Made by a program: the position numbers and the translations under genes. A stretch of DNA of 64,000 nt, taken from contig DEUP01000001.1 of assembly GCA_002362625.1 (NCBI GenBank), positions 9,540-73,539 of the forward strand, in the 5' to 3' direction. The DNA is from Clostridiales bacterium UBA3259 (GTDB lineage: Bacteria > Bacillota_A > Clostridia > Oscillospirales > Oscillospiraceae). The notes under the pieces are model-generated. The model was given only the letters and a program-made list of their open reading frames with translations, searched no databases and was not told the DNA's origin. Each line of letters begins with the position of its first letter. Position 1 is the first letter of the stretch. Of the stretch, positions 1-64,000 are shown piece after piece.

Positions 1-1484
1 TGCATCTGGAAGGGAATATGGCTCTGGTTGCCGAGCAGATCGTCAAGGAGATCAAGTCCCGGCTTCAGTTCCTGACGGATGTGGGCCTGAGCTATCTGAC
101 CCTCTCCCGGGCTGCCGGAACTCTGTCCGGCGGCGAAAGCCAGCGGATCCGGCTGGCCACCCAGATCGGCTCCTCCCTGATGGGGGTGCTGTATATCCTG
201 GACGAGCCGTCCATCGGCCTGCACCAGCGGGACAATGATAAGCTGCTTGCCACATTGAAGCACCTGCGGGACATCGGCAACACCCTGATCGTGGTGGAGC
301 ATGACGAGGATACCATGCGGGCGGCGGATTATATTGTGGACGTGGGCCCCGGGGCAGGCAGCCACGGCGGCGAAATTGTGGCCGCCGGAAGCCTGCAGGA
401 TATCTTAAGCTGTGAGCGCTCCGTTACCGGGCAGTACTTGTCCGGTGTGAAGAAAATTCCGGTGCCCTCTGCCCGTCGGACAGGCAACGGAAAGAAGCTG
501 TCCATTCAGGGTGCCAGGGAAAACAATCTGAAGGATGTGGACGTGGATATCCCCCTGGGCGCCTTCGTCTGCGTCACCGGTGTGTCCGGCTCCGGCAAGT
601 CCAGCCTGGTCAACGAGGTGCTGAACAAGTCGCTGCTGGGAAAGCTGAACCATGCCCGGACACGTCCCGGCGCCTGCCGGTGTATCACGGGTATTGAGAA
701 TCTGGACAAGGTTATTGACATCGACCAAAGCCCCATTGGCAGAACCCCCCGGTCAAACCCCGCCACCTATACGGGCCTGTTCAACGACATCCGGGATCTG
801 TTCGCCTCCACCAATGAGGCCAAGGTCCGGGGCTACGGCCCGGGCCGGTTCTCCTTCAACGTCAAGGGCGGCCGGTGCGAGGCCTGCTGCGGCGACGGCC
901 TGGTGAAGATCGAAATGCACTTCCTGGCGGATGTGTATGTGCCCTGCGAGGTGTGCCACGGTGCCCGGTACAACCGGGAGACTTTGGAGGTGCAGTACAA
1001 GGGCAGGAACATTGCCCAGGTATTGGACATGACCGCCGAGGAAGCGGTGGACTTCTTTGAGAATCTGCCCAAGATCCGCCGGAAGGCTCAGGCGCTGACG
1101 GAGGTTGGTCTGGGATATGTGAAGCTGGGCCAGTCCAGCACAACCCTGTCCGGCGGCGAGGCCCAGCGGGTGAAGCTGGCCACGGAGCTGTCCCGGGTGG
1201 CTACGGGGAAGACCATGTATATTCTGGACGAGCCCACCACCGGACTTCACGCCGCGGATGTTCACAAGCTCATCGAGGTATTGCAGCGTCTGGTGGACGC
1301 CGGGAACACGGTGCTGGTCATTGAGCACAACCTGGACGTGATCAAGACGGCGGACTATCTCATCGACCTTGGCCCGGAGGGGGGAGACGCCGGCGGAAGA
1401 ATCGTGGCCACCGGCACCCCGGAGGAAGTGGCCCGGGTGGAGGAGAGCTACACGGGGCAGTATTTAAAGCCCTATTTGGAGTGA
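1..1484 (+). CDS. uvrA: Excinuclease ABC subunit A, C-terminal half (5' end outside window)
   Basis: UvrA is the damage-recognition ATPase of nucleotide excision repair and works with UvrB and UvrC. The reading frame is already open at base 3, so the gene starts before the window; about 494 of the usual roughly 940 residues are present. Visible in order are the end of the first ABC ATPase domain (signature [12 protein letters not shown], Walker [13 protein letters not shown]), the second domain with Walker [11 protein letters not shown], a CxxC zinc module (CEACCGDG, then CEVCHG), a second signature [12 protein letters not shown] and Walker [13 protein letters not shown]. The uvrB gene lies 2.2 kb downstream on the same strand, with radC between, so this is a repair cluster. 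The family call is very secure. Confidence 0.97.
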
Positions 1485-1488
1485 GAGT

Positions 1489-1614
1489 ATGAAAACGCGC
1501 ATTCTGGTTTTTTGACAGCGGCTCTGCTTCTTTGTGGAGGGGCTTTACCGGCTTTGGGACAATGAGCTGACCAAAGAGAGGGTCTGCTACCTGGTGGAAG
1601 CCTATCTTCCCTAA
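1489..1614 (+). pseudogene. Small ORF remnant with an in-frame TGA
   Basis: An ATG four bases after the uvrA stop codon opens an 8-codon frame (MKTRILVF) that ends at TGA. The same frame then continues for 32 sense codons (QRLCFFVEGLYRLWDNELTK and onward) to a TAA at 1612-1614. The second part looks like an ordinary amphipathic small protein, but no family is recognised. It is either a decayed small gene coupled to uvrA or chance. Nearby genes use TGA as a normal stop, so recoding is unlikely. Confidence 0.25.
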
Positions 1615-1616
1615 GG

Positions 1617-1645
1617 AAAACCCGGTCTGAAATTCAGACCGGGTG
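1617..1645 (-). terminator. Rho-independent terminator of the histidine kinase gene
   Basis: A 10-bp GC-rich stem (CCCGGTCTGA / TCAGACCGGG, tetraloop-like centre) is followed by TTTTCC when read on the minus strand, just past the stop codon of the kinase gene at 1654. On the plus strand it could also limit read-through from uvrA, but the U-tract is on the minus side. Confidence 0.7.
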
Positions 1646-1653
1646 GGAAAAAA

Positions 1654-2721
1654 CTATAAATCTTTTTCGTAGACGCTGAGGGGCAGACACTGGGACAGCT
1701 CAATGAGAGCCATGTCCCGGCCGCTGGACAGGAGAATCCCAGGGGTACGAACTGTTGTTTCCGTGGGCTTGCGAAGCTTCATGGTCATGGTGACCCGGGT
1801 GCCGCCGCTTTCTGGCTGGTCTACCAGAACGGTACCGCCATGCGACATGGCTGCCGAGCGGATAATGGTCATGCCGAGACCGATGCCGTACCGGCTGTCC
1901 TCCAGGCCAGGCTGCCGCAGATGGCGGCTGAACAGGCTGCCCAGAATTCCGCTGTCGATGCCCGGACCGTTGTCCTGCAGGGAAAGCCGGAGAAAGCTGC
2001 CCTGACGGGTCAGGGCGGCTTGAATCTCACAACCGGTTGGCTGGAATTTCAGCGCGTTGGACAGGATATTCAGTACAGCCCGTTCCATCATTTGGGCGTC
2101 AATGAGGCCGTAAATCGACTGGTTCATACCTGTATAGCGGAGTGTGGCGCCGGAAGTGGACAGCAGGGCCGCTGCCTTCTGAAAAATCTCGTCAAAAATG
2201 GAAGGGATATCCCGATATTCCGGGTGGAACAGTACCTCAGCCCCTCCGGCGTCGGACATGTTGCCTACCGTTTTTTCCAGCTGATACAGTCCGCGGCTGA
2301 GCCGTGCCATCTGCTGCCTGGTCTTTTCGTCCCAGTGGCTGCTGGAACGGGGAAGCAGAGTATCCGCGATGGCAATGAGATTGCTCAGGGGCTGACGCAG
2401 CTCCCGGGCAGCCAGGGCCATGGCCCGAAGGGTATCGTCCTCTTCCTCCGAATCCAGAAGGAATACATGGACATCTCCAAGTTTGGTGACCGACGCGCTT
2501 CGGGTCTGTCCCTCCAGGTGCAGCTGCAGGGACAGACAGCCGCCGGCAAAGCCGCGGTATTCCGCTTCACCGGTGAGAAGCAGGGGAAAAACCTCCGTTC
2601 CAGGGCAGAGAGAATAGGCCAGAGCGGCGATATTGGCTTTCACAATGAGGCCGTCCCTGACGCAGAAGGCCGGATCCACCAGGAGATCCAGCATCTCAAG
2701 GCCGTCTTTTTCTGTTTCCAT
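1654..2721 (-). CDS. Soluble histidine-kinase-like protein lacking the phospho-acceptor histidine
   Basis: The 355-residue protein has an N-terminal PAS-like region (about 1-95), a dimerisation helix and a C-terminal HATPase domain: N-box ERAVLNILSNALKF, G1 DNGPGID, G2 GIGLGM. No membrane segment is seen. The H-box reads AARELRQPLSNL at residues 104-115, where the usual H-E-x-R-x-P has Arg106 in place of His. The protein therefore should bind ATP but cannot autophosphorylate at the canonical site. It is convergent with uvrA and divergent from radC, and four Spo0A-type boxes lie 64-100 bp upstream of its ATG. A role in the sporulation phosphorelay (pseudokinase, phosphatase or decoy) is inference. 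RBS AAGGGGGGAA precedes the ATG. Confidence 0.8.
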   Translation of the reverse strand: METEKDGLEMLDLLVDPAFCVRDGLIVKANIAALAYSLCPGTEVFPLLLTGEAEYRGFAGGCLSLQLHLEGQTRSASVTKLGDVHVFLLDSEEEDDTLRAMALAARELRQPLSNLIAIADTLLPRSSSHWDEKTRQQMARLSRGLYQLEKTVGNMSDAGGAEVLFHPEYRDIPSIFDEIFQKAAALLSTSGATLRYTGMNQSIYGLIDAQMMERAVLNILSNALKFQPTGCEIQAALTRQGSFLRLSLQDNGPGIDSGILGSLFSRHLRQPGLEDSRYGIGLGMTIIRSAAMSHGGTVLVDQPESGGTRVTMTMKLRKPTETTVRTPGILLSSGRDMALIELSQCLPLSVYEKDL

Positions 2722-2784
2722 GATATTCCCCCCTTCTCTAGTTTGCGCACGATGGCGGAAAACTTACCGGCAGTTTTTGACAGC

Positions 2785-2821
2785 TTCGACACGATTCGAC
2801 AGGATTCGACAAAATTCGACA
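2785..2821 (-). promoter_or_regulatory. Four tandem Spo0A (0A) boxes at exact 10-bp spacing
   Basis: TTCGACA occurs at 2785, 2795, 2805 and 2815, which on the minus strand is TGTCGAA four times, the core of the established Spo0A box. The period is exactly one helical turn, so all sites face the same side of the DNA. They lie between the histidine-kinase-like gene (minus) and radC (plus). A possible minus-strand -10 (TAAGTT) sits 17 bp past the most kinase-proximal box, an arrangement seen at Spo0A-activated promoters. The motif is observed; the regulation is inferred. Confidence 0.75.
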
Positions 2822-2886
2822 TTCTTTTTTTATTTTAACGGCAAACGACAAAAATAGCAAGGACAAATTTTTTGTGAGGTGACGGT

Positions 2887-3588
2887 ATGGCGGAGCAGGG
2901 AACCCATAAGGGACACAGAGAACGGCTGAAACGGCGGTTTTTGGAAAACGGACTGGATGATTTTACGGATATCCAGGTGTTGGAGCTGCTGCTTTTCTTC
3001 GCAATCCCCCAAAAGGATACCAACCCAATCGCCCATGGGCTTCTGGAGCATTTCGGGACCCTCTCCCAGGTGCTGGAAGCAAGCCCTGAGGAGCTGAAAA
3101 AGGTAAACGGCATCAGTGACCACGCCGCCACCCTACTCCATCTGGTGACGGAAGTGGGAAGGTATTATCAGGTGGACGCTGCCCAGCGAAATCAGTTCCT
3201 TACCACATTAGATGCCTGCGGAGAATATTTGGTGCCCTATTTTTTCGGAAGGAACCTGGAAACGGTATTCCTGCTCTGCCTGGACGCCAAGTGCAAGGTG
3301 ATCTGCTGCAAGGAGATTGGGGAGGGGAGCGTCAATTCCGCCAGCATTTCCGTGCGGAAGATCGTAGAGACGGCGCTGAGCACTAATGCCACCACGGTGG
3401 TGCTGGCCCACAACCATCCCAGCGGCGTGGCGCTGCCTTCCGCGGAGGACGTGGAAACCACCAAACGGGTTGCCGCGGCGCTCCACGCGGTGGAGATCCA
3501 GCTGGCGGATCACATTGTCGTGGCGGAGGGGGATTATGTATCCATGGCCCAGTCCGGCCATAGGTTTCATGATTTCCTGCCGCTGTAA
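2887..3588 (+). CDS. radC: RadC family JAB/MPN-domain protein
   Basis: The 233-residue protein has an N-terminal helix-hairpin-helix-like region (about 1-95, with the motif KVNGISDHAATLLHLV) and a C-terminal JAB1/MPN metalloprotease-fold domain with the metal-binding H-x-H-x7-S-x2-D pattern (HNHPSGVALPSAED, about residues 175-188). The family is named for DNA repair, but its exact biochemical role remains unsettled. It lies between uvrA and uvrB on the same strand. The ATG at 2887 follows a GTGAGGTGACGG ribosome site. Length is typical. Confidence 0.93.
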   Translation: MAEQGTHKGHRERLKRRFLENGLDDFTDIQVLELLLFFAIPQKDTNPIAHGLLEHFGTLSQVLEASPEELKKVNGISDHAATLLHLVTEVGRYYQVDAAQRNQFLTTLDACGEYLVPYFFGRNLETVFLLCLDAKCKVICCKEIGEGSVNSASISVRKIVETALSTNATTVVLAHNHPSGVALPSAEDVETTKRVAAALHAVEIQLADHIVVAEGDYVSMAQSGHRFHDFLPL

Positions 3589-3686
3589 GGAGAAAATAGA
3601 CGGTGAGAGACATTTGGTGCGATGGTATCCCAAGTGGATTCCCTGTGAGTACGCGGCCTTCACGGTAAAAAATAAAGGAGAAGACG

Positions 3687-5654
3687 ATGGATCAATTCAA
3701 ATTGGTTTCGGAATATAAGCCCTCCGGGGATCAGCCGGAGGCCATCGAGGGGCTGGTCAACGGCGTCAACTGGGGACTGCGGGAGCAGACCCTGCTGGGC
3801 GTTACCGGCTCCGGCAAGACCTTCACCATGGCCTCCGTGATTGAAAAGCTGAACCGGCCTACCCTGGTGCTGGCCCACAATAAGACCCTGGCGGCTCAGC
3901 TGTGCAGTGAGTTCCGGGAGTTCTTCCCCCACAACGCGGTGGAGTATTTTGTGTCCTACTACGACTACTACCAGCCGGAGGCCTATATTGCCCACACGGA
4001 CACCTATATTGAAAAGGATGCCTCCGTCAATGAGGAGATCGACCGGCTGCGCCACAGCGCCACTTCGGCACTGTTTGAGCGGCGGGATGTGATCGTGGTG
4101 TCCTCCGTCAGCTGCCTGTACGGTCTGGGCGACCCCATCGACTACAAGAGCATGGTGATTTCCCTGCGGGTGGGTCAGGAATACCCCCTGGACGACGTGC
4201 TGCGTAAGCTCACGGAGATCCGCTATGAGCGAAACGACCTGGATTTCTCCCGAAACAAGTTCCGGCTTCGGGGTGACACCCTGGAAATCTATCCCGCCTA
4301 CTGGACGGGGAAGGCCATCCGGGTGGAGTTCTTCGGGGACGAAGTGGACAGGATCAGCGAGATCAACGCCGTGTCCGGAATAGCGGAGCGGTTTGTGGAT
4401 CACGTTGCCATCTATCCCGCCAGCCACTATGTGGCCTCCAAGGAGAAGCTCCACCGGGCCATGGTGGAGATTGAGAAGGAATGCGACCAGCAGGTGCGGT
4501 TCTTCCGGGATGAGGGTAAGCTCATCGAGGCCCAGCGCATTGCCCAGCGCACCAACTACGACCTGGAGATGCTGACGGAAATCGGCTTCTGCAACGGCAT
4601 CGAGAACTATTCCCGGGTGATCCAGGGCAGAGCGCCGGGAACGCCGCCAACAACACTGCTTGACTATTTCCCCGACGATTTTCTCATGTTCATAGATGAA
4701 AGCCATGTGACCCTGCCCCAGTGCCGGGCCATGTACGCCGGTGACCGGAGCCGGAAGGACGCCCTGGTGAACTATGGCTTCCGTCTGCCCTCGGCTTATG
4801 ACAACCGCCCCCTGACCTTCCCGGAATTCGACCAGAAAATCAATCAGGTGATCTACGTCTCCGCCACCCCCGGGGAGTATGAGCAGACCCGTTCCGGGCA
4901 GACGGTGGAGCAGGTGATCCGGCCCACGGGCCTGCTGGATCCGGAGGTGGAGGTGCGGCCCATTGAAGGGCAGATTGACGACCTGATTGGGGAGATCAAC
5001 GCCCGCAGCGCCAAAAATGAACGGGTGCTGGTCACCACGTTGACCAAGAAAATGGCGGAGGATCTGACGGTGTACCTGCAAAAGGCGGGCATTAAGGTCC
5101 GCTATATGCACTCGGATATCGGGGCCATGGAGCGGATGGAGATCATCCGGGATCTGCGGATGGCGAAGTTTGACGTGCTGGTGGGCATCAACCTGCTGCG
5201 GGAGGGCCTGGACCTGCCGGAGGTGAGCCTGGTTGCCATCCTGGACGCGGACAAGGAGGGCTTCCTCCGCAGTGAAACCAGCCTGATTCAGACCATCGGC
5301 CGGGCCGCGCGAAACGCGGAGGGCAAGGTGGTTATGTATGCCGATGTGGTGACACCCTCCATGCGGGCGGCTATGGACGAGACGGCTCGCCGCCGGGAAA
5401 TCCAGGATGCCTTTAACAAGGCCCACGGCATTGTGCCGAAAACCATTATCAAATCCGTCCGGGATCTGATCGAGATTTCCTCGCCCACCGCGGAGCGGAA
5501 GGGCCGCACCGGTGTGAAGATGACCAAGGCAGAGAAGGAAAAGGAAATCGCCCGTCTGGAGAAGCAGATGAAGGAAGCGGCCAGGATGATGGAATACGAG
5601 TACGCCGCCGTGCTCCGGGATCAGATTATCGAGCTGCGGGGGAATGGGACCTGA
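3687..5654 (+). CDS. uvrB: Excinuclease ABC subunit B
   Basis: UvrB is the helicase-fold subunit that verifies damage after loading by UvrA and recruits UvrC. At 655 residues it is full length. Visible are Walker [12 protein letters not shown] near residue 38, the damage-probing beta-hairpin region [11 protein letters not shown], the DEAD-like box MFIDESHV, helicase motif V/VI region [20 protein letters not shown] and QTIGRAARN, and a C-terminal UVR coiled-coil motif (about 615-650). The start is fixed by AAAGGAG eight bases upstream of the ATG. Downstream is a weak stem-loop at 5679-5706. Confidence 0.98.
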
Positions 5655-5678
5655 TTGCATGAGCCTCTGAAGTGCCGA

Positions 5679-5706
5679 TGTTCCCCATCTGACCGGACGG
5701 GGAACA
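5679..5706 (+). terminator. Weak stem-loop after uvrB
   Basis: Arms TGTTCCCC and GGGGAACA flank a 12-base loop 25 bases after the uvrB stop codon. There is no clear T-run after it, so terminator function is only possible. Confidence 0.35.
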
Positions 5707-5709
5707 CGT

Positions 5710-5775
5710 TTATGGCATTATCCGCCCCTTCAAAATAATGGAGATCGCATCCAGCTGTCGGTCATCCAAGTGCTT
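5710..5775 (-). pseudogene. Detached C-terminal end of the disrupted XRE regulator
   Basis: Read on the minus strand these 22 codons give KHLDDRQLDAISIILKGRIM, then Pro and TAA. This is the usual C-terminal helix of short clostridial XRE regulators, which continue after the NPS-x-L-x-E-L segment with D-L-K-x-L. It has no start codon of its own. Removing 5776-5945 (one TAA copy plus the element) fuses it in frame to the upstream part at 5946-6191 through Asp-Leu-Lys, giving a 103-residue protein. Confidence 0.75.
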
Positions 5776-5778
5776 TAA

Positions 5779-5945
5779 TACTCTTTCTTGATAAAATTAT
5801 ATAATTTTATCAAGAAGACACCGCCTATAGGCGTTGTCGTTTCCATGATTTTCGGAATAGAAAATCACGGAAACCCGTCTCATTATGATCTTCATATAGA
5901 AAACTTCAATTCTTGCGAATTAAAGTTTTCTATTGAATATCAGTA
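5779..5945. mobile_element. 167-bp palindrome-rich mini-element (MITE/PATE-like) inserted in the XRE gene
   Basis: The insert ends in TACT at both sides as a short inverted repeat and is flanked by TAA at 5776-5778 and 5946-5948, consistent with a 3-bp duplication. It consists almost entirely of inverted repeats: a perfect 32-bp palindrome at 5785-5816 centred on ATTATATAAT, a perfect 12-bp palindrome CGCCTATAGGCG at 5822-5833, a 15-bp-arm hairpin at 5839-5874 (14/15 paired) and a 17-bp-arm hairpin at 5896-5933 (16/17 paired, loop TTGC). No protein is convincing. It is much richer in A+T than its flanks. An IS200/IS605-derived PATE without target duplication is an alternative model. Confidence 0.75.
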
Positions 5946-6191
5946 TAAATCCGTTAGAATCTCGTTTACTTTGGATGGGTTATGGGAATCCATATCAAAA
6001 AAGTCACGGGGCGTGATATTCAGGTAATCGCATATGTAAAGAAAGCCTGACAGAGACGGCATGGATTTTCCCGATTCGATGTTATTGATATAACCGGGGT
6101 TCTGCCCCATGGAAAGGCGCATGTCTCTTGCTGAAATACCTTTCTTTTCCCGCAGCTGAGCCAGCCGCAAAGAAAAATCCTTTTCATCCAT
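5940..6191 (-). CDS. XRE-family helix-turn-helix regulator, C-terminus truncated by insertion
   Basis: The remaining 83-residue protein starts at the ATG at 6191, preceded by AAAGGCGG; the longer upstream frame has no such site. Residues 6-62 form a Cro/C1-type helix-turn-helix (LRLAQLREKKGISARDMRLS, then NPGYINNIESGKSMPSL). It stops at ILTDLY because the palindromic mini-element supplies a TGA; the native tail is at 5710-5775. The DNA-binding domain is intact, so the product may still function. A Spo0A-like box lies just upstream. The target is unknown. Confidence 0.75.
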   Translation of the reverse strand: MDEKDFSLRLAQLREKKGISARDMRLSMGQNPGYINNIESGKSMPSLSGFLYICDYLNITPRDFFDMDSHNPSKVNEILTDLY

Positions 6192-6211
6192 CCCATCACC
6201 GCCTTTTGCAT

Positions 6212-6234
6212 ATTGTAACCCATAAGGTGTCGAA
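6212..6234 (-). promoter_or_regulatory. Candidate promoter of the XRE gene with a Spo0A-type box at -35
   Basis: On the minus strand a TACAAT -10 (6217-6212) lies about 20 bases upstream of the XRE start codon. The core TTCGACA (TGTCGAA on the plus strand, 6228-6234) sits where the -35 would be, and no standard -35 hexamer is visible. This resembles Spo0A-activated promoters, but a single 7-bp match is weak evidence. Confidence 0.4.
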
Positions 6235-6368
6235 AAATGTGGTTTTCCAGATGCTAATGATGTGGATATATGGGCTTGTGGATGATGGCGCGGAGGAGGA
6301 TAACGGTTTCCAGCCAATACGCAATCATTCGCAAAGAATGGGAAGCAGGATGAAGGACAATGAAAAGT

Positions 6369-6396
6369 CGGGGTCAGGCGAAGCCGTCTGACCCCG
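6369..6396. other. Strong stem-loop in the XRE-spoIIGA intergenic region
   Basis: Arms CGGGGTCAG and CTGACCCCG enclose a 10-base loop. Read on the minus strand the stem is followed by ACTTTTC, read on the plus strand by ATATTTATG; neither is a full T-run. The 420 bases between the XRE start and spoIIGA otherwise hold only the degraded frame at 6403-6615 and a promoter candidate. Confidence 0.45.
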
Positions 6397-6402
6397 ATAT
6401 TT

Positions 6403-6615
6403 ATGACAGAAAGAAATTCGATCGGGCTTTTTTCTCTGGGATTGCCTGGAAATGTGACCGGATGAAGCCGCCGTTGCCGGAATTTCAGCGCTCATGCCGC
6501 GGAATCGTTTCGGCTGCTGGCAGAACTTGCGGCTGTTCCCGGACTTGAAAATGACTTGCTTCTCTCCCGGGCTGAGGTATACTGGGGACAAATCAAACAG
6601 GAGGTGAGCCGTTGA
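6403..6615 (+). pseudogene. Gene remnant overlapping the spoIIGA start
   Basis: One frame reads MTERNSIGLFSLGLPGNVTG, a TGA at 6463-6465, then 49 sense codons ending [15 protein letters not shown] and a TGA at 6613-6615 that overlaps the TTG start of spoIIGA. The second part (AAESFRLLAELAAVPGLEND and onward) has the composition of real helical protein, but it has no start codon or ribosome site. It looks like the decayed 3' end of a gene once coupled to spoIIGA. The family is not recognised. Confidence 0.35.
6556..6583 (+). promoter_or_regulatory. Candidate promoter of spoIIGA-sigE
   Basis: TTGCTT (6556-6561) and TATACT (6578-6583) are 16 bp apart, 29 bases before the spoIIGA start codon. 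In Bacillus the spoIIG operon is driven by a Spo0A-activated sigma-A promoter; no convincing 0A box is seen directly upstream here. Confidence 0.4.
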
Positions 6616-7376
6616 CGGTTTATTTGGATCTGGTCATTGTTTTGAACTTTCTGGTGGATTTTCTGCTGCTTTTGGGAACCAACCGTTTGTCGGGATACAG
6701 CTGCGGGCCCGGACGCTGCGGATTGGCGGCGGCCTTTGGCGGGCTTTACGGCGGGGTGTGTATGCTCCCCAGATTCCGTTTTCTGGGAAATGCCTTCTGG
6801 CGGGTGGGCGCTTTGCTGGGAATCGCTGTATGCGCCTTCGGAACGGACAGGAGCGCCTGGCGGCGGTGCGGGATCTTCCTGCTGCTCAGCATGGCCTTGG
6901 GAGGTGTGGCGGTGTGTCTGGGACGCGGAAACGCGCCGGCCCTCGTCCTGGGAGCCGGCGGGCTGTGGCTGCTGTGCCGGGTGGGCTTCGGCGGCAAAAT
7001 CGGAGGACAGGAATATGTGAATATGCTCTTATCCTTCCGGGGCAATACGGTGGGGCTCACCGGGCTGCGGGACTCGGGAAATACCCTGCGGGATCCCATC
7101 AGCGGCGGGGAGGTCTTCGTAATCGGCCCGGAGGCGGCGGAGAGGCTCACGGGACTGACCCGTTCTCAGCTGCGCGCGCCTTTGGAGACCCTGGCGGCAC
7201 AGCCCATCCCCGGGCTTCGGCTGATCCCCTTTCATGCTGTGGGCGGCGGCGGAATGCTGCTGGGGCTTCGGCTGGATGACATTCGGATCAACGGACACAG
7301 GCAGTCGGCGGTGGTGGCGTTTTCCGGGGAGGCGATTGGACAGGGCGGGGGATATCAGGCGTTGGTGACTGCGTAA
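6612..7376 (+). CDS. spoIIGA: Sporulation sigma-E processing peptidase SpoIIGA
   Basis: SpoIIGA is the membrane-embedded aspartic protease that removes the pro-sequence of sigma-E in the mother cell when triggered by SpoIIR from the forespore. The 254-residue protein has about five N-terminal membrane segments (roughly residues 1-125) and a cytoplasmic protease domain with the catalytic D-S-G-N at residues 154-157 ([12 protein letters not shown]). The start is TTG at 6612 behind CAGGAGGTGAG. Its TAA shares one base with a possible ATG for the sigE frame, so the two genes are translationally close. The family call is secure from motif and context. Confidence 0.95.
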
Positions 7377-7399
7377 TGATTTTGGAAAGGGAGGATTTT

Positions 7400-8104
7400 A
7401 TGGGGCTGATTTCTTTTCTGCGCAAGCTGGGGCTGATCCGGGAGAATTGTATTTACTACATAGGAGGAAGCGATATCCTGCCGCCGCCGCTGAAGGGGGC
7501 GGAGGAGGCGGAGGCGCTGGAAGCCTTGGAGCGGGGTGAGGAGCAGGCAAAGCAGCGGCTGGTGGAGCATAACCTCCGTCTTGTGGTCTACATCGCCCGG
7601 CGCTTTGAAAATACCGGCATCAATCTGGAGGACCTGATTTCCATTGGCACCATTGGGCTGATTAAGGCCATTGGCACCTACCGCCTGGACAAGAAGATCA
7701 AGCTGGCAACCTATGCCTCCCGGTGCATTGAAAACGAGATTCTCATGTATATCCGCAAAACCTCAAACCAGAAAACAGAGGTGTCTCTGGACGAGCCGAT
7801 CAATATGGACTGCGACGGAAACGAATTGCTGCTTTCGGACATTTTGGGGACGGATGAGGACATGATCATGCGCCCTCTGGAGGATGACGCGGATCTGTGC
7901 GTGCTGCGGCAGGCTCTGGGAGAGCTGCCGGAACGGGAGCGGGAAATTGTGTTTATGCGCTTCGGCCTGGGCGGGGGTCAGGAGCTGACCCAGAAGGAGG
8001 TCGCCCAGAAAATGGGGATTTCCCAGTCTTATATCTCCCGTTTGGAAAAGCGGATCCTGCAGCGGCTGAAAAAAGAGTTTATCAGGCAAACAAGCTGTGC
8101 TTGA
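7400..8104 (+). CDS. sigE: RNA polymerase sporulation sigma factor SigE (pro-sigma-E)
   Basis: This is the first mother-cell-specific sigma factor of sporulation. From the ATG at 7400, which follows AAAGGGAGG, the protein has 234 residues; an in-frame ATG at 7376 lacks a ribosome site. It contains an N-terminal pro-region, region 2 ([20 protein letters not shown], then [14 protein letters not shown]), and region 4 with a helix-turn-helix ([20 protein letters not shown]). It directly follows spoIIGA, its processing protease. In many Firmicutes sigG follows; here rex follows instead. Confidence 0.95.
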
Positions 8105-8149
8105 TTTCTGGGTTTCGGTATGCTATAATCGATATTATATTTTATCGAT
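8101..8149 (+). promoter_or_regulatory. rex promoter with downstream inverted repeat
   Basis: TTGATT (8101-8106, overlapping the sigE stop) and TATAAT (8124-8129) are spaced 17 bp. An inverted repeat ATCGATA / TATCGAT at 8128-8149 covers the likely transcription start, so it could be an operator. A second palindromic motif, TTTGTAACAAA, lies at 8175-8185 directly before the rex ATG; its sequence TTGTAACAAA resembles the half-sites found at 61852-61883. Confidence 0.55.
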
Positions 8150-8186
8150 ATAAAAAATACGCATTCTGCGAGGTTTTGTAACAAAT

Positions 8187-8843
8187 ATGGAGAGAAAGCA
8201 AATTTCAAAGGCGGTTCTGAAACGTCTGCCAGGGTACCTGGCGTATCTGAAATCCATGCCGGAAGACGCGCCTCCCAATATTTCCGCCACGGCCCTGGCC
8301 ACAGCCCTGGGCATGGGAGATGTGCAGGTTCGTAAGGATCTGGCTATGGTTTCCGACGGAGGCCGTCCGAAAATCGGCTATCAGAGGGAAGCGCTGATTT
8401 ACGACATTGAGCAGTTCCTGGGCTATGACAACACCACCGACGCGGTGCTCATTGGCGCGGGAAAGCTGGGACAGGCGCTGATGGCCTACAAGGGCTTTGA
8501 CGAATACGGGCTGAACATTCTGGCGGCCTTTGATCTGTGCCCCAAGAGCAGGAAATCGGAGGAGGGAAAGCCTATCTATCCCATTGCCAGGCTCACCGAC
8601 TTCTGTCACACCAACAAGGTGCTGATGGGAATTATCACCGTTCCCGCCGAATCGGCCCAGAAGGTTGCCAATCAGCTGATCGACTGCGGCATCAAGGCTA
8701 TTTGGAACTTCGCGCCTACGCATTTGGACGTGCCCGGGGGCATTCTGGTGCAGAACGAGAATATGGCCACGTCTCTCGCTGTCCTGTCCGTACATTTGCA
8801 GGCCCAGATCAAGGAAGAAAAGGAAAAGGAAGGGAAAAAGTAA
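8187..8843 (+). CDS. rex: Redox-sensing transcriptional repressor Rex
   Basis: Rex senses the NADH/NAD+ ratio and represses fermentation and respiration genes. The 218-residue protein has an N-terminal winged helix (residues about 5-80, MGDVQVRKDLAM) and a Rossmann NAD(H)-binding domain with GAGKLGQAL near residues 92-100 and a C-terminal swapped helix. Length is typical. No clear Shine-Dalgarno lies close to the ATG, since only GAGG is found 13 bases upstream. A Rex-type palindrome near the start codon suggests autoregulation (inference). Confidence 0.95.
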   Translation: MERKQISKAVLKRLPGYLAYLKSMPEDAPPNISATALATALGMGDVQVRKDLAMVSDGGRPKIGYQREALIYDIEQFLGYDNTTDAVLIGAGKLGQALMAYKGFDEYGLNILAAFDLCPKSRKSEEGKPIYPIARLTDFCHTNKVLMGIITVPAESAQKVANQLIDCGIKAIWNFAPTHLDVPGGILVQNENMATSLAVLSVHLQAQIKEEKEKEGKK

Positions 8844-8871
8844 AAACGGTCTGCCTTGGCAGACCGTTTTT
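8842..8871. terminator. Bidirectional terminator between rex and the DUF975 gene
   Basis: A perfect inverted repeat with 14-base arms (AAAAACGGTCTGCC and its complement) carries A- and T-runs on both sides, so it can stop convergent transcripts from both rex and the DUF975 gene. Confidence 0.88.
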
Positions 8872-8875
8872 ATGC

Positions 8876-9583
8876 TTACAGGTATGTGCTTTTTTGTGCG
8901 GAAATCTGCCGGTAGAAGGCGGTATACGCGGCGTTTTTATACGGATTTAAGAAAAGGTAGCCCAGGTTCATGGTCAGGGCGCAGAGAATTGCCCAGCCGA
9001 TGAAGGTTAGATCCAGAACAAACAGCTCCAGCTTATGACCGTCCATCATTTCCCTGGAGCGGGTGATGGCCTCGGAGGCGGACAGCTCTGGGTGATCTGT
9101 CATGATAAATGGGGTCATGGCATAGCTGAAGGCTTTGATAATGCCGGGGACGATCAGAAGCAGCATCCACAGGAAGACGTAGAGGCTTCTCAGAAAATGC
9201 TGAGTGAAGCCCTGGCCAAAGCGGTAAAACTGGGAGAAAAGATCGCGAAAGGCAATTTCCTTTCCGTCGTGCTGCTTCAGAAGAAAATGAGCATATCCAA
9301 GCTCAAGGGTACCGCGGATGAGAAAGATGACCAGACCAATCAGACTTGCACCAATGGAGATGCCCAGAACATGGAGCAGCACCTGGGGATTCGCATTGTA
9401 GAGAAGCTGGGAGGCATCCTCGTACTTCCTGGTAATTTCCGGCAGGAAGGAGCCTCCTGTAATCAGACCGCCCAGCAGACAGGCGACCGCAGCAACGCCG
9501 ATGGAGATACCCCACTTCCCGGCGAGCTTCTCCCGGGCCGTGGCACGGATGCCCTTAAAGTCCATAACGTTTTCATTTTCCAT
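8876..9583 (-). CDS. DUF975 family membrane protein
   Basis: The protein has 235 residues from the ATG at 9583, chosen because GAAAGGAGG lies 8 bases upstream; the frame is open six codons further. It has a short cytoplasmic N-terminus (about 1-28), then about six hydrophobic segments (VAAVACLLGGLITGG, HVLGISIGASLIGLVIFLI, YVFLWMLLLIVPGII, LTFIGWAILCALTM and others). The SYAMTPFIMTDHPELSASEAI segment is typical of the DUF975 family, whose function is not established. It is monocistronic, with a promoter at 9611-9639 and a shared terminator with rex. Confidence 0.85.
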   Translation of the reverse strand: MENENVMDFKGIRATAREKLAGKWGISIGVAAVACLLGGLITGGSFLPEITRKYEDASQLLYNANPQVLLHVLGISIGASLIGLVIFLIRGTLELGYAHFLLKQHDGKEIAFRDLFSQFYRFGQGFTQHFLRSLYVFLWMLLLIVPGIIKAFSYAMTPFIMTDHPELSASEAITRSREMMDGHKLELFVLDLTFIGWAILCALTMNLGYLFLNPYKNAAYTAFYRQISAQKSTYL

Positions 9584-9610
9584 TTTTCTGCCTCCTTTCA
9601 AGTATACTTT

Positions 9611-9639
9611 ATTATAACTACTTTATGAGAGAAAAGCAA
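9611..9639 (-). promoter_or_regulatory. Sigma-A-like promoter of the DUF975 gene
   Basis: On the minus strand TTGCTT (9639-9634), a 17-bp spacer and TATAAT (9616-9611) precede the gene by 28 bases. Confidence 0.7.
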
Positions 9640-9641
9640 GA

Positions 9642-9678
9642 AAAATGATCCTGCTCTTTTTCAGGGCAGGATCATTTT
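9642..9678 (-). terminator. Terminator of glnS
   Basis: A stem of 12-13 bp (AAAATGATCCTGC paired with GCAGGATCATTTT) and a loop ending in a run of T on the minus strand lies 12 bases after the glnS stop codon. Confidence 0.82.
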
Positions 9679-9689
9679 ATGAACGTTCC

Positions 9690-11369
9690 TTATTTCGCGG
9701 GCTTGAAGGAATCCTTCAGGCTGACGGACCGGTTGAAGACCAGATGGCCGGGGGCGCAGTCCTTGCTGTCGGGGCAGAAGTAGCCCAGACGCATGAACTG
9801 ATAGGAGGCAGGAGCCTTGGCGTCTGCAAGACTGGCTTCCACCTTGCAGCCGGTGAGCACTTCCAGAGAATTGGGGCTCATGCAGCTAAGGAAGTCCTTT
9901 CCGGCAGCGTCGGGATCCGGGTCGTCAAAGAGGTTATCGTACTGGCGAACTTCCGCGTCACAGCAGTTTTCCGCATCCACCCAGTGAATGGTAGCGCCCT
10001 TGACCTTTCGGCCATCGGCGGGATTGCCGCCCCGGGACTCCGGATCATAGGTGGCAAGGACCTCGGTGACATTGCCGTTTTCATCGGTGACACAGCCGGT
10101 GCAGGTAATGAGGTAAGCGCCCTTCAGACGGCATTCGGGGCCGTTGGGGGTCAGCCGCTTATACTTGGGAATAGGCTCCTTCATAAAGTCGTCAGCCTCA
10201 ATCCAGATTTCCCGGGAGAAGGTGACCTGCCGGGTGCCGGCGGCGGGATCGTTGGGGTTATTCTCCACTTCGAAGACTTCGCTCTGACCCTCGGGGTAGT
10301 TGGTGATGGTCAGCTTCACAGGCTTCAGAACCGCCATGACCCGCTGAGCGGTCTCGTTTAAGTCCTCCCGGAGGCAGTGCTCCAGGAAGGCGTACTCGAT
10401 GGTGTTGGGGCTCTTGGCCACGCCCACCCGGTCACAGAAGTTGCGGATGGCGGCGGGGGTATAGCCACGGCGGCGGAGGCCGCACAGGGTGGGCATCCGG
10501 GGATCGTCCCAGCCGGAGACGTAGCCGTTTTCCACCAGGGCACGGAGCTTCCGCTTACTCAGAACGGTATGGTCGATGCCCAGCCGGGCGAACTCGATCT
10601 GACGGGGATGATGGGGCACGGACACGTTTTCCACCACCCAGTTGTACAGGGGACGGTGGTTCTCAAATTCCAGGGAGCACAGGGAGTGGGTGATGCCCTC
10701 CAAAGCGTCCTGAATGGGGTGGGCAAAGTCGTACATGGGGTAGATGCACCACTTGTCCCCCTGACGGTGATGGTGCATATGCCGGATCCGGTAGATCACC
10801 GGGTCACGCATGTTGAAGTTGCCGGAGGCCAGATCGATCTTAGCCCGGAGGGTATACCTGTTGTCCTCGAACTCCCCGGCCCGCATCCGGGCGAACAGGT
10901 CAAGGCTTTCCTCAATGGGCCGATCCCGCCAGGGAGACTTGGCAGGGGTGTTCAGGTCGCCCCGATACGCCTTGAATTCCTCGGGGGTCAGCTCGCAGAC
11001 GTAGGCCAGGCCCTTCTTAATCAGCTCCACGGCGTACTCGTAGTCCTTCTCAAAGTAGTCGGAGCCATAGAAGAACCGGTCGCCCCAGTCGAAGCCCAGC
11101 CAGTGGATATCCTCCTGAATGGCTTCCACGAACTCCACGTCCTCCTTGGTGGGGTTGGTGTCGTCCATGCGAAGATTGCACAGGCCGCCGTACTTTTCGG
11201 CGGTGCCGAAGTCGATGATCAGGGCCTTGCAGTGGCCGATGTGCAGATACCCGTTGGGTTCCGGCGGGAACCGGGTGTGAACGGTCTGACCGGCGTAGCG
11301 TCCGCCCTCGGCGATGTCTTCATCGATAAAGGCGTGGATGAAGTTTTTGCTTTCGGTAATCTCAGCCAT
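9690..11369 (-). CDS. glnS: Glutaminyl-tRNA synthetase
   Basis: A class I synthetase that charges tRNA-Gln directly. The 559-residue protein shows the HIGH motif (GYLHIGHCKA, about residue 41), the Gln-type RFPPEPNG start of the Rossmann fold, a KMSKS variant VLSKR near residue 270, and the C-terminal two beta-barrel anticodon-binding region from about 345. It is longer than a discriminating GluRS and carries the GlnRS-type signatures. GGAAGT lies before the ATG. It stands alone between pyrH and the DUF975 gene. Many Clostridia instead use GatCAB; this gene implies the direct route is available. Confidence 0.95.
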   Translation of the reverse strand: MAEITESKNFIHAFIDEDIAEGGRYAGQTVHTRFPPEPNGYLHIGHCKALIIDFGTAEKYGGLCNLRMDDTNPTKEDVEFVEAIQEDIHWLGFDWGDRFFYGSDYFEKDYEYAVELIKKGLAYVCELTPEEFKAYRGDLNTPAKSPWRDRPIEESLDLFARMRAGEFEDNRYTLRAKIDLASGNFNMRDPVIYRIRHMHHHRQGDKWCIYPMYDFAHPIQDALEGITHSLCSLEFENHRPLYNWVVENVSVPHHPRQIEFARLGIDHTVLSKRKLRALVENGYVSGWDDPRMPTLCGLRRRGYTPAAIRNFCDRVGVAKSPNTIEYAFLEHCLREDLNETAQRVMAVLKPVKLTITNYPEGQSEVFEVENNPNDPAAGTRQVTFSREIWIEADDFMKEPIPKYKRLTPNGPECRLKGAYLITCTGCVTDENGNVTEVLATYDPESRGGNPADGRKVKGATIHWVDAENCCDAEVRQYDNLFDDPDPDAAGKDFLSCMSPNSLEVLTGCKVEASLADAKAPASYQFMRLGYFCPDSKDCAPGHLVFNRSVSLKDSFKPAK

Positions 11370-11414
11370 AGATATACTTCCTCTCTTCTGTCACAGTTTT
11401 CCTAAGTTTAGGTC

Positions 11415-11443
11415 ATTATAAACCATTCCAGGCGGTTTTGCAA
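11415..11443 (-). promoter_or_regulatory. Promoter of glnS
   Basis: On the minus strand TTGCAA (11443-11438), a 17-bp spacer and TATAAT (11420-11415) lie 46 bases upstream of the start codon. No T-box specifier structure was recognised in the short leader. Confidence 0.7.
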
Positions 11444-11557
11444 CAGAAAAACCAGCCAGAATCGGAATCCGGACGGGTTTCTTCTGTGTGAAAAATGCAC
11501 GAAGCCGGAAAGATTGTGAAAAAACAGAAAACATTTTAAGAAATCTTAAAATTATGG

Positions 11558-11586
11558 TTGTCAATTGACGCAACTTATATTAAAAT
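11558..11586 (+). promoter_or_regulatory. Promoter of the pyrH operon
   Basis: TTGTCA (11558-11563) and TAAAAT (11581-11586) are 17 bp apart, 29 bases before the pyrH ATG, in an A+T-rich stretch. Confidence 0.65.
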
Positions 11587-11615
11587 AAGTAAGGATAAAT
11601 AAAGGAGTGAGAGAA

Positions 11616-12344
11616 ATGAACGAGATCAGATACAAGCGTATCCTGCTGAAGCTCAGCGGTGAGGCTTTGGGTGAGAATATTCCCGGAAACGGGGCTATGG
11701 GTCTGGACTTCCGGAAGATCCATGAAGTGTGCGGCGTGATCCGGCAGTGCCACGATCTGGGCGTGCAGATTGGCCTGGTCATTGGCGGCGGCAATTTCTG
11801 GCGGGGCGTGAAGAACGGCAGCGGCAAGCTGCAGCGCTCCCACGGCGATGCCATGGGGATGCTGGCCACGGTGATGAACGCCATCGCGGTGGCGGATGTG
11901 CTGGAGCAGCACGGTATGGACGCCAGAGTGCTCAGTGCCGTGGAGATGAACAAGTTCACCGAGTACTTTACCCGGGATCGGGCTGACCGTTACTTAAATG
12001 AGGGCAAGGTGGTGATCTTCGCCGCCGGTACGGGCAACCCTTATTTTTCCACGGACACCGGCGCTGTGCTCCGGGGCGTGGAAATCGAGGCGGACGCCAT
12101 CCTGATGGCCAAGAACATCGACGCCATCTATTCCGCCGATCCCCACAAGGATCCGACTGCTGTCCGCTACAGCAGGCTCACCTACGACAAGGTGCTGGCA
12201 GACCATTTAAAGGCAACGGATTCCACGGCCATGACCCTGGCTATGGACAACAATATGCCCATGGTGTGCTTTGCCCTGAACCCGCCTGAGAATATCATCC
12301 GCGTGGTACGCGGCGAAGAAATCGGTACGACCGTAACAATCTAA
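11616..12344 (+). CDS. pyrH: UMP kinase
   Basis: PyrH phosphorylates UMP to UDP in pyrimidine nucleotide synthesis; it belongs to the amino-acid kinase fold. The 242-residue product shows KRILLKLSGEALGE at the N-terminus, the glycine-rich GLVIGGGNFWRG, and the ATFAAGTGNPYFSTDT-type nucleotide site (here IFAAGTGNPYFSTDT). The ATG at 11616 is preferred over a GTG nine bases upstream because AAAGGAG is eight bases before it. It heads the conserved pyrH-frr-uppS-cdsA cluster. Confidence 0.97.
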   Translation: MNEIRYKRILLKLSGEALGENIPGNGAMGLDFRKIHEVCGVIRQCHDLGVQIGLVIGGGNFWRGVKNGSGKLQRSHGDAMGMLATVMNAIAVADVLEQHGMDARVLSAVEMNKFTEYFTRDRADRYLNEGKVVIFAAGTGNPYFSTDTGAVLRGVEIEADAILMAKNIDAIYSADPHKDPTAVRYSRLTYDKVLADHLKATDSTAMTLAMDNNMPMVCFALNPPENIIRVVRGEEIGTTVTI

Positions 12345-12357
12345 GGAGGAGAAAACA

Positions 12358-12912
12358 ATGGCTGTTAATTTTAAGGAATATGAGAAGAGAATGGGCAAGG
12401 CCCTGGATCATCTGGATGAGGAGTTCGGCGCCGTCCGTGCCGGCCGTGCCAACGCCAAGGTTCTGGATCGGATCACCGTGGAATACTACGGCAGTGAGAC
12501 GCCCCTGAACGGCGTTGCCACCATTTCCACCCCTGACGCCCGCACCCTGGTGGTGCAGCCCTGGGATACCAAGCTCTTAAAGGACATTCAGAAGGCCATT
12601 CAGGTCTCTGATCTGGGCATCAACCCCCAGAATGACGGCCGGGTCATTCGCCTGGTGTTCCCCCAGCTGACGGAGGAGCGTCGTAAGGATCTGGTCAAGC
12701 AGGTGAGAAAGCTCTCGGAGGAAGCCAAGGTCGCCATGCGGAACATCCGCCGGGACGGCATGGACTATGTGAAGAAGCTGAAGAAGAACAGCGAGATCAC
12801 CGAGGACGACCAGAAGAAGGCGGAGAAGGATCTTCAGGAGCTGCTGGACAAGATGATCAAGAAGGCCGACGCCGCCCTTGCCGCCAAGGAAAAGGAACTG
12901 ATGAGTCTTTAA
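12358..12912 (+). CDS. frr: Ribosome recycling factor
   Basis: Frr splits post-termination ribosomes together with EF-G. At 184 residues it is the standard length. Recognisable are EEFGAVRAGRANAKVLDRI near the N-terminus, the VQPWD segment and the long basic helix VRKLSEEAKVAMRNIRRDGM. It follows pyrH by 13 bases behind AAGGAGG, the usual order in Bacteria. Confidence 0.98.
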   Translation: MAVNFKEYEKRMGKALDHLDEEFGAVRAGRANAKVLDRITVEYYGSETPLNGVATISTPDARTLVVQPWDTKLLKDIQKAIQVSDLGINPQNDGRVIRLVFPQLTEERRKDLVKQVRKLSEEAKVAMRNIRRDGMDYVKKLKKNSEITEDDQKKAEKDLQELLDKMIKKADAALAAKEKELMSL

Positions 12913-12924
12913 GATGCCAAAAAG

Positions 12925-12944
12925 GGGAGGGGCTTGCCCCTCCC
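12925..12944 (+). other. Stem-loop between frr and uppS
   Basis: Perfect 8-bp arms GGGAGGGG / CCCCTCCC close a CTTG loop 13 bases after the frr stop codon. No T-run follows, so it is more likely an mRNA-stability or processing hairpin than a full terminator. Confidence 0.5.
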
Positions 12945-12987
12945 TAAAGCTGAAAAATGAAAAAGTATGCATGGAAAGAGGTGCCCT

Positions 12988-13701
12988 ATGGCTCTTTCTG
13001 AAAAACCTGTGCCGCCCAGGCACATTGCCATCATCATGGACGGCAACGGCCGCTGGGCAAAGCAGCGGGGACTGCCCCGCACGGCCGGACATGCCGCAGG
13101 CGCGGAATCCTTCCGGCGTATCGCAAACTATTGCCGTACCATCGGCGTTCGCTATCTGACGGTTTACGCCTTTTCTACAGAGAACTGGAAACGCTCTGCC
13201 GACGAAGTGGCGGGAATCATGAAGCTCCTGCGCCGCTATCTGGAGGAAGCGCTGCGGGATATGGAAAAGAACCGGGTCTGTTTCCGATTCTTTGGGGACC
13301 TGAGCAAGCTCAGTCCGGAACTGCAAAAGCTATGCCGGGATGCGGAGAACCGGTCTAAGGACTATGACGTGCAGGTCAATTTCTGCCTGAACTACGGAGG
13401 ACGGGATGAGATCGTTCACGCCGCCCGGCAGTTTGCCGAAGATGTGGCGGCTGGGAAAATGCGGCCGGAGGATCTGACGGAGGCGCTGTTCTCCACCTAC
13501 CTCTATTCCAGGGATGTGCCGGACCCCGAATTGATCATTCGTCCTTCGGGAGAATTGCGCACAAGCAACTTCCTGCCCTGGCAGTCCGCGTACTCAGAAT
13601 ATGTGTTCATGAATGTACTGTGGCCCGATTTTTCACCGGAGCATCTGGATCAGGCCATTGCAGAATATCACCGGCGAAATCGCCGCTTTGGAGGGACATA
13701 G
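12988..13701 (+). CDS. uppS: Isoprenyl transferase (undecaprenyl diphosphate synthase)
   Basis: A cis-prenyltransferase that builds the C55 lipid carrier for cell-wall synthesis from FPP and IPP. From the ATG at 12988 (behind AAAGAGGTG) the protein has 237 residues. The signature HIAIIMDGNGRWAKQRGLPR with the catalytic Asp, the TVYAFSTENWKR segment and the C-terminal LIIRPSGELRTSNFLPWQSA with the Mg2+ site and YSEYVF are all present. It lies in the pyrH operon and is followed four bases later by cdsA. Confidence 0.97.
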   Translation: MALSEKPVPPRHIAIIMDGNGRWAKQRGLPRTAGHAAGAESFRRIANYCRTIGVRYLTVYAFSTENWKRSADEVAGIMKLLRRYLEEALRDMEKNRVCFRFFGDLSKLSPELQKLCRDAENRSKDYDVQVNFCLNYGGRDEIVHAARQFAEDVAAGKMRPEDLTEALFSTYLYSRDVPDPELIIRPSGELRTSNFLPWQSAYSEYVFMNVLWPDFSPEHLDQAIAEYHRRNRRFGGT

Positions 13702-13705
13702 AAAC

Positions 13706-14524
13706 ATGAAAACCCGTATTATTTCCGCGGCGGTGCTGGTGCCGGTTTTATTCATCATTCTTTTGGCAGCACCTGAAATCCTGGCGGCTCTGGTTTTGGG
13801 TATCCTGCTGGCCATTGCCGCCTATGAGCTGCTGTACCGCACTGGCCTTGTTAAGCAGGTGCGGCTGGTGGCCTATGCCGCGGTTATGGCATTTGCCATT
13901 TCCATGTGGAGCTACTGGGGCTCTGCCAGAGCCTATTTTCTGCTGATGCTTATTGTTTTCTATGGGCTGATGTTCATGGAAATGATGCTGGATCACATCA
14001 AGGTGCATTTTGAAACGGTGGGCATGTGCTTTGTGGCGGGCTTCATCATTCCCTACATGCTCAGCGCCCTGATCCGGATTCTGATGCTGAACAACATTGG
14101 ACGGTATGTGGTTCTGATTCCCTTTGTGGTAGCCTTCACCTCCGACGCGGGGGCTTACTTTGTGGGTTTGAAATTTGGCAAGCACAAGCTTGCCCCGGTG
14201 GTCAGCCCCAACAAAACCATTGAGGGCGTTCTGGGCGGTATGGCATCCGCAACGGTTTGTATGCTGATTTACGCCTTTATTCTGGATCTGCCTCTGCGGT
14301 GCAATGTGAACTATGGCTTCGCCATTCTCTATGGCCTGGTCGGCTCCCTGGTCGGCACCTTCGGCGACCTGTGCTTCTCCGTGATTAAGCGGCAGACCGG
14401 CATCAAGGATTACGGGAATCTGATTCCCGGCCACGGTGGTGTGCTGGATCGGTTCGACTCGCTGACGCTGGTCGCGCCTCTGATGGAAGTGCTGATTTTG
14501 CTGATGCCCATTATTATTTCGTAA
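13706..14524 (+). CDS. cdsA: Phosphatidate cytidylyltransferase
   Basis: CdsA makes CDP-diacylglycerol from phosphatidic acid and CTP in the membrane. From the ATG at 13706 the protein has 272 residues with about seven or eight hydrophobic segments. The C-terminal family signature is intact: SVIKRQTGIKDYGNLIPGHG followed by GVLDRFDS. The frame extends 31 codons upstream inside uppS, but the conserved N-terminus MKTRIISAAV and GGAGGG mark the chosen start. Confidence 0.96.
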   Translation: MKTRIISAAVLVPVLFIILLAAPEILAALVLGILLAIAAYELLYRTGLVKQVRLVAYAAVMAFAISMWSYWGSARAYFLLMLIVFYGLMFMEMMLDHIKVHFETVGMCFVAGFIIPYMLSALIRILMLNNIGRYVVLIPFVVAFTSDAGAYFVGLKFGKHKLAPVVSPNKTIEGVLGGMASATVCMLIYAFILDLPLRCNVNYGFAILYGLVGSLVGTFGDLCFSVIKRQTGIKDYGNLIPGHGGVLDRFDSLTLVAPLMEVLILLMPIIIS

Positions 14525-14535
14525 AGGAACATCAT

Positions 14536-15708
14536 ATGGTACATTGTGTAAGCATTCTCGGCTCCACCGGCTCCATTGGGAGACAATCCCTGGATGTGAT
14601 CAGCCGATTGCCTGATATTCAGGTGGCTGCCCTGACGGCAGGCTCCAGCGTGGAGCGGATGGAGGAGCAGTGCCGCGTCTTTCATCCAAAGCTTGCGGTT
14701 ATGGCAACGGAAGAAGGGGCCAAGGACCTGGAATCCAGAATCCGTGACCTGCAAACCAAGGTAACTTGGGGAGAAGAAGGACTGCTGGAAGCCGCTGCCA
14801 TGGAGGAGGCCGACTGCGTGATTACCGCAGTGGTGGGCATGGTGGGTTTGAAGCCTACCCTGGCCGCCATCCGGGCAGGGAAGCGAATCGGTCTTGCCAA
14901 CAAGGAGACGCTGGTCTGCGCCGGAGAGCTGGTTATGGGAGAGGCGGAAAAATACGGGGCGGAGATCATCCCTGTGGATTCCGAGCATTCCGCCATTTTC
15001 CAGTGCCTCATGGGAAGCCGCGACAGGCGGGAGATCAAACGTCTGATTTTGACCTGCTCCGGCGGGCCCTTCTTCGGGAAAAAGGCGGAGGAGCTGAAAA
15101 CCGTAACCAAGGCCGACGCCCTGAAGCATCCCAACTGGAAGATGGGAGCGAAGATCACTATTGACTGCGCCACATTGATGAATAAGGGACTGGAGGTTAT
15201 TGAGGCCATGCGGCTGTACCGGGTGCCCCTCCAGAAGGTGGATGTGGTCATCCATCGGCAGAGCATCGTTCACAGCATGGTGGAATTTACAGATGGGGCG
15301 ATCATGGCCCAGCTGGGCACCCCGGATATGCGGCTGCCCATTCAGCTGGCTCTGACCTACCCGAAACGGATTCCCTGCCCGGTGGAGCCTCTGGACCTGC
15401 TCAGCTGCGGCAGTCTGTCCTTTCAGAAGCCGGATGTGGAGAGCTTTCCCTGTCTGAAGCTGGCTTACCAATGCGCGAAGCGGGGCGGTACGGTCTGTCC
15501 TGCCATGAACGGGGCCAATGAGGAAGCGGTGGCGATGTTCCTTCGGGACGAGATCGGCTTCTATGATATCTATGCCCTGGTATCCCAGGCGGTGGAGATG
15601 GTGCCCTTTGTGGGAAAACCCACCCTGGAGGAGATCCTGGAAAGCGACCGCCTGGCACGGGACGCGGTGCGAAAGCTGTCCCGGGAGAAGTACAGAAGCT
15701 GGGTATAA
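14536..15708 (+). CDS. dxr: 1-deoxy-D-xylulose 5-phosphate reductoisomerase
   Basis: Dxr commits DXP to the MEP isoprenoid pathway (NADPH, divalent metal). The 390-residue protein begins with the NADPH site SILGSTGSIGRQSLDVI, contains the metal and substrate residues in IPVDSEHSAIFQCL and the loop WKMGAKITIDCATLMNKGLE, and ends in the helical C-terminal domain. Together with ispG (16.8 kb) and ispE (42.3 kb) it shows the organism uses the MEP pathway. It sits 12 bases after cdsA. Confidence 0.97.
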   Translation: MVHCVSILGSTGSIGRQSLDVISRLPDIQVAALTAGSSVERMEEQCRVFHPKLAVMATEEGAKDLESRIRDLQTKVTWGEEGLLEAAAMEEADCVITAVVGMVGLKPTLAAIRAGKRIGLANKETLVCAGELVMGEAEKYGAEIIPVDSEHSAIFQCLMGSRDRREIKRLILTCSGGPFFGKKAEELKTVTKADALKHPNWKMGAKITIDCATLMNKGLEVIEAMRLYRVPLQKVDVVIHRQSIVHSMVEFTDGAIMAQLGTPDMRLPIQLALTYPKRIPCPVEPLDLLSCGSLSFQKPDVESFPCLKLAYQCAKRGGTVCPAMNGANEEAVAMFLRDEIGFYDIYALVSQAVEMVPFVGKPTLEEILESDRLARDAVRKLSREKYRSWV

Positions 15709-15750
15709 TAAAATGAGGGCTTCTCAACTTTAAGCGAGGCGATTGATTTT

Positions 15751-16812
15751 ATGAGCATTTTGTTTGCGATTCTGCTGTTTAGTTTCCTGATTTTCATTCA
15801 CGAGCTGGGCCACTTTGTGGCAGCCAAGCTGTCCGGCGTTCAGGTCAACGAGTTTGCCCTGTTCATGGGCCCGGCGCTGCTGCAAAAGCAGAAGGGGGAG
15901 ACGCTGTACTCCCTTCGTCTGATCCCCATTGGCGGCTACTGCGCCATGGAAGGGGAGGACGGCGGCAGCGATAATCCACGATCCTTTGACAAGGCCGCCT
16001 GGTGGAAGCGCCTGATCATTCTGGTGGCCGGCGCCGCCATGAATTTCCTGGTGGGCGTGCTGCTGATGGTGATTGTATCCATGCCGGTGCAGCGGACGGT
16101 GATTCCCGTCATTTCCTCCTTTGAGGAATACGCCACCCTGAATGGCCAGGATGGTCTTCGGGAGGGAGACCGGGTGCTGAAGGTGGACGGGGAGAGGCTG
16201 TACACCCAGTCGGATTTCTCCCTGATTCTGAACCTGAATCCCGGGGATACCCATGATCTGGTGGTGGAACGGGATGGCCGGAAGGTGGTTCTGAACGACC
16301 TGAAAATGGAAAAGCATCCGGTTACCGATGAAAATGGGAACACCAACATGCTCTATGGCATGAATTTTACCATCGCGGAGCTGAGCCTGGGGGAGAGGCT
16401 TCACTACGGCTGGATGCGCTCCCTGGATTCCGTGCGTCTGGTGCGGCTGAGTCTGCAAATGCTCCTCACCGGTCAGGCGGGATTTTCCGATATGTCCGGA
16501 CCTGTGGGCATCGTTCAGCAGATGTCTGTTGTGGCGGACGCGTCGCCCTCACGGTTCGCGGCGCTGATGAACCTTCTGTATTTTGGCGGCTTCATTGCCA
16601 TCAACCTGGCGGTGATGAACCTGCTGCCCATTCCGGCGCTGGACGGCGGACGGGTATTCTGCCTGCTGGTGACGGCGGCGGTGGAAGGGATCACCCATAA
16701 AAAGATCAATCCCAAATATGAGGGATATATCCACGGTACCGGTATGATTTTGCTGCTGGGCCTGATGGCCATGGTGATGTTTAAAGATATTTTCGTGCTG
16801 TTCAAGGGGTGA
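15751..16812 (+). CDS. rseP: RIP metalloprotease RseP (site-2 protease)
   Basis: An intramembrane zinc protease of the S2P family (RasP in Bacillus) that cleaves anti-sigma factors and remnant signal peptides. The 353-residue protein shows HExxH in the first membrane segment (FIHELGHFVAAKL, about residues 16-28), a PDZ domain around residues 130-200 (GLREGDRVLKVDGE), and the second metal motif NLLPIPALDGGRVF near 290. Usual place between dxr and ispG. Its local clients could include an anti-sigma factor, such as a regulator of the ECF sigma factor at 35.6 kb, but nothing in the sequence proves this. Confidence 0.95.
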   Translation: MSILFAILLFSFLIFIHELGHFVAAKLSGVQVNEFALFMGPALLQKQKGETLYSLRLIPIGGYCAMEGEDGGSDNPRSFDKAAWWKRLIILVAGAAMNFLVGVLLMVIVSMPVQRTVIPVISSFEEYATLNGQDGLREGDRVLKVDGERLYTQSDFSLILNLNPGDTHDLVVERDGRKVVLNDLKMEKHPVTDENGNTNMLYGMNFTIAELSLGERLHYGWMRSLDSVRLVRLSLQMLLTGQAGFSDMSGPVGIVQQMSVVADASPSRFAALMNLLYFGGFIAINLAVMNLLPIPALDGGRVFCLLVTAAVEGITHKKINPKYEGYIHGTGMILLLGLMAMVMFKDIFVLFKG

Positions 16813-16817
16813 AGAGA

Positions 16818-17855
16818 ATGACAAGACAGATCCTGGTAGGCGGCGTGCCCATTGGCGGCGGCGCCCCTGTTGTGATTCAGTCCATGCTCAATACAAAAAC
16901 CACGGATGTGGAGGGAAGTCTCAGCCAGATCCGGGCCATGGCTGCTGCCGGGTGTCAGATTGCCCGGCTGGCGGTGCCCAACATGGAGGCGGTTCCCGGC
17001 TTCCGGGAGATCTGCCAGGAAAGCCCTCTGCCTCTGGTGGCGGATATCCATTTTGATTACCGCCTTGCCATTGCCGCGGCGGAGGCGGGCGCGGCCAAGA
17101 TCCGGATCAATCCCGGCAACATCGGCGGGGAGGATCGGGTGAAGGCTGTGGTGGATGTGTGTAAGGAGAAGCACATTCCTATCCGCATTGGCGTCAACGG
17201 CGGCAGCCTGGATAAAAAGCTCCTTGAAAAGTATGGGCATCCCACGGCGGAGGCGCTGGTGGAAAGCGCCTTCCAGCATTTGGAGCTGCTGGAAAAGCAG
17301 GGGTTTTATGATACCTGCGTGTCTATGAAGTCCTCCACCGTGCCAACCATGGTGGCGGCGGCCCGGCTGTTTCGCAGCAAGTGCGACTATCCCATTCACA
17401 TCGGCGTCACGGAAACGGGGCCGGTGCGCCAGGGACTGATCAAGTCCGCCATGGGAATCGGCGCCCTGCTCTTAGACGGCATTGGAGATACCCTCCGGGT
17501 GAGCCTGACGGACGATCCCGTTCAGGAGGTGTACGCCGCAAAGGATATTCTCAAGGCGGCGGGCCTTCGGAGGGAAGGCGTGAACATCGTGTCCTGTCCC
17601 ACCTGCGGCAGAACCCGGATCGACCTGATCGGTCTTACAAATCAGGTGGACGAGGCATTAAGGGACTGCAAAAAGCCCATTACCGTGGCCGTTATGGGCT
17701 GCGTTGTCAATGGCCCGGGCGAGGCCCGGGAGGCGGATATCGGCATCGCCGGAGGCGATGGCTGGGGTATGCTGTTCGAAAAGGGAGAACAGGCGGAAAA
17801 GCTGCCCTACGACCAGCTGCTGCCCGCCCTGCTGAAGCGGATTGAGGCAATGTGA
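16818..17855 (+). CDS. ispG: 4-hydroxy-3-methylbut-2-en-1-yl diphosphate synthase
   Basis: IspG (GcpE) is the iron-sulfur enzyme of the penultimate MEP step. From the ATG at 16818 (behind AAGGGGTGAAG) it has 345 residues; a GTG nine bases earlier overlaps the rseP stop and is less likely. The TIM barrel starts PVVIQSMLNTKTTDVE, and the C-terminal cluster ligands are SCPTCGR and MGCVVNGPGE (three Cys plus Glu). It follows rseP immediately. Confidence 0.97.
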   Translation: MTRQILVGGVPIGGGAPVVIQSMLNTKTTDVEGSLSQIRAMAAAGCQIARLAVPNMEAVPGFREICQESPLPLVADIHFDYRLAIAAAEAGAAKIRINPGNIGGEDRVKAVVDVCKEKHIPIRIGVNGGSLDKKLLEKYGHPTAEALVESAFQHLELLEKQGFYDTCVSMKSSTVPTMVAAARLFRSKCDYPIHIGVTETGPVRQGLIKSAMGIGALLLDGIGDTLRVSLTDDPVQEVYAAKDILKAAGLRREGVNIVSCPTCGRTRIDLIGLTNQVDEALRDCKKPITVAVMGCVVNGPGEAREADIGIAGGDGWGMLFEKGEQAEKLPYDQLLPALLKRIEAM

Positions 17856-17894
17856 TATTGCATCCATCCGGATTCTTTTCCCAATGAGGTAACC

Positions 17895-20800
17895 ATGAGC
17901 GAAGAAGTTTATTTTCTGAATATGTTTCCGGACTATGAGCCGCCTGAGGAGCTGAAAGATGCCCTTTCTCAGGCGGCTATCGCTGCCGCGGACATCGATC
18001 CCGCGTCCCGGGGTGTTTCCGTGGCGGTACACAGCGAAGCCTATGTTCCCCAGCGGTGGCTTACCCGGGCGGAGAAGGACATTGCCTCCCTGTATGGCCT
18101 TGCCCATATGAGCATTACGGCCACCCATCCCGCGTCAGAGCTTCATAAAATGGAACCGGAGGAACTGATGCAGATGTTTGTCAGCCGGAACTCCATGGCC
18201 CGCGGTTCTCTCGCCGGCGCCAAATGGGATTGGCGGGACACAAATTTGAATATCAAGCTGGTGGCAAATGGAAAGGATGCCTTGATGGAGTTGGTTCCCT
18301 GCATTCAGGAAGCCCTGCGTCAGCGGTTTGCCACGGCTGTCACCATTACCATCGAGGCAGGGGAGGCCCTGGAAGGAAAGGCGTTGTTTGACGCCATGGC
18401 CTCCCTGCGGGAAAAAAGCCTGGAAGCGATACCGGTTTCCACCCATCGCCCGGAAAAGCAGCAAACGAAGACGGCGCCCACTGCCGACGATATGCTCTAC
18501 GGAAAGCCCTTCCGTGGTACCGCGGTGCCTATGAAGGATTTGTCCCTGGACATGGGCAGCGTGATTGTGGAGGGCCGGGTCTTCAATGTGGATCATAAGG
18601 AGCTGAAGAAGCGGAACGCCTGGGTCATCAAGTTCGACATGACGGATAACACCGGCTCCATCCGGATCAGCCGGTTTATGGACGCGGCCGAGGCCAAGCC
18701 CTTCCTGGACAATGTAAAGCCCGGGGCTGTCCTGCGGATTCAGGGCAGGCTGACGGAGGACCGGTTTGAAAATGATACGGTGCTCAAGCCCTTTGCCATG
18801 ACCACCGGCTCCATGCCCAAGCGTCAGGATACGGCGCCGGGAGAAAAGCGGGTGGAGCTGCACCTACATACCCTGATGTCCAACATGGACGCCCTGACCA
18901 ACACCGCCGACGCCATCAACCAGGCGGCGGCCTGGGGCCACAGGGCCATTGCCATTACAGACCACGGCTGCTGTCAGTCCTTCACGGACGCTCTGCACTG
19001 CGTGGAGGGGAAGAAGCCCCCCAAGGTGGCCGGTACCGACGAGATTATCAAGATTTTGTACGGCTGTGAAGGATATTATGTTAATGACGTGGACGACCGG
19101 ATCGTGGTTCACGGGGAGCAGGACATGGATTTCCACCAGGAATTCGTGGCCTTTGACCTGGAAACCACGGGCCTGTCCTCCCGGAAGGATCGGATCATTG
19201 AGATCGGCGCGGTGATTTTGAAGGACGGAGAGGAGATTGACCGGTTCCAGACCTTTGTGGATCCGGAGCGGCCTCTGGAACGGAAGATCGTGGAGCTGAC
19301 CGGCATTACCGATGATATGCTTCAGGGTGCACCCAAGATCGAGGAGGTGCTGCCAAAATTCCTGGACTTCATCGGCGGAAGAGTGCTGGTTGCTCACAAT
19401 TCGGATTTTGACACCGGGTTTATCCGGGCGGAATGTGAGCGGCTGGGGTATGAATATAACTATACGGCAGCGGATACCCTGATCCTTTCTCAGAATCTGC
19501 TGACCCATCTCAATAAGTTCAAGCTGAATCTGGTGTCCGACGCCCTGAACCTCCCGGACTTTAACCACCATCGGGCGGGAGACGACGCTTTTGCCTGTGG
19601 CCTGATCATGACGAAGCTCATGGAAAAGCTGGAGCAGGAGCATGATATCCATACCCTTCAGGCCATCAACCCGGCCATGATGGGTTTGCGTGCCAAGGGC
19701 CACATCACCGACCGGCAGGCGCGGCATATCATCCTCTTTGCCAAGAACCAGGTTGGTCTGCGGAACCTCTACCATCTGATTTCTGACGCGAACCTGAAAT
19801 ACTTCCGCCGTGTGCCCAGAATCCCCAAATCCGAGCTGATGGAGATGCGGGAGGGATTGATCATCGGCTCTGCCTGTGAGGCGGGCGAGCTGTTCCAGGC
19901 GGTGCTGGAGCGGAAGAGCGAGGACGAGCTGAAACGGATTGCCTCCTTCTATGATTTCCTGGAAATCCAGCCTTTGGACAACAATAAGTTTATGCTGGCA
20001 AAGGGCATCGCTGCCGACGAGGAGGAGCTGCGAAACTTCAACCGTACCATCGTCCGCCTGGGTGAGGAGCTTGGGAAGATGGTGGTGGCTACGGGAGACG
20101 TCCATTTCCTGAATCCGGAGGACGAGATTTTCCGGCATATCCTGCTTGCTACCAAGGGCTTTGACGACGCGGACAGACCCAATCCCCTGTACTTCCGCAC
20201 CACCGACGAGATGCTGCAGGAATTTTCCTACTTGGGAGAGGAAAAGGCCTACGAAATCGTGGTCACCAATCCCAACCGGATTGCGGATATGTGCGAGACC
20301 ATGCGGCCGGTACCTCACAATCTGTTTGCGCCCAAAATCGAAAACTCCGTGGAAGACCTGAAAAACCTGGTCTATACCAAGTTCCACCGGCTGTACGGCG
20401 ACAATCCGCCGGAGGTGTTTGTGAAGCGTGTGGAAACGGAGCTGTACGATATTATCAACTGTCATTATGACGTGATCTACATGTCCGCCCAGAAGCTGGT
20501 GCAGAACTCCCTGGAGCATGGGTATCTGGTAGGATCCCGTGGCTCTGTAGGCTCCTCCATTGTGGCCTTTATGTCCGGCATTACCGAGGTGAACTCCTTC
20601 CAGCCCCATTACCGCTGTCCAAACCCCCAGTGCAAGTACACGGAGCTGAATGTGCCGGAGGGCTACAACTGCGGTGCGGATCTTCCTGACGCGGTATGTC
20701 CCAAATGCGGCACCAAAATGGAGAAGGACGGCTTCAACATCCCCTTCGAAACCTTCCTGGGTTTCGGCGGAGATAAGGTGCCGGATATCGACCTGAACTT

Positions 20801-22208
20801 CTCCGGCGAATACCAGAGTAAGGCCCACGCCTACTGTATTGAAATGTTCGGAAAATCCCACGTTTTCCGGGCGGGCACCATTGGTACCGTGGCGGAAAAG
20901 ACGGCCTTCGGCTATGTGAAGAAGTACCTCTCCGAACGGGGCAAAACCGCCTCCCGGGCGGAGGAAGGGAGACTGGCTTCCGGCTGCGTGGGCGTCCGCC
21001 GTACCACCGGCCAGCACCCCGGCGGCCTGGTGGTCATTCCCCAGGAAAATGAGATCTGGGACTTCTGCCCGGTGCAGCATCCCGCCGACGATCCCAACGC
21101 TGACCAGATCACCACCCACTTTGAATACCACTCCATGGAGGAAAATCTTCTGAAGCTTGACATGCTGGGTCACGATGACCCCACCATGATCCGGATGATG
21201 GAGGACATGACCGGAGTGGACGCCAAGACCATTCCTCTGGACGACAAGGATACCATGTCCATCTTCATTTCCTCCAAGGTTTTGGGCTATGAGGACGATC
21301 CGGTGCTTGGCCCCACGGGGGCTGTGGCCATTCCGGAATTCAATACCCGGTTTACAAGAGGCATGCTCATGGACACCTTGCCCACCCGGTTCGACACCCT
21401 GGTGCGGCTGTCCGGCTTCTCCCATGGCACGGACGTGTGGCTGGGCAACGCCAAGGATCTGATTACCTCCAAAACGGCTACCGTTGACTCCACAATCGGC
21501 TGCCGTGACGACATTATGCTCTATCTGATCTCCTGCGGCATGCCGGAAAAGCGTTCCTTTAAGATCATGGAGGCGGTGCGAAAGGGCAGAGGCCTGCCCG
21601 ACGGGGCCGAGGAGGAGATGAAGGCCGCCGGTGTGCCGGAATGGTACATTGGCTCCTGCAAGAAGATCAAGTACCTGTTCCCCAAGGCCCACGCCGTGGC
21701 CTATGTTATGATGGCCTTCCGGATCGCCTGGTTTAAGGTGCATCATCCTCTGGCCTTCTACGCGGCCTACTTCTACCGGCGGAGCCAGAAGGGCGGCTTT
21801 GACGCTGTGCTCATGACCCGCGGCAAGGAAGCGGTGCTTGCCAACATCGATGCCATCGAAAAGAACGAGGACGCCACCGCCAAGGACGAGGATCTGCTGA
21901 CCACCCTGGAAGTGGCCTATGAATACTACCTTCGGGGCTTCGAGTTTATGCCCATCGACTTGTACCAAAGCGAGGCCATTCGGTTTAAGATCGTGGACGG
22001 AAAGCTGCTGCCGCCCTTTGTGGCCATTTCCGGTTTGGGCGAAAACGCCGCCTGGGATCTGGTGGAGGGACGGAAGGGGAAGACCTTCCTGTCCATTGAG
22101 GAGGTGTCGGCTGCCTGTCCCAAGGTTTCCAAAACCCATATTCAGATGCTGAAGGACGCCGGGGCTTTTGGCAGCCTGCCGGACAACAGCCAGGTCAGCT
22201 TTTTTTAA
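17895..22208 (+). CDS. polC: DNA polymerase III alpha subunit, Gram-positive type
   Basis: PolC is the replicative polymerase with built-in proofreading typical of low-GC Firmicutes. The 1437-residue protein has an N-terminal domain, an OB fold around 225-300 (VIVEGRVFNVDHKELKK), a PHP domain from about 315 (RVELHLHTLMSN) into which the DEDDh exonuclease is inserted at about 417 (FVAFDLETTGLSS), a zinc-binding stretch around 904-936 (CPNPQCKY then CPKCG), the catalytic PDIDLNF at about 963, and the C-terminal fingers. The ATG lies behind TGAGGT. Convergent with the aromatic operon. Confidence 0.98.
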   Translation: MSEEVYFLNMFPDYEPPEELKDALSQAAIAAADIDPASRGVSVAVHSEAYVPQRWLTRAEKDIASLYGLAHMSITATHPASELHKMEPEELMQMFVSRNSMARGSLAGAKWDWRDTNLNIKLVANGKDALMELVPCIQEALRQRFATAVTITIEAGEALEGKALFDAMASLREKSLEAIPVSTHRPEKQQTKTAPTADDMLYGKPFRGTAVPMKDLSLDMGSVIVEGRVFNVDHKELKKRNAWVIKFDMTDNTGSIRISRFMDAAEAKPFLDNVKPGAVLRIQGRLTEDRFENDTVLKPFAMTTGSMPKRQDTAPGEKRVELHLHTLMSNMDALTNTADAINQAAAWGHRAIAITDHGCCQSFTDALHCVEGKKPPKVAGTDEIIKILYGCEGYYVNDVDDRIVVHGEQDMDFHQEFVAFDLETTGLSSRKDRIIEIGAVILKDGEEIDRFQTFVDPERPLERKIVELTGITDDMLQGAPKIEEVLPKFLDFIGGRVLVAHNSDFDTGFIRAECERLGYEYNYTAADTLILSQNLLTHLNKFKLNLVSDALNLPDFNHHRAGDDAFACGLIMTKLMEKLEQEHDIHTLQAINPAMMGLRAKGHITDRQARHIILFAKNQVGLRNLYHLISDANLKYFRRVPRIPKSELMEMREGLIIGSACEAGELFQAVLERKSEDELKRIASFYDFLEIQPLDNNKFMLAKGIAADEEELRNFNRTIVRLGEELGKMVVATGDVHFLNPEDEIFRHILLATKGFDDADRPNPLYFRTTDEMLQEFSYLGEEKAYEIVVTNPNRIADMCETMRPVPHNLFAPKIENSVEDLKNLVYTKFHRLYGDNPPEVFVKRVETELYDIINCHYDVIYMSAQKLVQNSLEHGYLVGSRGSVGSSIVAFMSGITEVNSFQPHYRCPNPQCKYTELNVPEGYNCGADLPDAVCPKCGTKMEKDGFNIPFETFLGFGGDKVPDIDLNFSGEYQSKAHAYCIEMFGKSHVFRAGTIGTVAEKTAFGYVKKYLSERGKTASRAEEGRLASGCVGVRRTTGQHPGGLVVIPQENEIWDFCPVQHPADDPNADQITTHFEYHSMEENLLKLDMLGHDDPTMIRMMEDMTGVDAKTIPLDDKDTMSIFISSKVLGYEDDPVLGPTGAVAIPEFNTRFTRGMLMDTLPTRFDTLVRLSGFSHGTDVWLGNAKDLITSKTATVDSTIGCRDDIMLYLISCGMPEKRSFKIMEAVRKGRGLPDGAEEEMKAAGVPEWYIGSCKKIKYLFPKAHAVAYVMMAFRIAWFKVHHPLAFYAAYFYRRSQKGGFDAVLMTRGKEAVLANIDAIEKNEDATAKDEDLLTTLEVAYEYYLRGFEFMPIDLYQSEAIRFKIVDGKLLPPFVAISGLGENAAWDLVEGRKGKTFLSIEEVSAACPKVSKTHIQMLKDAGAFGSLPDNSQVSFF

Positions 22209-22230
22209 GAAAACATACCAAAGCCATAAG

Positions 22231-22258
22231 CGCCCCGGATGCTTCAGCATCCGGGGCG
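22231..22258. terminator. Stem-loop between convergent polC and aroQ
   Basis: A perfect 12-bp stem CGCCCCGGATGC / GCATCCGGGGCG with TTCA loop lies 22 bases after polC and 7 bases after aroQ. T-runs are short on both sides, but its place and stability suit a shared terminator. Confidence 0.65.
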
Positions 22259-22265
22259 TACCCAT

Positions 22266-22697
22266 TTAACCGTAGTTTTCTTTTAAATACAGGATCGCTT
22301 CCCGATAGCCTTCCAGGCCATGGCCCTTGATGGTCTTCACACAGGCAAGCCCGGCGTAGGATATCTGCCGGAAGGGCTCCCGGGCGTCCACATCGGAAAT
22401 GTGTACCTCCACCGCCGGAATCCTGACCGCTTTCAGCGCGTCCAGAATTGCCACAGAGGTGTGGGTGTAGGCGGCGGGGTTAATGACAATGCCGTCCATT
22501 TTCCCATAGGCCCACTGGATTTTGTCCACCAAACAGCCTTCGTGGTTGGATTGATACTGTTCTACTTCCACATTTTCTTCCTTCGCCGTGTTTTCCAAAA
22601 GAGCGAGAAGATCGGCAAAGGTGTTCGTACCGTAGATGCCCGGCTCCCGGATGCCCAGCATATTCAGGTTGGGGCCGTTGAGTACCAGTATTTTCAT
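22266..22697 (-). CDS. aroQ: 3-dehydroquinate dehydratase, type II
   Basis: Third step of the shikimate pathway. The 143-residue protein has the type II hallmarks: LVLNGPNLNMLGIREPGIYG at the N-terminus (catalytic Tyr), NHEGCLVDKIQ, NPAAYTHTSVAI and VEVHISDVDAREPFR. It is the last gene of the aromatic operon; its ATG overlaps the stop of the aroE-aroK fusion gene by four bases (ATGA). Confidence 0.97.
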   Translation of the reverse strand: MKILVLNGPNLNMLGIREPGIYGTNTFADLLALLENTAKEENVEVEQYQSNHEGCLVDKIQWAYGKMDGIVINPAAYTHTSVAILDALKAVRIPAVEVHISDVDAREPFRQISYAGLACVKTIKGHGLEGYREAILYLKENYG

Positions 22698-23923
22698 GGC
22701 GTTTCCTCCAAACAGGTAAGGATTGCGTTTACGGTGGACTCCGGCGTACCGTTATTGTCTATCGTAAAATCGGCGAAGGCTTCATATAGGGGCTTCCGCA
22801 GGCGGTACATGGCCTCCAGATCGTTTTTCAGGGACAGGGGACGGCCTTCCTTGGGAAGAAGGTTCAAATCCCGTTTCAGACAGAAAATCGTTCCGTTTTG
22901 GTGAAGCAGCGGATAATTTGTTTCCCTGGTCACACAGCCGCCGCCGGTGGCGAGAATCAGGCCGGAGCGATTCCCCAGGGATGCCAGAGCCTTTGTTTCC
23001 CAGTTTCGGAACACAGCCTCTCCGCCCTGGGCAAAAATCTCCGGAATGGATTTTCCCGCAAGGGTGGTGATAACCTCATCCGCATCCACCAGGGGCCGGC
23101 TTAAGTGCTTTGCCAGAGCCGCTCCAATGGTGCTTTTTCCACAGCCGGGCATCCCAATGAGGACAATGCTCTGCATCTGTACACGAAGCTTGCGGTAAAT
23201 GGCTTCAATGAGGGCATCGTCCAGCGTTTTCCCGGTAAAGTATTCGGCACTTTCCTTTGCCTGGGCCACCAGCATCCACAGCCCGTTTTCGTGGGGAATG
23301 CCCAGAGCCTCGGCATCCAGCAGCAGCTGGGTTTTGGCCGGATTGTAAACCACATCCAGTACCCCATCCAAATGGGGAAACTGCCACAGATCCAGAGGGG
23401 CAATACCGGTATGAGGATACATGCCCACGGGAGTGGTGTTTACAATCAGGGAAGCGTCCCGGTGGAGGGACAGGTTCTCATAGTTATTTTCACCGGAGCG
23501 GGAAATGACCACCGGTTCAGCGCCCAGATCACGAAGCGCATTGACGGCGGTGTTGGAAGCGCCGCCGCTGCCCAGTACCAGAGCCTTTTTCCCGGACGCA
23601 GGAATGCCGCTGCGCTTCACCAGGGAAACAAAGCCGTAGTAGTCCGAATTGTGGCCGAAGAGGGAACCGTCCTTCCTTCGGACAATGGTGTTTACACAGC
23701 CCATCTTTTTCGCGGCGGGGGACAGTTCATCCAGAAACGCTATTACGTCCTTCTTATAGGGCATGGTCACGTTTAGGCCTGTAAAATCCCCGTTGCGGAG
23801 AAAACTTTCCAACTCCTCCGGTTCCTTTTCATAGAGATCATAGGGGTAATCTCCCAGCCAGCTGTGGATCAGGGGAGAATAGCTGTGCCCCAGAACCCTG
23901 CCAAGCAAACCGCATTTCATCAT
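22694..23923 (-). CDS. aroE-aroK: Bifunctional shikimate dehydrogenase / shikimate kinase (AroE-AroK fusion)
   Basis: One uninterrupted 409-residue frame holds two pathway enzymes. Residues 1 to about 246 are AroE: shikimate site SYSPLIHSWL, catalytic Lys in NVTMPYKK (residue 57), HNSD with Asp94, and the NADP loop GSGGASN (119-125). Residues about 250-409 are AroK: Walker A GMPGCGKST (257-265), DADE (280-283) and the GGEAVFR and ATGGG shikimate/ATP motifs. The linker (IYRKLRVQMQ) is very short. The fusion performs steps four and five in one polypeptide. It overlaps pheA by ATGA. Confidence 0.93.
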   Translation of the reverse strand: MMKCGLLGRVLGHSYSPLIHSWLGDYPYDLYEKEPEELESFLRNGDFTGLNVTMPYKKDVIAFLDELSPAAKKMGCVNTIVRRKDGSLFGHNSDYYGFVSLVKRSGIPASGKKALVLGSGGASNTAVNALRDLGAEPVVISRSGENNYENLSLHRDASLIVNTTPVGMYPHTGIAPLDLWQFPHLDGVLDVVYNPAKTQLLLDAEALGIPHENGLWMLVAQAKESAEYFTGKTLDDALIEAIYRKLRVQMQSIVLIGMPGCGKSTIGAALAKHLSRPLVDADEVITTLAGKSIPEIFAQGGEAVFRNWETKALASLGNRSGLILATGGGCVTRETNYPLLHQNGTIFCLKRDLNLLPKEGRPLSLKNDLEAMYRLRKPLYEAFADFTIDNNGTPESTVNAILTCLEETP

Positions 23924-25062
23924 ACCACCTCAGTGAAGCTGCCAAAATACTTGAATTCCTCGCACAGCTCGTCCAGCTCGCAGATCAGCTGCACAAATTC
24001 CTCCGAGTAGATGGAGGTTTCCAGATCGAAATAGAACATAAACTCAAAATCCCGGTCAGGGATGGGACGGGATTCCAGCTTGGTGACGTTGATACCCAGG
24101 GTGTAGAGCCGGGCCAGCACCTTATACAGGGAGCCGGGACGATGGGGAAGCACCATCATGATGCTGGTCTTGTCGGAGCCGGGATAGATTTCCAGGTTCT
24201 TGCTGATGCACAGGAAACGGGTGCGGTTGTTGTCCTTATCCTGGACGGAGGAAGCAAGGCACTGTAGGCCGTACAGCTCGGCGCAGGTTCGGCTGCTGAG
24301 GGCAGCCACGTCCCGGCGGTCAGAGTTGGCTACCATTTCCGCCGCTATGGCGGTGTTGGCCACGGGAACAATGTTCACGCCGGTGAGACTCTGCAAAAAT
24401 TCACCGCACTGGTTCAGGGCCTGCTCATGGGAGTAAACTTCCTTGATTTCGGAAAGGGATACGCCGGGCTTTGCCAGAAGATTATGGTCGATCTTCAGGC
24501 GGAAGGTGCGGACGATGGAGAAGTTGTGCTTCTGCATCAGATCGTATACCTTTTTCACGGATCCGGCGGTGGAGTTTTCAATGGGCAGAATGCCGTACTG
24601 GCACATGCCCTGCTCAATGGCGGTAAAAACCGCCTCAAAGTTCTTAAAATAGAGGATAAAGGGATTTTGGAAGATCTTTTCACAGGCAATCTGGGAATAG
24701 GCGCCCTCCACGCCCTGACAGGCTACCATGGGGGCCTTGGGGAACAGCTTGGGGGTGTTTTCGATGGCCTGGGTAATCTGGGTGTACAGGGGACTGACAG
24801 CGGCGCTGCGCTTGCTCTGGTAGCTGCGGCTCAGCTCAAAGAGCATGGAGTACAGCACCCGAGTGTAGTTGGCCATTTCCGGCCCGGCCTTTTGGGCAAC
24901 GTCCTGCAGCTTGGCCCGTTCCCGGTTGGGCTGGAAGATGGGGAGGTTATGTTCCTTCTTGTAGTCGGAGATTTGGGCGGCGAAAGCCATGCGCTGGCCG
25001 AAAAGGCGTACCATTTCATCGTCAATCTTGTCGATCTCCTGGCGAAGCTGTGCTAAATCCAT
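23920..25062 (-). CDS. pheA: Bifunctional chorismate mutase / prephenate dehydratase
   Basis: PheA converts chorismate to prephenate and then phenylpyruvate. The 380-residue protein has an AroQ-type mutase helix bundle (1 to about 90, LRQEIDKIDDEMVRLFGQR), a dehydratase domain (about 110-290, GVEGAYSQIACEKIF, ILPIENSTAGSV and the catalytic NRTRFLCI), and a C-terminal ACT domain with LTKLESRPI-like sequence (here VTKLESRPI), which in this family binds Phe for feedback inhibition. It overlaps aroC upstream by 10 bases and aroE-aroK downstream by 4. Confidence 0.97.
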   Translation of the reverse strand: MDLAQLRQEIDKIDDEMVRLFGQRMAFAAQISDYKKEHNLPIFQPNRERAKLQDVAQKAGPEMANYTRVLYSMLFELSRSYQSKRSAAVSPLYTQITQAIENTPKLFPKAPMVACQGVEGAYSQIACEKIFQNPFILYFKNFEAVFTAIEQGMCQYGILPIENSTAGSVKKVYDLMQKHNFSIVRTFRLKIDHNLLAKPGVSLSEIKEVYSHEQALNQCGEFLQSLTGVNIVPVANTAIAAEMVANSDRRDVAALSSRTCAELYGLQCLASSVQDKDNNRTRFLCISKNLEIYPGSDKTSIMMVLPHRPGSLYKVLARLYTLGINVTKLESRPIPDRDFEFMFYFDLETSIYSEEFVQLICELDELCEEFKYFGSFTEVV

Positions 25063-26156
25063 AGTTCTTTCCTCCTGTTTGTCTGGGTATTTCCCAGGAT
25101 CATGTCATAAACGGCAATGGCTGCCGCCGCCTCCACCACGGGAACCGCCCGGGGAACGATGCAGGGGTCATGCCGGCCCTTGACTTCCAGAGTGGCGGAT
25201 GCTCCGGTTTTGAAATCAACAGACTGCTGGGGCCGGGAGATAGAGGGGGTTGGCTTGACGGCGGCGGTGAAGATTACTGGCATGCCGTTGGTGATACCTC
25301 CCAAAATGCCGCCCGCGTTATTGGTTAATGTGACAACCTTCCCGTTTTCAAAGGCAAAGGGATCGTTGCATTCACTGCCCTTCATGCGCGCTGCCTGGGC
25401 ACCCGCGCCGAAGCTTACGGACTTCACGGCGGGAATGCCGTAGACAATGGAGGCAATGCGGCTTTCCACGCCGCCGAACATTGGCTCTCCCAGTCCGGCG
25501 GGAATGCCGGTGATGAAGCATTCAATCATGCCGCCCAGACTGTCGCCCTCTGCCCGGGCCTGGCGGATGGCCTCCCGCATTCGGCTTCCGGCCTCCCGGG
25601 AGACTACAGGAAAGTCTTCTTCAATCAGATCCAGCTGGGGATTGAGCGGATCCAGAGGCGCGTCCCGGTCCTCCGTGCCGATGGACAGAATTCGTGCCCC
25701 AATCCGGATTCCCATTTTCTCCAGCCATTGCAGGCATAGTCCACCCGCAACGCAAAGGGGCGCGGTCAAACGGCCAGAGAAGTGACCGCCGCCGGCGGCA
25801 TCCTGAAAGCCTCCGTATTTTACCTGGGCGGTGTAGTCCGCGTGACCGGGACGGGGACAGGCTTTTAAGTTTTCGTAGTCGCCGGAACGGGTGTTGGTGT
25901 TGCGAATCACGGCGGCGATGGGAGCGCCGCAGGTAAAGCCATCCAGAATGCCGGACAGGAATTCCGCTTTGTCGGCTTCCTTCCGTGGGGTGGCGTAGTC
26001 GCGCTGTCCCGGAGCACGGCGGTTTAAGAAGGCTTGGAGGCGGTCGGCATCCACAGGCAGTCCCGCCGGGATTCCGTCCAGGGTCATGCCGATGGCAAGG
26101 CCGTGGGACTGGCCGAAAATGGCGAGCTTCAGATTTTCACCGTAGGTACTGCTCAT
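25053..26156 (-). CDS. aroC: Chorismate synthase
   Basis: AroC forms chorismate from EPSP using reduced FMN. The 367-residue protein shows the family patterns SHGLAIGMTLDGIPAGLPVD, RRAPGQRDYATPRKEAD-type (here LNRRAPGQRDYATPRKEAD), the KYGGFQDAAGGGHFSGRLT segment (GHFSGR) and the C-terminal GRHDPCIVPRAVPVVEA. It overlaps aroA by 20 bases and pheA by 10, so the operon is very compact. Confidence 0.97.
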   Translation of the reverse strand: MSSTYGENLKLAIFGQSHGLAIGMTLDGIPAGLPVDADRLQAFLNRRAPGQRDYATPRKEADKAEFLSGILDGFTCGAPIAAVIRNTNTRSGDYENLKACPRPGHADYTAQVKYGGFQDAAGGGHFSGRLTAPLCVAGGLCLQWLEKMGIRIGARILSIGTEDRDAPLDPLNPQLDLIEEDFPVVSREAGSRMREAIRQARAEGDSLGGMIECFITGIPAGLGEPMFGGVESRIASIVYGIPAVKSVSFGAGAQAARMKGSECNDPFAFENGKVVTLTNNAGGILGGITNGMPVIFTAAVKPTPSISRPQQSVDFKTGASATLEVKGRHDPCIVPRAVPVVEAAAAIAVYDMILGNTQTNRRKELWI

Positions 26157-27333
26157 AATGTCCTCCTAACCGGGCGTATTCTCCCCAGAACTGGGGATAG
26201 GATTTTTCACTGCATTCCGCGCCCAATATGGTTACCGGTTCCTTGCACACAGTGGCGGCAATGGCGGCGGCCATGGCGATGCGGTGATCGTTCCGGCTCT
26301 CTACCGTTCCGCCAATCAGCCCGGTGCCGCAGATGGTCAGGGTGTTTTCATCCGCTTCCGCTTTCCCGCCCAATGCGGTGAGCATATGGACGATGGAGGC
26401 TACCCGGTCGGATTCCTTCAAGCGAAGCCGCCGGATATCGGTAAAGACCGCGCCCTTCTTACAGGCGGCCACCACGGCGAGGATGGGAATGAGATCCGGA
26501 ACATCGGCGGCGGAAATAACCGCTCTGTTTTCCAGCTTTGGCAGAAGCTCCAAAATGGCCCGGTCTCCCTGGGGAGAATCCGGAGACAGATTTTTCACCT
26601 CTACAGCGTTTCCCAGAGCGGTGGCTCCCAGGAAGAAGGCACCGCCGCTCCAATCCCCCTCTACAGTGAGGGTGCCGGGAGAGTGGAGTTTTTGCCCTCC
26701 GTGAACGGTAAAATTCTCAGTATTGCATCCAAACAGGGCCATGGCCTGCTGGGTCATGGTGATATAGGGCTTGGATTCCAGCTTCCCGGTGATGGAAATG
26801 TGACTTTCCCCAGGGATTAGAGCGGCGGCCAGAAGCAGACCGGTGATAAACTGGCTGGAAACGCTGCCGCCAATGGTATAATTCCCGGCCTTTAACTGTC
26901 CCTGACAGCGGATGGTATGGGGCGTGGGACGGCTGAGCTGACAGCCCATCCGCGTAAGTTCCTCCCACAGAGGGGAAAGGGGACGTTCTGGAAGCCGTCC
27001 TTCCAGCTGGAAGGTGGTGTCCACCCCCAGGGCGCCGGCTACCGGGAGCAGAAAGCGCAGGGTAGAGCCGCTGTCATGGCAGGGTAGGATTGCCGCTTCC
27101 GGCGCAGAAGAAATGGGTTTGACCAGGTAACCTTTCTCAGTGTGGGAGATCTCCGCGCCCAAGGCCCGGAGACAGTCGGCGGTGGCCTCAATGTCCCGGT
27201 TGGTTTCCGGGCAGAGGAGAGTGGTTTCCCTGTCCGCAAAGGCGGCGCAGATTAGTAACCTGTGGGCTTGGGATTTGGAGGGAATGGCGGTTACGGTTCC
27301 GGAAAGAGTTCCGGGATAAATGGTGATATCCAT
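26137..27333 (-). CDS. aroA: 3-phosphoshikimate 1-carboxyvinyltransferase (EPSP synthase)
   Basis: AroA joins PEP to shikimate 3-phosphate. The 398-residue protein is a little shorter than typical (about 427). Recognisable are IPSKSQAHRLLICAAFAD (PSKS), HDSGSTLRFLLPVAGALG (the DSGSTLRF variant of the G-N-[AS]-G-T region), GSVSSQFITGLLLAA, and RLRLKESDRVASI near residue 300. The PEP-loop sequence DSGSTLRF places it nearer class II enzymes than the E. coli type (inference). Confidence 0.95.
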   Translation of the reverse strand: MDITIYPGTLSGTVTAIPSKSQAHRLLICAAFADRETTLLCPETNRDIEATADCLRALGAEISHTEKGYLVKPISSAPEAAILPCHDSGSTLRFLLPVAGALGVDTTFQLEGRLPERPLSPLWEELTRMGCQLSRPTPHTIRCQGQLKAGNYTIGGSVSSQFITGLLLAAALIPGESHISITGKLESKPYITMTQQAMALFGCNTENFTVHGGQKLHSPGTLTVEGDWSGGAFFLGATALGNAVEVKNLSPDSPQGDRAILELLPKLENRAVISAADVPDLIPILAVVAACKKGAVFTDIRRLRLKESDRVASIVHMLTALGGKAEADENTLTICGTGLIGGTVESRNDHRIAMAAAIAATVCKEPVTILGAECSEKSYPQFWGEYARLGGHYEQYLR

Positions 27334-27334
27334 A

Positions 27335-28387
27335 TCATAGACCTGCCTGAATCCAGTCTTTTAGGGCTTCCACGGGAATGGGAAGAATGTCGCACCGGCC
27401 GATGGCCCGGGGAACAATGAGCTTCACCTGACCGCCGGAGCGCTTCTTGTCGGAAAGGGCGCTGGTGTAGAGGGAAGCCGGGCTATATTCCGTGGCTGTG
27501 GGAAGACCGAAGGTATGGAGAACCTGCAAAAGACGGTCGCAGTCCTCCTGGGAGAACATGTCGTATTTTACAGCGGCTCTGGCGATGATGGCCATACCGA
27601 TGGCAACGGACTTCCCGTGGGAAAGAGAAAATTCACTGACAGCCTCCACACCGTGGCCGATGGTATGGCCCAGGTTCAGCTTCATTCGGCTGCCCGTATC
27701 GAATTCGTCCTCGGCAACTACATCCCGTTTCAGTTCCACGCACCGGGTGATAACGGCCTCCCGGTCAAAGGAGAGCCCCTTTGCTTCCAGGTGGGAAAAT
27801 AATTCCGGGTCATAGAGAACGCCGTACTTGATGACCTCCGCGCAGCCGTCCCGGAAGATGTCCTCCGGGAGAGACAGCAGGGCATCCGTGTCGCACAGCA
27901 CCAGATTTGGCTGGCAGAAGGCACCGGCCAGGTTTTTCCCGGCGGACAGGTCAATGGCGGTTTTGCCGCCCACGGAGGAATCCACCGCGGCGAGCAGGGT
28001 GGTGGGGATTTGGATAAACCGGATCCCACGGAGGAAGCTGGCGGCGGCGAAGCCTGCCAGGTCTCCCACCACACCGCCGCCCAGAGCAACAATCATGTCT
28101 GAACGGGTGAGCTGCTTCTGAGCCAGAAAGTCCAGCAGACTGAGGAAGGTCTGGCCATTTTTGCTGGCCTCTCCGGCGGGAAAGACAAAGGTTTCCACCT
28201 GAAACCCGGCCTGTTCCAGGCTGGATCTGACCGTTTCCCCGAAGAGGGGGAAAACGGTGGTTTCACTGACGACGCACACCTTTTCCGCCTTGCCCAGGGC
28301 CTTAACGGCCTGGCCAAGGGTACCCATGACGCCGGAGCCAATGCGGATATCATAGGTTTTGGATGCGCTGACGGTAACGGTCTTCAT
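27335..28387 (-). CDS. aroB: 3-dehydroquinate synthase
   Basis: AroB cyclises DAHP to 3-dehydroquinate with NAD+ and zinc. The 350-residue protein contains the NAD region DMIVALGGGVVGDLAGFAAA, IPTTLLAAVDSSVGGKTAI with the active-site Lys, and metal ligands in the NLGHTIGHGVEA and LSHGKSVAIGM segments. It overlaps tyrA by ATGA and is two bases from aroA. Confidence 0.97.
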   Translation of the reverse strand: MKTVTVSASKTYDIRIGSGVMGTLGQAVKALGKAEKVCVVSETTVFPLFGETVRSSLEQAGFQVETFVFPAGEASKNGQTFLSLLDFLAQKQLTRSDMIVALGGGVVGDLAGFAAASFLRGIRFIQIPTTLLAAVDSSVGGKTAIDLSAGKNLAGAFCQPNLVLCDTDALLSLPEDIFRDGCAEVIKYGVLYDPELFSHLEAKGLSFDREAVITRCVELKRDVVAEDEFDTGSRMKLNLGHTIGHGVEAVSEFSLSHGKSVAIGMAIIARAAVKYDMFSQEDCDRLLQVLHTFGLPTATEYSPASLYTSALSDKKRSGGQVKLIVPRAIGRCDILPIPVEALKDWIQAGL

Positions 28388-29214
28388 CCGTCCACCTCCT
28401 CTTTGCGTTGCTTGCCTTCCTCCAGCAGAGCGGTGAGGGTATCCATATCCTCTTTTTCAATGGCCTCCCGGTAGGCGGAAAGGCTTCCGATATATTGATC
28501 CAGCTCAAAGAGCAGATTTTCCCGGTTTTCCAGGAACAGCTCTGCCCACATCTGGGGATTGAGCCAGGCGACCCGGGTCAAATCCTTGTAGCTTCCGGCG
28601 GAGAAGCCCTTGTGGCTTAGAGCTGTGGGGGACTTGATAAAGGCGTTGCTTAAGATGTGGGGCATTTGGGAGGTAAAGGCAATCATTTTGTCATGCTGCT
28701 GGGCGGTGGTCACGGAGAAGAAGCCAAAATGACAGGGATCCAGCAGCTTTTTCACCCGATCCAGAAGAAGGATATTGTCAAATACCGGGGGGACCAGTAC
28801 CATAGGCGCTCCATCGAACAAGTCGGCACGACTGTACTTAAAGCCGGAAAACTGAGAGCCTGCCATGGGGTGGCCGCCCACAAAGGTGAAGCCATACCGA
28901 TTAGCCACAGGGAAGCACCGGCGGCAAATCTCTTCCTTGGTGCCGCAGCAGTCCATGACCAGGGTAACTCTGGAAATGAGAGAACCGTTTGCTTCCAGCC
29001 AGGCGGCGCTGCCGCCGGGATAGATGGCCAGCAGAATCAAATCACATTGAGGGATGGTCGTTTCGTCCAACCGCCCGTGGACGGCTCCCGCCAGCATAGC
29101 AAAGGAAAGCATATTTTCGTCCTTTTCGGCGGCGTAGACGGTATGTCCTTCCAGGGCGTAAGCCCGGGCCAGAGAGCCGCCGATCAGCCCAAGTCCTAAA
29201 ATTCCTACCTTCAT
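28384..29214 (-). CDS. tyrA: Prephenate dehydrogenase
   Basis: TyrA oxidises prephenate to 4-hydroxyphenylpyruvate, the tyrosine branch. The 276-residue protein begins with a Rossmann motif GILGLGLIGGSLARAYALEG and contains the catalytic-domain segment VGGHPMAGSQFSGFKYSRAD with the conserved HPMAG, and the helical dimerisation part after about residue 170. No ACT domain follows, so tyrosine feedback by that route is absent. Its ATG overlaps the aroB and aroF neighbours by four bases each. Confidence 0.95.
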   Translation of the reverse strand: MKVGILGLGLIGGSLARAYALEGHTVYAAEKDENMLSFAMLAGAVHGRLDETTIPQCDLILLAIYPGGSAAWLEANGSLISRVTLVMDCCGTKEEICRRCFPVANRYGFTFVGGHPMAGSQFSGFKYSRADLFDGAPMVLVPPVFDNILLLDRVKKLLDPCHFGFFSVTTAQQHDKMIAFTSQMPHILSNAFIKSPTALSHKGFSAGSYKDLTRVAWLNPQMWAELFLENRENLLFELDQYIGSLSAYREAIEKEDMDTLTALLEEGKQRKEEVDG

Positions 29215-30212
29215 TGGATGGCCTCACGGATCTTCTTAATGTGGTGGGCGATTTCGTCAAACTGGGGCGGGGTCAGGGACTGCGCGCCGTCACATAGAGC
29301 GCAGGCGGGATTGTTGTGAACCTCGATCATCAGACCGTCGGCGCCGCTGGCAACGGCGGCGTAGGCCATGGGAGCTACCAGGTTTGCCTTGCCGGTGGCG
29401 TGGCTGGGATCCACCACCACAGGCAGGTGGGTCAGATTGTGAAGCACCGGCACGGCGGACAGATCCAGGGTGTTCCGGGTGGCGGTTTCAAAGGTACGGA
29501 TGCCACGTTCGCAGAGGATGATATTTTCGTTGCCCTCGCTCATGATGTACTCGGCGCTCATAAGCAGCTCCTGGATGGTATTCGCCAGGCCGCGCTTGAG
29601 CAAAATGGGCTTGTTGGTCTTACCAAGCTCCTTTAAAAGGTCGAAGTTCTGCATGTTCCGGGCACCCACCTGGATGATGTCCACGTCAGCGAACAGATCC
29701 AGGGTGGAGATGTTCATGATCTCCGTGACGATGGGAAGGCCTGTGGCTTTTTTGGCTTCCAGAAGCAGCCGGATGCCTTCGCCCTTCATGCCCTGGAAGG
29801 CGTAGGGAGAGGTGCGGGGCTTGAAAGCGCCGCCCCGGAGAATGGTGGCGCCGGAGGCCTTCACTGCCTGGGCAACCTCAATGATCTGCTCCTCGGATTC
29901 CACGGAGCAGGGGCCGGCAATGGCGGCAAAGTAGCCGCCGCCGATCCGGGCATTGCCCACGGTGACGATGGTATCCTTGGGATGGAATTTCCGGTTTGCC
30001 TGCTTGTAAGGCTCAGATACCCGCTTGACAGAATCCACCATTTCCAGGCTTTTCAGAAGATCCATGTCCACCCGGCTGGTGTCGCCGATGAGGCCCAGAA
30101 CGGTCACTTCGGAGCCTTCGGAAATGTGGACGTCCAAATTCATGGTTTTCAGCCAGCCAACCAGATGCTGAAGCTGGGCAGGGGTGGTTCCATGCTTTAA
30201 AATGGCAATCAT
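29211..30212 (-). CDS. aroF: 3-deoxy-7-phosphoheptulonate (DAHP) synthase, type I-beta
   Basis: The first committed shikimate step (PEP + erythrose 4-phosphate). From the ATG at 30212 the product has 333 residues; the frame's earlier ATG is rejected because AGGAGAT abuts it, while it is 8 bases from 30212. Residues 1 to about 70 form the ferredoxin-like regulatory domain of I-beta enzymes; the barrel carries AIAGPCSVES, LRGGAFKPRTSPYAFQG, LLKRG, RGIRTFE and DPSHATGK. First structural gene of the operon, directly behind the Phe/Tyr attenuator. Confidence 0.96.
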   Translation of the reverse strand: MIAILKHGTTPAQLQHLVGWLKTMNLDVHISEGSEVTVLGLIGDTSRVDMDLLKSLEMVDSVKRVSEPYKQANRKFHPKDTIVTVGNARIGGGYFAAIAGPCSVESEEQIIEVAQAVKASGATILRGGAFKPRTSPYAFQGMKGEGIRLLLEAKKATGLPIVTEIMNISTLDLFADVDIIQVGARNMQNFDLLKELGKTNKPILLKRGLANTIQELLMSAEYIMSEGNENIILCERGIRTFETATRNTLDLSAVPVLHNLTHLPVVVDPSHATGKANLVAPMAYAAVASGADGLMIEVHNNPACALCDGAQSLTPPQFDEIAHHIKKIREAIQ

Positions 30213-30226
30213 AAGTAACATCTCCT

Positions 30227-30335
30227 AAAAAATAACGCCGCACGGCAATTCGTGCGGCGTTGTAATTACGCTTTATATCCCGAAATCTGAGCAGCACAAA
30301 TTGCTATTACCTTTTTCTTCCAAAAAAGTAATAGC
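30227..30335 (-). promoter_or_regulatory. Ribosome-mediated transcription attenuator of the aromatic operon
   Basis: Minus strand, in order: a hairpin formed inside the leader-peptide gene (30335-30303; GCTATTAC pairs with GTAATAGC, its 5' arm is the Tyr-Tyr-Phe-Phe codons); an antiterminator strand GCAATTTGTGC (30304-30294); its partner GCACGAATTGC (30255-30245), complementary except for one G-U; and the terminator, 11-bp stem AACGCCGCACG / CGTGCGGCGTT (30261-30234) followed by ATTTTTT. The antiterminator uses the 5' arm and loop of the terminator, so the two folds exclude each other. The first hairpin and the antiterminator strand share GC. This is the textbook four-segment arrangement. The terminator ends 15 bases before the aroF start codon. 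Confidence 0.85.
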
Positions 30336-30372
30336 TAAAATAAAAGTATGCAGCGCTAGAGGTGATAACCAT
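30307..30372 (-). CDS. Phe/Tyr leader peptide of the aromatic operon
   Basis: A 21-residue peptide starts at the ATG at 30372, with GGAGG nine bases upstream. It begins MVITSSAA, continues YFYFSYYFF and ends GRKR. Eight of nine residues at 9-17 are Tyr or Phe (four each), the amino acids made through the operon's own TyrA and PheA. The stop codon lies at the end of the first leader hairpin, so a ribosome stalled at uncharged Tyr or Phe codons would cover its 5' arm. Too short for routine gene callers. The coding role is inferred from composition and position. Confidence 0.85.
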   Translation of the reverse strand: MVITSSAAYFYFSYYFFGRKR

Positions 30373-30405
30373 TGTGTTTTTCCTCCAAGTCCGGGTGCTG
30401 TGGAC

Positions 30406-30434
30406 ATTGTAGCACGGCTGGTGGAAAAATGCAA
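30406..30434 (-). promoter_or_regulatory. Promoter of the aromatic amino acid operon
   Basis: On the minus strand TTGCAT (30434-30429), a 17-bp spacer and TACAAT (30411-30406) precede the leader-peptide ATG by 33 bases. This leaves a leader RNA of roughly 190 bases before aroF. Confidence 0.8.
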
Positions 30435-30502
30435 GAGGGGAATGAAAAAAAGAAAGAAATTTTGCGGAAAGAGAATTGTACCCATTCCATTGGACAGAAA
30501 GT

Positions 30503-30512
30503 ATGCTATAAT
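30503..30512 (+). promoter_or_regulatory. Extended -10 promoter of the helicase gene
   Basis: ATGCTATAAT is a TGn-extended -10 element 26 bases before the start codon; no good -35 hexamer is seen at 16-18 bp. Confidence 0.5.
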
Positions 30513-30538
30513 AACCACAAAAAATGGGAGGCGGCGCA

Positions 30539-32680
30539 ATGGATTATTTAAAGGACTTGAATCCCCAGCAGTTGGAGGCTGCAACCACAACGGAAGGGTG
30601 CATTCGTGTGGTGGCGGGAGCCGGCTCCGGAAAGACGAAAACCCTGACGGCTAGGTATATGTACCTGGTGGATCAGCTGGGCATTTCCACGGCAAACATT
30701 CTCTGCGTCACCTTCACCAACAAGGCGGCGGCGGAGATGAAAAAGCGGATCCGACGAACCCTTCCCGACCAGGATCTGGGCAGGATCACCACCTTCCACG
30801 GCTTCTGCGTGGGCCTTCTCAAAGAAGACTGCCATGTGGTGCGGTATCCCACCACCTTTATCGTTCTGGACGAAGAGGACAAGGAAGCCATGCTGCGCAC
30901 GGTGTTTGAGGATCTGGGGATCACCAGCCGGGAGCTGACGGTGAAGGAGGCCATCGACCATATCGGTTGGAGAAAAGGCGGTCGTGGGTATGTGAAGACC
31001 CTGATTGGAGACCCGGAGCGGCTGAGGACGCTGTCCGCCGAGGCAACGACCCTGAAGGATAAGGTCATGTACCGCTACTTTTACGAGCAGAGAAAGTGCT
31101 ATGGGCTGGACTTTGACGATCTTATCTACTTTGCCCTGTATATTTTGGAGCAGGACAGGGAAACCCGGGAGAAGTGGCAGTCCCGGCTGGAATACATTAT
31201 GGTGGACGAGTTTCAGGACATTGACAAGGATCAATACGCCCTGGCGGACATTCTCTCCGGGTACCACAAGAATCTGTTTGTGGTGGGCGACCCGGATCAG
31301 ACCATTTACACCTGGCGGGGCGCGGACGTAAAGTTCATACTGGAATTTGACAGCCGTCATGAAAACGTCAAAACCATATACTTAAACACCAACTACCGCT
31401 CCATACCTCAGATCCTCACCGCCTCCAACGCCCTGATTGACAAAAACCGGGATCGTCTGAAAAAGCAGCTCACCGCTGTCCGGCCTGACGATAAAAAGCC
31501 CCTCTACTTCCACGCCAAAACCGGCCAGCTGGAAGCGGACTGGATGACGGCCAACATGCGGGCCCTCCATGACGGGGGCGTGCCCTATTCCGCCATGGGC
31601 GTTCTCTACCGTGCCCACTATGTTTCCCGGACGGTGGAGGAATCCCTGATCCGGAACAAAATTCCCTATGTGCTGTATTCCGGCGTGGAATTTTATAAGC
31701 GGAAGGAAATCAAGGATGTGCTGTGCTATCTGCGGATGATCTATTCCGGAGACGATATCAGCTTCCTGCGGACGGTGAATGAGCCCCGCCGGGGCGTGGG
31801 CCGCACCCGGATTGGGGCGCTGAAGGAGTTTGCGGCGCTGAACCAGTGCAGCCTGTATGAAGCGCTGAAGACGAATCTGGAAACAGAGCTGTTCCACCGG
31901 TGCCGGGCCAAGGAATATGTGCGGCTCATTGAAAAGTACCGGGCTATCTTTGACGGAATGGATCTGACAGATCTGTTGGCGGGTATTTTAGCGGAAAGCG
32001 GCTATGAGGACATGCTCCGCTCCTGCGGCGAGGAAGAGCGGCTTGACAACCTGGCGGAGCTGAAGCAGGCCATCTACGACTTCGAGCGGAAGGCGGGGGA
32101 GGAGGTTACCTTAGGAAACTATCTGGATCACGCGGCCCTCTTTACCAACATGGATCAGACGGAAAAGGCCCAGGCGGTGAAGCTCATGACCATCCACGCC
32201 GCCAAGGGCCTGGAATTCCCGGTGGTGTTCCTGTGCGGCATGTCCGAGGGGATATTCCCCGGCAAGCGGGCCAATACCCGGGAAAAGCTGGAGGAGGAGC
32301 GGCGGCTGTGCTACGTTGCCTTCACCCGGGCCAGGGATCGGCTGTACCTTTCCGACGCGGCGGGAACCAATTATGACGGCTCCTTCCGGTATCCCAGCCG
32401 GTTCCTGTTCAACGCCGAAAAAGAGAACGTAGAATACGCCGTTCCCCTTGACCCGGAGCTGGAAGAGCGGGCTCTGGAGCAGATCCGCCGGACGGAGGAC
32501 GTGGATTCCCGCCCGGAGCAGCCCAGCGAGCTGATCGGCAAACGGGTCTTGCATCCGGTGTTCGGAGAGGGCAGCGTCATCGGCATTCCCAGGGGGCAGG
32601 AAGGGGTTATCATCCAGTTTGACACCATGGTGACGCCAAGAACCTTTGGGCCCACCGCGAAGATTACCTATTTATCCTGA
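30539..32680 (+). CDS. pcrA: ATP-dependent DNA helicase, PcrA/UvrD type
   Basis: A superfamily 1A 3'-5' helicase for repair and removal of protein roadblocks. From the ATG at 30539 (behind GGGAGGCGG) it has 713 residues. Motifs: Q-motif LNPQQLEAA, Walker A AGAGSGKTKT (about residue 28), Ia TFTNKAAAEM, II VDEFQDID, III VVGDPDQTIYTWRGA, IV LNTNYRS, V IHAAKGLEFPVVF and VI YVAFTRARDRL. The C-terminal tail (KRVLHPVFGEGSVIGI) matches the PcrA/UvrD Tudor-like RNA-polymerase-binding region. Divergent from the aromatic operon. Confidence 0.95.
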   Translation: MDYLKDLNPQQLEAATTTEGCIRVVAGAGSGKTKTLTARYMYLVDQLGISTANILCVTFTNKAAAEMKKRIRRTLPDQDLGRITTFHGFCVGLLKEDCHVVRYPTTFIVLDEEDKEAMLRTVFEDLGITSRELTVKEAIDHIGWRKGGRGYVKTLIGDPERLRTLSAEATTLKDKVMYRYFYEQRKCYGLDFDDLIYFALYILEQDRETREKWQSRLEYIMVDEFQDIDKDQYALADILSGYHKNLFVVGDPDQTIYTWRGADVKFILEFDSRHENVKTIYLNTNYRSIPQILTASNALIDKNRDRLKKQLTAVRPDDKKPLYFHAKTGQLEADWMTANMRALHDGGVPYSAMGVLYRAHYVSRTVEESLIRNKIPYVLYSGVEFYKRKEIKDVLCYLRMIYSGDDISFLRTVNEPRRGVGRTRIGALKEFAALNQCSLYEALKTNLETELFHRCRAKEYVRLIEKYRAIFDGMDLTDLLAGILAESGYEDMLRSCGEEERLDNLAELKQAIYDFERKAGEEVTLGNYLDHAALFTNMDQTEKAQAVKLMTIHAAKGLEFPVVFLCGMSEGIFPGKRANTREKLEEERRLCYVAFTRARDRLYLSDAAGTNYDGSFRYPSRFLFNAEKENVEYAVPLDPELEERALEQIRRTEDVDSRPEQPSELIGKRVLHPVFGEGSVIGIPRGQEGVIIQFDTMVTPRTFGPTAKITYLS

Positions 32681-32690
32681 TATATGGAAG

Positions 32691-32719
32691 CGGCCTCCGA
32701 TCTCCGGAGGCCGTTTTTT
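32691..32719 (+). terminator. Terminator of the pcrA gene
   Basis: Nine-bp stem CGGCCTCCG / CGGAGGCCG followed by TTTTTT, 10 bases after the stop codon. The T-run overlaps the stop codon of the convergent permease gene. Confidence 0.9.
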
Positions 32720-33962
32720 ACAGATGGCGCCGCTTATAAGCGTGAACGGACGCCCAGAGCCAAAGGGGAATTTCCAGAACGCTGCCGAGGAGCAGGGCGA
32801 AGGGATACCAGAGGGACAGATCGCCCAGGTGCAGGAAATTGAGGAAAAGCACCTCATAGAGGAAGCTGTTGGCCAATCCGATGCCGCCGTCTGGCAGGAA
32901 AGAGCGAACCCACAGGTCTATCCTTTCGGGCAAAAGGGAGTAGGTCAGGATGGGAAGCATGCACAGAAGCAGAGACAGGGAAGAGGAGGCGTATACGGAT
33001 TTACAAACGGCGGAGAGAAACAGGATGCACAAAACCGTGGCAAGAAAAGCGAGAAGACCGACAGCCGCGCCCAGCAGCATCAGCTGGCCGATGGTTATGG
33101 GGAGCAGACTGGATGCGCTCCAAATGAGCTGGACAGAGGTTTTCAGGGTGTCCCAGCCAAAGGCGAAGCCTTCCACCAGCAGGTAGATACTCATGCAGAT
33201 AAGATACATGAGGGAGGTAATGGTCAGCGTGGCCTTGATTTTTGCCAGAGCCAGAGGCGTCCGGCCGTATTTGGCGCAGCGGAGAATATTGTCTGAGCCG
33301 GTCTGATAGTCGCTGGAAAAGATGGGGGCGGCGATAAGCGCGCCAACGATGGTAAGAACAAATGTAAGTATAACCTGGTAGTCCAGGGCGTCGGTATTGA
33401 AGCCGGGATAATAGGTAAAGGGCATTTCCACGGTGGAATAAAGCGCCTTCGCCTGACGGACGGCGGCGGGGTGGGCGGACTGCTCCATCCGCAGCACATC
33501 GTCCAGCCGCTGGACGCACCGGTCGTAAAAACGCAGCGCGTCTTCTTCCGTCAGCTCCTGATAGCTTGGCGCCGCGCCGGTTTTGGAATCGGCGTTTACC
33601 TCCCGCAGACGATAGACCAGACTGGAAATGGGGGCGATTTTCTCGCAGTATTCACTGTCGGGCATATCAAACCACATACCGTCTTCGCCGTATTGGGCAT
33701 AGCTTTCCTGGTATTGGGCCAGAGCGGCGGCGATTTTTTCCTCCGTCACTTCGCCTGAGTAGGCTTTCCATGCCTCCTTGCGCATGGAAATGGCATCCAT
33801 CCCTTTGACAAGGGTTTCCTGACCATTTTCTTCGTAGGCGTATTCTACAAAGGAGATGGGGCAGTATGCGAACACAAAGGTTATCAGCAGAGAAAACAGA
33901 AGCAGAAGCCGGACAGAACGGGTTTTCAGCTGCCGCTTCAATTCCACACGGTACAGGCCCAT
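32718..33962 (-). CDS. ABC transporter permease (ABC-2-like membrane protein)
   Basis: From the ATG at 33962, two bases past the ATPase stop codon, the product has 414 residues. One membrane segment near the N-terminus (LLLLFSLLITFVFAYCPISF) is followed by a long extracytoplasmic loop (about residues 40-175), then five or six hydrophobic segments in the C-terminal half (VILTFVLTIVGALIAAPIFS, ITIGQLMLLGAAVGLLAFLA and others). This layout fits ABC-2 or ABC-2-like export permeases. It is the last gene of a sigma / membrane protein / ATPase / permease operon. The substrate is unknown. Confidence 0.75.
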   Translation of the reverse strand: MGLYRVELKRQLKTRSVRLLLLFSLLITFVFAYCPISFVEYAYEENGQETLVKGMDAISMRKEAWKAYSGEVTEEKIAAALAQYQESYAQYGEDGMWFDMPDSEYCEKIAPISSLVYRLREVNADSKTGAAPSYQELTEEDALRFYDRCVQRLDDVLRMEQSAHPAAVRQAKALYSTVEMPFTYYPGFNTDALDYQVILTFVLTIVGALIAAPIFSSDYQTGSDNILRCAKYGRTPLALAKIKATLTITSLMYLICMSIYLLVEGFAFGWDTLKTSVQLIWSASSLLPITIGQLMLLGAAVGLLAFLATVLCILFLSAVCKSVYASSSLSLLLCMLPILTYSLLPERIDLWVRSFLPDGGIGLANSFLYEVLFLNFLHLGDLSLWYPFALLLGSVLEIPLWLWASVHAYKRRHL

Positions 33963-33963
33963 T

Positions 33964-34845
33964 TCACTTCGCCTCCTTATTTTCCTGGGGAAACAGATAC
34001 AGGTACAGGTCCTCCAGCCGGGGAGGCGCCGCTTTGGAATCCGGGGTACGGGGGCCGTCCGCAAGATAGCGGATGGAGACGGTGGCGGCGTCCTCGTTGC
34101 GCAGGTTGATAATGGGCAGCTCCTTTTCATACCGCGCAAGCGCTTCCACGGGGATGCTGCCGGTATAGACCTTTCCTTTCACCATTTTGACCAGTTCCTC
34201 CGTGGTTCCCGTGGCAAGGAGCTTCCCGTCCTTCATGACGGCGTTGCAAGTCGCGATATACTCCACGTCCGACACAATATGGGTGGAGATCAGCACAATC
34301 CGGTCATGGGCAAATTCAGACAGGAGATTGCGAAAGCGCACCCGTTCTCCGGGATCCAGGCCGCTGGTAGGCTCGTCCAGAATGAGCACCTCCGGGTCAT
34401 TCAACAGGGCCTGAGCGATTCCCACACGGCGCTTCATGCCCCCGGACAGCTTGATGATCTTCTTGTTCGCTACTTCGGTCAGGGTAAGCTGCTCTAAAAG
34501 CGCCTGGATTTTTTCCTTGCTGTCCTGACGGGGAAGGCCCTTCAGGGCGGCCATATAGTGAAGGTAGTCGGATACCGTAAACTCCGGGTAGAACCCGAAT
34601 TCCTGGGGCAGGTATCCAAATATCTCCCGGTAGCCTTCCCCCAGAAGGTCAATGGGAATGCCGTCATAGAGCACCTGACCGGAGGTGGGCTTCATGATGC
34701 CGGCCACGATGCGCATGAGGGTGGTTTTTCCGGCGCCGTTGGCGCCGAGTAAGCCCCAGACGCCAGGGGTCAGGGTGAGGGAAACGTCCTGAACGGCGGT
34801 TTTGTCTTTAAATTGCTTGGTCACATTTTGAATGGACAACTCCAT
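33964..34845 (-). CDS. ABC transporter ATP-binding protein
   Basis: The 293-residue ATPase carries Walker A GANGAGKTTL (about 35-44), Q-loop YLPQEFGFYPE, signature LSGGMKRRVGIAQALL, Walker B VLILDEPTSGLDP and the H-loop STHIV. The C-terminal 70 residues (after about 225) are an extension common in ATPases of ABC-2 exporters. Partner of the permease at 32718-33962. Start behind AAAGGATGAAAA. Confidence 0.9.
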   Translation of the reverse strand: MELSIQNVTKQFKDKTAVQDVSLTLTPGVWGLLGANGAGKTTLMRIVAGIMKPTSGQVLYDGIPIDLLGEGYREIFGYLPQEFGFYPEFTVSDYLHYMAALKGLPRQDSKEKIQALLEQLTLTEVANKKIIKLSGGMKRRVGIAQALLNDPEVLILDEPTSGLDPGERVRFRNLLSEFAHDRIVLISTHIVSDVEYIATCNAVMKDGKLLATGTTEELVKMVKGKVYTGSIPVEALARYEKELPIINLRNEDAATVSIRYLADGPRTPDSKAAPPRLEDLYLYLFPQENKEAK

Positions 34846-34862
34846 GTTCTTTTCATCCTTTC

Positions 34863-35639
34863 TTATAATAGCTGAACCTCTTCATAGGAAGAGTCATGAA
34901 AAATGCCATGGGTTTGGAAAACGCAGGAAAGGGCCAGGAGGATACAGACCAAGGCCCACAGGGGATAGGCTTTCGAAGAAAGGAAAATGGGAGGAAGATC
35001 CATCAGCAGGGCAGACCCAAGAAACAGGCTCCCACAGACCACAACGCTGTTTTGCATCAGCTTTGCACCCGGCGTGTGGCCTATGAGATACAGCAGGCCG
35101 CTGGCGGAGGCAAGAAAGGGCAGCAGCAGACACAGCAGCACGCTGCCGGGCTCCAGGTCGGTTCTTGCCAGAGCGAAGCAGAAGAGGCTGCAAAGCATAG
35201 ACAGGTCACCGATGCAGATGATCAGCAGCTTGGCCCCAAGCTGCTTGCTCCCGGAAACCTTTGCGGCCATTTCCACCTCGATCATCTGATATCGCCTGGA
35301 ACGATAAAGGAAGGGCAGTGCTGTCAAAAAAATCAGAAAGGAGCAGCCGCTCAGCAGAATCCCGACGGATTTGGAATTGTCCGTAAAGGAAAGGAACAAG
35401 GAAAAGACCACGCCGGTGAGAAGCATCAGGGTGACGGCCTGATACAGCCATATCTTCCAGCCGATGAACCGTACTTGGGTGCCCAGAAAACCCCAATAGG
35501 ACAGCCTTTTCGGAGCGGTCTTCCTGGCAAGGGAGATCTGCGCGAGGGACAGGGTTTCCCGTATATGGGCAGGGCGGACGGGAGCGTCGGCGCTGTGCAG
35601 CGCGTTTTTTAATTGGGTTTCCAGTTCGTGATTTGTCAT
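34863..35639 (-). CDS. Multi-pass membrane protein, possible anti-sigma factor
   Basis: The 258-residue protein has a soluble N-terminus of about 58 residues (MTNHELETQLKNALHSAD and onward) followed by six hydrophobic segments (LYQAVTLMLLTGVVFSLFL, LLSGCSFLIFLTALPFLY, LLIICIGDLSMLCSLFCFAL, VLLCLLLPFLASASGLLYLI and two more). No family is securely recognised. It starts four bases after the ECF sigma gene, and membrane proteins with a short cytosolic head in this position often hold the sigma factor inactive, so an anti-sigma role is a reasonable inference. Confidence 0.6.
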   Translation of the reverse strand: MTNHELETQLKNALHSADAPVRPAHIRETLSLAQISLARKTAPKRLSYWGFLGTQVRFIGWKIWLYQAVTLMLLTGVVFSLFLSFTDNSKSVGILLSGCSFLIFLTALPFLYRSRRYQMIEVEMAAKVSGSKQLGAKLLIICIGDLSMLCSLFCFALARTDLEPGSVLLCLLLPFLASASGLLYLIGHTPGAKLMQNSVVVCGSLFLGSALLMDLPPIFLSSKAYPLWALVCILLALSCVFQTHGIFHDSSYEEVQLL

Positions 35640-35643
35640 GGGG

Positions 35644-36165
35644 TCAGCCTCCTTCCAATTGCTTTTTCAGCTTTTTTAAGGCAGAGCGGAGTTTGGACTG
35701 GACTGTTCGCAGAGGAAGACCGGTGACTTGGGAAATTTCCCGCAGGGTCAGATCCTGACCATAGCGCAGAATCACCAATTCCCGAGTGTCCTCCGGCAGT
35801 TGCCTCACCAGTTCCCGAAAGCGCAGTTCCGATTGAAGCTGTTCCAGAGGCGAACCGGGATCGGCCAGTTCCGTGGGAATATCCTCAAAGGAGGTTTCCG
35901 TCAGGTATTTTTTCCGCTTCATGTCGATGCAGGTGTTGGCGGCGATTTGGTACAAAAAGGCCTTGAATTTCCCTCTGTGGACATACCGGTCAAAATAGCG
36001 GATGGCCTTGAGAAAGGTTTCCTGGGCGGCGTCCTCGGCCAGGGTTGGGGTTGGGGCATGCCAAAGACAGTAGCGCAGGATCTCCGGGTAAAAGGCTTCG
36101 ACCAGTTCATCCAGTGCGCCTTCATCGCCCTGGACGATCCTTTCTATCCATCTGTCTGCATCCAT
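35644..36165 (-). CDS. ECF-type RNA polymerase sigma factor
   Basis: The 173-residue protein has sigma region 2 (DELVEAFYPEILRYCL, then AEDAAQETFLKAIRYFDRY) and region 4 (LRQ-type helix-turn-helix LREISQVTGLPLRTVQSKLR) without regions 1 or 3, as in ECF factors. It heads the operon with the membrane protein and ABC transporter, suggesting that it activates this transporter and perhaps its own gene in response to an envelope signal (inference). RBS GGAGG precedes the ATG (AGGAAACACACA). Confidence 0.92.
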   Translation of the reverse strand: MDADRWIERIVQGDEGALDELVEAFYPEILRYCLWHAPTPTLAEDAAQETFLKAIRYFDRYVHRGKFKAFLYQIAANTCIDMKRKKYLTETSFEDIPTELADPGSPLEQLQSELRFRELVRQLPEDTRELVILRYGQDLTLREISQVTGLPLRTVQSKLRSALKKLKKQLEGG

Positions 36166-36235
36166 TGTGTGTTTCCTCCAGAAGCGCTTCTTACTTACTA
36201 TAACGAATGATTTGGATAAAATGATTGAGGGGAAA

Positions 36236-36280
36236 TAAAAAATACCGCCTTCGGTGATTTTCGGTAATCACGGAGGGCGG
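36236..36280 (-). terminator. Terminator of the VanZ gene
   Basis: On the minus strand an imperfect 16-bp stem (CCGCCCTCCGTGATT with its partner AATCACCGAAGGCGG) is followed by TATTTTTTATTT, directly after the VanZ stop codon. Confidence 0.82.
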
Positions 36281-36287
36281 CATAGGG

Positions 36288-36890
36288 TTACAAAAGAGGG
36301 TAGAGAAGCGGCTCAAAGGCATCCGCCAGAAAGGGATGCAGAAAGAACATGACGCCAAAGCTGATGGCGCAGATGGCAAATACAGTTTGAATGTCGTCCT
36401 CCGGCTTCAGCTCTGGAATCAGGCGAAGGGCAAGACACCCGAAGAGCCAGCCCACAAGGGTGCCAAGGGTATTGGTTATCAGGTCATTTACATCCGTGGC
36501 CCGATACGTAAAAATTTGCAGCAGCTCAATGGTCAGGGACGTGAAGAATCCAAACAAAACCGTCCACCAGACCTTCCCAAAGCGCTTCCATAGCACGGTC
36601 AGGAAGAAGCCCAGGGGAACGAACAGAGCAACATTGAGCAGGGAGGATTTATAAGCGGAAAACATATAGGCGAAGGGCTTCAGGTTGATGTTAAAATCCA
36701 GCCGGACATACCGGATATCCGGAAGTCCCACCACCACATAGACGGCGCAGAGATACAAGGCCAGAAAAAAATACCAGACCGTTTTCCGCTTATTGTGAAA
36801 GCAGTGTTTATTTAACAGGCAGAAGACCGGCAGCAGCAAAATTGCTGCTGCCGTTCCATCCAGTCCCCAGAAAAACAGGGTTTTGAACAT
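36288..36890 (-). CDS. VanZ family membrane protein
   Basis: The 200-residue protein has five hydrophobic segments and the VanZ-type core: NVALFVPLGFFLTVLWKRFG, then SLTIELLQIFTYRATDVNDL and NTLGTLVGWLFG, with the conserved E-x-x-Q, R-x-x-D-x-x-D and N-T-x-G residues. VanZ of the vancomycin cluster lowers teicoplanin susceptibility, but most chromosomal members have no known role. It is 18 bases downstream of the phospholipase-like gene and probably cotranscribed. Confidence 0.88.
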   Translation of the reverse strand: MFKTLFFWGLDGTAAAILLLPVFCLLNKHCFHNKRKTVWYFFLALYLCAVYVVVGLPDIRYVRLDFNINLKPFAYMFSAYKSSLLNVALFVPLGFFLTVLWKRFGKVWWTVLFGFFTSLTIELLQIFTYRATDVNDLITNTLGTLVGWLFGCLALRLIPELKPEDDIQTVFAICAISFGVMFFLHPFLADAFEPLLYPLL

Positions 36891-36908
36891 GATTGAACGC
36901 TCCTAAAT

Positions 36909-37460
36909 TCAAATAATCGGAGGAAGAAACAGAACGGCCAGCACACAGCAGCAGGCCCGCAGGGCGTATTTCGCATCGGTGTGGATGTTTGCCGGGAGCG
37001 TGCAGTAGACCTTGTGATAGCGGTAAATGGCCTCCATAATGGAGCGGGCGTTTTCGCGGGTGATCTTTGGGTCACTTTGGATGTAGCTGAGAAAGTGGTC
37101 CTGAAGGGCGGCCTCATATTCCCGGTGATCTCCCAGGTTGGTGGTGAACATATCGTTATGGGCATATGTAAAGGCATCGGTGGTATAGTGAATCAGCTTT
37201 CCCAGGGTGTAGTAGTCAAACAGGTTCAGCTGATCCTTGGACTCCAGACGTCGGGCGATGTGACGCATGAAGGAACGGGCGTTCAGATAATTGTGGCCCC
37301 GCAGCCACTGGTAATGGATGGAACCCTTTATATACGTGGCGGGATTCCGGTCCGGCTCAATGCAGCCAAAGAGAAAGGCCTTTTGATACCGCTGGGGAAT
37401 GCCCTCCATATAATGCGCAACCAGATATTCACCAAGCATGCGATGACTTTTTCCCCGCAT
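36909..37460 (-). CDS. Zinc-dependent phospholipase C-like protein
   Basis: The 183-residue protein resembles the bacterial zinc-dependent phospholipase C / S1-P1 nuclease fold family: an N-terminal SHRMLGEYLVAHYM, FGCIEPDRNP with conserved Asp, GSIHYQWLRGHN, and HYTTDAFTYAHND with the H-x3-D metal pattern. No signal peptide is seen, and the C-terminus ends in a hydrophobic stretch (ACCCVLAVLFLPPII). Metabolic role unknown; the same family is often annotated in Clostridia near membrane genes. RBS AAGGAGCGG supports the start. Confidence 0.75.
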   Translation of the reverse strand: MRGKSHRMLGEYLVAHYMEGIPQRYQKAFLFGCIEPDRNPATYIKGSIHYQWLRGHNYLNARSFMRHIARRLESKDQLNLFDYYTLGKLIHYTTDAFTYAHNDMFTTNLGDHREYEAALQDHFLSYIQSDPKITRENARSIMEAIYRYHKVYCTLPANIHTDAKYALRACCCVLAVLFLPPII

Positions 37461-37639
37461 TGTACCGCTCCTTTTTCTGAACCGCTTCAGGCTCTTGATG
37501 GTGCTTGCATTATAGCATGTTTTTTCCGGAATGTGTGAACATTAAAAGGATCTTAAAACAAATCAGAGGTTTTCCCAATGGGAAATCAAAAACATTATGT
37601 GATCTTTGTGCGAAATCACAAGCACCTCCCAGGAAGGCT

Positions 37640-37668
37640 TTCCCCGCTGCCTGCATAGCAGCGGGGAA
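37640..37668 (-). terminator. Stem-loop after the kinase gene
   Basis: Arms TTCCCCGCTGC and GCAGCGGGGAA enclose a seven-base loop just past the stop codon of the minus-strand kinase gene. No T-run is visible. The rest of 37461-37673 holds nothing recognised. Confidence 0.5.
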
Positions 37669-37673
37669 GCGGG

Positions 37674-40562
37674 TTACTCAGCAATGGTGAAGTCCAGAGA
37701 TGTGACCTTCATGCCATTAAAATATACTTTTAGCTTATAGCTTCCGCTGGTTTGGGGAATCGTAGGAACGTCCAGCTCGCCGTAGTGATAATCACCGGCA
37801 TACCAAAGCTCCTTCCACCAGTCGCTATCCTGGGAGGTGTACTCCGGCAGCACGTTTCCATGGGCATCCTCGATCACATACAGGATGTTCAGCTCGTACC
37901 CAAGAAGATGGAAATTCGTGGTGCCGTGGAGGACAATGGAAATGCCCTCGCCAACCTGGAACTGGTCGGTAAAGTCGTCGTCGCTCATGCCGTCAAACTG
38001 CCAATCCTCTTTTTCCGGGGTCTTTACCAAATGGGCCTCGATATTCTCCGCGGAAAGGCCGCTTTCCTCATAGGAGAAGTCCGGCGCCTCCGGAGAGGTG
38101 TAGCTGTAGATGTTGCCGAAAATGGAGGTGGAGTCCGCGGCGTGAACGGTAAACTGATACTCCGCGTCGGGAAGCTGGGGCGAAATGAAAGCACTGGGAC
38201 TGTCGCATTTGATTACGCTGGAGCCTTCGCTGCCGTCGATGGTGTAAATCACCAGCCAGCCGCCGGAGGGCGCGGCACCGGAATGCTCCCAGGTCAGGGT
38301 TAGACCATCGGAATCGGTGTCATCCACGTGGAACGCGGTGATGAGAATGGGATTGGCAGTGATGCTGGTGCGGGCGGCCTGGGTCATGCCGGAGGCGGTG
38401 ACCTCCACCGTATAGCTCTGGGTGGGATCCACGCCGGAGAAATAGACCTCGGTGTCCGTCACCGTCCGCTGCTCCTCATAGCCGGAGTCGCTGTAGCAGC
38501 GGACATTCCAGCTGTCCACCACAATGTCGCCGGGGGCATTCCAGTGGACGGTCATGTCATTGCTGCCGGTGGAGGTGATGGCCAGGTTCTGGGCCAGAAT
38601 CAGCCGGGAGGCCATGAATTCCAGAGAAGTGTTGCCGCTGAGGGACAGGTCTTCTCCGGCCTCCAGGGTGAAGGTATAGACCTTGCTTACGGAAAGACCG
38701 TTGATGGAGACAGAGTGGCCGGTAAAGCTCTGCCGCTGTTCCTCCTCACCCTCTGTCTGATAGACCACGGTCCATTCCTCAGGCTCCTGGCCGTCCGCGG
38801 CAAAGTTCAGCATTACAGAGCCGTCCACGGAACCGGTAACGGCGGTGAAGGAAACAATGCGGGTGGTGGTATCGGTGGTGAAGATATCCGAGGTCTGGCC
38901 CACCAGCTTGTGGAAGCCCTGGATTTGCAGCTCCACCCGGTAAATGGAGTTGGGCAGCAGATCCGGGAAGGAAATGCCCTGAGCCGTCATGGTCTGGGTC
39001 TTCACGTTGCCGTAGCTGTCGGAACAGACAACGGTCAGCAGGGAGGGATCGATCTCACTGTCCACGGTGACGGTAAGCTGGTTCCGGTCGCCGGTGACAT
39101 GGAGGGCATCAATTCTTTGCAGATATTGATTTTGGTAATACCAGAAGCCGGCAAAGCCGATGGCGGCCAGAATGATCAGGGTAATGAGGGTGGACAAAAG
39201 CTTCTTTACCCGGCGCTTCCGGGCTTTTGCCCTGAGGGCCTTCTGCCGCTGCTTTTCTTCCTCCTTTCGATCCCGCTCCTCATTCATAACAGGATCGAAG
39301 GGTACATCGGTATCGTCTACCTCGTCGAAGTTTTTGACGACAAAGGCGAAGGGATCCGGCTGCTCCGGAATCTCGGGGACGGTGACACCCTCCGGCGTCT
39401 CATGGGAAATCAGATCCTCCGCCTTTTCCATGATTTTGGAAAGCTCGTCGGACATTTCATGGGGCATAAGGGTATTGGCATCCGCCTCACCGGGAAGGGT
39501 TTCGTCGGAATCGGAGGGTTCCGGATCCGCTGCCGGCGCTTCCCCGGCCGTGTCCGTCCCGGATGCCTCCTCCGCTGTCTCAGCAGCCGCACCGACCACG
39601 GCGGGAATCCGGATGGTCTCCTCCCCGGAGGGCTCCTGCGCAGGAAGCTCCAAAGCGGTGTAGGGAGTGATGGGCGTGTCGTTGATGACGTTTCGCTGCA
39701 TATACCCGGCCAGGGCCTTGCCCATATCCTTGGGATCCGTCCAGCGCTGGGCAGGATCGGGATGGATGGCCTTCATGATGATTTCCGCCAGCTCATAGTC
39801 CGCGTTGGCGGGAGAGGGAAGCACCTCCTCCGGAGCCTTGTCCCGGAAGGGAAGCTGACCCTCGTTATACAGCTGATACAGGATCATGCCTACCGCGTAG
39901 GTGTCGGCGGTGAGATTCAGGGAAGCCATGGGGTCGTGAAGCTCCGGCGGAGTATAGACGCTGCGGTACTTGTCCGGAAGCGCGGTGTACTTCAAAGCGT
40001 CCATCTGGACAAAGCCCAGATCGCCGATGCGGTACTCCTTTTTGCCGGACACAAAAACGTTGTTGGGCTTGAGATCCACATAAAGGGCGCCGGCCTCCCG
40101 GCAGACGGAAAGGGCCGAGCAAAGATCCAGTCCCAGATTCACCGCTTCCAGATGGGTCACGGGATTGCGCCGGACGTGCTTTTCCAGAGAGCGCTTGTAG
40201 GTACCCACCAGGTAGACCTGATAGCCCAGCCGTTTGCTGGTGATGGGCTCCATCTGCCAGCTTTCATAGCTGAGGAATCCCTCCAGTTTGGAAAGCTTCT
40301 GAAGGAACTCGGCCTCCTTGATCACGTCATTGCCTACGGTTTTAAAGTAGTCCATGGCATCCGCCGGATCCCGGTAGGCGCCCGCCAGCAGCAGAGCGTC
40401 CATCTGAACCTGAGAGGCGGGAATGGAGATGATTTTGACTATGTATTTCTTTTCTGAGTTTTCTCGGATTGCGGGACAGCACTGGACGCCGTCGTGACTG
40501 CTCATGGGAGTCCCCATGGCGAATCCATCCAGCAAAGGAGAGATGAGTTTTGGATCGGACAA
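37674..40562 (-). CDS. Membrane Ser/Thr protein kinase with Fn3-like extracellular repeats
   Basis: The 962-residue protein has an N-terminal kinase domain (about 30-290), an acidic linker (305-440), a basic stretch before one membrane segment (454-476, LLSTLITLIILAAIGFAGFW), and an outer region (480-962) of several beta-sandwich repeats that look like fibronectin III (LNFAADGQEPEEWTVVYQTE, DVYF-type loops). Kinase residues: Lys43 in YIVKI, catalytic Asp163 in YVDLKPNN (the usual HRD is YVD, so non-RD), Asp181 in DLGF, PPE for APE. Start is TTG behind AAGGAGG. Divergent from a zinc-ribbon membrane protein. No PASTA repeats are seen, so it is not a PrkC orthologue. Confidence 0.85.
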   Translation of the reverse strand: MSDPKLISPLLDGFAMGTPMSSHDGVQCCPAIRENSEKKYIVKIISIPASQVQMDALLLAGAYRDPADAMDYFKTVGNDVIKEAEFLQKLSKLEGFLSYESWQMEPITSKRLGYQVYLVGTYKRSLEKHVRRNPVTHLEAVNLGLDLCSALSVCREAGALYVDLKPNNVFVSGKKEYRIGDLGFVQMDALKYTALPDKYRSVYTPPELHDPMASLNLTADTYAVGMILYQLYNEGQLPFRDKAPEEVLPSPANADYELAEIIMKAIHPDPAQRWTDPKDMGKALAGYMQRNVINDTPITPYTALELPAQEPSGEETIRIPAVVGAAAETAEEASGTDTAGEAPAADPEPSDSDETLPGEADANTLMPHEMSDELSKIMEKAEDLISHETPEGVTVPEIPEQPDPFAFVVKNFDEVDDTDVPFDPVMNEERDRKEEEKQRQKALRAKARKRRVKKLLSTLITLIILAAIGFAGFWYYQNQYLQRIDALHVTGDRNQLTVTVDSEIDPSLLTVVCSDSYGNVKTQTMTAQGISFPDLLPNSIYRVELQIQGFHKLVGQTSDIFTTDTTTRIVSFTAVTGSVDGSVMLNFAADGQEPEEWTVVYQTEGEEEQRQSFTGHSVSINGLSVSKVYTFTLEAGEDLSLSGNTSLEFMASRLILAQNLAITSTGSNDMTVHWNAPGDIVVDSWNVRCYSDSGYEEQRTVTDTEVYFSGVDPTQSYTVEVTASGMTQAARTSITANPILITAFHVDDTDSDGLTLTWEHSGAAPSGGWLVIYTIDGSEGSSVIKCDSPSAFISPQLPDAEYQFTVHAADSTSIFGNIYSYTSPEAPDFSYEESGLSAENIEAHLVKTPEKEDWQFDGMSDDDFTDQFQVGEGISIVLHGTTNFHLLGYELNILYVIEDAHGNVLPEYTSQDSDWWKELWYAGDYHYGELDVPTIPQTSGSYKLKVYFNGMKVTSLDFTIAE

Positions 40563-40586
40563 ATTGATCGCCTCCTTAACCCATAT

Positions 40587-40615
40587 ATCATAAAATAAAA
40601 TGGCAAAAAAAGCAA
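40587..40615 (-). promoter_or_regulatory. Promoter of the membrane kinase gene
   Basis: On the minus strand TTGCTT (40615-40610), 17 bp, TATGAT (40592-40587), 25 bases before the TTG start codon. Confidence 0.65.
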
Positions 40616-40626
40616 CACTTTTGTAG

Positions 40627-40655
40627 TTGTATTCTCTGGAAAAGCGTGGTATAAT
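40627..40655 (+). promoter_or_regulatory. Promoter of the zinc-ribbon membrane protein gene
   Basis: TTGTAT (40627-40632), 17 bp, TATAAT (40650-40655). It lies only 11 bases from the divergent kinase promoter, so the two could share regulation. Confidence 0.75.
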
Positions 40656-40705
40656 GTCGCATTGTAGAAGATAGCAAGTCTGGAAACGGATTGGAGGTAC
40701 CTATT

Positions 40706-41713
40706 GTGGGTAAAATTATTTGCGATGTCTGCGGGACAACGTATCCCGATACTGCTCAGCGCTGTCCTATTTGCGGCTGCACCCGGGATGAGGCGGCGAA
40801 TATGCTCAGCGGCGAGCTGATGATGGACGAACTGTTAACGGACGCCAAATCGGGTGGTCAGCCCCAGAAAAAGCGGGAAATTTTTGATTTTGACGAGGCC
40901 AATGTTGGCCCCGGAGCCCCTCCGGAAAAGCCGGACCGGGATCTGTACGAGGAGGATGACCTTGAAGAGCCGCCCAAGCAGCATACCGCTTTGATCGTGC
41001 TGCTCACCGCGCTGATCGCCCTGCTGCTGATTGCCGCTGCGTTCCTCTTCTTCCGGTTCTATCTGCCCGGAAGGGGAGACAAGGAGCCGATTGCGGCATC
41101 TACGGCGGCGCCTACCGTGCAGACCACCCCTGCGGAGACCACCGAACCCACCATCCCCTGTGAAAGCCTGGCGCTGCTCAGCGGTTCTGCCACGGGAGAC
41201 GCGGAGCTGGTCAATCCCGGTCAGAAGTTCCTGATCAATGTCCATGTGCTGCCCGAGAACACCACGGACAAGCTGTACTTTGTCTCCGCCGATGAGAGTA
41301 TTGCCACCGTCAGCGAGGACGGCCAGGTGACGGCGGTGGGCGAGGGCGAAACGGTCATCAATGTAATCTGCGGTGAAATCGAGATGCCCTGTCTGGTGAC
41401 CTGCAACTTCTCCAAGGAGACAGAGCCTCCCACCGTGGCCACCACAGCGGCTACGGAGCCGGAGACCCAGCCCCGTCCGGCGGTGGAGCTGAAGCTGAAG
41501 AAGTCGGACATTCGGCTGAAGGTCTATTATGAGTTCCAGCTGGAGCTGGACTGTGATTTGCAGCCCACGGATGTGGAATGGAGCTGTGAGCATCCCTATA
41601 TCGCCAAGGTGGACGAGGAGGGCAATGTGACGGCCCTGCAGGCAGGCACCACCTCCGTTATCGCCAAATACGGCGATCAGGAAGTTAGCTGCATGATCCG
41701 CTGCTATAATTAA
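40706..41713 (+). CDS. Zinc-ribbon membrane protein with bacterial Ig-like (BIG2) domains
   Basis: From the GTG at 40706, seven bases after GGAGGT, the protein has 335 residues. Order: N-terminal zinc ribbon (C6-x2-C9 and C20-x2-C23), acidic cytoplasmic linker, one membrane segment (about 95-117, LIVLLTALIALLLIAAAFLF), a Thr/Pro-rich stalk, an Ig-like domain ending SADESIATVSEDGQVTAVGE, a second Thr/Pro linker and a second Ig-like domain ending HPYIAKVDEEGNVTALQAGT. The pattern of D-x-x-I-A-x-V-x-x-x-G-x-V-T-A is typical of BIG2. Divergent from the membrane kinase; a shared surface-sensing role is inference. Confidence 0.8.
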   Translation: MGKIICDVCGTTYPDTAQRCPICGCTRDEAANMLSGELMMDELLTDAKSGGQPQKKREIFDFDEANVGPGAPPEKPDRDLYEEDDLEEPPKQHTALIVLLTALIALLLIAAAFLFFRFYLPGRGDKEPIAASTAAPTVQTTPAETTEPTIPCESLALLSGSATGDAELVNPGQKFLINVHVLPENTTDKLYFVSADESIATVSEDGQVTAVGEGETVINVICGEIEMPCLVTCNFSKETEPPTVATTAATEPETQPRPAVELKLKKSDIRLKVYYEFQLELDCDLQPTDVEWSCEHPYIAKVDEEGNVTALQAGTTSVIAKYGDQEVSCMIRCYN

Positions 41714-41880
41714 GAAACCTCTGAATCATTCGCCTTCGGCTGAGCAGTGGATCTTTTGCCCCATCCGTGCAGTTCTGAAATTGGGAAATACATACAGTAT
41801 TCCTCCAATTTCAGAACTTTCGGCTGTGTCAAAATCTTACAGAAGTCAGCTCTTGTCGAATGAATCAGAGCTTCCCTTAA
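41713..41880. repeat. Covarying long-hairpin repeat, copy 1
   Basis: About 165 bp with imperfect terminal inverted repeats (AACCTCTGAATCATTCG against CGAATGAATCAGAGCTT) and an inner 14-bp stem AGTTCTGAAATTGG / CCAATTTCAGAACT. A second copy is at 60231-60398. Shared blocks include CGGCTGAGCA, TGGATCTTTT, GGGAAATACAT and GAACTTTCGGCTG. Where the stems differ between copies, both arms change together. No protein is encoded. It lies directly after the zinc-ribbon gene. Confidence 0.8.
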
Positions 41881-41916
41881 AAAATAAGGCTGCCCCACAT
41901 AATCGTGAGGCGGCCT
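41881..41916 (-). terminator. Terminator of the DUF378 gene
   Basis: On the minus strand stem AGGCCGCC / GGCAGCCT (one mismatch) is followed by TATTTTTTAA, just past the stop codon at 41923. Confidence 0.75.
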
Positions 41917-41922
41917 CATCTT

Positions 41923-42126
41923 TTAGTCGCCGTCTGTAAATGTTTTCCTTCGAAACAGAAAGGAAATGCACCACAGTCCCGCAAGACCAATTACGGTGTA
42001 CACGATACGGCTGAACAGGGATCCGGAACCGCCAAACAGCCAGGCAACCAGATCCAGCCGGAAAATACCCACCAGACCCCAGTTGACGCAGCCTAAAATA
42101 GACAGTATCAGTGCGATGGTATCCAA
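41923..42126 (-). CDS. DUF378 family small membrane protein
   Basis: The 67-residue protein has two membrane segments: IALILSILGCVNWGLVGIF, then an RLDLVAWLFGG loop, then IVYTVIGLAGLWCISFLF, the characteristic DUF378 (YuzA-like) layout. The start is a TTG seven bases after GGGAGAT. Function of the family is unknown. Confidence 0.85.
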   Translation of the reverse strand: MDTIALILSILGCVNWGLVGIFRLDLVAWLFGGSGSLFSRIVYTVIGLAGLWCISFLFRRKTFTDGD

Positions 42127-42260
42127 AGTAATCTCCCTCCTCCATCATCGGATAGGGATAGGATGTGCGCATTTTTCGATTTTATCAGGATGCGGATTGC
42201 AAAGTTCATCCATTTGCGCTATACTATCCTATATTGAATCACAAAAAGTGAGGGACAGCT

Positions 42261-43118
42261 ATGACCACCTTATACGAAGGCGCTTTTGCCAAGCTGAATT
42301 TGACATTGGACGTTTTGGGAAAGCGGGAGGACGGATACCATGATCTGCAAAGCGTGATGCAGACCATCTCCGTCCGGGATGATATTGAAATCGACATCGG
42401 CACCGGGAAGCCCTGGAGGCTCCTTTGCTCCAAGGAGGGCATTCCCACCGATGAAACAAACCTTGCCTGGAAGGCGGCAAGGGTCTACTGCGACAGCCTG
42501 GGAAAGGATCCCGACGGTCTGGAAATCCGGATTCTGAAGCGGATTCCCTCCGGCGCGGGAATGGGCGGCGGCAGTGCGGACGCGGCGGCTGTCCTGCGGG
42601 CGCTGAACCGACATTACGGAGAGCCGTTGTCCATTTTGGCCCTGGCGGAGCTGGGAGCGCAGGTTGGCAGCGACGTGCCCTTCTGCACCCTTTGCGGAAC
42701 GGCCATGGTGGAGGGACGAGGGGAACGGGTTCGCAGACTGCCGGATATGCCGGACTGCTTTTTCGTGATCTGCAAGCCGGACTTCTCCGTTTCCACGCCG
42801 GAATTGTATCGTAAGATCGACACGGTGGCCATTCCCCAGCGGCCGGACAATCAGGCCATGGAAAGCGCCCTGCTTTCCGGAGACTTAGGCAGGGTGGCGG
42901 AGAACATCTGGAATGTCTTCGACCCAATCGTCACCGCGGACCATTTGGAGCTGAACTATATCAAGTCCATTTTCCACAGCTATGGAGCGCTGAACCAGCA
43001 GATGACCGGCTCCGGCTCCGCCGTTTTTGGAATCCTGCCCAGCTTTGAATATGCCGCCGTGGTGTGCAATATGCTGAAGGAAAACTATCCGGATATTTTT
43101 GTTGCCAAACCTGTATAA
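42261..43118 (+). CDS. ispE: 4-diphosphocytidyl-2-C-methyl-D-erythritol kinase
   Basis: IspE is the GHMP-family kinase of the MEP pathway. The 285-residue protein begins AFAKLNLTLDVLGKREDGYHDL, has the ATP loop RIPSGAGMGGGSADAAAVLR (about 91-110), and GSGSAVFGILPS in the C-terminal part. Full length. The start follows GTGAGGGACAGCT. A terminator-like hairpin separates it from spoIIR. Confidence 0.96.
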   Translation: MTTLYEGAFAKLNLTLDVLGKREDGYHDLQSVMQTISVRDDIEIDIGTGKPWRLLCSKEGIPTDETNLAWKAARVYCDSLGKDPDGLEIRILKRIPSGAGMGGGSADAAAVLRALNRHYGEPLSILALAELGAQVGSDVPFCTLCGTAMVEGRGERVRRLPDMPDCFFVICKPDFSVSTPELYRKIDTVAIPQRPDNQAMESALLSGDLGRVAENIWNVFDPIVTADHLELNYIKSIFHSYGALNQQMTGSGSAVFGILPSFEYAAVVCNMLKENYPDIFVAKPV

Positions 43119-43130
43119 TTCTGGAAGACG

Positions 43131-43170
43131 CCGTCCATACTGAGGATATCTTAGTATGGACGGTAATTTT
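43131..43170 (+). terminator. Hairpin with T-run between ispE and spoIIR
   Basis: Perfect 11-bp arms CCGTCCATACT and AGTATGGACGG are followed by TAATTTTT, 13 bases after the ispE stop codon. It ends at the spoIIR start codon, so it may also occlude spoIIR translation on read-through transcripts. Confidence 0.75.
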
Positions 43171-43171
43171 T

Positions 43172-43783
43172 ATGAAGAAAGCAATGAAACGGTTCGGGAT
43201 TTGTCTGGTGGCGGCCCTTGCGGTATGGGGCGGCACACTGCTGGCGGATCGGCAGCGGCTGAACGAGGAGCTGATACGGCTTCACGTTGTAGCCAATTCC
43301 GACAGCCGGGAGGATCAGGCGGTAAAGTTACAGGTGCGGGACGCAGTCATCAAAAGCCTGGAAGAGGATCTGAAGGGTCTGGGAGATGTGGAGCAGGCGA
43401 AGGCTTACCTGACGGAAAACCTGGCCAAAATCCAGGCGGTTGCCAACGGGACCCTGGAAAAAGCCGGCTTTTCCGGAGACGCGGTGGTCTCATTGTGCAG
43501 GGAAGCCTTTGACACCCGGTATTATGATACCTTCACCCTGCCCGCGGGAGTTTATGAAGCCCTCAGGATCGTCATTGGGGAAGGGGAAGGACATAACTGG
43601 TGGTGCGTGGTATTTCCCACCTTCTGTGTTCCCGCGACTACGGAAGGGTTTGCGGACACGGCGGCAGGGGCGGGCTTCCCGGACTCCCTCACAGGCGCGC
43701 TGACCGGTGAGGAGGAATACGAAGTCCGGTTTTATCTGCTGGACGCCCTGGGCCGGGTGGAAAATTATTTCTTCCCCAGGTAG
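43172..43783 (+). CDS. spoIIR: Stage II sporulation protein R
   Basis: SpoIIR is made in the forespore, secreted into the intermembrane space, and triggers SpoIIGA to process pro-sigma-E. The 203-residue product has an N-terminal signal/anchor (FGICLVAALAVWGGTLLA), the family hallmark LIRLHVVANSDSREDQAVKL, and GEGEGHNWWCVVFPTFCVP near the C-terminus. The start at 43172 has only GGACGG upstream; 43184 (ATG) is an alternative. Its targets spoIIGA and sigE are at 6.6-8.1 kb. Confidence 0.92.
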   Translation: MKKAMKRFGICLVAALAVWGGTLLADRQRLNEELIRLHVVANSDSREDQAVKLQVRDAVIKSLEEDLKGLGDVEQAKAYLTENLAKIQAVANGTLEKAGFSGDAVVSLCREAFDTRYYDTFTLPAGVYEALRIVIGEGEGHNWWCVVFPTFCVPATTEGFADTAAGAGFPDSLTGALTGEEEYEVRFYLLDALGRVENYFFPR

Positions 43784-43847
43784 GCTTTCGTTGCGTGAAG
43801 GGGCGAAATGTGGTACAATGCAGAAAAAGAAAGAAGGAGGGGGTAGT

Positions 43848-46800
43848 ATGCTCCATCTGCTGCTGGGCCGGGACTGGACGGAAAACCGCGGCGTGATTCT
43901 CAAGCGGATCGCCCGGGACATTCAGGAGCGAAAGGGCAACCGGATCCTAATGGTTCCGGAGCTGATTACCCACGATACGGAGCGCCGGCTGTGTATGGCG
44001 GCGGGAGATACGGCCAGCCGGTACGCGGAGGTTTTGTCCTTTACCCGTCTGGCCCGCCGGGTAGCGGATGCCATGGGCAGCGCTGCCCGGGAGTGCCTGG
44101 ATGGCGGAGGCCGGGTGGTGGCGATGGCAGCCGCGGCAAGACAGCTTTCCAGCCAGCTCAAGGCTTATGCCGCGGTGGAGACCCAGCCGGAATTTCTCAC
44201 CGGGCTGATCAGCGCCGTGGATGAATTCAAGCGCTGCTGCATTACTGCCCAGGATCTGAAGACTGCCGCCGGACAGACGGAGGGAAGCCTTGCCCAGAAG
44301 CTGGAGGAGCTTTCTCTGCTGATGGAGGGCTATGACAGCCTGTGCAGCCGGGGAAAGCGGGATCCCAGAGATCAGATGACCTGGCTTTTAGAGCAGCTGG
44401 AGGAGGGCACCTTTGGAGAGGAGCATGTCTTTTACATAGACGGATTCCCGGATTTTACCAGGCAGAACCTGGCGGTTTTGGAGCATCTGATTCAGGTTTC
44501 GCCCAGCGTCACCGTCAGCTTAAACTGCGACCGGGCGGATTCCCCTCTGCTGGCCTTTGAAAAGGCGGGAAGCACGGCAAAGGAGCTGCTGCGGTGCGCG
44601 AATCGGGCCGGAATCCAGGTGGAAATCGAGGTCGTGCCACCAAAAGAGCTGCCGCTGTCCTCCGTGCGGAATGGCCTTTTCCAGGGACAGATTTCCAGGG
44701 GCGCTGCCCGGGGCGTACTCCATGCCTGCCGGGGGCAGTCACCCTACGGAGTCAGCATGGACGCGGCCAGGCAGGTGCGCGCCCTGGTCTCCCAGGGAAG
44801 CCGCTACCGGGACATTGCCCTGGTCTGTACGGATATGGGGGTATACCTGCCTCTGGTGGAGCTGATTTTCCAGCGCTGCCACATTCCGGTCTACCAGTCC
44901 GGTACAGAGGAGATTTTACAGAAAAGCGTCATCGCTACGGTGCTGACGGCGCTGGATGCCGCGTTAAGCGGCTTTGATCAGAGGAGCATTCTCCGCTATC
45001 TGCGCTCCGCTCTGTCGCCCCTGAGCCCGGATGAAGGCGACGAGCTGGAAAACTACGCGATTCTCTGGGGAATCCGGGGACAGAAATGGCTGACTCCCTG
45101 GAAAAACCATCCTGACGGCATCGGAGGCGTGAAGACGGAGGAATCGGAAGAGAAGCTCGCCTGGCTGAACGATGTCCGAAGCCTGGTGGTCACACCCCTG
45201 GAGCGGCTGCGGCAGGGCTTCCGGGACGCGAAGAATCTGCGGGAGCAGGTCACGGCGCTCTACGCCTTCCTGGGGGACATTGCCCTGGACAAGAGTCTGG
45301 CACAAATGGCAGAGGAGCTGGACGCCGCCGGTGACAACCGAGAGGCCCAGATTCTGGGCCAGCTGTGGGAGATTCTGATGTCCGCCCTGGAACAGATGTA
45401 TGACGTGCTGGGGGAGACCTATTGGGACAGCGATCATTTTGCGCGGCTTCTTCGGCTGCTGCTGAGCCAGTATGATGTGGGCACCATTCCGCCGGTGCTG
45501 GATGCGGTGCAGCTGGGGCCGGTGACGGCCATGCGCTGCAATCAGCAGAGGCATCTGATTCTCCTGGGCGCGGAAGAGGGGAAGCTGCCCGGCTATCCCG
45601 GTTCCACCGGCGTGCTGACAGACCAGGAGCGGGTCACCCTCCGGGAAATGGGGGTGCCCCTCACAGGCGGCGCCATGGAGGGCGTTCAGGCGGAATTCGC
45701 GGAAATCTACGGCGTCTTCTGCGGGGCCATGGAGAGCGTTCGCGTCTACGCCGCTGGGGATCAGCCCTCCTTTGTTTTCCGGCGGCTGGCGGAGCTGGCC
45801 GGCGGCGAGGAAGCCGTCCCGGAGGGGCAGAGTCTTGCCTGGGCGGATCCCTTTGAAGCGGGAGCGTATCTGGCCCGGTGGAATGGGGAGAGGGAAGCGG
45901 AGGAGCTGAATGTCCGGGAGGACTATCTGTCCGTCTGCCGCCGCAGGGATTATGCCCTGGGAAGGGTGGAGGAGAAAAACATCCGCAGGCTTTACGGCGA
46001 GACCTTAAACCTGTCCGCCTCGCAAATCGACAGGCAGGCGGAATGCCGCCTGTCCTATTTCCTGAAATACGGCATAAAAGCCAGGGAGAGAAAGGAAGCG
46101 GTGATCGATCCGGCGGAATTCGGCACCTATGTCCACGCTGTTTTGGAGCATACCTGTAAGACAGTGCAGGAGCTGGGGGGCTTCCATCGGGTATCCCGGG
46201 AAGAAACCCAGGAGATCGCCCACCGGTTCAGTGAGGAATACGCAAAAGAGCGGTTCGGCGACCTGGATTCCCAGCGGGTTGCCTACCTGTTCCGCCGGAA
46301 CGTCCAGGAGCTGGACATGGTGGTGGGAGAGCTGTGGCAGGAGCTGCGGGAGGCGGCCTTTGAACCCGCGGACTTTGAGGTGGATTTCGGCGGAGAGGGC
46401 GGGCTTCCGGCTATCCCGGTGCCAAACAGAAAAATGAACGCCATTCTGCGGGGCTTCATTGACCGGATGGATACCTGGCATTCCGGAGGAAGCGTCTACT
46501 ACCGGGTTGTGGACTACAAAACCGGCAGGAAGGATTTTGACTACTGCGATGTGTTTAATGGGGTGGGGCTGCAAATGCTTCTGTACCTCTTTGCCCTCCG
46601 GGAAAGCGGCCATGAGGCCCTGGGAAGCCGACCGGTACCCGCGGGGGTTCAGTATTTCCCGGCGAGGGCTCCGTTCCTTCCCACGGATGGAAGGCTGACC
46701 GAGGGAGAAGCGGAGCAGGAACGGCTGGCACAATGGAGGCGAAAGGGACTGCTGCTGGAGGATGAAGGGGTCCTGCAGGCCATGGAGCCGGGAGAAAAGC

Positions 46801-47108
46801 CCAGGCGGATGGACTACACCGTGAAAAAGGACGGGAGCCTCTCCGGAGACATTGCCAGCCGGGAACAGCTTGCCGCGCTGAAAGACTATATTTTTAAAAC
46901 CCTGGCGGCCATGGTGGAGGATATCGCCTCGGGGAACGTGGAACCCAATCCCTATACCCGGGGAACCAGCCACGATGCCTGCGCTTACTGCCCCTACGGG
47001 GTGATCTGCCACAAGGAAACGGTGGAGGGACGCAGAAACTATAAGACCATGAAGCCCCAGCAGTTCTGGGAGGCCATCGGGAGGGAGGAAAAGGGGAATG
47101 GCAGATAA
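43848..47108 (+). CDS. addB: ATP-dependent helicase/nuclease subunit B
   Basis: AddB pairs with AddA for double-strand-break end resection. From the ATG at 43848 (behind GAAGGAGGGGG) it has 1086 residues. The C-terminal RecB-type nuclease shows GFIDRMD and VVDYKTGR; the iron-sulfur cluster ligands are the Cys in QAECRLSYFLKYG (about 730) and CAYCPYGVIC near the end. The N-terminal nucleotide site, normally GxxGxGKT, reads LLGRDWTENRG, so the Walker Lys-Thr is missing. The frame is open further upstream over spoIIR but lacks a ribosome site there. Overlaps addA by 11 bases. Confidence 0.94.
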   Translation: MLHLLLGRDWTENRGVILKRIARDIQERKGNRILMVPELITHDTERRLCMAAGDTASRYAEVLSFTRLARRVADAMGSAARECLDGGGRVVAMAAAARQLSSQLKAYAAVETQPEFLTGLISAVDEFKRCCITAQDLKTAAGQTEGSLAQKLEELSLLMEGYDSLCSRGKRDPRDQMTWLLEQLEEGTFGEEHVFYIDGFPDFTRQNLAVLEHLIQVSPSVTVSLNCDRADSPLLAFEKAGSTAKELLRCANRAGIQVEIEVVPPKELPLSSVRNGLFQGQISRGAARGVLHACRGQSPYGVSMDAARQVRALVSQGSRYRDIALVCTDMGVYLPLVELIFQRCHIPVYQSGTEEILQKSVIATVLTALDAALSGFDQRSILRYLRSALSPLSPDEGDELENYAILWGIRGQKWLTPWKNHPDGIGGVKTEESEEKLAWLNDVRSLVVTPLERLRQGFRDAKNLREQVTALYAFLGDIALDKSLAQMAEELDAAGDNREAQILGQLWEILMSALEQMYDVLGETYWDSDHFARLLRLLLSQYDVGTIPPVLDAVQLGPVTAMRCNQQRHLILLGAEEGKLPGYPGSTGVLTDQERVTLREMGVPLTGGAMEGVQAEFAEIYGVFCGAMESVRVYAAGDQPSFVFRRLAELAGGEEAVPEGQSLAWADPFEAGAYLARWNGEREAEELNVREDYLSVCRRRDYALGRVEEKNIRRLYGETLNLSASQIDRQAECRLSYFLKYGIKARERKEAVIDPAEFGTYVHAVLEHTCKTVQELGGFHRVSREETQEIAHRFSEEYAKERFGDLDSQRVAYLFRRNVQELDMVVGELWQELREAAFEPADFEVDFGGEGGLPAIPVPNRKMNAILRGFIDRMDTWHSGGSVYYRVVDYKTGRKDFDYCDVFNGVGLQMLLYLFALRESGHEALGSRPVPAGVQYFPARAPFLPTDGRLTEGEAEQERLAQWRRKGLLLEDEGVLQAMEPGEKPRRMDYTVKKDGSLSGDIASREQLAALKDYIFKTLAAMVEDIASGNVEPNPYTRGTSHDACAYCPYGVICHKETVEGRRNYKTMKPQQFWEAIGREEKGNGR

Positions 47109-50100
47109 GCTGACAAAACAGCAGCGTCAGGCGGTGGAAGACCGTGGGGGAGAGCTGCTGGTATCCGCCGCGGCCGGTTCCGGAAAAACCAAGGTTTTGG
47201 TGGATCGCCTCATGGGATACCTGACAGACCCCAAGGATCCGGCCAACCTGGACGAATTTGTAATCATCACCTATACCAAGGCCGCGGCCTCGGAGCTGCG
47301 GGGAAAGATCGCCGCCAAGCTTACGGAGCGGATCGCCCAGGAGCCGGAGAACCGGCACCTGCAAAAGCAGATGCAGCGGCTGGTGCTCACAAAAATCTCC
47401 ACGGTACATAGCTTTTGCAGCGACCTGCTTCGGGAATACGCCTACCGGCTGGACATTGCGGCGGATTTTCGCATGGCGGATGAAAACGAATGTCAGGAGC
47501 TTCGGGAGGAGATCCTCACGGATCTCCTGGAACAGGCCTATGAAAACGCCGGAGAGGACCCGGACTTCCGTACCCTGGTGGATACCCAGGGCCTGGGACG
47601 GGATGACCGGCTGGTGCCGGAGATCATTCAAAAGGTGTACGACAGTGCCCGTTGCCACCTGAATCCGGAGGACTGGCTGAAAAAATGCGCTGACGCCGCC
47701 GATATGGGGGAGATCACCGATCCGGCGAAGACGGTGTGGGGACACTATCTGATCGACGATCTCCACGGCTATCTGGACTGCCAGATCAAGGTGATGAAGG
47801 GCTGCGCCGAGGAAGCGGCGGCTTGTGAAGGTATGGAAAAGGCCTCGGCGAACCTGCGGGATACGGTATACCAGCTGGAAGAATTGAGAAGCGCGCAAAC
47901 CTGGGACGAAATCTCCCGGAAGCGAAATGTTGACTACGGAAGACTGGTCTTTCCCAGAAAGAAGTCGAATCCGGAGCTGGAAGAGCGGATCAAGGCGGTG
48001 CGGGACGCCTGCAAAACCGGCGTGGCAAAAAAGCTCAGCGCCTTTACGGACGATTCCGCTCAGGTGCTTTCCGACATGAACCAGGCCGCCTCCGGCGTCC
48101 GGGCGCTGATTGCCCTGGTGAAGCGGTTTGACCAGGGCTTTTCCACCGTAAAGCGGAGCCGTCGGATTCTGGACTTTGGGGATCTGGAGCATAAAACCCT
48201 GGATTTGCTCATGGGAAAATCCCGCAGCGGCCCCACCGGGGCGGCGCTGGAAATCGGCGCGCGGTATCGGGAGATCATGGTGGACGAATACCAGGATTCC
48301 AACGGCGTCCAGGACGCCATTTTCCGGGCGCTGACCTGGGAGAGGAAAAACTGCTTTCTGGTGGGCGACGTAAAGCAGTCCATTTACCAGTTCCGCCTGG
48401 CGGATCCGGATATTTTCCTAAAAAAATACCACGCCTACGGCACCATTGAGGATGCCATACCGGGGAAGGGAAGAAAGGTGCTGCTCAGCCACAACTTCCG
48501 TTCCGGGGGAGAGATTGTGGAAGGGGTAAACGACGTATTCCGGGCTTGTATGCGGCCCAAGGTGGGCGGCCTTTCCTATGGCGAAGGGGAGGCCCTCCGG
48601 GAGGGGATTCCCCATGAACCGCTGCCGGAGCCGGGAGTGGAGCTGTACGCTCTGGTCACCGGTGAGAACGGATACGGTGAGGAAGCCGCCTTTGTGGCGG
48701 ACAAGATACAGAAAATGCTTCACGATGGCACCCAGATCCGATGCGAGACGGGCTGGAAGCGGGTGGAGCCGGAGGACATTGTGATTTTGCTTCGCTCTCC
48801 CGGCAGCGCGGGAGGAGACTTCCAGCGGGAGCTGGAAAACCGGGGCATCCGCTGTGCCACCGGCGGAGGAATCGATCTGCTGGAAACGGAGGAAATCGGC
48901 ACGTTCCGATCCTTCCTGGAAATCATATGGAACCCGCGGCAGGACATTCCTCTGATTGCCGCTTTGGCAAGCCCTATTTTCGGCTTTACCGCCGACGATC
49001 TGGCCCGGCTGCGGGGTGGGAGAAAAAAGGGAAGCGTCTATGACGCACTGCTGGCCTCAGAGCTTCCCAAGGCAAAAGCGTTTCTCGGTACTCTGGAGGC
49101 CCTTCGCCAGGAGGCCAGGCGCTGCACCCTGACGGTGCTGCTTCAGCAATGCCTGAGCCTGACACGGCTGGACAGCGTCTACGCCGCCATGCCGGGAGGG
49201 GAGGCCAAAAGCGCCAATTTGCAGGCCTTTTATCAGCTGGCCGCCGACTTCGAAAAGGGAAGCCTGAGGGATTTGTCTCAATTTCTGGATTACCTGACCT
49301 CCCTGGAAGCCCGGGGACTGACTGTGGAGGGAGCGTCCGGGGGAGGCTGCGTCACCATTATGAGCATCCACAAGTCCAAGGGCCTGGAATTCCCGGTGGT
49401 GTTTCTGTGCAATCTCTCCCGGAAATTCAACCGGGAAAGCCTTCGTGCCCAGATCCTTTCCGATAAGGAGCTGGGACTGGGACTATCCGTGGCGGATACG
49501 GTGAACCGGATTCGCTACCCCTCCATTGCCAAACGTGCCATTGCCGTGAGGATGACAGAGGAAAGTGTGTCGGAGGAGCTGCGGGTGCTGTATGTGGCTA
49601 TGACCCGGGCCAGAGACCGGCTGATTATGACCTACAGCGCCAAGAATTTGGAGGGACGGCTAAAGGACATTGTGCTTCGTCAGTCCGGGGACGATGGAGA
49701 GCTGCTCTGTCAGGAGGCAGGCTGTCTGGGAGACTGGGTGCTTCTGGCGGCCCTCCGGCACACGGAAGCGGGGGAGCTTCACGCCCTGGGAGGAAAGCCC
49801 CAGGAAACCCATTCAAGCACATATCCCTGGAAGATCTGCGTTGTAGAAACGGCGGAGGGCGGCGGGGGAGGCTGTGCCTGGCAGGAGACCCTGGGCACCA
49901 TGCCGGAAACGGCTATGGAGGAGCTGAGAAGCGCTCTGACCTTCCGCTATGCCCACGAGGCCGCTACCCTGGCGCCCTCCAAGCAGACGGCCACAGGCAG
50001 AAAGGGTCGGGTAAAGGACGAGGAAGCCGCCGAGAACGCCAAGGCGCCGAAAGCCTCTCCGCAGGTCTGGCGGGAGCCCGCCTTCCTGTCCCGGAAGGTT

Positions 50101-50607
50101 CAGGGGAAGGCCTATGGTACAGCCATCCACGCCGCCCTCCAATACATCCGCTACGAGAATTGCGGCAGTGAAGGGGAGGTTTCCCAGGAAATTGCCCGGC
50201 TGGTGGAGGAAGGCTATCTTCCTGAGGAGCAGGGGAAGATGGTGGACTGCGGGAAGATCGCCCGGTTCTTTGGCACGGACCTCGGCAGAAAGCTTCGCGG
50301 TGGAATGTCCTGCCTCCGGGAATTTAAATTTTCTATTCTGGACGACGGAAGCCATTATGGAGAGAATCTGGAGGGCGAGCAGGTGCTGCTGCAGGGCGTG
50401 GTGGACTGCGCGCTTCTGGAAGAGGACGGGATCACGGTCATTGACTTTAAGACGGACTATGTAACGAAGGATACGCTTGCGGCGGTGACAGAGCGCTACC
50501 GTCCCCAGGTGGAGGTCTACGGGGAAGCCCTCAGCAGAATCTATGAGAAGCCTATTAAGGGGAAGTACCTGTATTTCTTCCACCTAGGACGCTTTGAAAG
50601 CGTGTAA
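47098..50607 (+). CDS. addA: ATP-dependent helicase/nuclease subunit A
   Basis: AddA supplies helicase and nuclease activity of the AddAB complex. At 1169 residues it is near full length. Motifs: Q-motif LTKQQRQAVED, Walker A AAAGSGKTKVL (about 20-30), Ia TYTKAAASEL, II MVDEYQDSN, III LVGDVKQSIYQFRLAD, IV LSHNFRS, V IHKSKGLEFPVVF, VI YVAMTRARDRL. The C-terminal nuclease has AIHAALQYI and GVVDCALLEEDGITVIDFKT. Terminated by a hairpin at 50626-50661. Confidence 0.97.
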   Translation: MADKLTKQQRQAVEDRGGELLVSAAAGSGKTKVLVDRLMGYLTDPKDPANLDEFVIITYTKAAASELRGKIAAKLTERIAQEPENRHLQKQMQRLVLTKISTVHSFCSDLLREYAYRLDIAADFRMADENECQELREEILTDLLEQAYENAGEDPDFRTLVDTQGLGRDDRLVPEIIQKVYDSARCHLNPEDWLKKCADAADMGEITDPAKTVWGHYLIDDLHGYLDCQIKVMKGCAEEAAACEGMEKASANLRDTVYQLEELRSAQTWDEISRKRNVDYGRLVFPRKKSNPELEERIKAVRDACKTGVAKKLSAFTDDSAQVLSDMNQAASGVRALIALVKRFDQGFSTVKRSRRILDFGDLEHKTLDLLMGKSRSGPTGAALEIGARYREIMVDEYQDSNGVQDAIFRALTWERKNCFLVGDVKQSIYQFRLADPDIFLKKYHAYGTIEDAIPGKGRKVLLSHNFRSGGEIVEGVNDVFRACMRPKVGGLSYGEGEALREGIPHEPLPEPGVELYALVTGENGYGEEAAFVADKIQKMLHDGTQIRCETGWKRVEPEDIVILLRSPGSAGGDFQRELENRGIRCATGGGIDLLETEEIGTFRSFLEIIWNPRQDIPLIAALASPIFGFTADDLARLRGGRKKGSVYDALLASELPKAKAFLGTLEALRQEARRCTLTVLLQQCLSLTRLDSVYAAMPGGEAKSANLQAFYQLAADFEKGSLRDLSQFLDYLTSLEARGLTVEGASGGGCVTIMSIHKSKGLEFPVVFLCNLSRKFNRESLRAQILSDKELGLGLSVADTVNRIRYPSIAKRAIAVRMTEESVSEELRVLYVAMTRARDRLIMTYSAKNLEGRLKDIVLRQSGDDGELLCQEAGCLGDWVLLAALRHTEAGELHALGGKPQETHSSTYPWKICVVETAEGGGGGCAWQETLGTMPETAMEELRSALTFRYAHEAATLAPSKQTATGRKGRVKDEEAAENAKAPKASPQVWREPAFLSRKVQGKAYGTAIHAALQYIRYENCGSEGEVSQEIARLVEEGYLPEEQGKMVDCGKIARFFGTDLGRKLRGGMSCLREFKFSILDDGSHYGENLEGEQVLLQGVVDCALLEEDGITVIDFKTDYVTKDTLAAVTERYRPQVEVYGEALSRIYEKPIKGKYLYFFHLGRFESV

Positions 50608-50625
50608 TAAAGGGAAAAATGAATC

Positions 50626-50661
50626 AAAGCCCCATGTCAAACCGTTTTGACATGGAGCTTT
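50626..50661 (+). terminator. Terminator of addBA
   Basis: Arms AAAGCCCCATGTCAAA and TTTGACATGGAGCTTT (one mismatch) close a CCGT loop 18 bases after addA. Confidence 0.8.
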
Positions 50662-50769
50662 GGCAAATGTCAAGGGCTTTTGATGGCAAAAAGAACGTTG
50701 AGGTGGTAAGCTTCAGATGGTTCAAGAGAACAGGGCCATGGAGAAATCAAAAGGAAAGGAGGGAAAAGG

Positions 50770-50898
50770 TTGGAGGTTGGCGCGCAAATAAAAAAATACC
50801 GTGGTCATTTGGGTATTTCTCAAGAGGAGCTGGCGGATAAGGTCTATGTGAGCAGGCAGACGGTATCCAATTGGGAAACAGGAGTTTCCCATAGTTAA
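50770..50898 (+). pseudogene. 5' half of an XRE/membrane-protein gene split by the mobile element
   Basis: A TTG start six bases after AGGAGGG gives 42 residues: EVGAQIKKYRGHLGISQEEL, then ADKVYVSRQTVSNWETG and a foreign GVSHS-type tail with TAA. This is the first part of a Cro/C1 helix-turn-helix, cut at NWETG. The second half is at 58118-58591. Joining through GGGAAAC restores NWETGKSYPDIHSV, the usual continuation in this family, and a 192-residue protein. Not long enough for routine gene calling. Confidence 0.88.
50873..50890 (+). other. Left attachment site (attL) of the serine-recombinase element
   Basis: GGGAAAC at 50873-50879 is shared with the right junction at 58116-58122; the crossover lies inside it. 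GGGAAAC-AGGA-GTTTCCC also forms a 7-bp-arm inverted repeat at the left end, a plausible recombinase-binding feature. The shared core contains a GA dinucleotide, the crossover dinucleotide known for TndX/TnpX-type enzymes. Confidence 0.75.
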
Positions 50899-50929
50899 AG
50901 ATACCACACCAAATATAACGAATCCACGC

Positions 50930-51907
50930 TTATATGATACTGCATGAAAAAAGGTACTTGATAAAAGCAATGAAGCGCAATATCAAGTACCTTTTTGATT
51001 TGTATTTTACACGGTTAACGGAAATATCAAAAATATTATAAATCAGCAGATAGCCACACAATACAAACATCAGAACAAATACTACGGCAAATAAGATGGA
51101 CTCCGAAGAAATCATGGCTTTTCCCATCTGGTTTTCAACAGAGAGGATAAAGTTATCGGCAGACATATCCTCTGGATTGCCGCCGATGGAGTAGACAAAG
51201 TTATCCATCTGTTCCTTAATGTTCCTCTTGTCTTTCAGCACAACTTCAGAAAAAGTAACCCCTGAGATTTCTCCATCCACTGCGCGGGTATTTTTCACTA
51301 CATCCGGATTATCTTTTACAAACTGCTCTGAAAGAACGGCCACACTGATCATATCGTTACTTGCTTCCCACCAGCCGGAAAGCACCATATCATAATGATA
51401 GGTTTTTCCACGCAGCTCAAATTCCAGAGGAACTTCTGCTCCGATCTCCGGTTCCACACCAAGGGCTTTTAACGCCAGTTCGGTAGTAGCAATTTCATTC
51501 GCCTTTTCCGGCGCTGAACCATGCGTTGGCACGCAGAATGTAAGTTCCTGCTGTATGCTGTCAGCATAGTTTAATTCAACAGAATGACCCACGGCGTTGC
51601 TTGCATATCCAATCGTCCGCCGATGACCTGCCTGCTCCACAAAATCACTGTTTTTCAGTTGCTCAAATTGCTCCTCTGTCATATAGCCGAAGGTTCCATC
51701 TCCCTTGCTGCCTTTCTGCATCTGCATAGAGAGCTGCATGGAGGATACCATGTTAAATGCCAGTGAAGTGATGGATGTAAACAAAAATGCTGTCAGAACG
51801 ATCGCAAGAATCGCCGCCAGATTACGAACCTTATTCTTCTTGAAATATTGTTTAGACAGCCGTTTGATGGTTTTTGTATTATTATTGCCAAATAGAATGT
51901 CATTCAT
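50930..51907 (-). CDS. FtsX-like ABC transporter permease, truncated
   Basis: From the ATG at 51907 (behind GGGGGCGGG) 325 residues remain: a cytosolic N-terminus, membrane segment NLAAILAIVLTAFLFTSITS (about 30-50), a large MacB-like outer domain (60-260) and a second membrane segment SILFAVVFVLMFVLCGYLLIYNIF (about 275-298). Full-length proteins of this type have two FtsX modules and 650-850 residues. The frame ends in a non-homologous tail (YLILRFIAFIKYLFSCSII) encoded by a hairpin. Partner of the ATPase at 51921. Probably non-functional for transport. Confidence 0.8.
   Translation of the reverse strand: MNDILFGNNNTKTIKRLSKQYFKKNKVRNLAAILAIVLTAFLFTSITSLAFNMVSSMQLSMQMQKGSKGDGTFGYMTEEQFEQLKNSDFVEQAGHRRTIGYASNAVGHSVELNYADSIQQELTFCVPTHGSAPEKANEIATTELALKALGVEPEIGAEVPLEFELRGKTYHYDMVLSGWWEASNDMISVAVLSEQFVKDNPDVVKNTRAVDGEISGVTFSEVVLKDKRNIKEQMDNFVYSIGGNPEDMSADNFILSVENQMGKAMISSESILFAVVFVLMFVLCGYLLIYNIFDISVNRVKYKSKRYLILRFIAFIKYLFSCSII
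50948..50996 (-). terminator. Terminator hairpin inside the truncated permease end
   Basis: Perfect 15-base arms AAAAAGGTACTTGAT and ATCAAGTACCTTTTT with a 19-base loop, T-rich on the minus strand. It lies within the last codons of the permease frame, which suggests the foreign tail arose by a deletion that joined the gene to a distant terminator. Confidence 0.75.
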
Positions 51908-51920
51908 AGTCCCGCCCCCT

Positions 51921-52586
51921 TTACTGTACGATTTTGCCATCCTCAATCCGAATAATACGGTCGGCGAGCTGGGCGATCTCATTGTTATGAGTAATCATTA
52001 CAAGAGTTTGTTGAAATTTCTGGCTGGTTACTTTCAAAAGCCCCAGCACATCACTGCTGGTCTTGCTGTCCAGGTTGCCGGTAGGTTCGTCTGCCAGAAC
52101 GATAGCGGGCTTCGACACCAGAGCGCGGGCAATCGCCACACGCTGTTGCTGACCGCCGGAGAGGTTGTTGGGCATATTGTTCAGCTTATCCTCCAGCCCC
52201 AGCATCTGCACTACTTCTTTCATAAACTTCTTGTCTACTTTGTTTCCGTCCAGCTCCACAGGCAGCACGATGTTTTCGTAGACATTTAGCACCGGAACCA
52301 GATTGTAGTTCTGGAAGATGAAGCCAATCTTTCTCCTACGGAAGATAGTAAGCTGCTCATCTTTTAATGTGGAGAGTTCACGCCCATCCACAATAACCTT
52401 GCCGGAGGTAGGCACATCCAGCCCGCCAATCATGTTCAGCAGAGTGGATTTGCCGCTGCCGGAGGTTCCTACGATGGCTACAAATTCGCCCTTTTCAATG
52501 GAGAGGGTCACACCATCCAAGGCTCTGGTAATGTTCGGCTTTGCGCCATAATATTTTTTCAGTTCAGTCGTTTGCAAAATGCTCAT
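51921..52586 (-). CDS. ABC transporter ATP-binding protein (MacB/LolD/BceA type)
   Basis: From the ATG at 52586 (eight bases after AAAGGATGG) it has 221 residues with Walker [13 protein letters not shown] (about 38-49), Q-loop [15 protein letters not shown], signature [15 protein letters not shown], Walker [14 protein letters not shown] and THN. This subclass works with FtsX-like permeases in antimicrobial-peptide export or resistance. Directly precedes the truncated permease on the same strand. Its promoter region carries the same direct repeats as the response-regulator promoter. Confidence 0.92.
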
Positions 52587-52618
52587 AAAGAACACCATCC
52601 TTTCTTTTTGATAAATCC

Positions 52619-52651
52619 ATTGTAACGACCAAACCTCACAGAAATGTCACA
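52619..52651 (-). promoter_or_regulatory. ABC operon promoter with response-regulator direct repeat
   Basis: Minus strand: TGTGACATTTC directly followed by TGTGAGGTTT (52651-52631), an 11-bp direct repeat typical of OmpR/PhoB-type binding, then -10 TACAAT (52624-52619). The repeat covers the -35 region. The same two units occur in swapped order before the response-regulator gene. Confidence 0.65.
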
Positions 52652-52672
52652 GCCGATATAATAAATTGCCCT

Positions 52673-52698
52673 GAAATGTCACAATTCTGTGACATTTC
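52673..52698. promoter_or_regulatory. Palindrome of the TGTGACATTTC motif
   Basis: GAAATGTCACA and TGTGACATTTC are perfect 11-base arms around ATTC, 12 bases beyond the sensor-kinase stop codon. It may act as terminator of the regulator-kinase operon (T-run TTTTTTTT just before it on the minus strand is on the wrong side) or as a further operator site. Confidence 0.5.
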
Positions 52699-52709
52699 AA
52701 AAAAACAGG

Positions 52710-53741
52710 TTATTCATGGGGAAGAAAAACGGAGAATGTTGAGCCTGTTCCTACTTGAGAAGTTACTTGTATATAACCGTTCTGTAAGCTAATAATTTCC
52801 CTTGCGAGATACAGCCCAATGCCGATTCCCTCTATATCATGGACATTTTCTTCCCGATAAAAGCGCCTAAAAATTGCTCCCTGCTGGTTTTCGGGAATAC
52901 CTTTGCCGGTGTCAGTAACGCTGACTTTTAGGTGCATTTCCCAGCTTTCAACGCAAACACGAATAGAACCGTACTCTGGCGTGTACTTAACTGCATTATC
53001 CAATATGTTAAATAAGGCTTCTGCTGTCCATTTGCGGTCATGGGAAACAACCAATGTTTCCGGGCAGTTTACTTCAACTTGTATGTGCTTTCTTTCAGCG
53101 TTCAGAAAGATACCGCCCAGAGCCATAGCCAGAGTATCATAGATGGGCTGCTGTTTCTTTTCAAGTGAGATGACGCCAGTTTCAAGTCGGGAAGTTTTTA
53201 TCATAGCCTGCATTAAGAAATCCAGTTTATCAAGCTGTGTGCCACTGGCAAGTAGAAATTCCCGCTGTTTATCCTGTGGCACTTCTTGTTCTAATAAGGT
53301 GGCATTTATCATTTTTAAGTTTGCTATCGGTGTCTTTACCTGATGAGAAATATCGGAAATCAACTCCTGTAAGTCAGCTCGTTCACTGGCAACGCTGTTT
53401 TTGCTTTCCTGCATAACCTCATAAAGGCGCACCAGCCGATGATTGATTTTATAAAATAGGTTTTCTTCTTCGGCAACCTGTGATATATCTATTTTTCCAT
53501 TCATCATTTCGTCTAAGGTGCAGCAAAGCATTTCAGAAAACAAAGTCAGCTTTTGCCTTATCAGTATCACAAAAACAGTAACACAAAGCAGAAAAAGCAG
53601 ACAGAACGCCATGCTACAAAATACCACAGACATTTCTTTGGTCAGGATATATAGAACCGAAAACATGACCACGGATAAAAGTAAAATGGTAGTTGCCAGT
53701 ATTATGCAGACTTTATTTAAGGAGAGTTTTTTTGAAATCAT
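52710..53741 (-). CDS. Sensor histidine kinase (two membrane segments)
   Basis: From the ATG at 53741 (behind GGAGGAG) the protein has 343 residues. Two adjacent N-terminal membrane segments (VCIILATTILLLSVVMFSVL, VVFCSMAFCLLFLLCVTVFV) have almost no outer loop, the layout of intramembrane-sensing kinases that work with peptide-resistance ABC transporters. H-box ISHQVKTPIANLK, N-box LFNILDNAVKYT, G1 DTGKGIP, G2 GIGIGLYLA. Its ATG overlaps the response-regulator stop (ATGA). Confidence 0.93.
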   Translation of the reverse strand: MISKKLSLNKVCIILATTILLLSVVMFSVLYILTKEMSVVFCSMAFCLLFLLCVTVFVILIRQKLTLFSEMLCCTLDEMMNGKIDISQVAEEENLFYKINHRLVRLYEVMQESKNSVASERADLQELISDISHQVKTPIANLKMINATLLEQEVPQDKQREFLLASGTQLDKLDFLMQAMIKTSRLETGVISLEKKQQPIYDTLAMALGGIFLNAERKHIQVEVNCPETLVVSHDRKWTAEALFNILDNAVKYTPEYGSIRVCVESWEMHLKVSVTDTGKGIPENQQGAIFRRFYREENVHDIEGIGIGLYLAREIISLQNGYIQVTSQVGTGSTFSVFLPHE

Positions 53742-54421
53742 TTTTGCACTCCTCCAATCCACATATAGCCCATACCGTAAACGGTTTTGATGTAGGAATG
53801 CCGGTTCGTTTCAATTTTACTGCGGATGCGGCTGATCGTTGTGGTAAGTGCGTGTTCATCCACATAATTTTCATCTGCATCCCACAGCTTTTCAAGCAAT
53901 ACCTGCCGGGTCAGGACAGTTTGAGAATTTCTTGTCAGCACTTTTAGTAAACGATATTCCAATGATGTAAGGGTAATCGGCTGTCCTGCAAGACACGCTG
54001 ATAATTCGGAAAAATTGATATACAAATTCCCATCATCGTAGAAATCTCCGCCGGATTGTGCTGAAATGCGGTTCAGTAAAGCAGATACTTTCTTTTGGAA
54101 CACGCTGATAGGAAAGGGCTTTGTTACATAATCATCTGCGCCCAATTCAAATCCTTTCAGCATATCGCTTTCCATATCATTTGCGGTTAGAAAAATCACG
54201 GCGGTATCGGGACGGCGTTCTTTTACCTCGCGGCATATATCAAATCCGTTCCCATCCGGCAGATTGACATCCAAAACGATTAAATCATAGTCCTGTTTTT
54301 CAAGAAATCTTATGGCAACAGCCTTTGACATAGCCCCATCCACGGAATATCCGACAGCCGACAGATTATAGCTTAATGTCTTATTCAAAAGCTGGTCATC
54401 TTCAACAACCAGTATTCGCAT
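53738..54421 (-). CDS. OmpR/PhoB-family response regulator
   Basis: The 227-residue protein has a receiver domain (phospho-Asp in LIVLDVNLPDGNG, about residue 51, switch Thr in FLTANDM, Lys in VTKPF) and a C-terminal winged helix (about 130-225, TSLEYRLLKVLTRNSQTVLT, RIRSKIE). First gene of the kinase pair. Direct repeats upstream of this gene and of the ABC genes suggest that it controls both (inference). Confidence 0.94.
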   Translation of the reverse strand: MRILVVEDDQLLNKTLSYNLSAVGYSVDGAMSKAVAIRFLEKQDYDLIVLDVNLPDGNGFDICREVKERRPDTAVIFLTANDMESDMLKGFELGADDYVTKPFPISVFQKKVSALLNRISAQSGGDFYDDGNLYINFSELSACLAGQPITLTSLEYRLLKVLTRNSQTVLTRQVLLEKLWDADENYVDEHALTTTISRIRSKIETNRHSYIKTVYGMGYMWIGGVQK

Positions 54422-54441
54422 AGTATCACATCCTTTTTCTT

Positions 54442-54478
54442 TTTATAGTATCAGCAAAATGTCACAGAAACCTCACAA
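54442..54478 (-). promoter_or_regulatory. Response-regulator operon promoter with direct repeat
   Basis: Minus strand: TGTGAGGTTTC then TGTGACATTTT (54478-54457), an 11-bp direct repeat, followed by a TATAAA -10 (54447-54442) 20 bases before the ATG. It matches the repeat before the ABC operon. Confidence 0.6.
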
Positions 54479-54490
54479 CGAGAAAAAAAT

Positions 54491-54880
54491 TTAGTATTCA
54501 GTCAGCTCCACAATTACATTACTCTGCTGATACAGCCAGTCCGTAAATTCTTTCGGGCTGGCTGTTCCTGTTTTTACAGCCTTTTTTCTCTGTAAGGCTT
54601 CTTTCTTAAAGTCGGAAAAGGCAGCCTGTATTTTTTCCAGACGGTCAGCCGGAAAGCCTGCGGTATTTTTTACCCGGTTTATTTTGTTGCGCCAGTTCTG
54701 GCATTCATTTTTATAAAGCAGATCATAGTTATTTTCTCTTGCCCTTTCGTCAAATTCCCGCTTGTTTTGAAGCGCCTGTGCTTTGCGGCACTTGTCGCTG
54801 CACAGCTCATACCGCTGGCTCTTTGCCAGAAAATATTTCCCACAGACCTTGCACTGCCGGAAGCAAAGCCCCCAGTCATT
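54491..54880 (-). pseudogene. DUF6076-like protein, 5'-truncated
   Basis: An open frame without start codon runs from about 54880 to the TAA at 54491, about 129 residues. It starts DWGLCFRQCKVCGKYFLAKS, continues QRYELCSDKCRKAQALQNKR, and ends QSNVIVELTEY. The two CxxC pairs form a zinc ribbon typical of DUF6076 proteins of Firmicute mobile elements. The 5' part is replaced by an inverted VapE fragment, so this is a recombination junction and not a whole gene. Confidence 0.7.
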
Positions 54881-55892
54881 CAGGGATTACCTGAACAACC
54901 TGCAATGGGACGGCACAGAGCGCATCCGTTACGCCCTGCATCACTTTCTGGGAGCCGATACGGACGAATACACTTATGAAGCCTTGAAACTGTTCCTGAT
55001 GGGAGCCATCCGGCGGGTATTCAGACCGGGGAGCATGTTTGAGGTCATGCTCTGTCTGGTTGGTGGTCAGGGAGCCGGGAAATCTACCTTTTTCCGGCTG
55101 CTGGCAGGCAGGGACGAATGGTTTTCAGACGATTTGAAGAAGCTGGACGATGAAAATGTGTACCGCAAGCTTCAAGGGCATTGGATTATCGAGATGTCGG
55201 AGATGATCGCCACAGCCAACGCCAAGAGTATTGAGGAAATCAAGTCATTCTTAAGCCGCCAGAAAGAAACATACAAAGTGCCGTATGAGACACATCCGGC
55301 AGACCGGCTGCGGCAATGTGTATTTGGAGGGACGACCAACCGGCAGGACTTTTTGCCCCGTGACCGCACCGGCAACCGGCGCTTTCTCCCCGTGACGGTG
55401 TACCCGGAACGGGCGGAGGTTCACATACTGGACGATGAAGCGGCGGCGAGGGCGTATATCGAACAGATGTGGGCGGAAGCCATGACGGTTTACCGCAGTG
55501 GGAAGTATAAGCTGTCATTCAGCATAGAAATGAACCGATACCTGAACGCCCATCAGCAGGACTTCATGCAGGAGGACACACAGGCTGGCATGATCTACGC
55601 CTATTTGGAGGACTACACCGGTGACAGGGTATGCTCCAAGCAGCTTTATGAGGAAGCGCTGGGGAACTTAAATTCCCCGGCAGACTGGGAGACACGGGCA
55701 ATCTGCGAGATTATGAATACCGGCATTGCGGGCGGCATCATACAGGGCTGGGCAGCCTACAAAAGCCCGAAGCGGTATAAGAAATACGGTTCTCAAAAAG
55801 GCTGGGAGCGTGTCAACCAAGACCCGCCGGAGGGGGACGGTTTTCAGGAAATCACGGAAGAAGAAGCCCGGCAAATGGAACTGCCATTCTGA
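54783..55892 (+). CDS. VapE-like helicase/primase domain protein, 5'-truncated
   Basis: Homology to virulence-associated E (phage/plasmid D5-type helicase) proteins begins at about 54885 (FRDYLNNLQWDGTERIRYAL); the first 35 codons of the open frame are antisense to the DUF6076 fragment and not authentic. Walker A is GGQGAGKSTFFRLLAG, Walker B-like WIIEMSEM, and sensor region FGGTTNRQDFLPRDRTGNRR. Roughly 335 residues remain of proteins that usually have 700-800 with an N-terminal primase part. It probably once initiated replication of the excised element; the adjacent iteron repeats fit. Likely defective now. Confidence 0.75.
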   Translation: MRHLSLHSSYRWLFARKYFPQTLHCRKQSPQSFRDYLNNLQWDGTERIRYALHHFLGADTDEYTYEALKLFLMGAIRRVFRPGSMFEVMLCLVGGQGAGKSTFFRLLAGRDEWFSDDLKKLDDENVYRKLQGHWIIEMSEMIATANAKSIEEIKSFLSRQKETYKVPYETHPADRLRQCVFGGTTNRQDFLPRDRTGNRRFLPVTVYPERAEVHILDDEAAARAYIEQMWAEAMTVYRSGKYKLSFSIEMNRYLNAHQQDFMQEDTQAGMIYAYLEDYTGDRVCSKQLYEEALGNLNSPADWETRAICEIMNTGIAGGIIQGWAAYKSPKRYKKYGSQKGWERVNQDPPEGDGFQEITEEEARQMELPF

Positions 55893-55901
55893 AAAGCCAC
55901 C

Positions 55902-56089
55902 GGTTGACAGTTTGGTTGACGCTTTGGTTGACAGCCAGTTGACGGGGAAAAGCCTGATATTTGGGGCATTTCTCTCCTCCTTTGTCAACCATGTCAACCA
56001 AGAAATCAAAGAAAAAGTAAAAAGTAATAATAGAGCGCCTATGGATTGTTTTCAAAGTCTTTTCTGCCGGTTGACACGGTTTGGTTGAC
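55902..56089 (+). repeat. GGTTGAC iteron-like repeats
   Basis: GGTTGAC occurs at 55902, 55914 and 55926, with AGTTGAC at 55937, so four copies with 12/12/11-bp period. Two inverted copies (GTCAACC) are at 55984 and 55993, and two direct copies at 56069 and 56083. They lie between the VapE fragment and the TnpW-like gene. Such clusters are typical of replication origins or relaxase/replication-protein binding sites; the function here is inferred. Confidence 0.65.
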
Positions 56090-56165
56090 ACGGAGACAGT
56101 CTGCGGCTGTACACCTGCCTGACATTCCCTTGTCGGGCATATTTCATTTATGGAGGTAACTGCCT

Positions 56166-56351
56166 ATGGCAAAAAACAAAAACGAGAGCAATAACAAAAA
56201 CAGCGGCACCCTGCTTACCGAAAAAGACGGCACCCAGTATTTTGTCATGGGAAAAGTCCGTATCAAGGTATCGGAGCATTTCGCACAGGATGGGAAGCCG
56301 CTTGACAGTCTGCTGGAAGATGTTATCCAGCACGCTGCCGCCGCTTCCTGA
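56166..56351 (+). CDS. TnpW-like small transposon protein
   Basis: The 61-residue protein starts nine bases after GGAGG. After a polar Asn/Lys-rich head it reads TLLTEKDGTQYFVMGKVRIK, then VSEHFAQDGKPLDSLLEDVI. It strongly resembles the small TnpW proteins that lie next to TnpX/TndX-type recombinase genes in Tn4451-like clostridial elements. Its role is unknown. It precedes the recombinase by 107 bases. Confidence 0.8.
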   Translation: MAKNKNESNNKNSGTLLTEKDGTQYFVMGKVRIKVSEHFAQDGKPLDSLLEDVIQHAAAAS

Positions 56352-56458
56352 AAAAATACGGAATAACGACTGTCAATCAGCCCACGCTTATGATATACTT
56401 GTACCAGCGAGTATTGTATAAGCGTGGGTTGTTTCTTTTAGAAGGAGGATTTTTAACC

Positions 56459-58081
56459 GTGAAACAACCATACAATACAACGATTTATAACACTGCACTA
56501 TATTTGAGATTGAGCCGTGACGATGAATTACAGGGGGAAAGCGGCAGTATCCAGACCCAGCGCATGATGCTTAGACAGTATGCCGCAGAGCATGGGCTGA
56601 CCGTTGTAGACGAGTACATTGACGACGGATGGAGTGGGACAAATTTCGAGCGTCCAAGTTTCCAAAGGATGATTGATGACATCGAGGACGGGAAAATCAA
56701 CTGCGTTGTCACAAAGGACTTATCCCGTCTGGGAAGAAACTATATCCTGACCGGTCAGTACACGGAAATCTATTTCCCCAGCAAGGGAGTACGCTACATT
56801 GCCATCAATGACAATGTGGACACCATCAACGGAGAAAGCGAGCTTGCCCCGTTCTTAAACATCCTGAATGAAATGCACGCCCGACAGACCAGCAAAAAGG
56901 TCAAGGCTGCCATGCACACAAGATTTGCCAATGGCGCACACTATGGAGCCTATGCACCGCTGGGCTATGTAAAAGACCCGGACAAAAAAGGTCATCTTCT
57001 GATCGACCCGGAAACACGCTGGATTGTAGAGAAGATTTTTGACCTTGCCGTACACGGGAGGGGTGCCGCCAGCATTACACGGATTCTGGTGGAAGAAAAA
57101 GTACCTACCCCCGGCTGGCTGAACTATGAAAGATATGGGACTTTCGCCAATATCTACGCCGGTGCGCCCGCAGAAAAAGCCTATGCGTGGACGATAGCAC
57201 AGGTCAAGAGCATTTTGAAAGAGGAAACCTACATCGGTCACAGTGTTCACAACAAGCAGAGCAACATTTCATTCAAGAACAAGAAAAAGGTGCGGAAGCC
57301 GCAGGAAGAATGGTATCGTGTGGAAAATACCCACGAAGCCATCATTTCCGAAGAAGTGTTCCAAAAAGTTCAGGAGCTGATTGCAAGCAGACGCAGACGA
57401 CAGAAGAATGGCACAACGCAGATATTTTCCGGGCTGGTAAAATGTGCGGACTGCGGATGGTCATTGGCTTATGGTGTAAACAGCCAGAACAAAAATCCCT
57501 ATGCACACTACCATTGCAGTAAGTACGGACAGGGATTACGCCAGTGTTCCATGCACTATATTCGCTATGATGTACTGTATGCCTATGTGCTTGCAAGACT
57601 GCAATACTGGTCTATGCTGGCACAGAAAGACGAGGACAAGCTGCTGAAACGGCTGCTCAATGCCAGTGACAGGGAAAGAAACTCTGCGAAGAAAAAGCAG
57701 GCTGCGGAGCTGAAAAAGGCAGAGAAGCGTAAAGCCGAAGTTGACGGGCTGTTTGCTAAAATGTATGAGGACTGGTCTGCCGGACGCATAACCGAGTATA
57801 ACTTCAATATGCTGTCCGAGAAGTACCAGAACGAGCAAAAGGAGCTTGAAACAAAAATAAGACAGCTTCACGAAATGATGGAAGCCGCCGTACAGACCGC
57901 AGCGGATGCTGAAAAGTGGATTGCCCTGATGAAACAGTATGTCAACCCTGTGGAGCTGACCGCCGAACTTCTGAACACTCTAATTGAAAAAATAACCGTC
58001 CACGAAGCTGTCAAGGGCGAGGACGGAAGCCGTGAGCAGGAAGTAGAAATCTACTACCGCTTCATCGGCAAAATCGACTGA
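56459..58081 (+). CDS. Large serine recombinase, TndX/TnpX type
   Basis: From the GTG at 56459 (AAGGAGG ten bases upstream) it has 540 residues, close to TndX of Tn5397 (533) and shorter than TnpX (707). N-terminal resolvase domain: ALYLRLSRDDELQGESGSIQ with catalytic Ser, DLSRLGRNYI with the conserved Arg pair; recombinase domain around 165-300 (YAPLGYVKDPDKKGHLLIDP); zinc ribbon (CADCGWSLAYG, then CSKYGQGLRQCSMH) near 335-375; coiled-coil 400-475. It sits at the right end of the element and should catalyse its integration and excision. Confidence 0.95.
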   Translation: MKQPYNTTIYNTALYLRLSRDDELQGESGSIQTQRMMLRQYAAEHGLTVVDEYIDDGWSGTNFERPSFQRMIDDIEDGKINCVVTKDLSRLGRNYILTGQYTEIYFPSKGVRYIAINDNVDTINGESELAPFLNILNEMHARQTSKKVKAAMHTRFANGAHYGAYAPLGYVKDPDKKGHLLIDPETRWIVEKIFDLAVHGRGAASITRILVEEKVPTPGWLNYERYGTFANIYAGAPAEKAYAWTIAQVKSILKEETYIGHSVHNKQSNISFKNKKKVRKPQEEWYRVENTHEAIISEEVFQKVQELIASRRRRQKNGTTQIFSGLVKCADCGWSLAYGVNSQNKNPYAHYHCSKYGQGLRQCSMHYIRYDVLYAYVLARLQYWSMLAQKDEDKLLKRLLNASDRERNSAKKKQAAELKKAEKRKAEVDGLFAKMYEDWSAGRITEYNFNMLSEKYQNEQKELETKIRQLHEMMEAAVQTAADAEKWIALMKQYVNPVELTAELLNTLIEKITVHEAVKGEDGSREQEVEIYYRFIGKID

Positions 58082-58115
58082 CCTTTCTTTTTTACCCAAC
58101 AATATCTTTAATTAA

Positions 58116-58126
58116 GGGAAACGGGG
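58116..58126 (+). other. Right attachment site (attR) of the element
   Basis: GGGAAACGGGG; the first seven bases equal the core at attL (50873-50879). From here the host regulator gene continues in frame. Confidence 0.75.
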
Positions 58127-58591
58127 AAAAGCTATCCGGATATCCATAGCGTATTGCTGCTAAGCTCGGTATTCAACGTATCTCTTGACCAATTGATAAA
58201 AGGAGATGTTGAAATCATGAAAAAGGAAATCCAAAAAACAGAAATCGAAAAGCTTAATAAGTATGGCAGTATCTATGCGGTATGTTTAATTCTGACAGTC
58301 ATTTCATGCATTCCGCTCATAAAGCTGATGGATTGGTACGGGCTGATTCCCTGGTGCGGCATATACGCGGCTGCTCTCTATTTTGCCTTTAAGGTATCAA
58401 AGATCAAGAAGGACAATCAGCTTGCTACCTATAAGGAAATTGTTGCCTTCACGGAAGGAAAGCGGCTGGATGAGATGGAGCATCAGCAGGAGATCGGAAA
58501 GCGCCCGTATCAGGTCGCGGCATTTGCCCTGGCAAGCGCGGTGATCGCTTTCGCTGTGGTTTATCTGATGGCAAAGGTTTTTCACCTGTAA
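58118..58591 (+). pseudogene. 3' part of the split XRE/membrane-protein gene
   Basis: The frame continues the host gene as ETGKSYPDIHSVLLLSSVFN, then VSLDQLIKGDVEIM: the rest of the helix-turn-helix domain and linker, followed by three membrane segments (IYAVCLILTVISCIPLI, LIPWCGIYAAALYFAF, VAAFALASAVIAFAVVYLM). The original protein was a DNA-binding regulator fused to a membrane domain. An internal ATG at 58217 behind AAAGGAG could still yield a 124-residue membrane protein without the DNA-binding part. Confidence 0.85.
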
Positions 58592-58616
58592 AGGAAATGT
58601 ATCCCGGTTAAATGCG

Positions 58617-58645
58617 GGGGATCCGCGCCGTTGACGCGGATCCCC
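58617..58645. terminator. Stem-loop between convergent genes
   Basis: Perfect 11-bp arms GGGGATCCGCG / CGCGGATCCCC with a seven-base loop lie between the split regulator (plus) and the Asn-rich peptide gene (minus). T-runs are weak. Confidence 0.6.
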
Positions 58646-58657
58646 TGTTTGCGATAT

Positions 58658-58765
58658 TTAGCGGCTGTTCTCGTTGCTGTTCTGGTTCTGATTGGTGTTC
58701 TGGGTGCCGTTCTTGTTGCTGTTCTGATTCTGGTTCTGATTACTGTTCTTGTTCTGGTTATTCAT
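58658..58765 (-). CDS. 35-residue Asn/Gln-rich peptide
   Basis: An ATG nine bases after ACGGAGG opens a 35-codon frame starting MNNQNKNSNQNQNQNSNK. About half of the residues are Asn and most others Gln, Ser or Lys. It lies 61 bases downstream of spoVAE on the same strand and would be part of the spoVA transcript. The composition recalls gamma-type small acid-soluble spore proteins or spore-coat peptides, but no homology is claimed. A longer frame upstream has no ribosome site. Confidence 0.55.
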   Translation of the reverse strand: MNNQNKNSNQNQNQNSNKNGTQNTNQNQNSNENSR

Positions 58766-58826
58766 AAGTCTCTTCCTCCGTTTCAAAATCTCACGGCTTT
58801 GCCGCATTGGTAGCTTACCCAGCTTT

Positions 58827-59183
58827 TCAAGATTTATCCTTGGCCTTGAAAAGAATGCTGGCAAGCAGTCCCGCAAGGATGGCCGCGGTGATCCCGCCGG
58901 CGGCGGCTTTCAGACCGCCGGTGAAAATCCCTAAGAAGCCGTCCTCCTGAATGGCTTCCTTCACGCCCTTGGCAAGGGTATTTCCGAAGCCTGTGAGGGG
59001 AACCGTGGCCCCGGCGCCGGCAAAGTCCACCAGAGGCTGATAGACGCCGACGGCACCTAAAAAGACGCCTATGACCACGTAGCTGACCAGAATTCTTGCC
59101 GGAGTCAGCTTGGTCTTGTCAATGAAAACCTGTCCAATCAGACATAACAGACCGCCTGCAACAAATGCTTTCAAATACTCCAT
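58827..59183 (-). CDS. spoVAE: Stage V sporulation protein AE
   Basis: SpoVAE belongs to the spore channel that imports Ca2+-dipicolinic acid during sporulation and releases it at germination. The 118-residue membrane protein begins YLKAFVAGGLLCLIGQVFID, then TKLTPARILVSYVVIGVFLG and GFGNTLAKGVKEAIQEDG, with three to four hydrophobic segments, matching the family. RBS GGAGG overlaps the spoVAD stop codon region, so the two are coupled. Confidence 0.93.
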   Translation of the reverse strand: MEYLKAFVAGGLLCLIGQVFIDKTKLTPARILVSYVVIGVFLGAVGVYQPLVDFAGAGATVPLTGFGNTLAKGVKEAIQEDGFLGIFTGGLKAAAGGITAAILAGLLASILFKAKDKS

Positions 59184-59186
59184 AGC

Positions 59187-60200
59187 CTAACCTCCTGTAA
59201 TGCAAACGGCGTGACAGACTCCGGGTATGGGCAGCCCCTGCTGGGTAGAGGTAGGGGAGAGAAGGGCGCCGGTTCCACAGAACAGGATTTTTTTCAGCTT
59301 CCGATCCTTCAGCTGGCCCAACAGATATCCGCACAGGGTGATGGCACTGCACCCGCAGCCGGAGCCGCCGGCGTGGACATCCTGCTTTGTATTGTCGAAT
59401 ACCAGGGTGCCGCAGTCTGCCAGCTTTCCGCCCAGGTTGACCCCGTCCTCCCGGGCCAGCTCCAAAAGCAGCTCCTTCCCCAGCTGCCCCAGATCTCCGG
59501 TGACGATCTCGTCAAAGTCCTCCGGTCCGGTTTTCAGGTCGTCAAAGTGGGCCCGGATGGTGGCGTAGGCGGCGGGAGCCATGGCGGCGCCCATATTGTT
59601 GGCGTCCTTCACCCCCAGGTCTGTCACGGTGCCGATGGTACAGGCGGTGATTTTGGGGCCGGTTCCCTGGCTGCACACCAGAGCCGCGCCGGAGCCGGTG
59701 ACCGTCCACTGGGCGGTAGGGGTTCGCTGACCGCCGTAGCCCAGGGGAAAGCGGTACTGCCGTTCGGAAGAAGCAAAATGGGAGGAGGTCATGGCGACCA
59801 CCTTATCCCCAAAGCCGCCGCCTACGGCCATGGAGGCCATTATTAAGCTCTCTGCCATGGTGGAGCAGGCGCCGTACAGTCCGATGTGGGGAATCCCGGT
59901 ATTGCGCAGGGTGAAGGAGGAGCCGATGCACTGGTTCAAAAGATCCCCGGAAAACACCAGATCAAAGTCCGTCTGGGCCATTCCGGCCTTTTCCGCCAGC
60001 TTTTTCAGGGCTTGCTGCTGCATATGCTTTTCCGCCTGCTCCCAGGTTTTTTGGCCGAAATAGGCGTCCCGGCATTTGATGTCGAAGGTATGGCTGAGAG
60101 GCCCTTCCGCTTCCTTTTTGCCGGCCACAGACGCCCAGGCGGTGATCACGGGCGGCTGCTGCAATTGAAAGCTCTGCCGTCCCCGTTTTTGATTTGCCAC
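59187..60200 (-). CDS. spoVAD: Stage V sporulation protein AD
   Basis: SpoVAD is a thiolase-fold protein that binds dipicolinic acid in the spore inner membrane complex. From the GTG at 60200 (AAGAAGGTG eight bases upstream) it has 337 residues. Thiolase-like segments GIPHIGLYGACSTMAESLIM, VAMTSSHFASSERQYRFPLG, and GGSGCGCSAITLCGYLL are recognisable. The frame is open 28 codons further upstream into the hairpin repeat, which is not authentic coding. spoVAC, usually next upstream, is missing here. Confidence 0.94.
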   Translation of the reverse strand: MANQKRGRQSFQLQQPPVITAWASVAGKKEAEGPLSHTFDIKCRDAYFGQKTWEQAEKHMQQQALKKLAEKAGMAQTDFDLVFSGDLLNQCIGSSFTLRNTGIPHIGLYGACSTMAESLIMASMAVGGGFGDKVVAMTSSHFASSERQYRFPLGYGGQRTPTAQWTVTGSGAALVCSQGTGPKITACTIGTVTDLGVKDANNMGAAMAPAAYATIRAHFDDLKTGPEDFDEIVTGDLGQLGKELLLELAREDGVNLGGKLADCGTLVFDNTKQDVHAGGSGCGCSAITLCGYLLGQLKDRKLKKILFCGTGALLSPTSTQQGLPIPGVCHAVCITGG

Positions 60201-60230
60201 GATAGATGCACCTTCTTTTTGTGTTTTCTT

Positions 60231-60398
60231 TAGGGAACCTCTGAATAAATCGTCTGCGGCTGAGCATTGGATCTTTTCCTCCATCCGCGCAGTTCATAAA
60301 ATGGGAAATACATCCAGTGTTCCTCCATTTTATGAACTTTCGGCTGAAGGGAAATCTCTCACTGTCAGCTCTTGCCGATTTAATCAGAGTTTTCTTAG
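60231..60398. repeat. Covarying long-hairpin repeat, copy 2
   Basis: This copy starts TAGGGAACCTCTGAATAAAT and ends TTTAATCAGAGTTTTCTTAG. The inner stem is AGTTCATAAAATGG / CCATTTTATGAACT, where copy 1 has a different but equally complementary pair. The outer stem also changes on both arms (AAATCG/CGATTT against CATTCG/CGAATG in copy 1). It lies 31 bases upstream of the spoVAD start codon and may separate that gene from its original promoter. Confidence 0.8.
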
Positions 60399-60430
60399 TA
60401 TGCACATTCGCGGCTCGCTGATTCAATAAA

Positions 60431-60462
60431 CAAAAAAGCTGGTATCCGAAAAGGATACCAGC
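60431..60462 (-). terminator. Terminator of the NlpC/P60 gene
   Basis: Perfect 10-bp stem GCTGGTATCC / GGATACCAGC, loop GAAAA, followed on the minus strand by TTTTTTG. A-run on the other side makes it partly bidirectional. Confidence 0.88.
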
Positions 60463-60474
60463 AAAAATGTTTGA

Positions 60475-61455
60475 TCAGCCCATTCTCCGGGCACCGTAGT
60501 AATGCTCGGCCCAGTAGCCGCTGGTCAGGTCGGAATAGGAGACCGTGGAGCGGGAGTTGGGAGAGTGGATGAATTGGCCGTTTCCGGCGTAGATGCCCAC
60601 ATGGGAAATACCGGAGGCGTATGTACCCGCGAAAAATACGATATCACCCGGCTGCAAATTGGACTTGTCCACCGCCGTGCCCTGCTTATACTGATCAGAA
60701 GGGGTACGGTAGGGAGCGTAGCCGCACTGCTTCAGCACATAGTACACAAGGCCGGAGCAGTCAAAGCCGCTGGGAGAAGCGCCGCCGTTTACGTAGGGAG
60801 TGCCCAGATACTTCTGCGCCTCAGAGAGAATTTCGGAGCCGCTGGCACCGGACGCAGAGGCCTGAGAGCCGGAGGAGCTTCCGGAACCGGAGGGAACAGT
60901 ACCGATGGCCTTGCCGTGGCGGTAGTACTTGGGGGTATTGGGAGAGGCCTGATTTTCATAGGGGATCTCCGTCAGCTCCAGAAAATCGCTGCGGATGTAG
61001 CAGGTCTTTCCCTCGTAGAGAACCCTGTACCAGCCCTCGTTCAGGCCCAGAATGTAACACTGGGAGCCGGCAGAGACCACAGCCACGCTGCCATAGGAGG
61101 TGGAGGGGCCGCTGCGGAGATTGACGCGGTCGCCGGTTACCTGACCGTAGCCCAGCTCGGCGTTCTCCTTGGTGAGAACCGACAAATAGGATTCGTGCAT
61201 GTATCCTTCCTGAAGGTTGTAATTGACCTTGTACCACTGGCCTTCCTTGCGGATGACCACCACGCAGTCGTTATTCGGCGCCTGGGCCAAGGTGGAAGAA
61301 GTGGTATTCGGTTCACTGCGAAGCCGAAGGGAAGTGGCGTTTACAAATCCTATGCCGTACATGGTGCTTTCGGCGGCGGATGCGGGGATAATAAGGGCGG
61401 CTGTGGACAGCAGGGTGACCACTGCCAGGGTGAGTATTTTTCTGATGATCTTCAT
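60475..61455 (-). CDS. Secreted NlpC/P60 peptidoglycan hydrolase with two SH3 domains
   Basis: The 326-residue protein has a signal peptide (ILTLAVVTLLSTAALIIPASA, cleavage near ASAAES, residue 28), two bacterial SH3 domains (about 35-95 and 100-165, NATSLRLRSEPNTTSSTL and DRVNLRSGPSTSYGSV), a Ser/Gly linker (188-207) and a C-terminal NlpC/P60 domain with Cys233 (FDCSGLVYYV), His285 (SHVGIY) and His297. It should cut stem-peptide bonds in the wall, such as D-Glu-diamino acid. Monocistronic. Confidence 0.93.
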   Translation of the reverse strand: MKIIRKILTLAVVTLLSTAALIIPASAAESTMYGIGFVNATSLRLRSEPNTTSSTLAQAPNNDCVVVIRKEGQWYKVNYNLQEGYMHESYLSVLTKENAELGYGQVTGDRVNLRSGPSTSYGSVAVVSAGSQCYILGLNEGWYRVLYEGKTCYIRSDFLELTEIPYENQASPNTPKYYRHGKAIGTVPSGSGSSSGSQASASGASGSEILSEAQKYLGTPYVNGGASPSGFDCSGLVYYVLKQCGYAPYRTPSDQYKQGTAVDKSNLQPGDIVFFAGTYASGISHVGIYAGNGQFIHSPNSRSTVSYSDLTSGYWAEHYYGARRMG

Positions 61456-61519
61456 ACGTTGCCTCCGCTTTTGTTAAGGGCAGCCTCTTTTCACGGGCGA
61501 GACTGCCAAATTGGCCGGA

Positions 61520-61810
61520 TTACTTACCGGCCAATGCCCGTGTGAGCCAGACACAGCCCAAATCCAGAGCGGTATAGAAACCGTCCTTTTCGCTTTTCTT
61601 TACGATGCGGTCCCTGCCCTTGGCATTGGGATCGGTCAGCTGAAGCTGCACGGAAACCCGGGTGGCCAGGTCCAGGTCGCCAACCTTCTTAGTTTCCAGA
61701 ACCTGAAGCATCACAATGTGGCTGTCGGCCATGGAGCCGTAATAAACCAGATTGTCCTTGCGCATCAGCGGGTAACCCTTATACATAAGAACTGCATTTT
61801 CGTCAGCCAT
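61520..61810 (-). CDS. Conserved hypothetical protein, 96 residues
   Basis: From the ATG at 61810 (AGGAGG eight bases upstream) it reads MADENAVLMYKGYPLMRKDN, then LVYYGSMADSHIVMLQVLET and onward to TALDLGCVWLTRALAGK. It is soluble, mixed alpha/beta, with no cysteine cluster or known catalytic motif except one Cys near the end. The KGYPLMRKDNLVYYG pattern appears in short conserved proteins of Clostridia, function unknown. Its promoter carries an operator-like inverted repeat. Confidence 0.75.
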   Translation of the reverse strand: MADENAVLMYKGYPLMRKDNLVYYGSMADSHIVMLQVLETKKVGDLDLATRVSVQLQLTDPNAKGRDRIVKKSEKDGFYTALDLGCVWLTRALAGK

Positions 61811-61840
61811 GGAAGTACCTCCTAAACGAAATGTAATGAG

Positions 61841-61883
61841 ATTGTAACACATTGTAACAAAGAAGTCAAGCTTTTTGTTACAA
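61841..61883 (-). promoter_or_regulatory. Promoter with TTGTAACAAA inverted repeat
   Basis: Minus strand: TTGACT (61869-61864), 17-bp spacer, TACAAT (61846-61841). The -35 is enclosed by a perfect inverted repeat with 10-base arms TTGTAACAAA (61883-61874) and TTTGTTACAA (61861-61852), and a further partial copy overlaps the -10. This is a strong operator candidate; Rex-type motifs have similar sequence, but the regulator is not established. Confidence 0.7.
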
Positions 61884-62011
61884 AATCAGGGGGAATGACT
61901 TGATTTACATAATATTTCCAGATAAAAACAGGAAAAATGGGACACGGAGGGAAACGTATGAGATTGTCAAGGTACACGCTGTCTTACATTTTGCAACTTT
62001 TGGAAGACAGA

Positions 62012-62043
62012 AAAGAGGAGGAGCCTTTGCTGTGCAAAGGCTC
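62012..62043 (-). terminator. Terminator of ireB
   Basis: On the minus strand 10-bp stem GAGCCTTTGC / GCAAAGGCTC, three-base loop, then CTCCTCTTTT, 24 bases after the ireB stop codon. Confidence 0.8.
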
Positions 62044-62066
62044 CCAAAGCCTGAATTCAGAGGTTT

Positions 62067-62321
62067 TTAGTCTTTGGCGAACAGGTATTCCCGCACCAGA
62101 GCCTGCATCAGCTCGTCCCGGTCGATTTTGCAGATCATGCTTCTGGCGCCGTTGTAGTTGGTGATATAAGTGGGGTCCTCTGTCAGAAGATAGCCGACGA
62201 TCTGGTTAACGGGGTTGTAGCCTTTTTCTGTCAGGGCCTCGTACACATTCCGGAGAATGCGCCGCATGGTTTCTTTGTCATCGCTGGGCACGGTAAATTT
62301 CAGGGTATCCATTTCCGTCAT
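62067..62321 (-). CDS. ireB: IreB family regulatory phosphoprotein
   Basis: IreB (UPF0297, YrzL) is a small substrate of PASTA-type Ser/Thr kinases that modulates cephalosporin tolerance in Enterococcus. The 84-residue protein has the conserved core EALTEKGYNPVNQIVGYLL, TEDPTYITNYNGARSMI and KIDRDELMQALVREYL. The start follows AAGGAGG. In many Firmicutes it neighbours alaS and ruvX; here the upstream neighbour is pheT. Confidence 0.94.
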   Translation of the reverse strand: MTEMDTLKFTVPSDDKETMRRILRNVYEALTEKGYNPVNQIVGYLLTEDPTYITNYNGARSMICKIDRDELMQALVREYLFAKD

Positions 62322-62357
62322 GGTTCTTAGGCCTCCTTGTTTGATTCGAATGTAGTC

Positions 62358-62386
62358 ATTATAGCCCAGATTTTCCCGGCTGTAAA
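62358..62386 (-). promoter_or_regulatory. Promoter of ireB
   Basis: Minus strand: TTTACA (62386-62381), 17 bp, TATAAT (62363-62358), 37 bases before the ATG. Confidence 0.72.
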
Positions 62387-62454
62387 GCCTTAAATTGGGA
62401 ATAATTTGTTAAAATATTCGGGAAAATCGCCGGAAAAGGCACCCGCTATGGGGA

Positions 62455-64000
62455 TCAGCGGAGCATAGCATCCAGCTTTTCCCTCAGAGCGGCGAGAACC
62501 TTGCTGACCACGTTCTCGGAATCGGTGTCCGTAAGGGTTCTGTCATCAGCGCGGAGCTCCAGAGAGAAGGCCATGCTCTTCTTGCCCTCGGGCACACCGG
62601 CGCCCCGGTAGATGTCGAACAACTTCACATCCCGCAGCAGCTTCCCGGCGGAGGCGGTGATGACCTGCTCCACCTGGGCCACCGTTACGCTTTCGTCACA
62701 CACCAGAGCCAGGTCACGGGAGACGGTGGGATACTTGGGCAGGGGAGAGTAGGTGGCATCGGGCAGGAGATGGTTCATAAGCTCTGTGAAGTTAATTTCG
62801 GCGCAGTACACATCCGTGTCCATGCCGTAATTCTTGGCGGCCAAAGGATGCACCTGACCCATGACACCCACGTTGACACCATCCACGCTGACAACAGCGC
62901 AGCGGCCGGGATGGTAGCTAGGATTGTCCTTCACGGCGGTGTACTCCGCCTTTTTCACCCGGAGACCGGCGAAGATGGCTTCCAGCTCGCCCTTGAGGGT
63001 GAAGAAGTTCTCACTGGTGCCGTAGGTGCCAAGCAGCAGCATTTTCGGCTCCTCGGGCAGAACCTGGCCTTCCACAGGCAGGTAAATCTTTGCCAGCTCG
63101 TAGAGCTTTGCCGCCTTGTTGTGGTAGGCATTGTTCCGGGCCAGAATCTCCAGCATGGAGGGCAGGGCGATGGTGCGCATGATGGAGGTGTCCTCGCCCA
63201 GAGGGTTCTGAATTCGCAGAGCATTTCTCAGGGGAGAGTCGGCGGGAAGCCGGATCTGGTCGAAGGAAGCGGGGGAGGTGAAGGAGTAGGTGATGATCTC
63301 GCTGTAGCCCAGGCTCCGGCACAGGGTACCGGCCTTGGCCTCCAGGAGCATTTCCGGTGTGTAGCCGCCCTGGGTGGCATTCTTAAAGGCGGTGATGGGA
63401 ATTTCGTTGTAGCCGAAGGAACGGCCCACCTCCTCGGCAATGTCCGCCATCCGCTGCAGGTCAGGCCGGAAGGAGGGAACATGAATGGTGTCGCCCTCCA
63501 CGGGAATTTCCAGCAGGTTCAGATAGCGAACCATGTCCTCTTTGGGAATGTTTGTGCCCAGAAGCTTGTTGATATTCGCCACTTCCAGGGGAAGGGTTTT
63601 CTCTTCGGGAACATAGTTGATCACGTCAATGGTGCCGTCCAGCACATCGCCGCAGTTTAGCAGCTCCACCAGCTCACAGGCACGCTGGACAGCGGGGACG
63701 GTCATCATGGGATCCAGGCTCTTTTCGAACTTGCCGGAGGCCTCGGTGCGCATGCCCAGAGACAGGGCGGTCTGGCGGATGGAGGTGCCGTTAAAGTTGG
63801 CAGACTCGAAGACCACCATGGTAGTATCGTCCATGATCTCGGAGTTTTCGCCACCCATGATACCGGCGAGGCCGATGGGCTTGCTTTCGTCGGCAATGAC
63901 CAGCATGCCCTTTTTCAGCTGTCGTACATTGCCGTCCAGGGTGGTGAGGGTTTCTCCGTCCTCGGCCTCCCGGACGACGATCTTGCCGGAGGAGACATAG
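62455..64000 (-). CDS. pheT: Phenylalanyl-tRNA synthetase beta subunit, 3' part (5' end outside window)
   Basis: PheT is the large subunit of the class II PheRS heterotetramer. The frame is open to the window edge, so the N-terminal tRNA-binding part is missing; about 515 of roughly 800 residues are present. Visible are the B3/B4 domain (GLAGIMGGENSEIMDDTTMV, TEASGKFEKSLDP), the B5 domain, the catalytic-like core (YSEIITYSFTSP, IQNPLGEDTSIMRTIALPSM) and the C-terminal ferredoxin-fold anticodon-binding domain (PKYPTVSRDLALVCDESVTV). pheS is expected just upstream, beyond the window. Confidence 0.97.
   Translation of the reverse strand, partial: YVSSGKIVVREAEDGETLTTLDGNVRQLKKGMLVIADESKPIGLAGIMGGENSEIMDDTTMVVFESANFNGTSIRQTALSLGMRTEASGKFEKSLDPMMTVPAVQRACELVELLNCGDVLDGTIDVINYVPEEKTLPLEVANINKLLGTNIPKEDMVRYLNLLEIPVEGDTIHVPSFRPDLQRMADIAEEVGRSFGYNEIPITAFKNATQGGYTPEMLLEAKAGTLCRSLGYSEIITYSFTSPASFDQIRLPADSPLRNALRIQNPLGEDTSIMRTIALPSMLEILARNNAYHNKAAKLYELAKIYLPVEGQVLPEEPKMLLLGTYGTSENFFTLKGELEAIFAGLRVKKAEYTAVKDNPSYHPGRCAVVSVDGVNVGVMGQVHPLAAKNYGMDTDVYCAEINFTELMNHLLPDATYSPLPKYPTVSRDLALVCDESVTVAQVEQVITASAGKLLRDVKLFDIYRGAGVPEGKKSMAFSLELRADDRTLTDTDSENVVSKVLAALREKLDAMLR

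Follow-up and report, generated by a model that had tools for sequence, protein, structure and literature searches.

The aromatic operon and its leader region

The window (the whole 64-kb stretch of DNA that was analysed) carries on its reverse strand eight genes in the order aroF-tyrA-aroB-aroA-aroC-pheA-aroEK-aroQ, in which adjacent genes overlap or abut (Table 1). The next gene past aroQ is polC, which is convergent and ends at 22208, so that one switch can serve all eight genes, as had been proposed in an earlier note on this DNA. A 1,133-aa ORF located 3' of aroQ was considered as a ninth gene of the operon and rejected, as it exhibits no family match and PolC is encoded on the opposite strand. 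Upstream of the leader lies a divergently oriented gene for a pcrA-like helicase (30524-32680, plus strand). The start of aroF, previously placed at 30221, is probably the ATG at 30212, because the Shine-Dalgarno (SD) sequence AGGAG (30226-30222) abuts the ATG at 30221 and most homologues align only from residue 2-4.

The region upstream of aroF contains, in the order of transcription, a putative promoter, a short ORF with its own SD sequence, a hairpin (hairpin 1, or 1:2), a candidate antiterminator and an intrinsic terminator, all of which the earlier note had pointed out and all of which were found again. The promoter was recognized by eye and is unlisted by the consensus scan of the leader region; the comparison of upstream stretches revealed a TTGCA/TATAAT-like pair at the equivalent site in relatives. 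The translated leader includes the stretch YFYFSYYFF, i.e. 4 Tyr and 4 Phe among 9 codons. The 5' arm of hairpin 1 is formed by the Tyr-Tyr-Phe-Phe codons, while its 3' arm, AAAAAGGUAAUAGC, includes the UAA stop of the leader and a second in-frame UAG. The core of the antiterminator pairing joins 30304-30294 (strand 2) with 30255-30245 (strand 3), and extensions reach 30291 and 30258. In the window, the overlap of hairpin 1 with strand 2 amounts to just 2 nt, and therefore the two are not strongly exclusive there. Folding of the window leader, suggested earlier as a check, yielded a minimum free energy of -56.1 kcal/mol (z = -4.17), and an equally low value was reached in none of 200 shuffles.

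Table 1. Features of the aroF leader and of the downstream operon (window coordinates)
Feature	Position	Strand	Remarks
Putative promoter, sigma-70 type, TTGCAT-17 nt-TACAAT	30406..30434	-	sequence reading by eye
Promoter boxes	TTGCAT 30434-30429; TACAAT 30411-30406	-	17 nt between
SD sequence GGAGG of the leader ORF	30382..30386	-	9 nt 5' of ATG
Leader peptide gene, MVITSSAAYFYFSYYFFGRKR	30307..30372	-	ATG 30372, stop UAA 30309-30307, 21 codons
Hairpin 1 (1:2)	30303..30335	-	14 pairs, one G-U
Strand 2, antiterminator 5' strand, GCAATTTGTGCTGC	30291..30304	-	duplex with strand 3, -19.2 kcal/mol
Strand 3, GCCGCACGAATTGC	30245..30258	-	portion of terminator 5' arm plus loop; pairs with strand 2
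Intrinsic terminator	30227..30261	-	11-bp stem 30261-30234, T-run 30232-30227 (six T)
aroF, DAHP synthase	29211..30212	-	probable start, corrected from 30221
tyrA, prephenate dehydrogenase	28384..29214	-	protein family assignment
aroB, 3-dehydroquinate synthase	27335..28387	-	protein family assignment
aroA, EPSP synthase	26137..27333	-	protein family assignment
aroC, chorismate synthase	25053..26156	-	protein family assignment
pheA, chorismate mutase-prephenate dehydratase	23920..25062	-	protein family assignment
aroE-aroK fusion, shikimate dehydrogenase-shikimate kinase	22694..23923	-	one protein
aroQ, type II 3-dehydroquinate dehydratase	22266..22697	-	last gene of the operon

Conservation of the leader at related aroF loci

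Related loci were collected by a scan of genome contigs with AroF, and the best 80 of 592 confirmed relatives were analyzed by fixed joint criteria, according to which an ORF with at least 5 aromatic codons in nine must be followed by a terminator upstream of aroF. Leader and terminator were found at 62 of the 80 loci listed, which together with the window make up the set of 63 loci used below; the 18 failing loci comprise 4 with a terminator and no qualifying leader and 14 with no sufficiently scoring terminator. The shuffle control was carried out for a stricter criterion only (ATG, SD sequence and at least 6 Phe/Tyr in 9 codons): such SD-led ORFs occur in 47 of 81 upstream stretches vs 1 of 8,100 dinucleotide shuffles, and in none of the 81 reverse strands of the same stretches. 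The presence of an aromatic leader before aroF is beyond chance. The 18 closest loci share a common core, CTATTACTT..GTAATAG, followed by a strand resembling GCGATTTGTGCTGC and by a terminator of the type GCxGCAC.. or similar, while the spacers are unconserved; L016 is the most divergent member. The earlier note would have been contradicted by related genomes that keep aroF and lack a conserved peptide and stems; instead, the leader, terminator and antiterminator are kept in the relatives with compensatory changes.

Each of the 115 distinct aroF leaders counted in the clostridial set contains Phe as well as Tyr in its nine-codon stretch; these leaders had been chosen for aromatic richness and not for containing both amino acids. 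This list joins the 63-locus set with leaders from the model-match searches; absent from it are the near-identical L083, L137 and L156, four loci with a Phe/Tyr leader and no scored terminator (L035, L071, L072, L077), and all leaders from Treponemataceae. The aroF leaders of L035 and L071 end in WRWRKF and combine Tyr/Phe with Trp codons in front of no scored terminator; possibly, they work by another mechanism.

Pairing and covariation

The earlier note had proposed that the strand just past the stop codon is complementary to the 5' arm and loop of the terminator, and this complementarity turned out to be stronger, on average, within a locus than between loci. Over the 63 loci, the mean energy of the own strand 2:strand 3 duplex is -14.9 kcal/mol, vs -11.9 with a swapped partner (Wilcoxon 5.6e-11) and -9.1 with a shuffled strand 2 (3e-12), and in the window -19.2 vs -14.4 (mean of swapped partners) and -8.1 (shuffled); at 8 of the 63 loci the own duplex is no better than the swapped mean. 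Thus, by the comparison of own and swapped duplexes, the alternative pairing that excludes the terminator exhibits covariation.

In the alignment of 18 close sequences, from which L016 was left out, changes on both sides are found in 10 of the 25 pairs of hairpin 1 and the terminator, a value reached by 0 of 500 shuffles; they are divided into 2 of 14 pairs in hairpin 1 and 8 of 11 in the terminator. The measure of "further pair types" was reached by 55 of the 500 shuffles. Paired cells amount to 90.6% in the true structure and to 34-60% in slid structures. When 77 sequences were aligned on the model R1, both-side changes appeared in 24 of 25 pairs (hairpin 1: 13 of 14) with 308 doubly changed cells vs 93.6 after shuffling, although this alignment was fitted to the structure and therefore leans toward it. 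The pair formed by columns 14 and 58 of the R1 alignment is AU in 30, UA in 23 and UG in 14 cases; in the frame of the window this corresponds to a swap of Tyr UAU to Phe UUU that is mirrored in the opposite arm.

The position of strand 2 relative to the leader ORF was assigned with an anchor in the 63 loci: it lies past the stop in 35, within the ORF in phase 1 in 9 (e.g. ..KVKALCAA) and in phase 2 in another 9 (e.g. ..SDLCCK), and was not found in 10. As strand 2 is located either past the stop or in two other frames, it is the pairing rather than the peptide that appears to be conserved there. These data bear on the possibility that the element is a structured RNA regulator (a riboswitch-, T-box- or protein-bound leader), in which the Phe/Tyr codons would be a by-product of U-rich pairing and the ORF would be no sensor. 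Hairpin 1 is indeed A/U-rich, Phe and Tyr codons are U-rich, and strand 2 is very highly conserved among close relatives. However, Phe/Tyr codons occur already ahead of the hairpin (YFYF, preceding SYYFF), strand 2 occurs in three frame settings while the Phe/Tyr run keeps to the frame of the ORF (for which, admittedly, the ORFs had been chosen), the codons change with the target gene (see below), and neither an Rfam match in the window nor a T-box in 20 related aroF loci was detected. We therefore regard such a regulator as very improbable; a purely structural, untranslated RNA was judged unlikely from the frame and codon evidence.

Predicted mechanism and masked-ribosome folding

The promoter, ORF, helices, covariation and placement, as documented by the sequences, can be combined into a mechanism in which translation, stalling, termination and the response to amino acids are deduced steps. 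Soon after transcription begins at the promoter, a ribosome would trail the polymerase on the leader ORF, and hairpin 1 may serve as a pause that couples the two. With ample Phe and Tyr, the ribosome would get to the UAA stop and its footprint would extend over strand 2, whose start is 2 nt beyond the stop codon; strand 3 would then be free to pair with strand 4 and transcription would terminate upstream of aroF. Under a shortage of Phe-tRNA or Tyr-tRNA, a ribosome stalled on the Tyr/Phe run would open hairpin 1 and expose strand 2, which could take strand 3 before strand 4 exists and thus allow read-through into aroF-tyrA-aroB-aroA-aroC-pheA-aroEK-aroQ.

The two situations were simulated by folding with a ribosome footprint of one size blocked either at the Tyr/Phe codons or at the stop, in transcripts ending after strand 3. 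The mean probability of the 2:3 pairing over the 63 loci is 0.73 with a stalled ribosome, 0.15 with a ribosome at the stop and 0.39 without a ribosome (0.93, 0.08 and 0.87 in the window), although the drop at the stop is partly produced by the mask itself. The difference between the stalled and the stop state exceeds 0.3 in 48 of 63 loci (Wilcoxon 1.3e-11). The other 15 do not exceed this value; several close relatives show little 2:3 pairing even when stalled (L003 0.19, L007 0.03, L008 0.00, L022 0.08), and the order is reversed, with stop above stalled, at L039, L043 and L064. According to these probabilities, stalling should give read-through and completion of the leader should give termination. 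Equilibrium folding of the full-length RNA was rejected as a discriminator, for the terminator is preferred in all states (0.90 stalled, 0.95 at the stop, 0.95 with no ribosome); since it wins in each of them, the switch would have to be kinetic. In E. coli, the trp operon is superattenuated without translation, whereas in the window the antiterminator is predicted with a probability of 0.87 without a ribosome; given the 2-nt overlap of hairpin 1 with strand 2, strong termination is not expected when translation is absent.

Thus, the window possesses a leader ORF, presumably translated, with codons for the end products of the operon, an intrinsic terminator before the first gene and, according to the masked folding (window; 48 of 63 loci), an arrangement in which a stall frees strand 2 and the stop covers it, provided that the kinetic assumption holds. 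By far the best explanation of the element is, in our opinion, ribosome-mediated attenuation in response to Phe/Tyr starvation.

Putative re-coded copies before other genes

Searches with the models revealed leaders of the same kind before genes other than aroF. R1, which represents aroF leaders only, matches L097, L105, L115, L116, L118, L120, L123 and L124 at E ≤ 2e-5. These and further matches precede pheA alone (AEFTFFYF in L116 and L120), paaK-like phenylacetate-CoA ligase genes (FMFFFAFYF in L115, AFFFNSAFDYCFF in L124), sodium:solute symporter genes (EYYYSYYF in L097, CYYYSY in L168), genes for TrpB-like enzymes (AWFWWFSF in L118, KYWYFYF in L152, FYWFWFSF in G112), an aroB-aroA-aroC cluster (KYWRRFGF in L123) and genes for TrpX-type ABC binding proteins (L105, L122, G090 and G136, of which L122 is a weak R2 match with E 6e-4). 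The codons vary with the gene: in sets that are small (1-4 leaders each), the pheA/paaK leaders are Phe-biased relative to the aroF leaders (p 6.5e-4, n=4), the symporter leaders are Tyr-biased (p 0.009, n=2), and Trp is present in 3/3 trpB-like leaders vs 9/126 others (Fisher 6e-4). The four TrpX leaders fall in the codon range of the aroF leaders except L122, with Tyr only in its nine-codon stretch.

This covariation of codons and genes argues against nascent-peptide arrest of the TnaC or SecM kind, in which the aromatic peptide would stall on a metabolite and not on uncharged tRNA. Small-molecule-dependent stalling of ribosomes by peptides does exist, and a basic tail is common among the closest leaders; however, the order and number of Phe/Tyr vary among the leaders, their C-terminal part is unconserved as a peptide, and Trp, Phe or Tyr codons track the downstream gene as expected for starvation sensing, so that we give peptide arrest only a very small chance. 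Least probable of all is an ordinary terminator behind an untranslated leader with no amino-acid response: the terminator by itself is a standard element, but conservation extends jointly to the promoter, the leader and the alternative pairing and, the pcrA-like neighbour being divergent, no same-strand gene ends upstream of the leader.

Returning to the attenuator, its copies are rare at each kind of gene. R2 matches are found at 1 of 30 PaaK and 3 of 30 TrpX loci, and clear ones at 1 of 30 TrpB-like (plus one weak) and 2 of 30 symporter loci (plus two weak). None of the best 30 pheA loci carries the R2 scaffold, and the standalone Phe leaders are therefore represented by two cases; we suppose that most of these pheA genes lie inside the aroF operon. 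T-boxes were detected in relatives at 9 of 20 TrpX loci (eight upstream on the strand of the gene, by coordinates), at 1 of 20 PaaK loci (upstream) and at 4 of 20 symporter or TrpB-like loci (three upstream). As T-boxes occur at the same gene families, the two sensors, attenuator and T-box, appear to have been exchanged at the same kinds of gene.

To judge from these comparisons, the element is one member of a widespread RNA family that has other targets as well, a point that had escaped the earlier note. On balance, though with considerable reserve, we favour the view that this is one codon-programmable family, whose homologous scaffold (hairpin 1, strand 2 near GATTTGTGCTGC and a complementary terminator) has been copied to new aromatic genes, retuned by exchanging its Tyr, Phe and Trp codons while the hairpin arm changed in compensation, has traded places with T-boxes, and has passed with aroF into some Treponemataceae. 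If the codon-programmable reading is true, the leader codons predict the substrates of unassigned transporters, e.g. a Tyr-side role for the sodium-symporter family; the amino acid sensed by the scaffold could be read from its codons, which would provide testable predictions on transporters and aryl-acid salvage genes, as well as a natural series for studying attenuator duplication, re-coding and exchange with T-boxes.

Several additional observations were made at the matching loci. At L310 (G112:C39) and L311 (G229:C97), a second SD-led mini-ORF with Trp codons was noticed by eye between the terminator and the trpB-like gene, encoding MYLLTKRWRLWRHI in G112 and MPLSKRW in G229, each followed by a stop; perhaps these are tandem Trp sensors. 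L172 (G074:C57:161-284) has the leader MSFIFSVVVVIVLVGVIVIIDNADRRCAGKGR before an ilvB-like gene and a weak R2 match (E 0.003), and looks like a branched-chain leader attenuator. L181 (G309:C16:34573-34673) has a scaffold-like leader, MTRNNVFGTGNYYCKE, with two Tyr codons only, and its target gene was not recognised. L174 (G151:C36:10196-10306) is a chance R2 match inside a T-box-like sequence before a thrS-like gene (GGGTGGAACCGTGG); one genome thus seems to contain both T-boxes and the leader scaffold. The sodium symporter gene adjoins paaK in G076:C22, G155:C131 and G124:C6, with a TrpB-like gene nearby in G076, and this neighbourhood suggests a cluster for aryl-acid salvage. The symporter matches in G091, G101, G078, G068 and G104 contain one in-frame TGA each, and those in G015 and G045 one TAA each, which may reflect read errors, decay or recoding.

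Relation to known systems

In enteric bacteria, leader-peptide attenuation belongs to textbook knowledge, while for aromatic genes the Firmicutes are said to use T-boxes; a proteobacterial Phe leader family is among the families of Rfam 15. The enteric pheL-pheA, pheST and trp/his leaders likewise combine a short ORF with regulatory codons, an alternative antiterminator/terminator and aromatic genes. Unlike the enteric Phe leaders, the element of the window contains Tyr and Phe codons together, precedes an eight-gene operon, resides in a Clostridia-type host and has no Rfam match. In the 64-kb window, no Rfam 15 family matched at the gathering threshold, which makes this an RNA element that Rfam 15 does not match there, and only five unrelated families at chance level appeared at E ≤ 1. 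A T-box (RF00230) or another known RNA was accordingly rejected for the window, no covariance model having matched at gathering, and a T-box was found in 0 of 20 related aroF loci tested, about 15 of which lack a clear leader. T-box leaders share with the leaders described here premature termination governed by tRNA charging at TrpX, PaaK, symporter, TrpB-like and DAHP-synthase loci; they differ in binding tRNA directly and in having no leader peptide, and none is present in the window.

In an older paper (PMC1262725), phe attenuators and pheST are mentioned in gamma-proteobacteria and it is stated that no aminoacyl-tRNA-synthetase gene of Firmicutes uses classical attenuation. Among the published work consulted, the closest counterparts are the uORFC-13-1 motif and the his leaders of Firmicutes. 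The uORFC-13-1 motif, known upstream of aroF from 24 sequences in Acholeplasma and environmental DNA only, likewise has a terminator stem preceded by a uORF in which one or more Phe codons occur, and attenuation was proposed for it (PMC8632094). The his leaders of Firmicutes, including Eubacteriales, are, so far as the consulted sections of the reports go (PMC9413887, PMC2965389; also PMC4833913 for his leader attenuators in Firmicutes), another example of a leader-peptide attenuator in a setting in which T-boxes or repressors commonly exert the control, but those described in the first two reports use histidine codons, control his, hisS and hisZ genes and comprise no aromatic regulon. No description of a Phe/Tyr leader attenuator in Clostridia was found in the parts consulted of the open-access literature (PMC). 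The mechanism is of a known kind; what appears to be new is the family, together with its breadth and codon retuning.

Distribution across genomes and occurrence in Treponemataceae

Within the family that includes G001, the genome carrying L001 (the closest locus), R1 matches at E ≤ 0.01 were obtained in 66 of 150 sampled genomes, some of them antisense or look-alikes. R2 matches were obtained in 53 of 295 genomes of the order sample, including at least four look-alikes (G384, G232, G166, G351), and in 11 of 398 genomes of the phylum sample, seven of them (L161-L167) without a credible aromatic leader; only 12 (order) and 9 (phylum) candidates were scored per genome, and therefore misses are likely. 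Set aside as look-alikes with no convincing aromatic leader were L111-L114, L126, L127, L129, L130, L133 and L161-L167, as well as L170, L171, L173, L175-L180, L182, L183 and L185-L187. One locus (L169/L125, G030:C158:6769-6899) has an R2 match with E 2.9e-7 and no clear aromatic leader or recognisable gene.

DAHP synthase was identified in 192 of 219 genomes of a phylum-wide sample. The contrast with T-box control in Firmicutes, drawn in the earlier note, is borne out by its loci: the Phe/Tyr leader is present in 0 of the best 30, and Rfam detects a T-box in 7 of 20 of these, five of which end 50-75 nt 5' of the gene by coordinates. With R1 matches in 66 of 150 genomes, the Phe/Tyr leader nevertheless seems to be a frequent means of controlling the chorismate/Phe/Tyr operon within a single family of Clostridia.

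A close AroF is found also in 89 of 118 genomes of the family of G006 (Treponemataceae), and 9 of the best 20 aroF loci there carry Phe/Tyr leaders. Three of these loci (L348-L350) match R2 at E<1e-6, and their AroF proteins are 70-71% identical to that of the window (the next one 67%); an R2 match together with the AroF closest to that of the window suggests a joint transfer of the gene and its switch into some Treponemataceae. Phe/Tyr(/Trp) leaders were observed before aroF also at L358, L360, L361, L362, L365 and L366, where the run is followed by other sequences (..SSR, ..HSR, ..SHC, ..YSC); the R2 match is weak (three of the six, E 0.001-0.06) or absent, and the leader of L365, which stands outside the 115 counted above, contains Tyr only.
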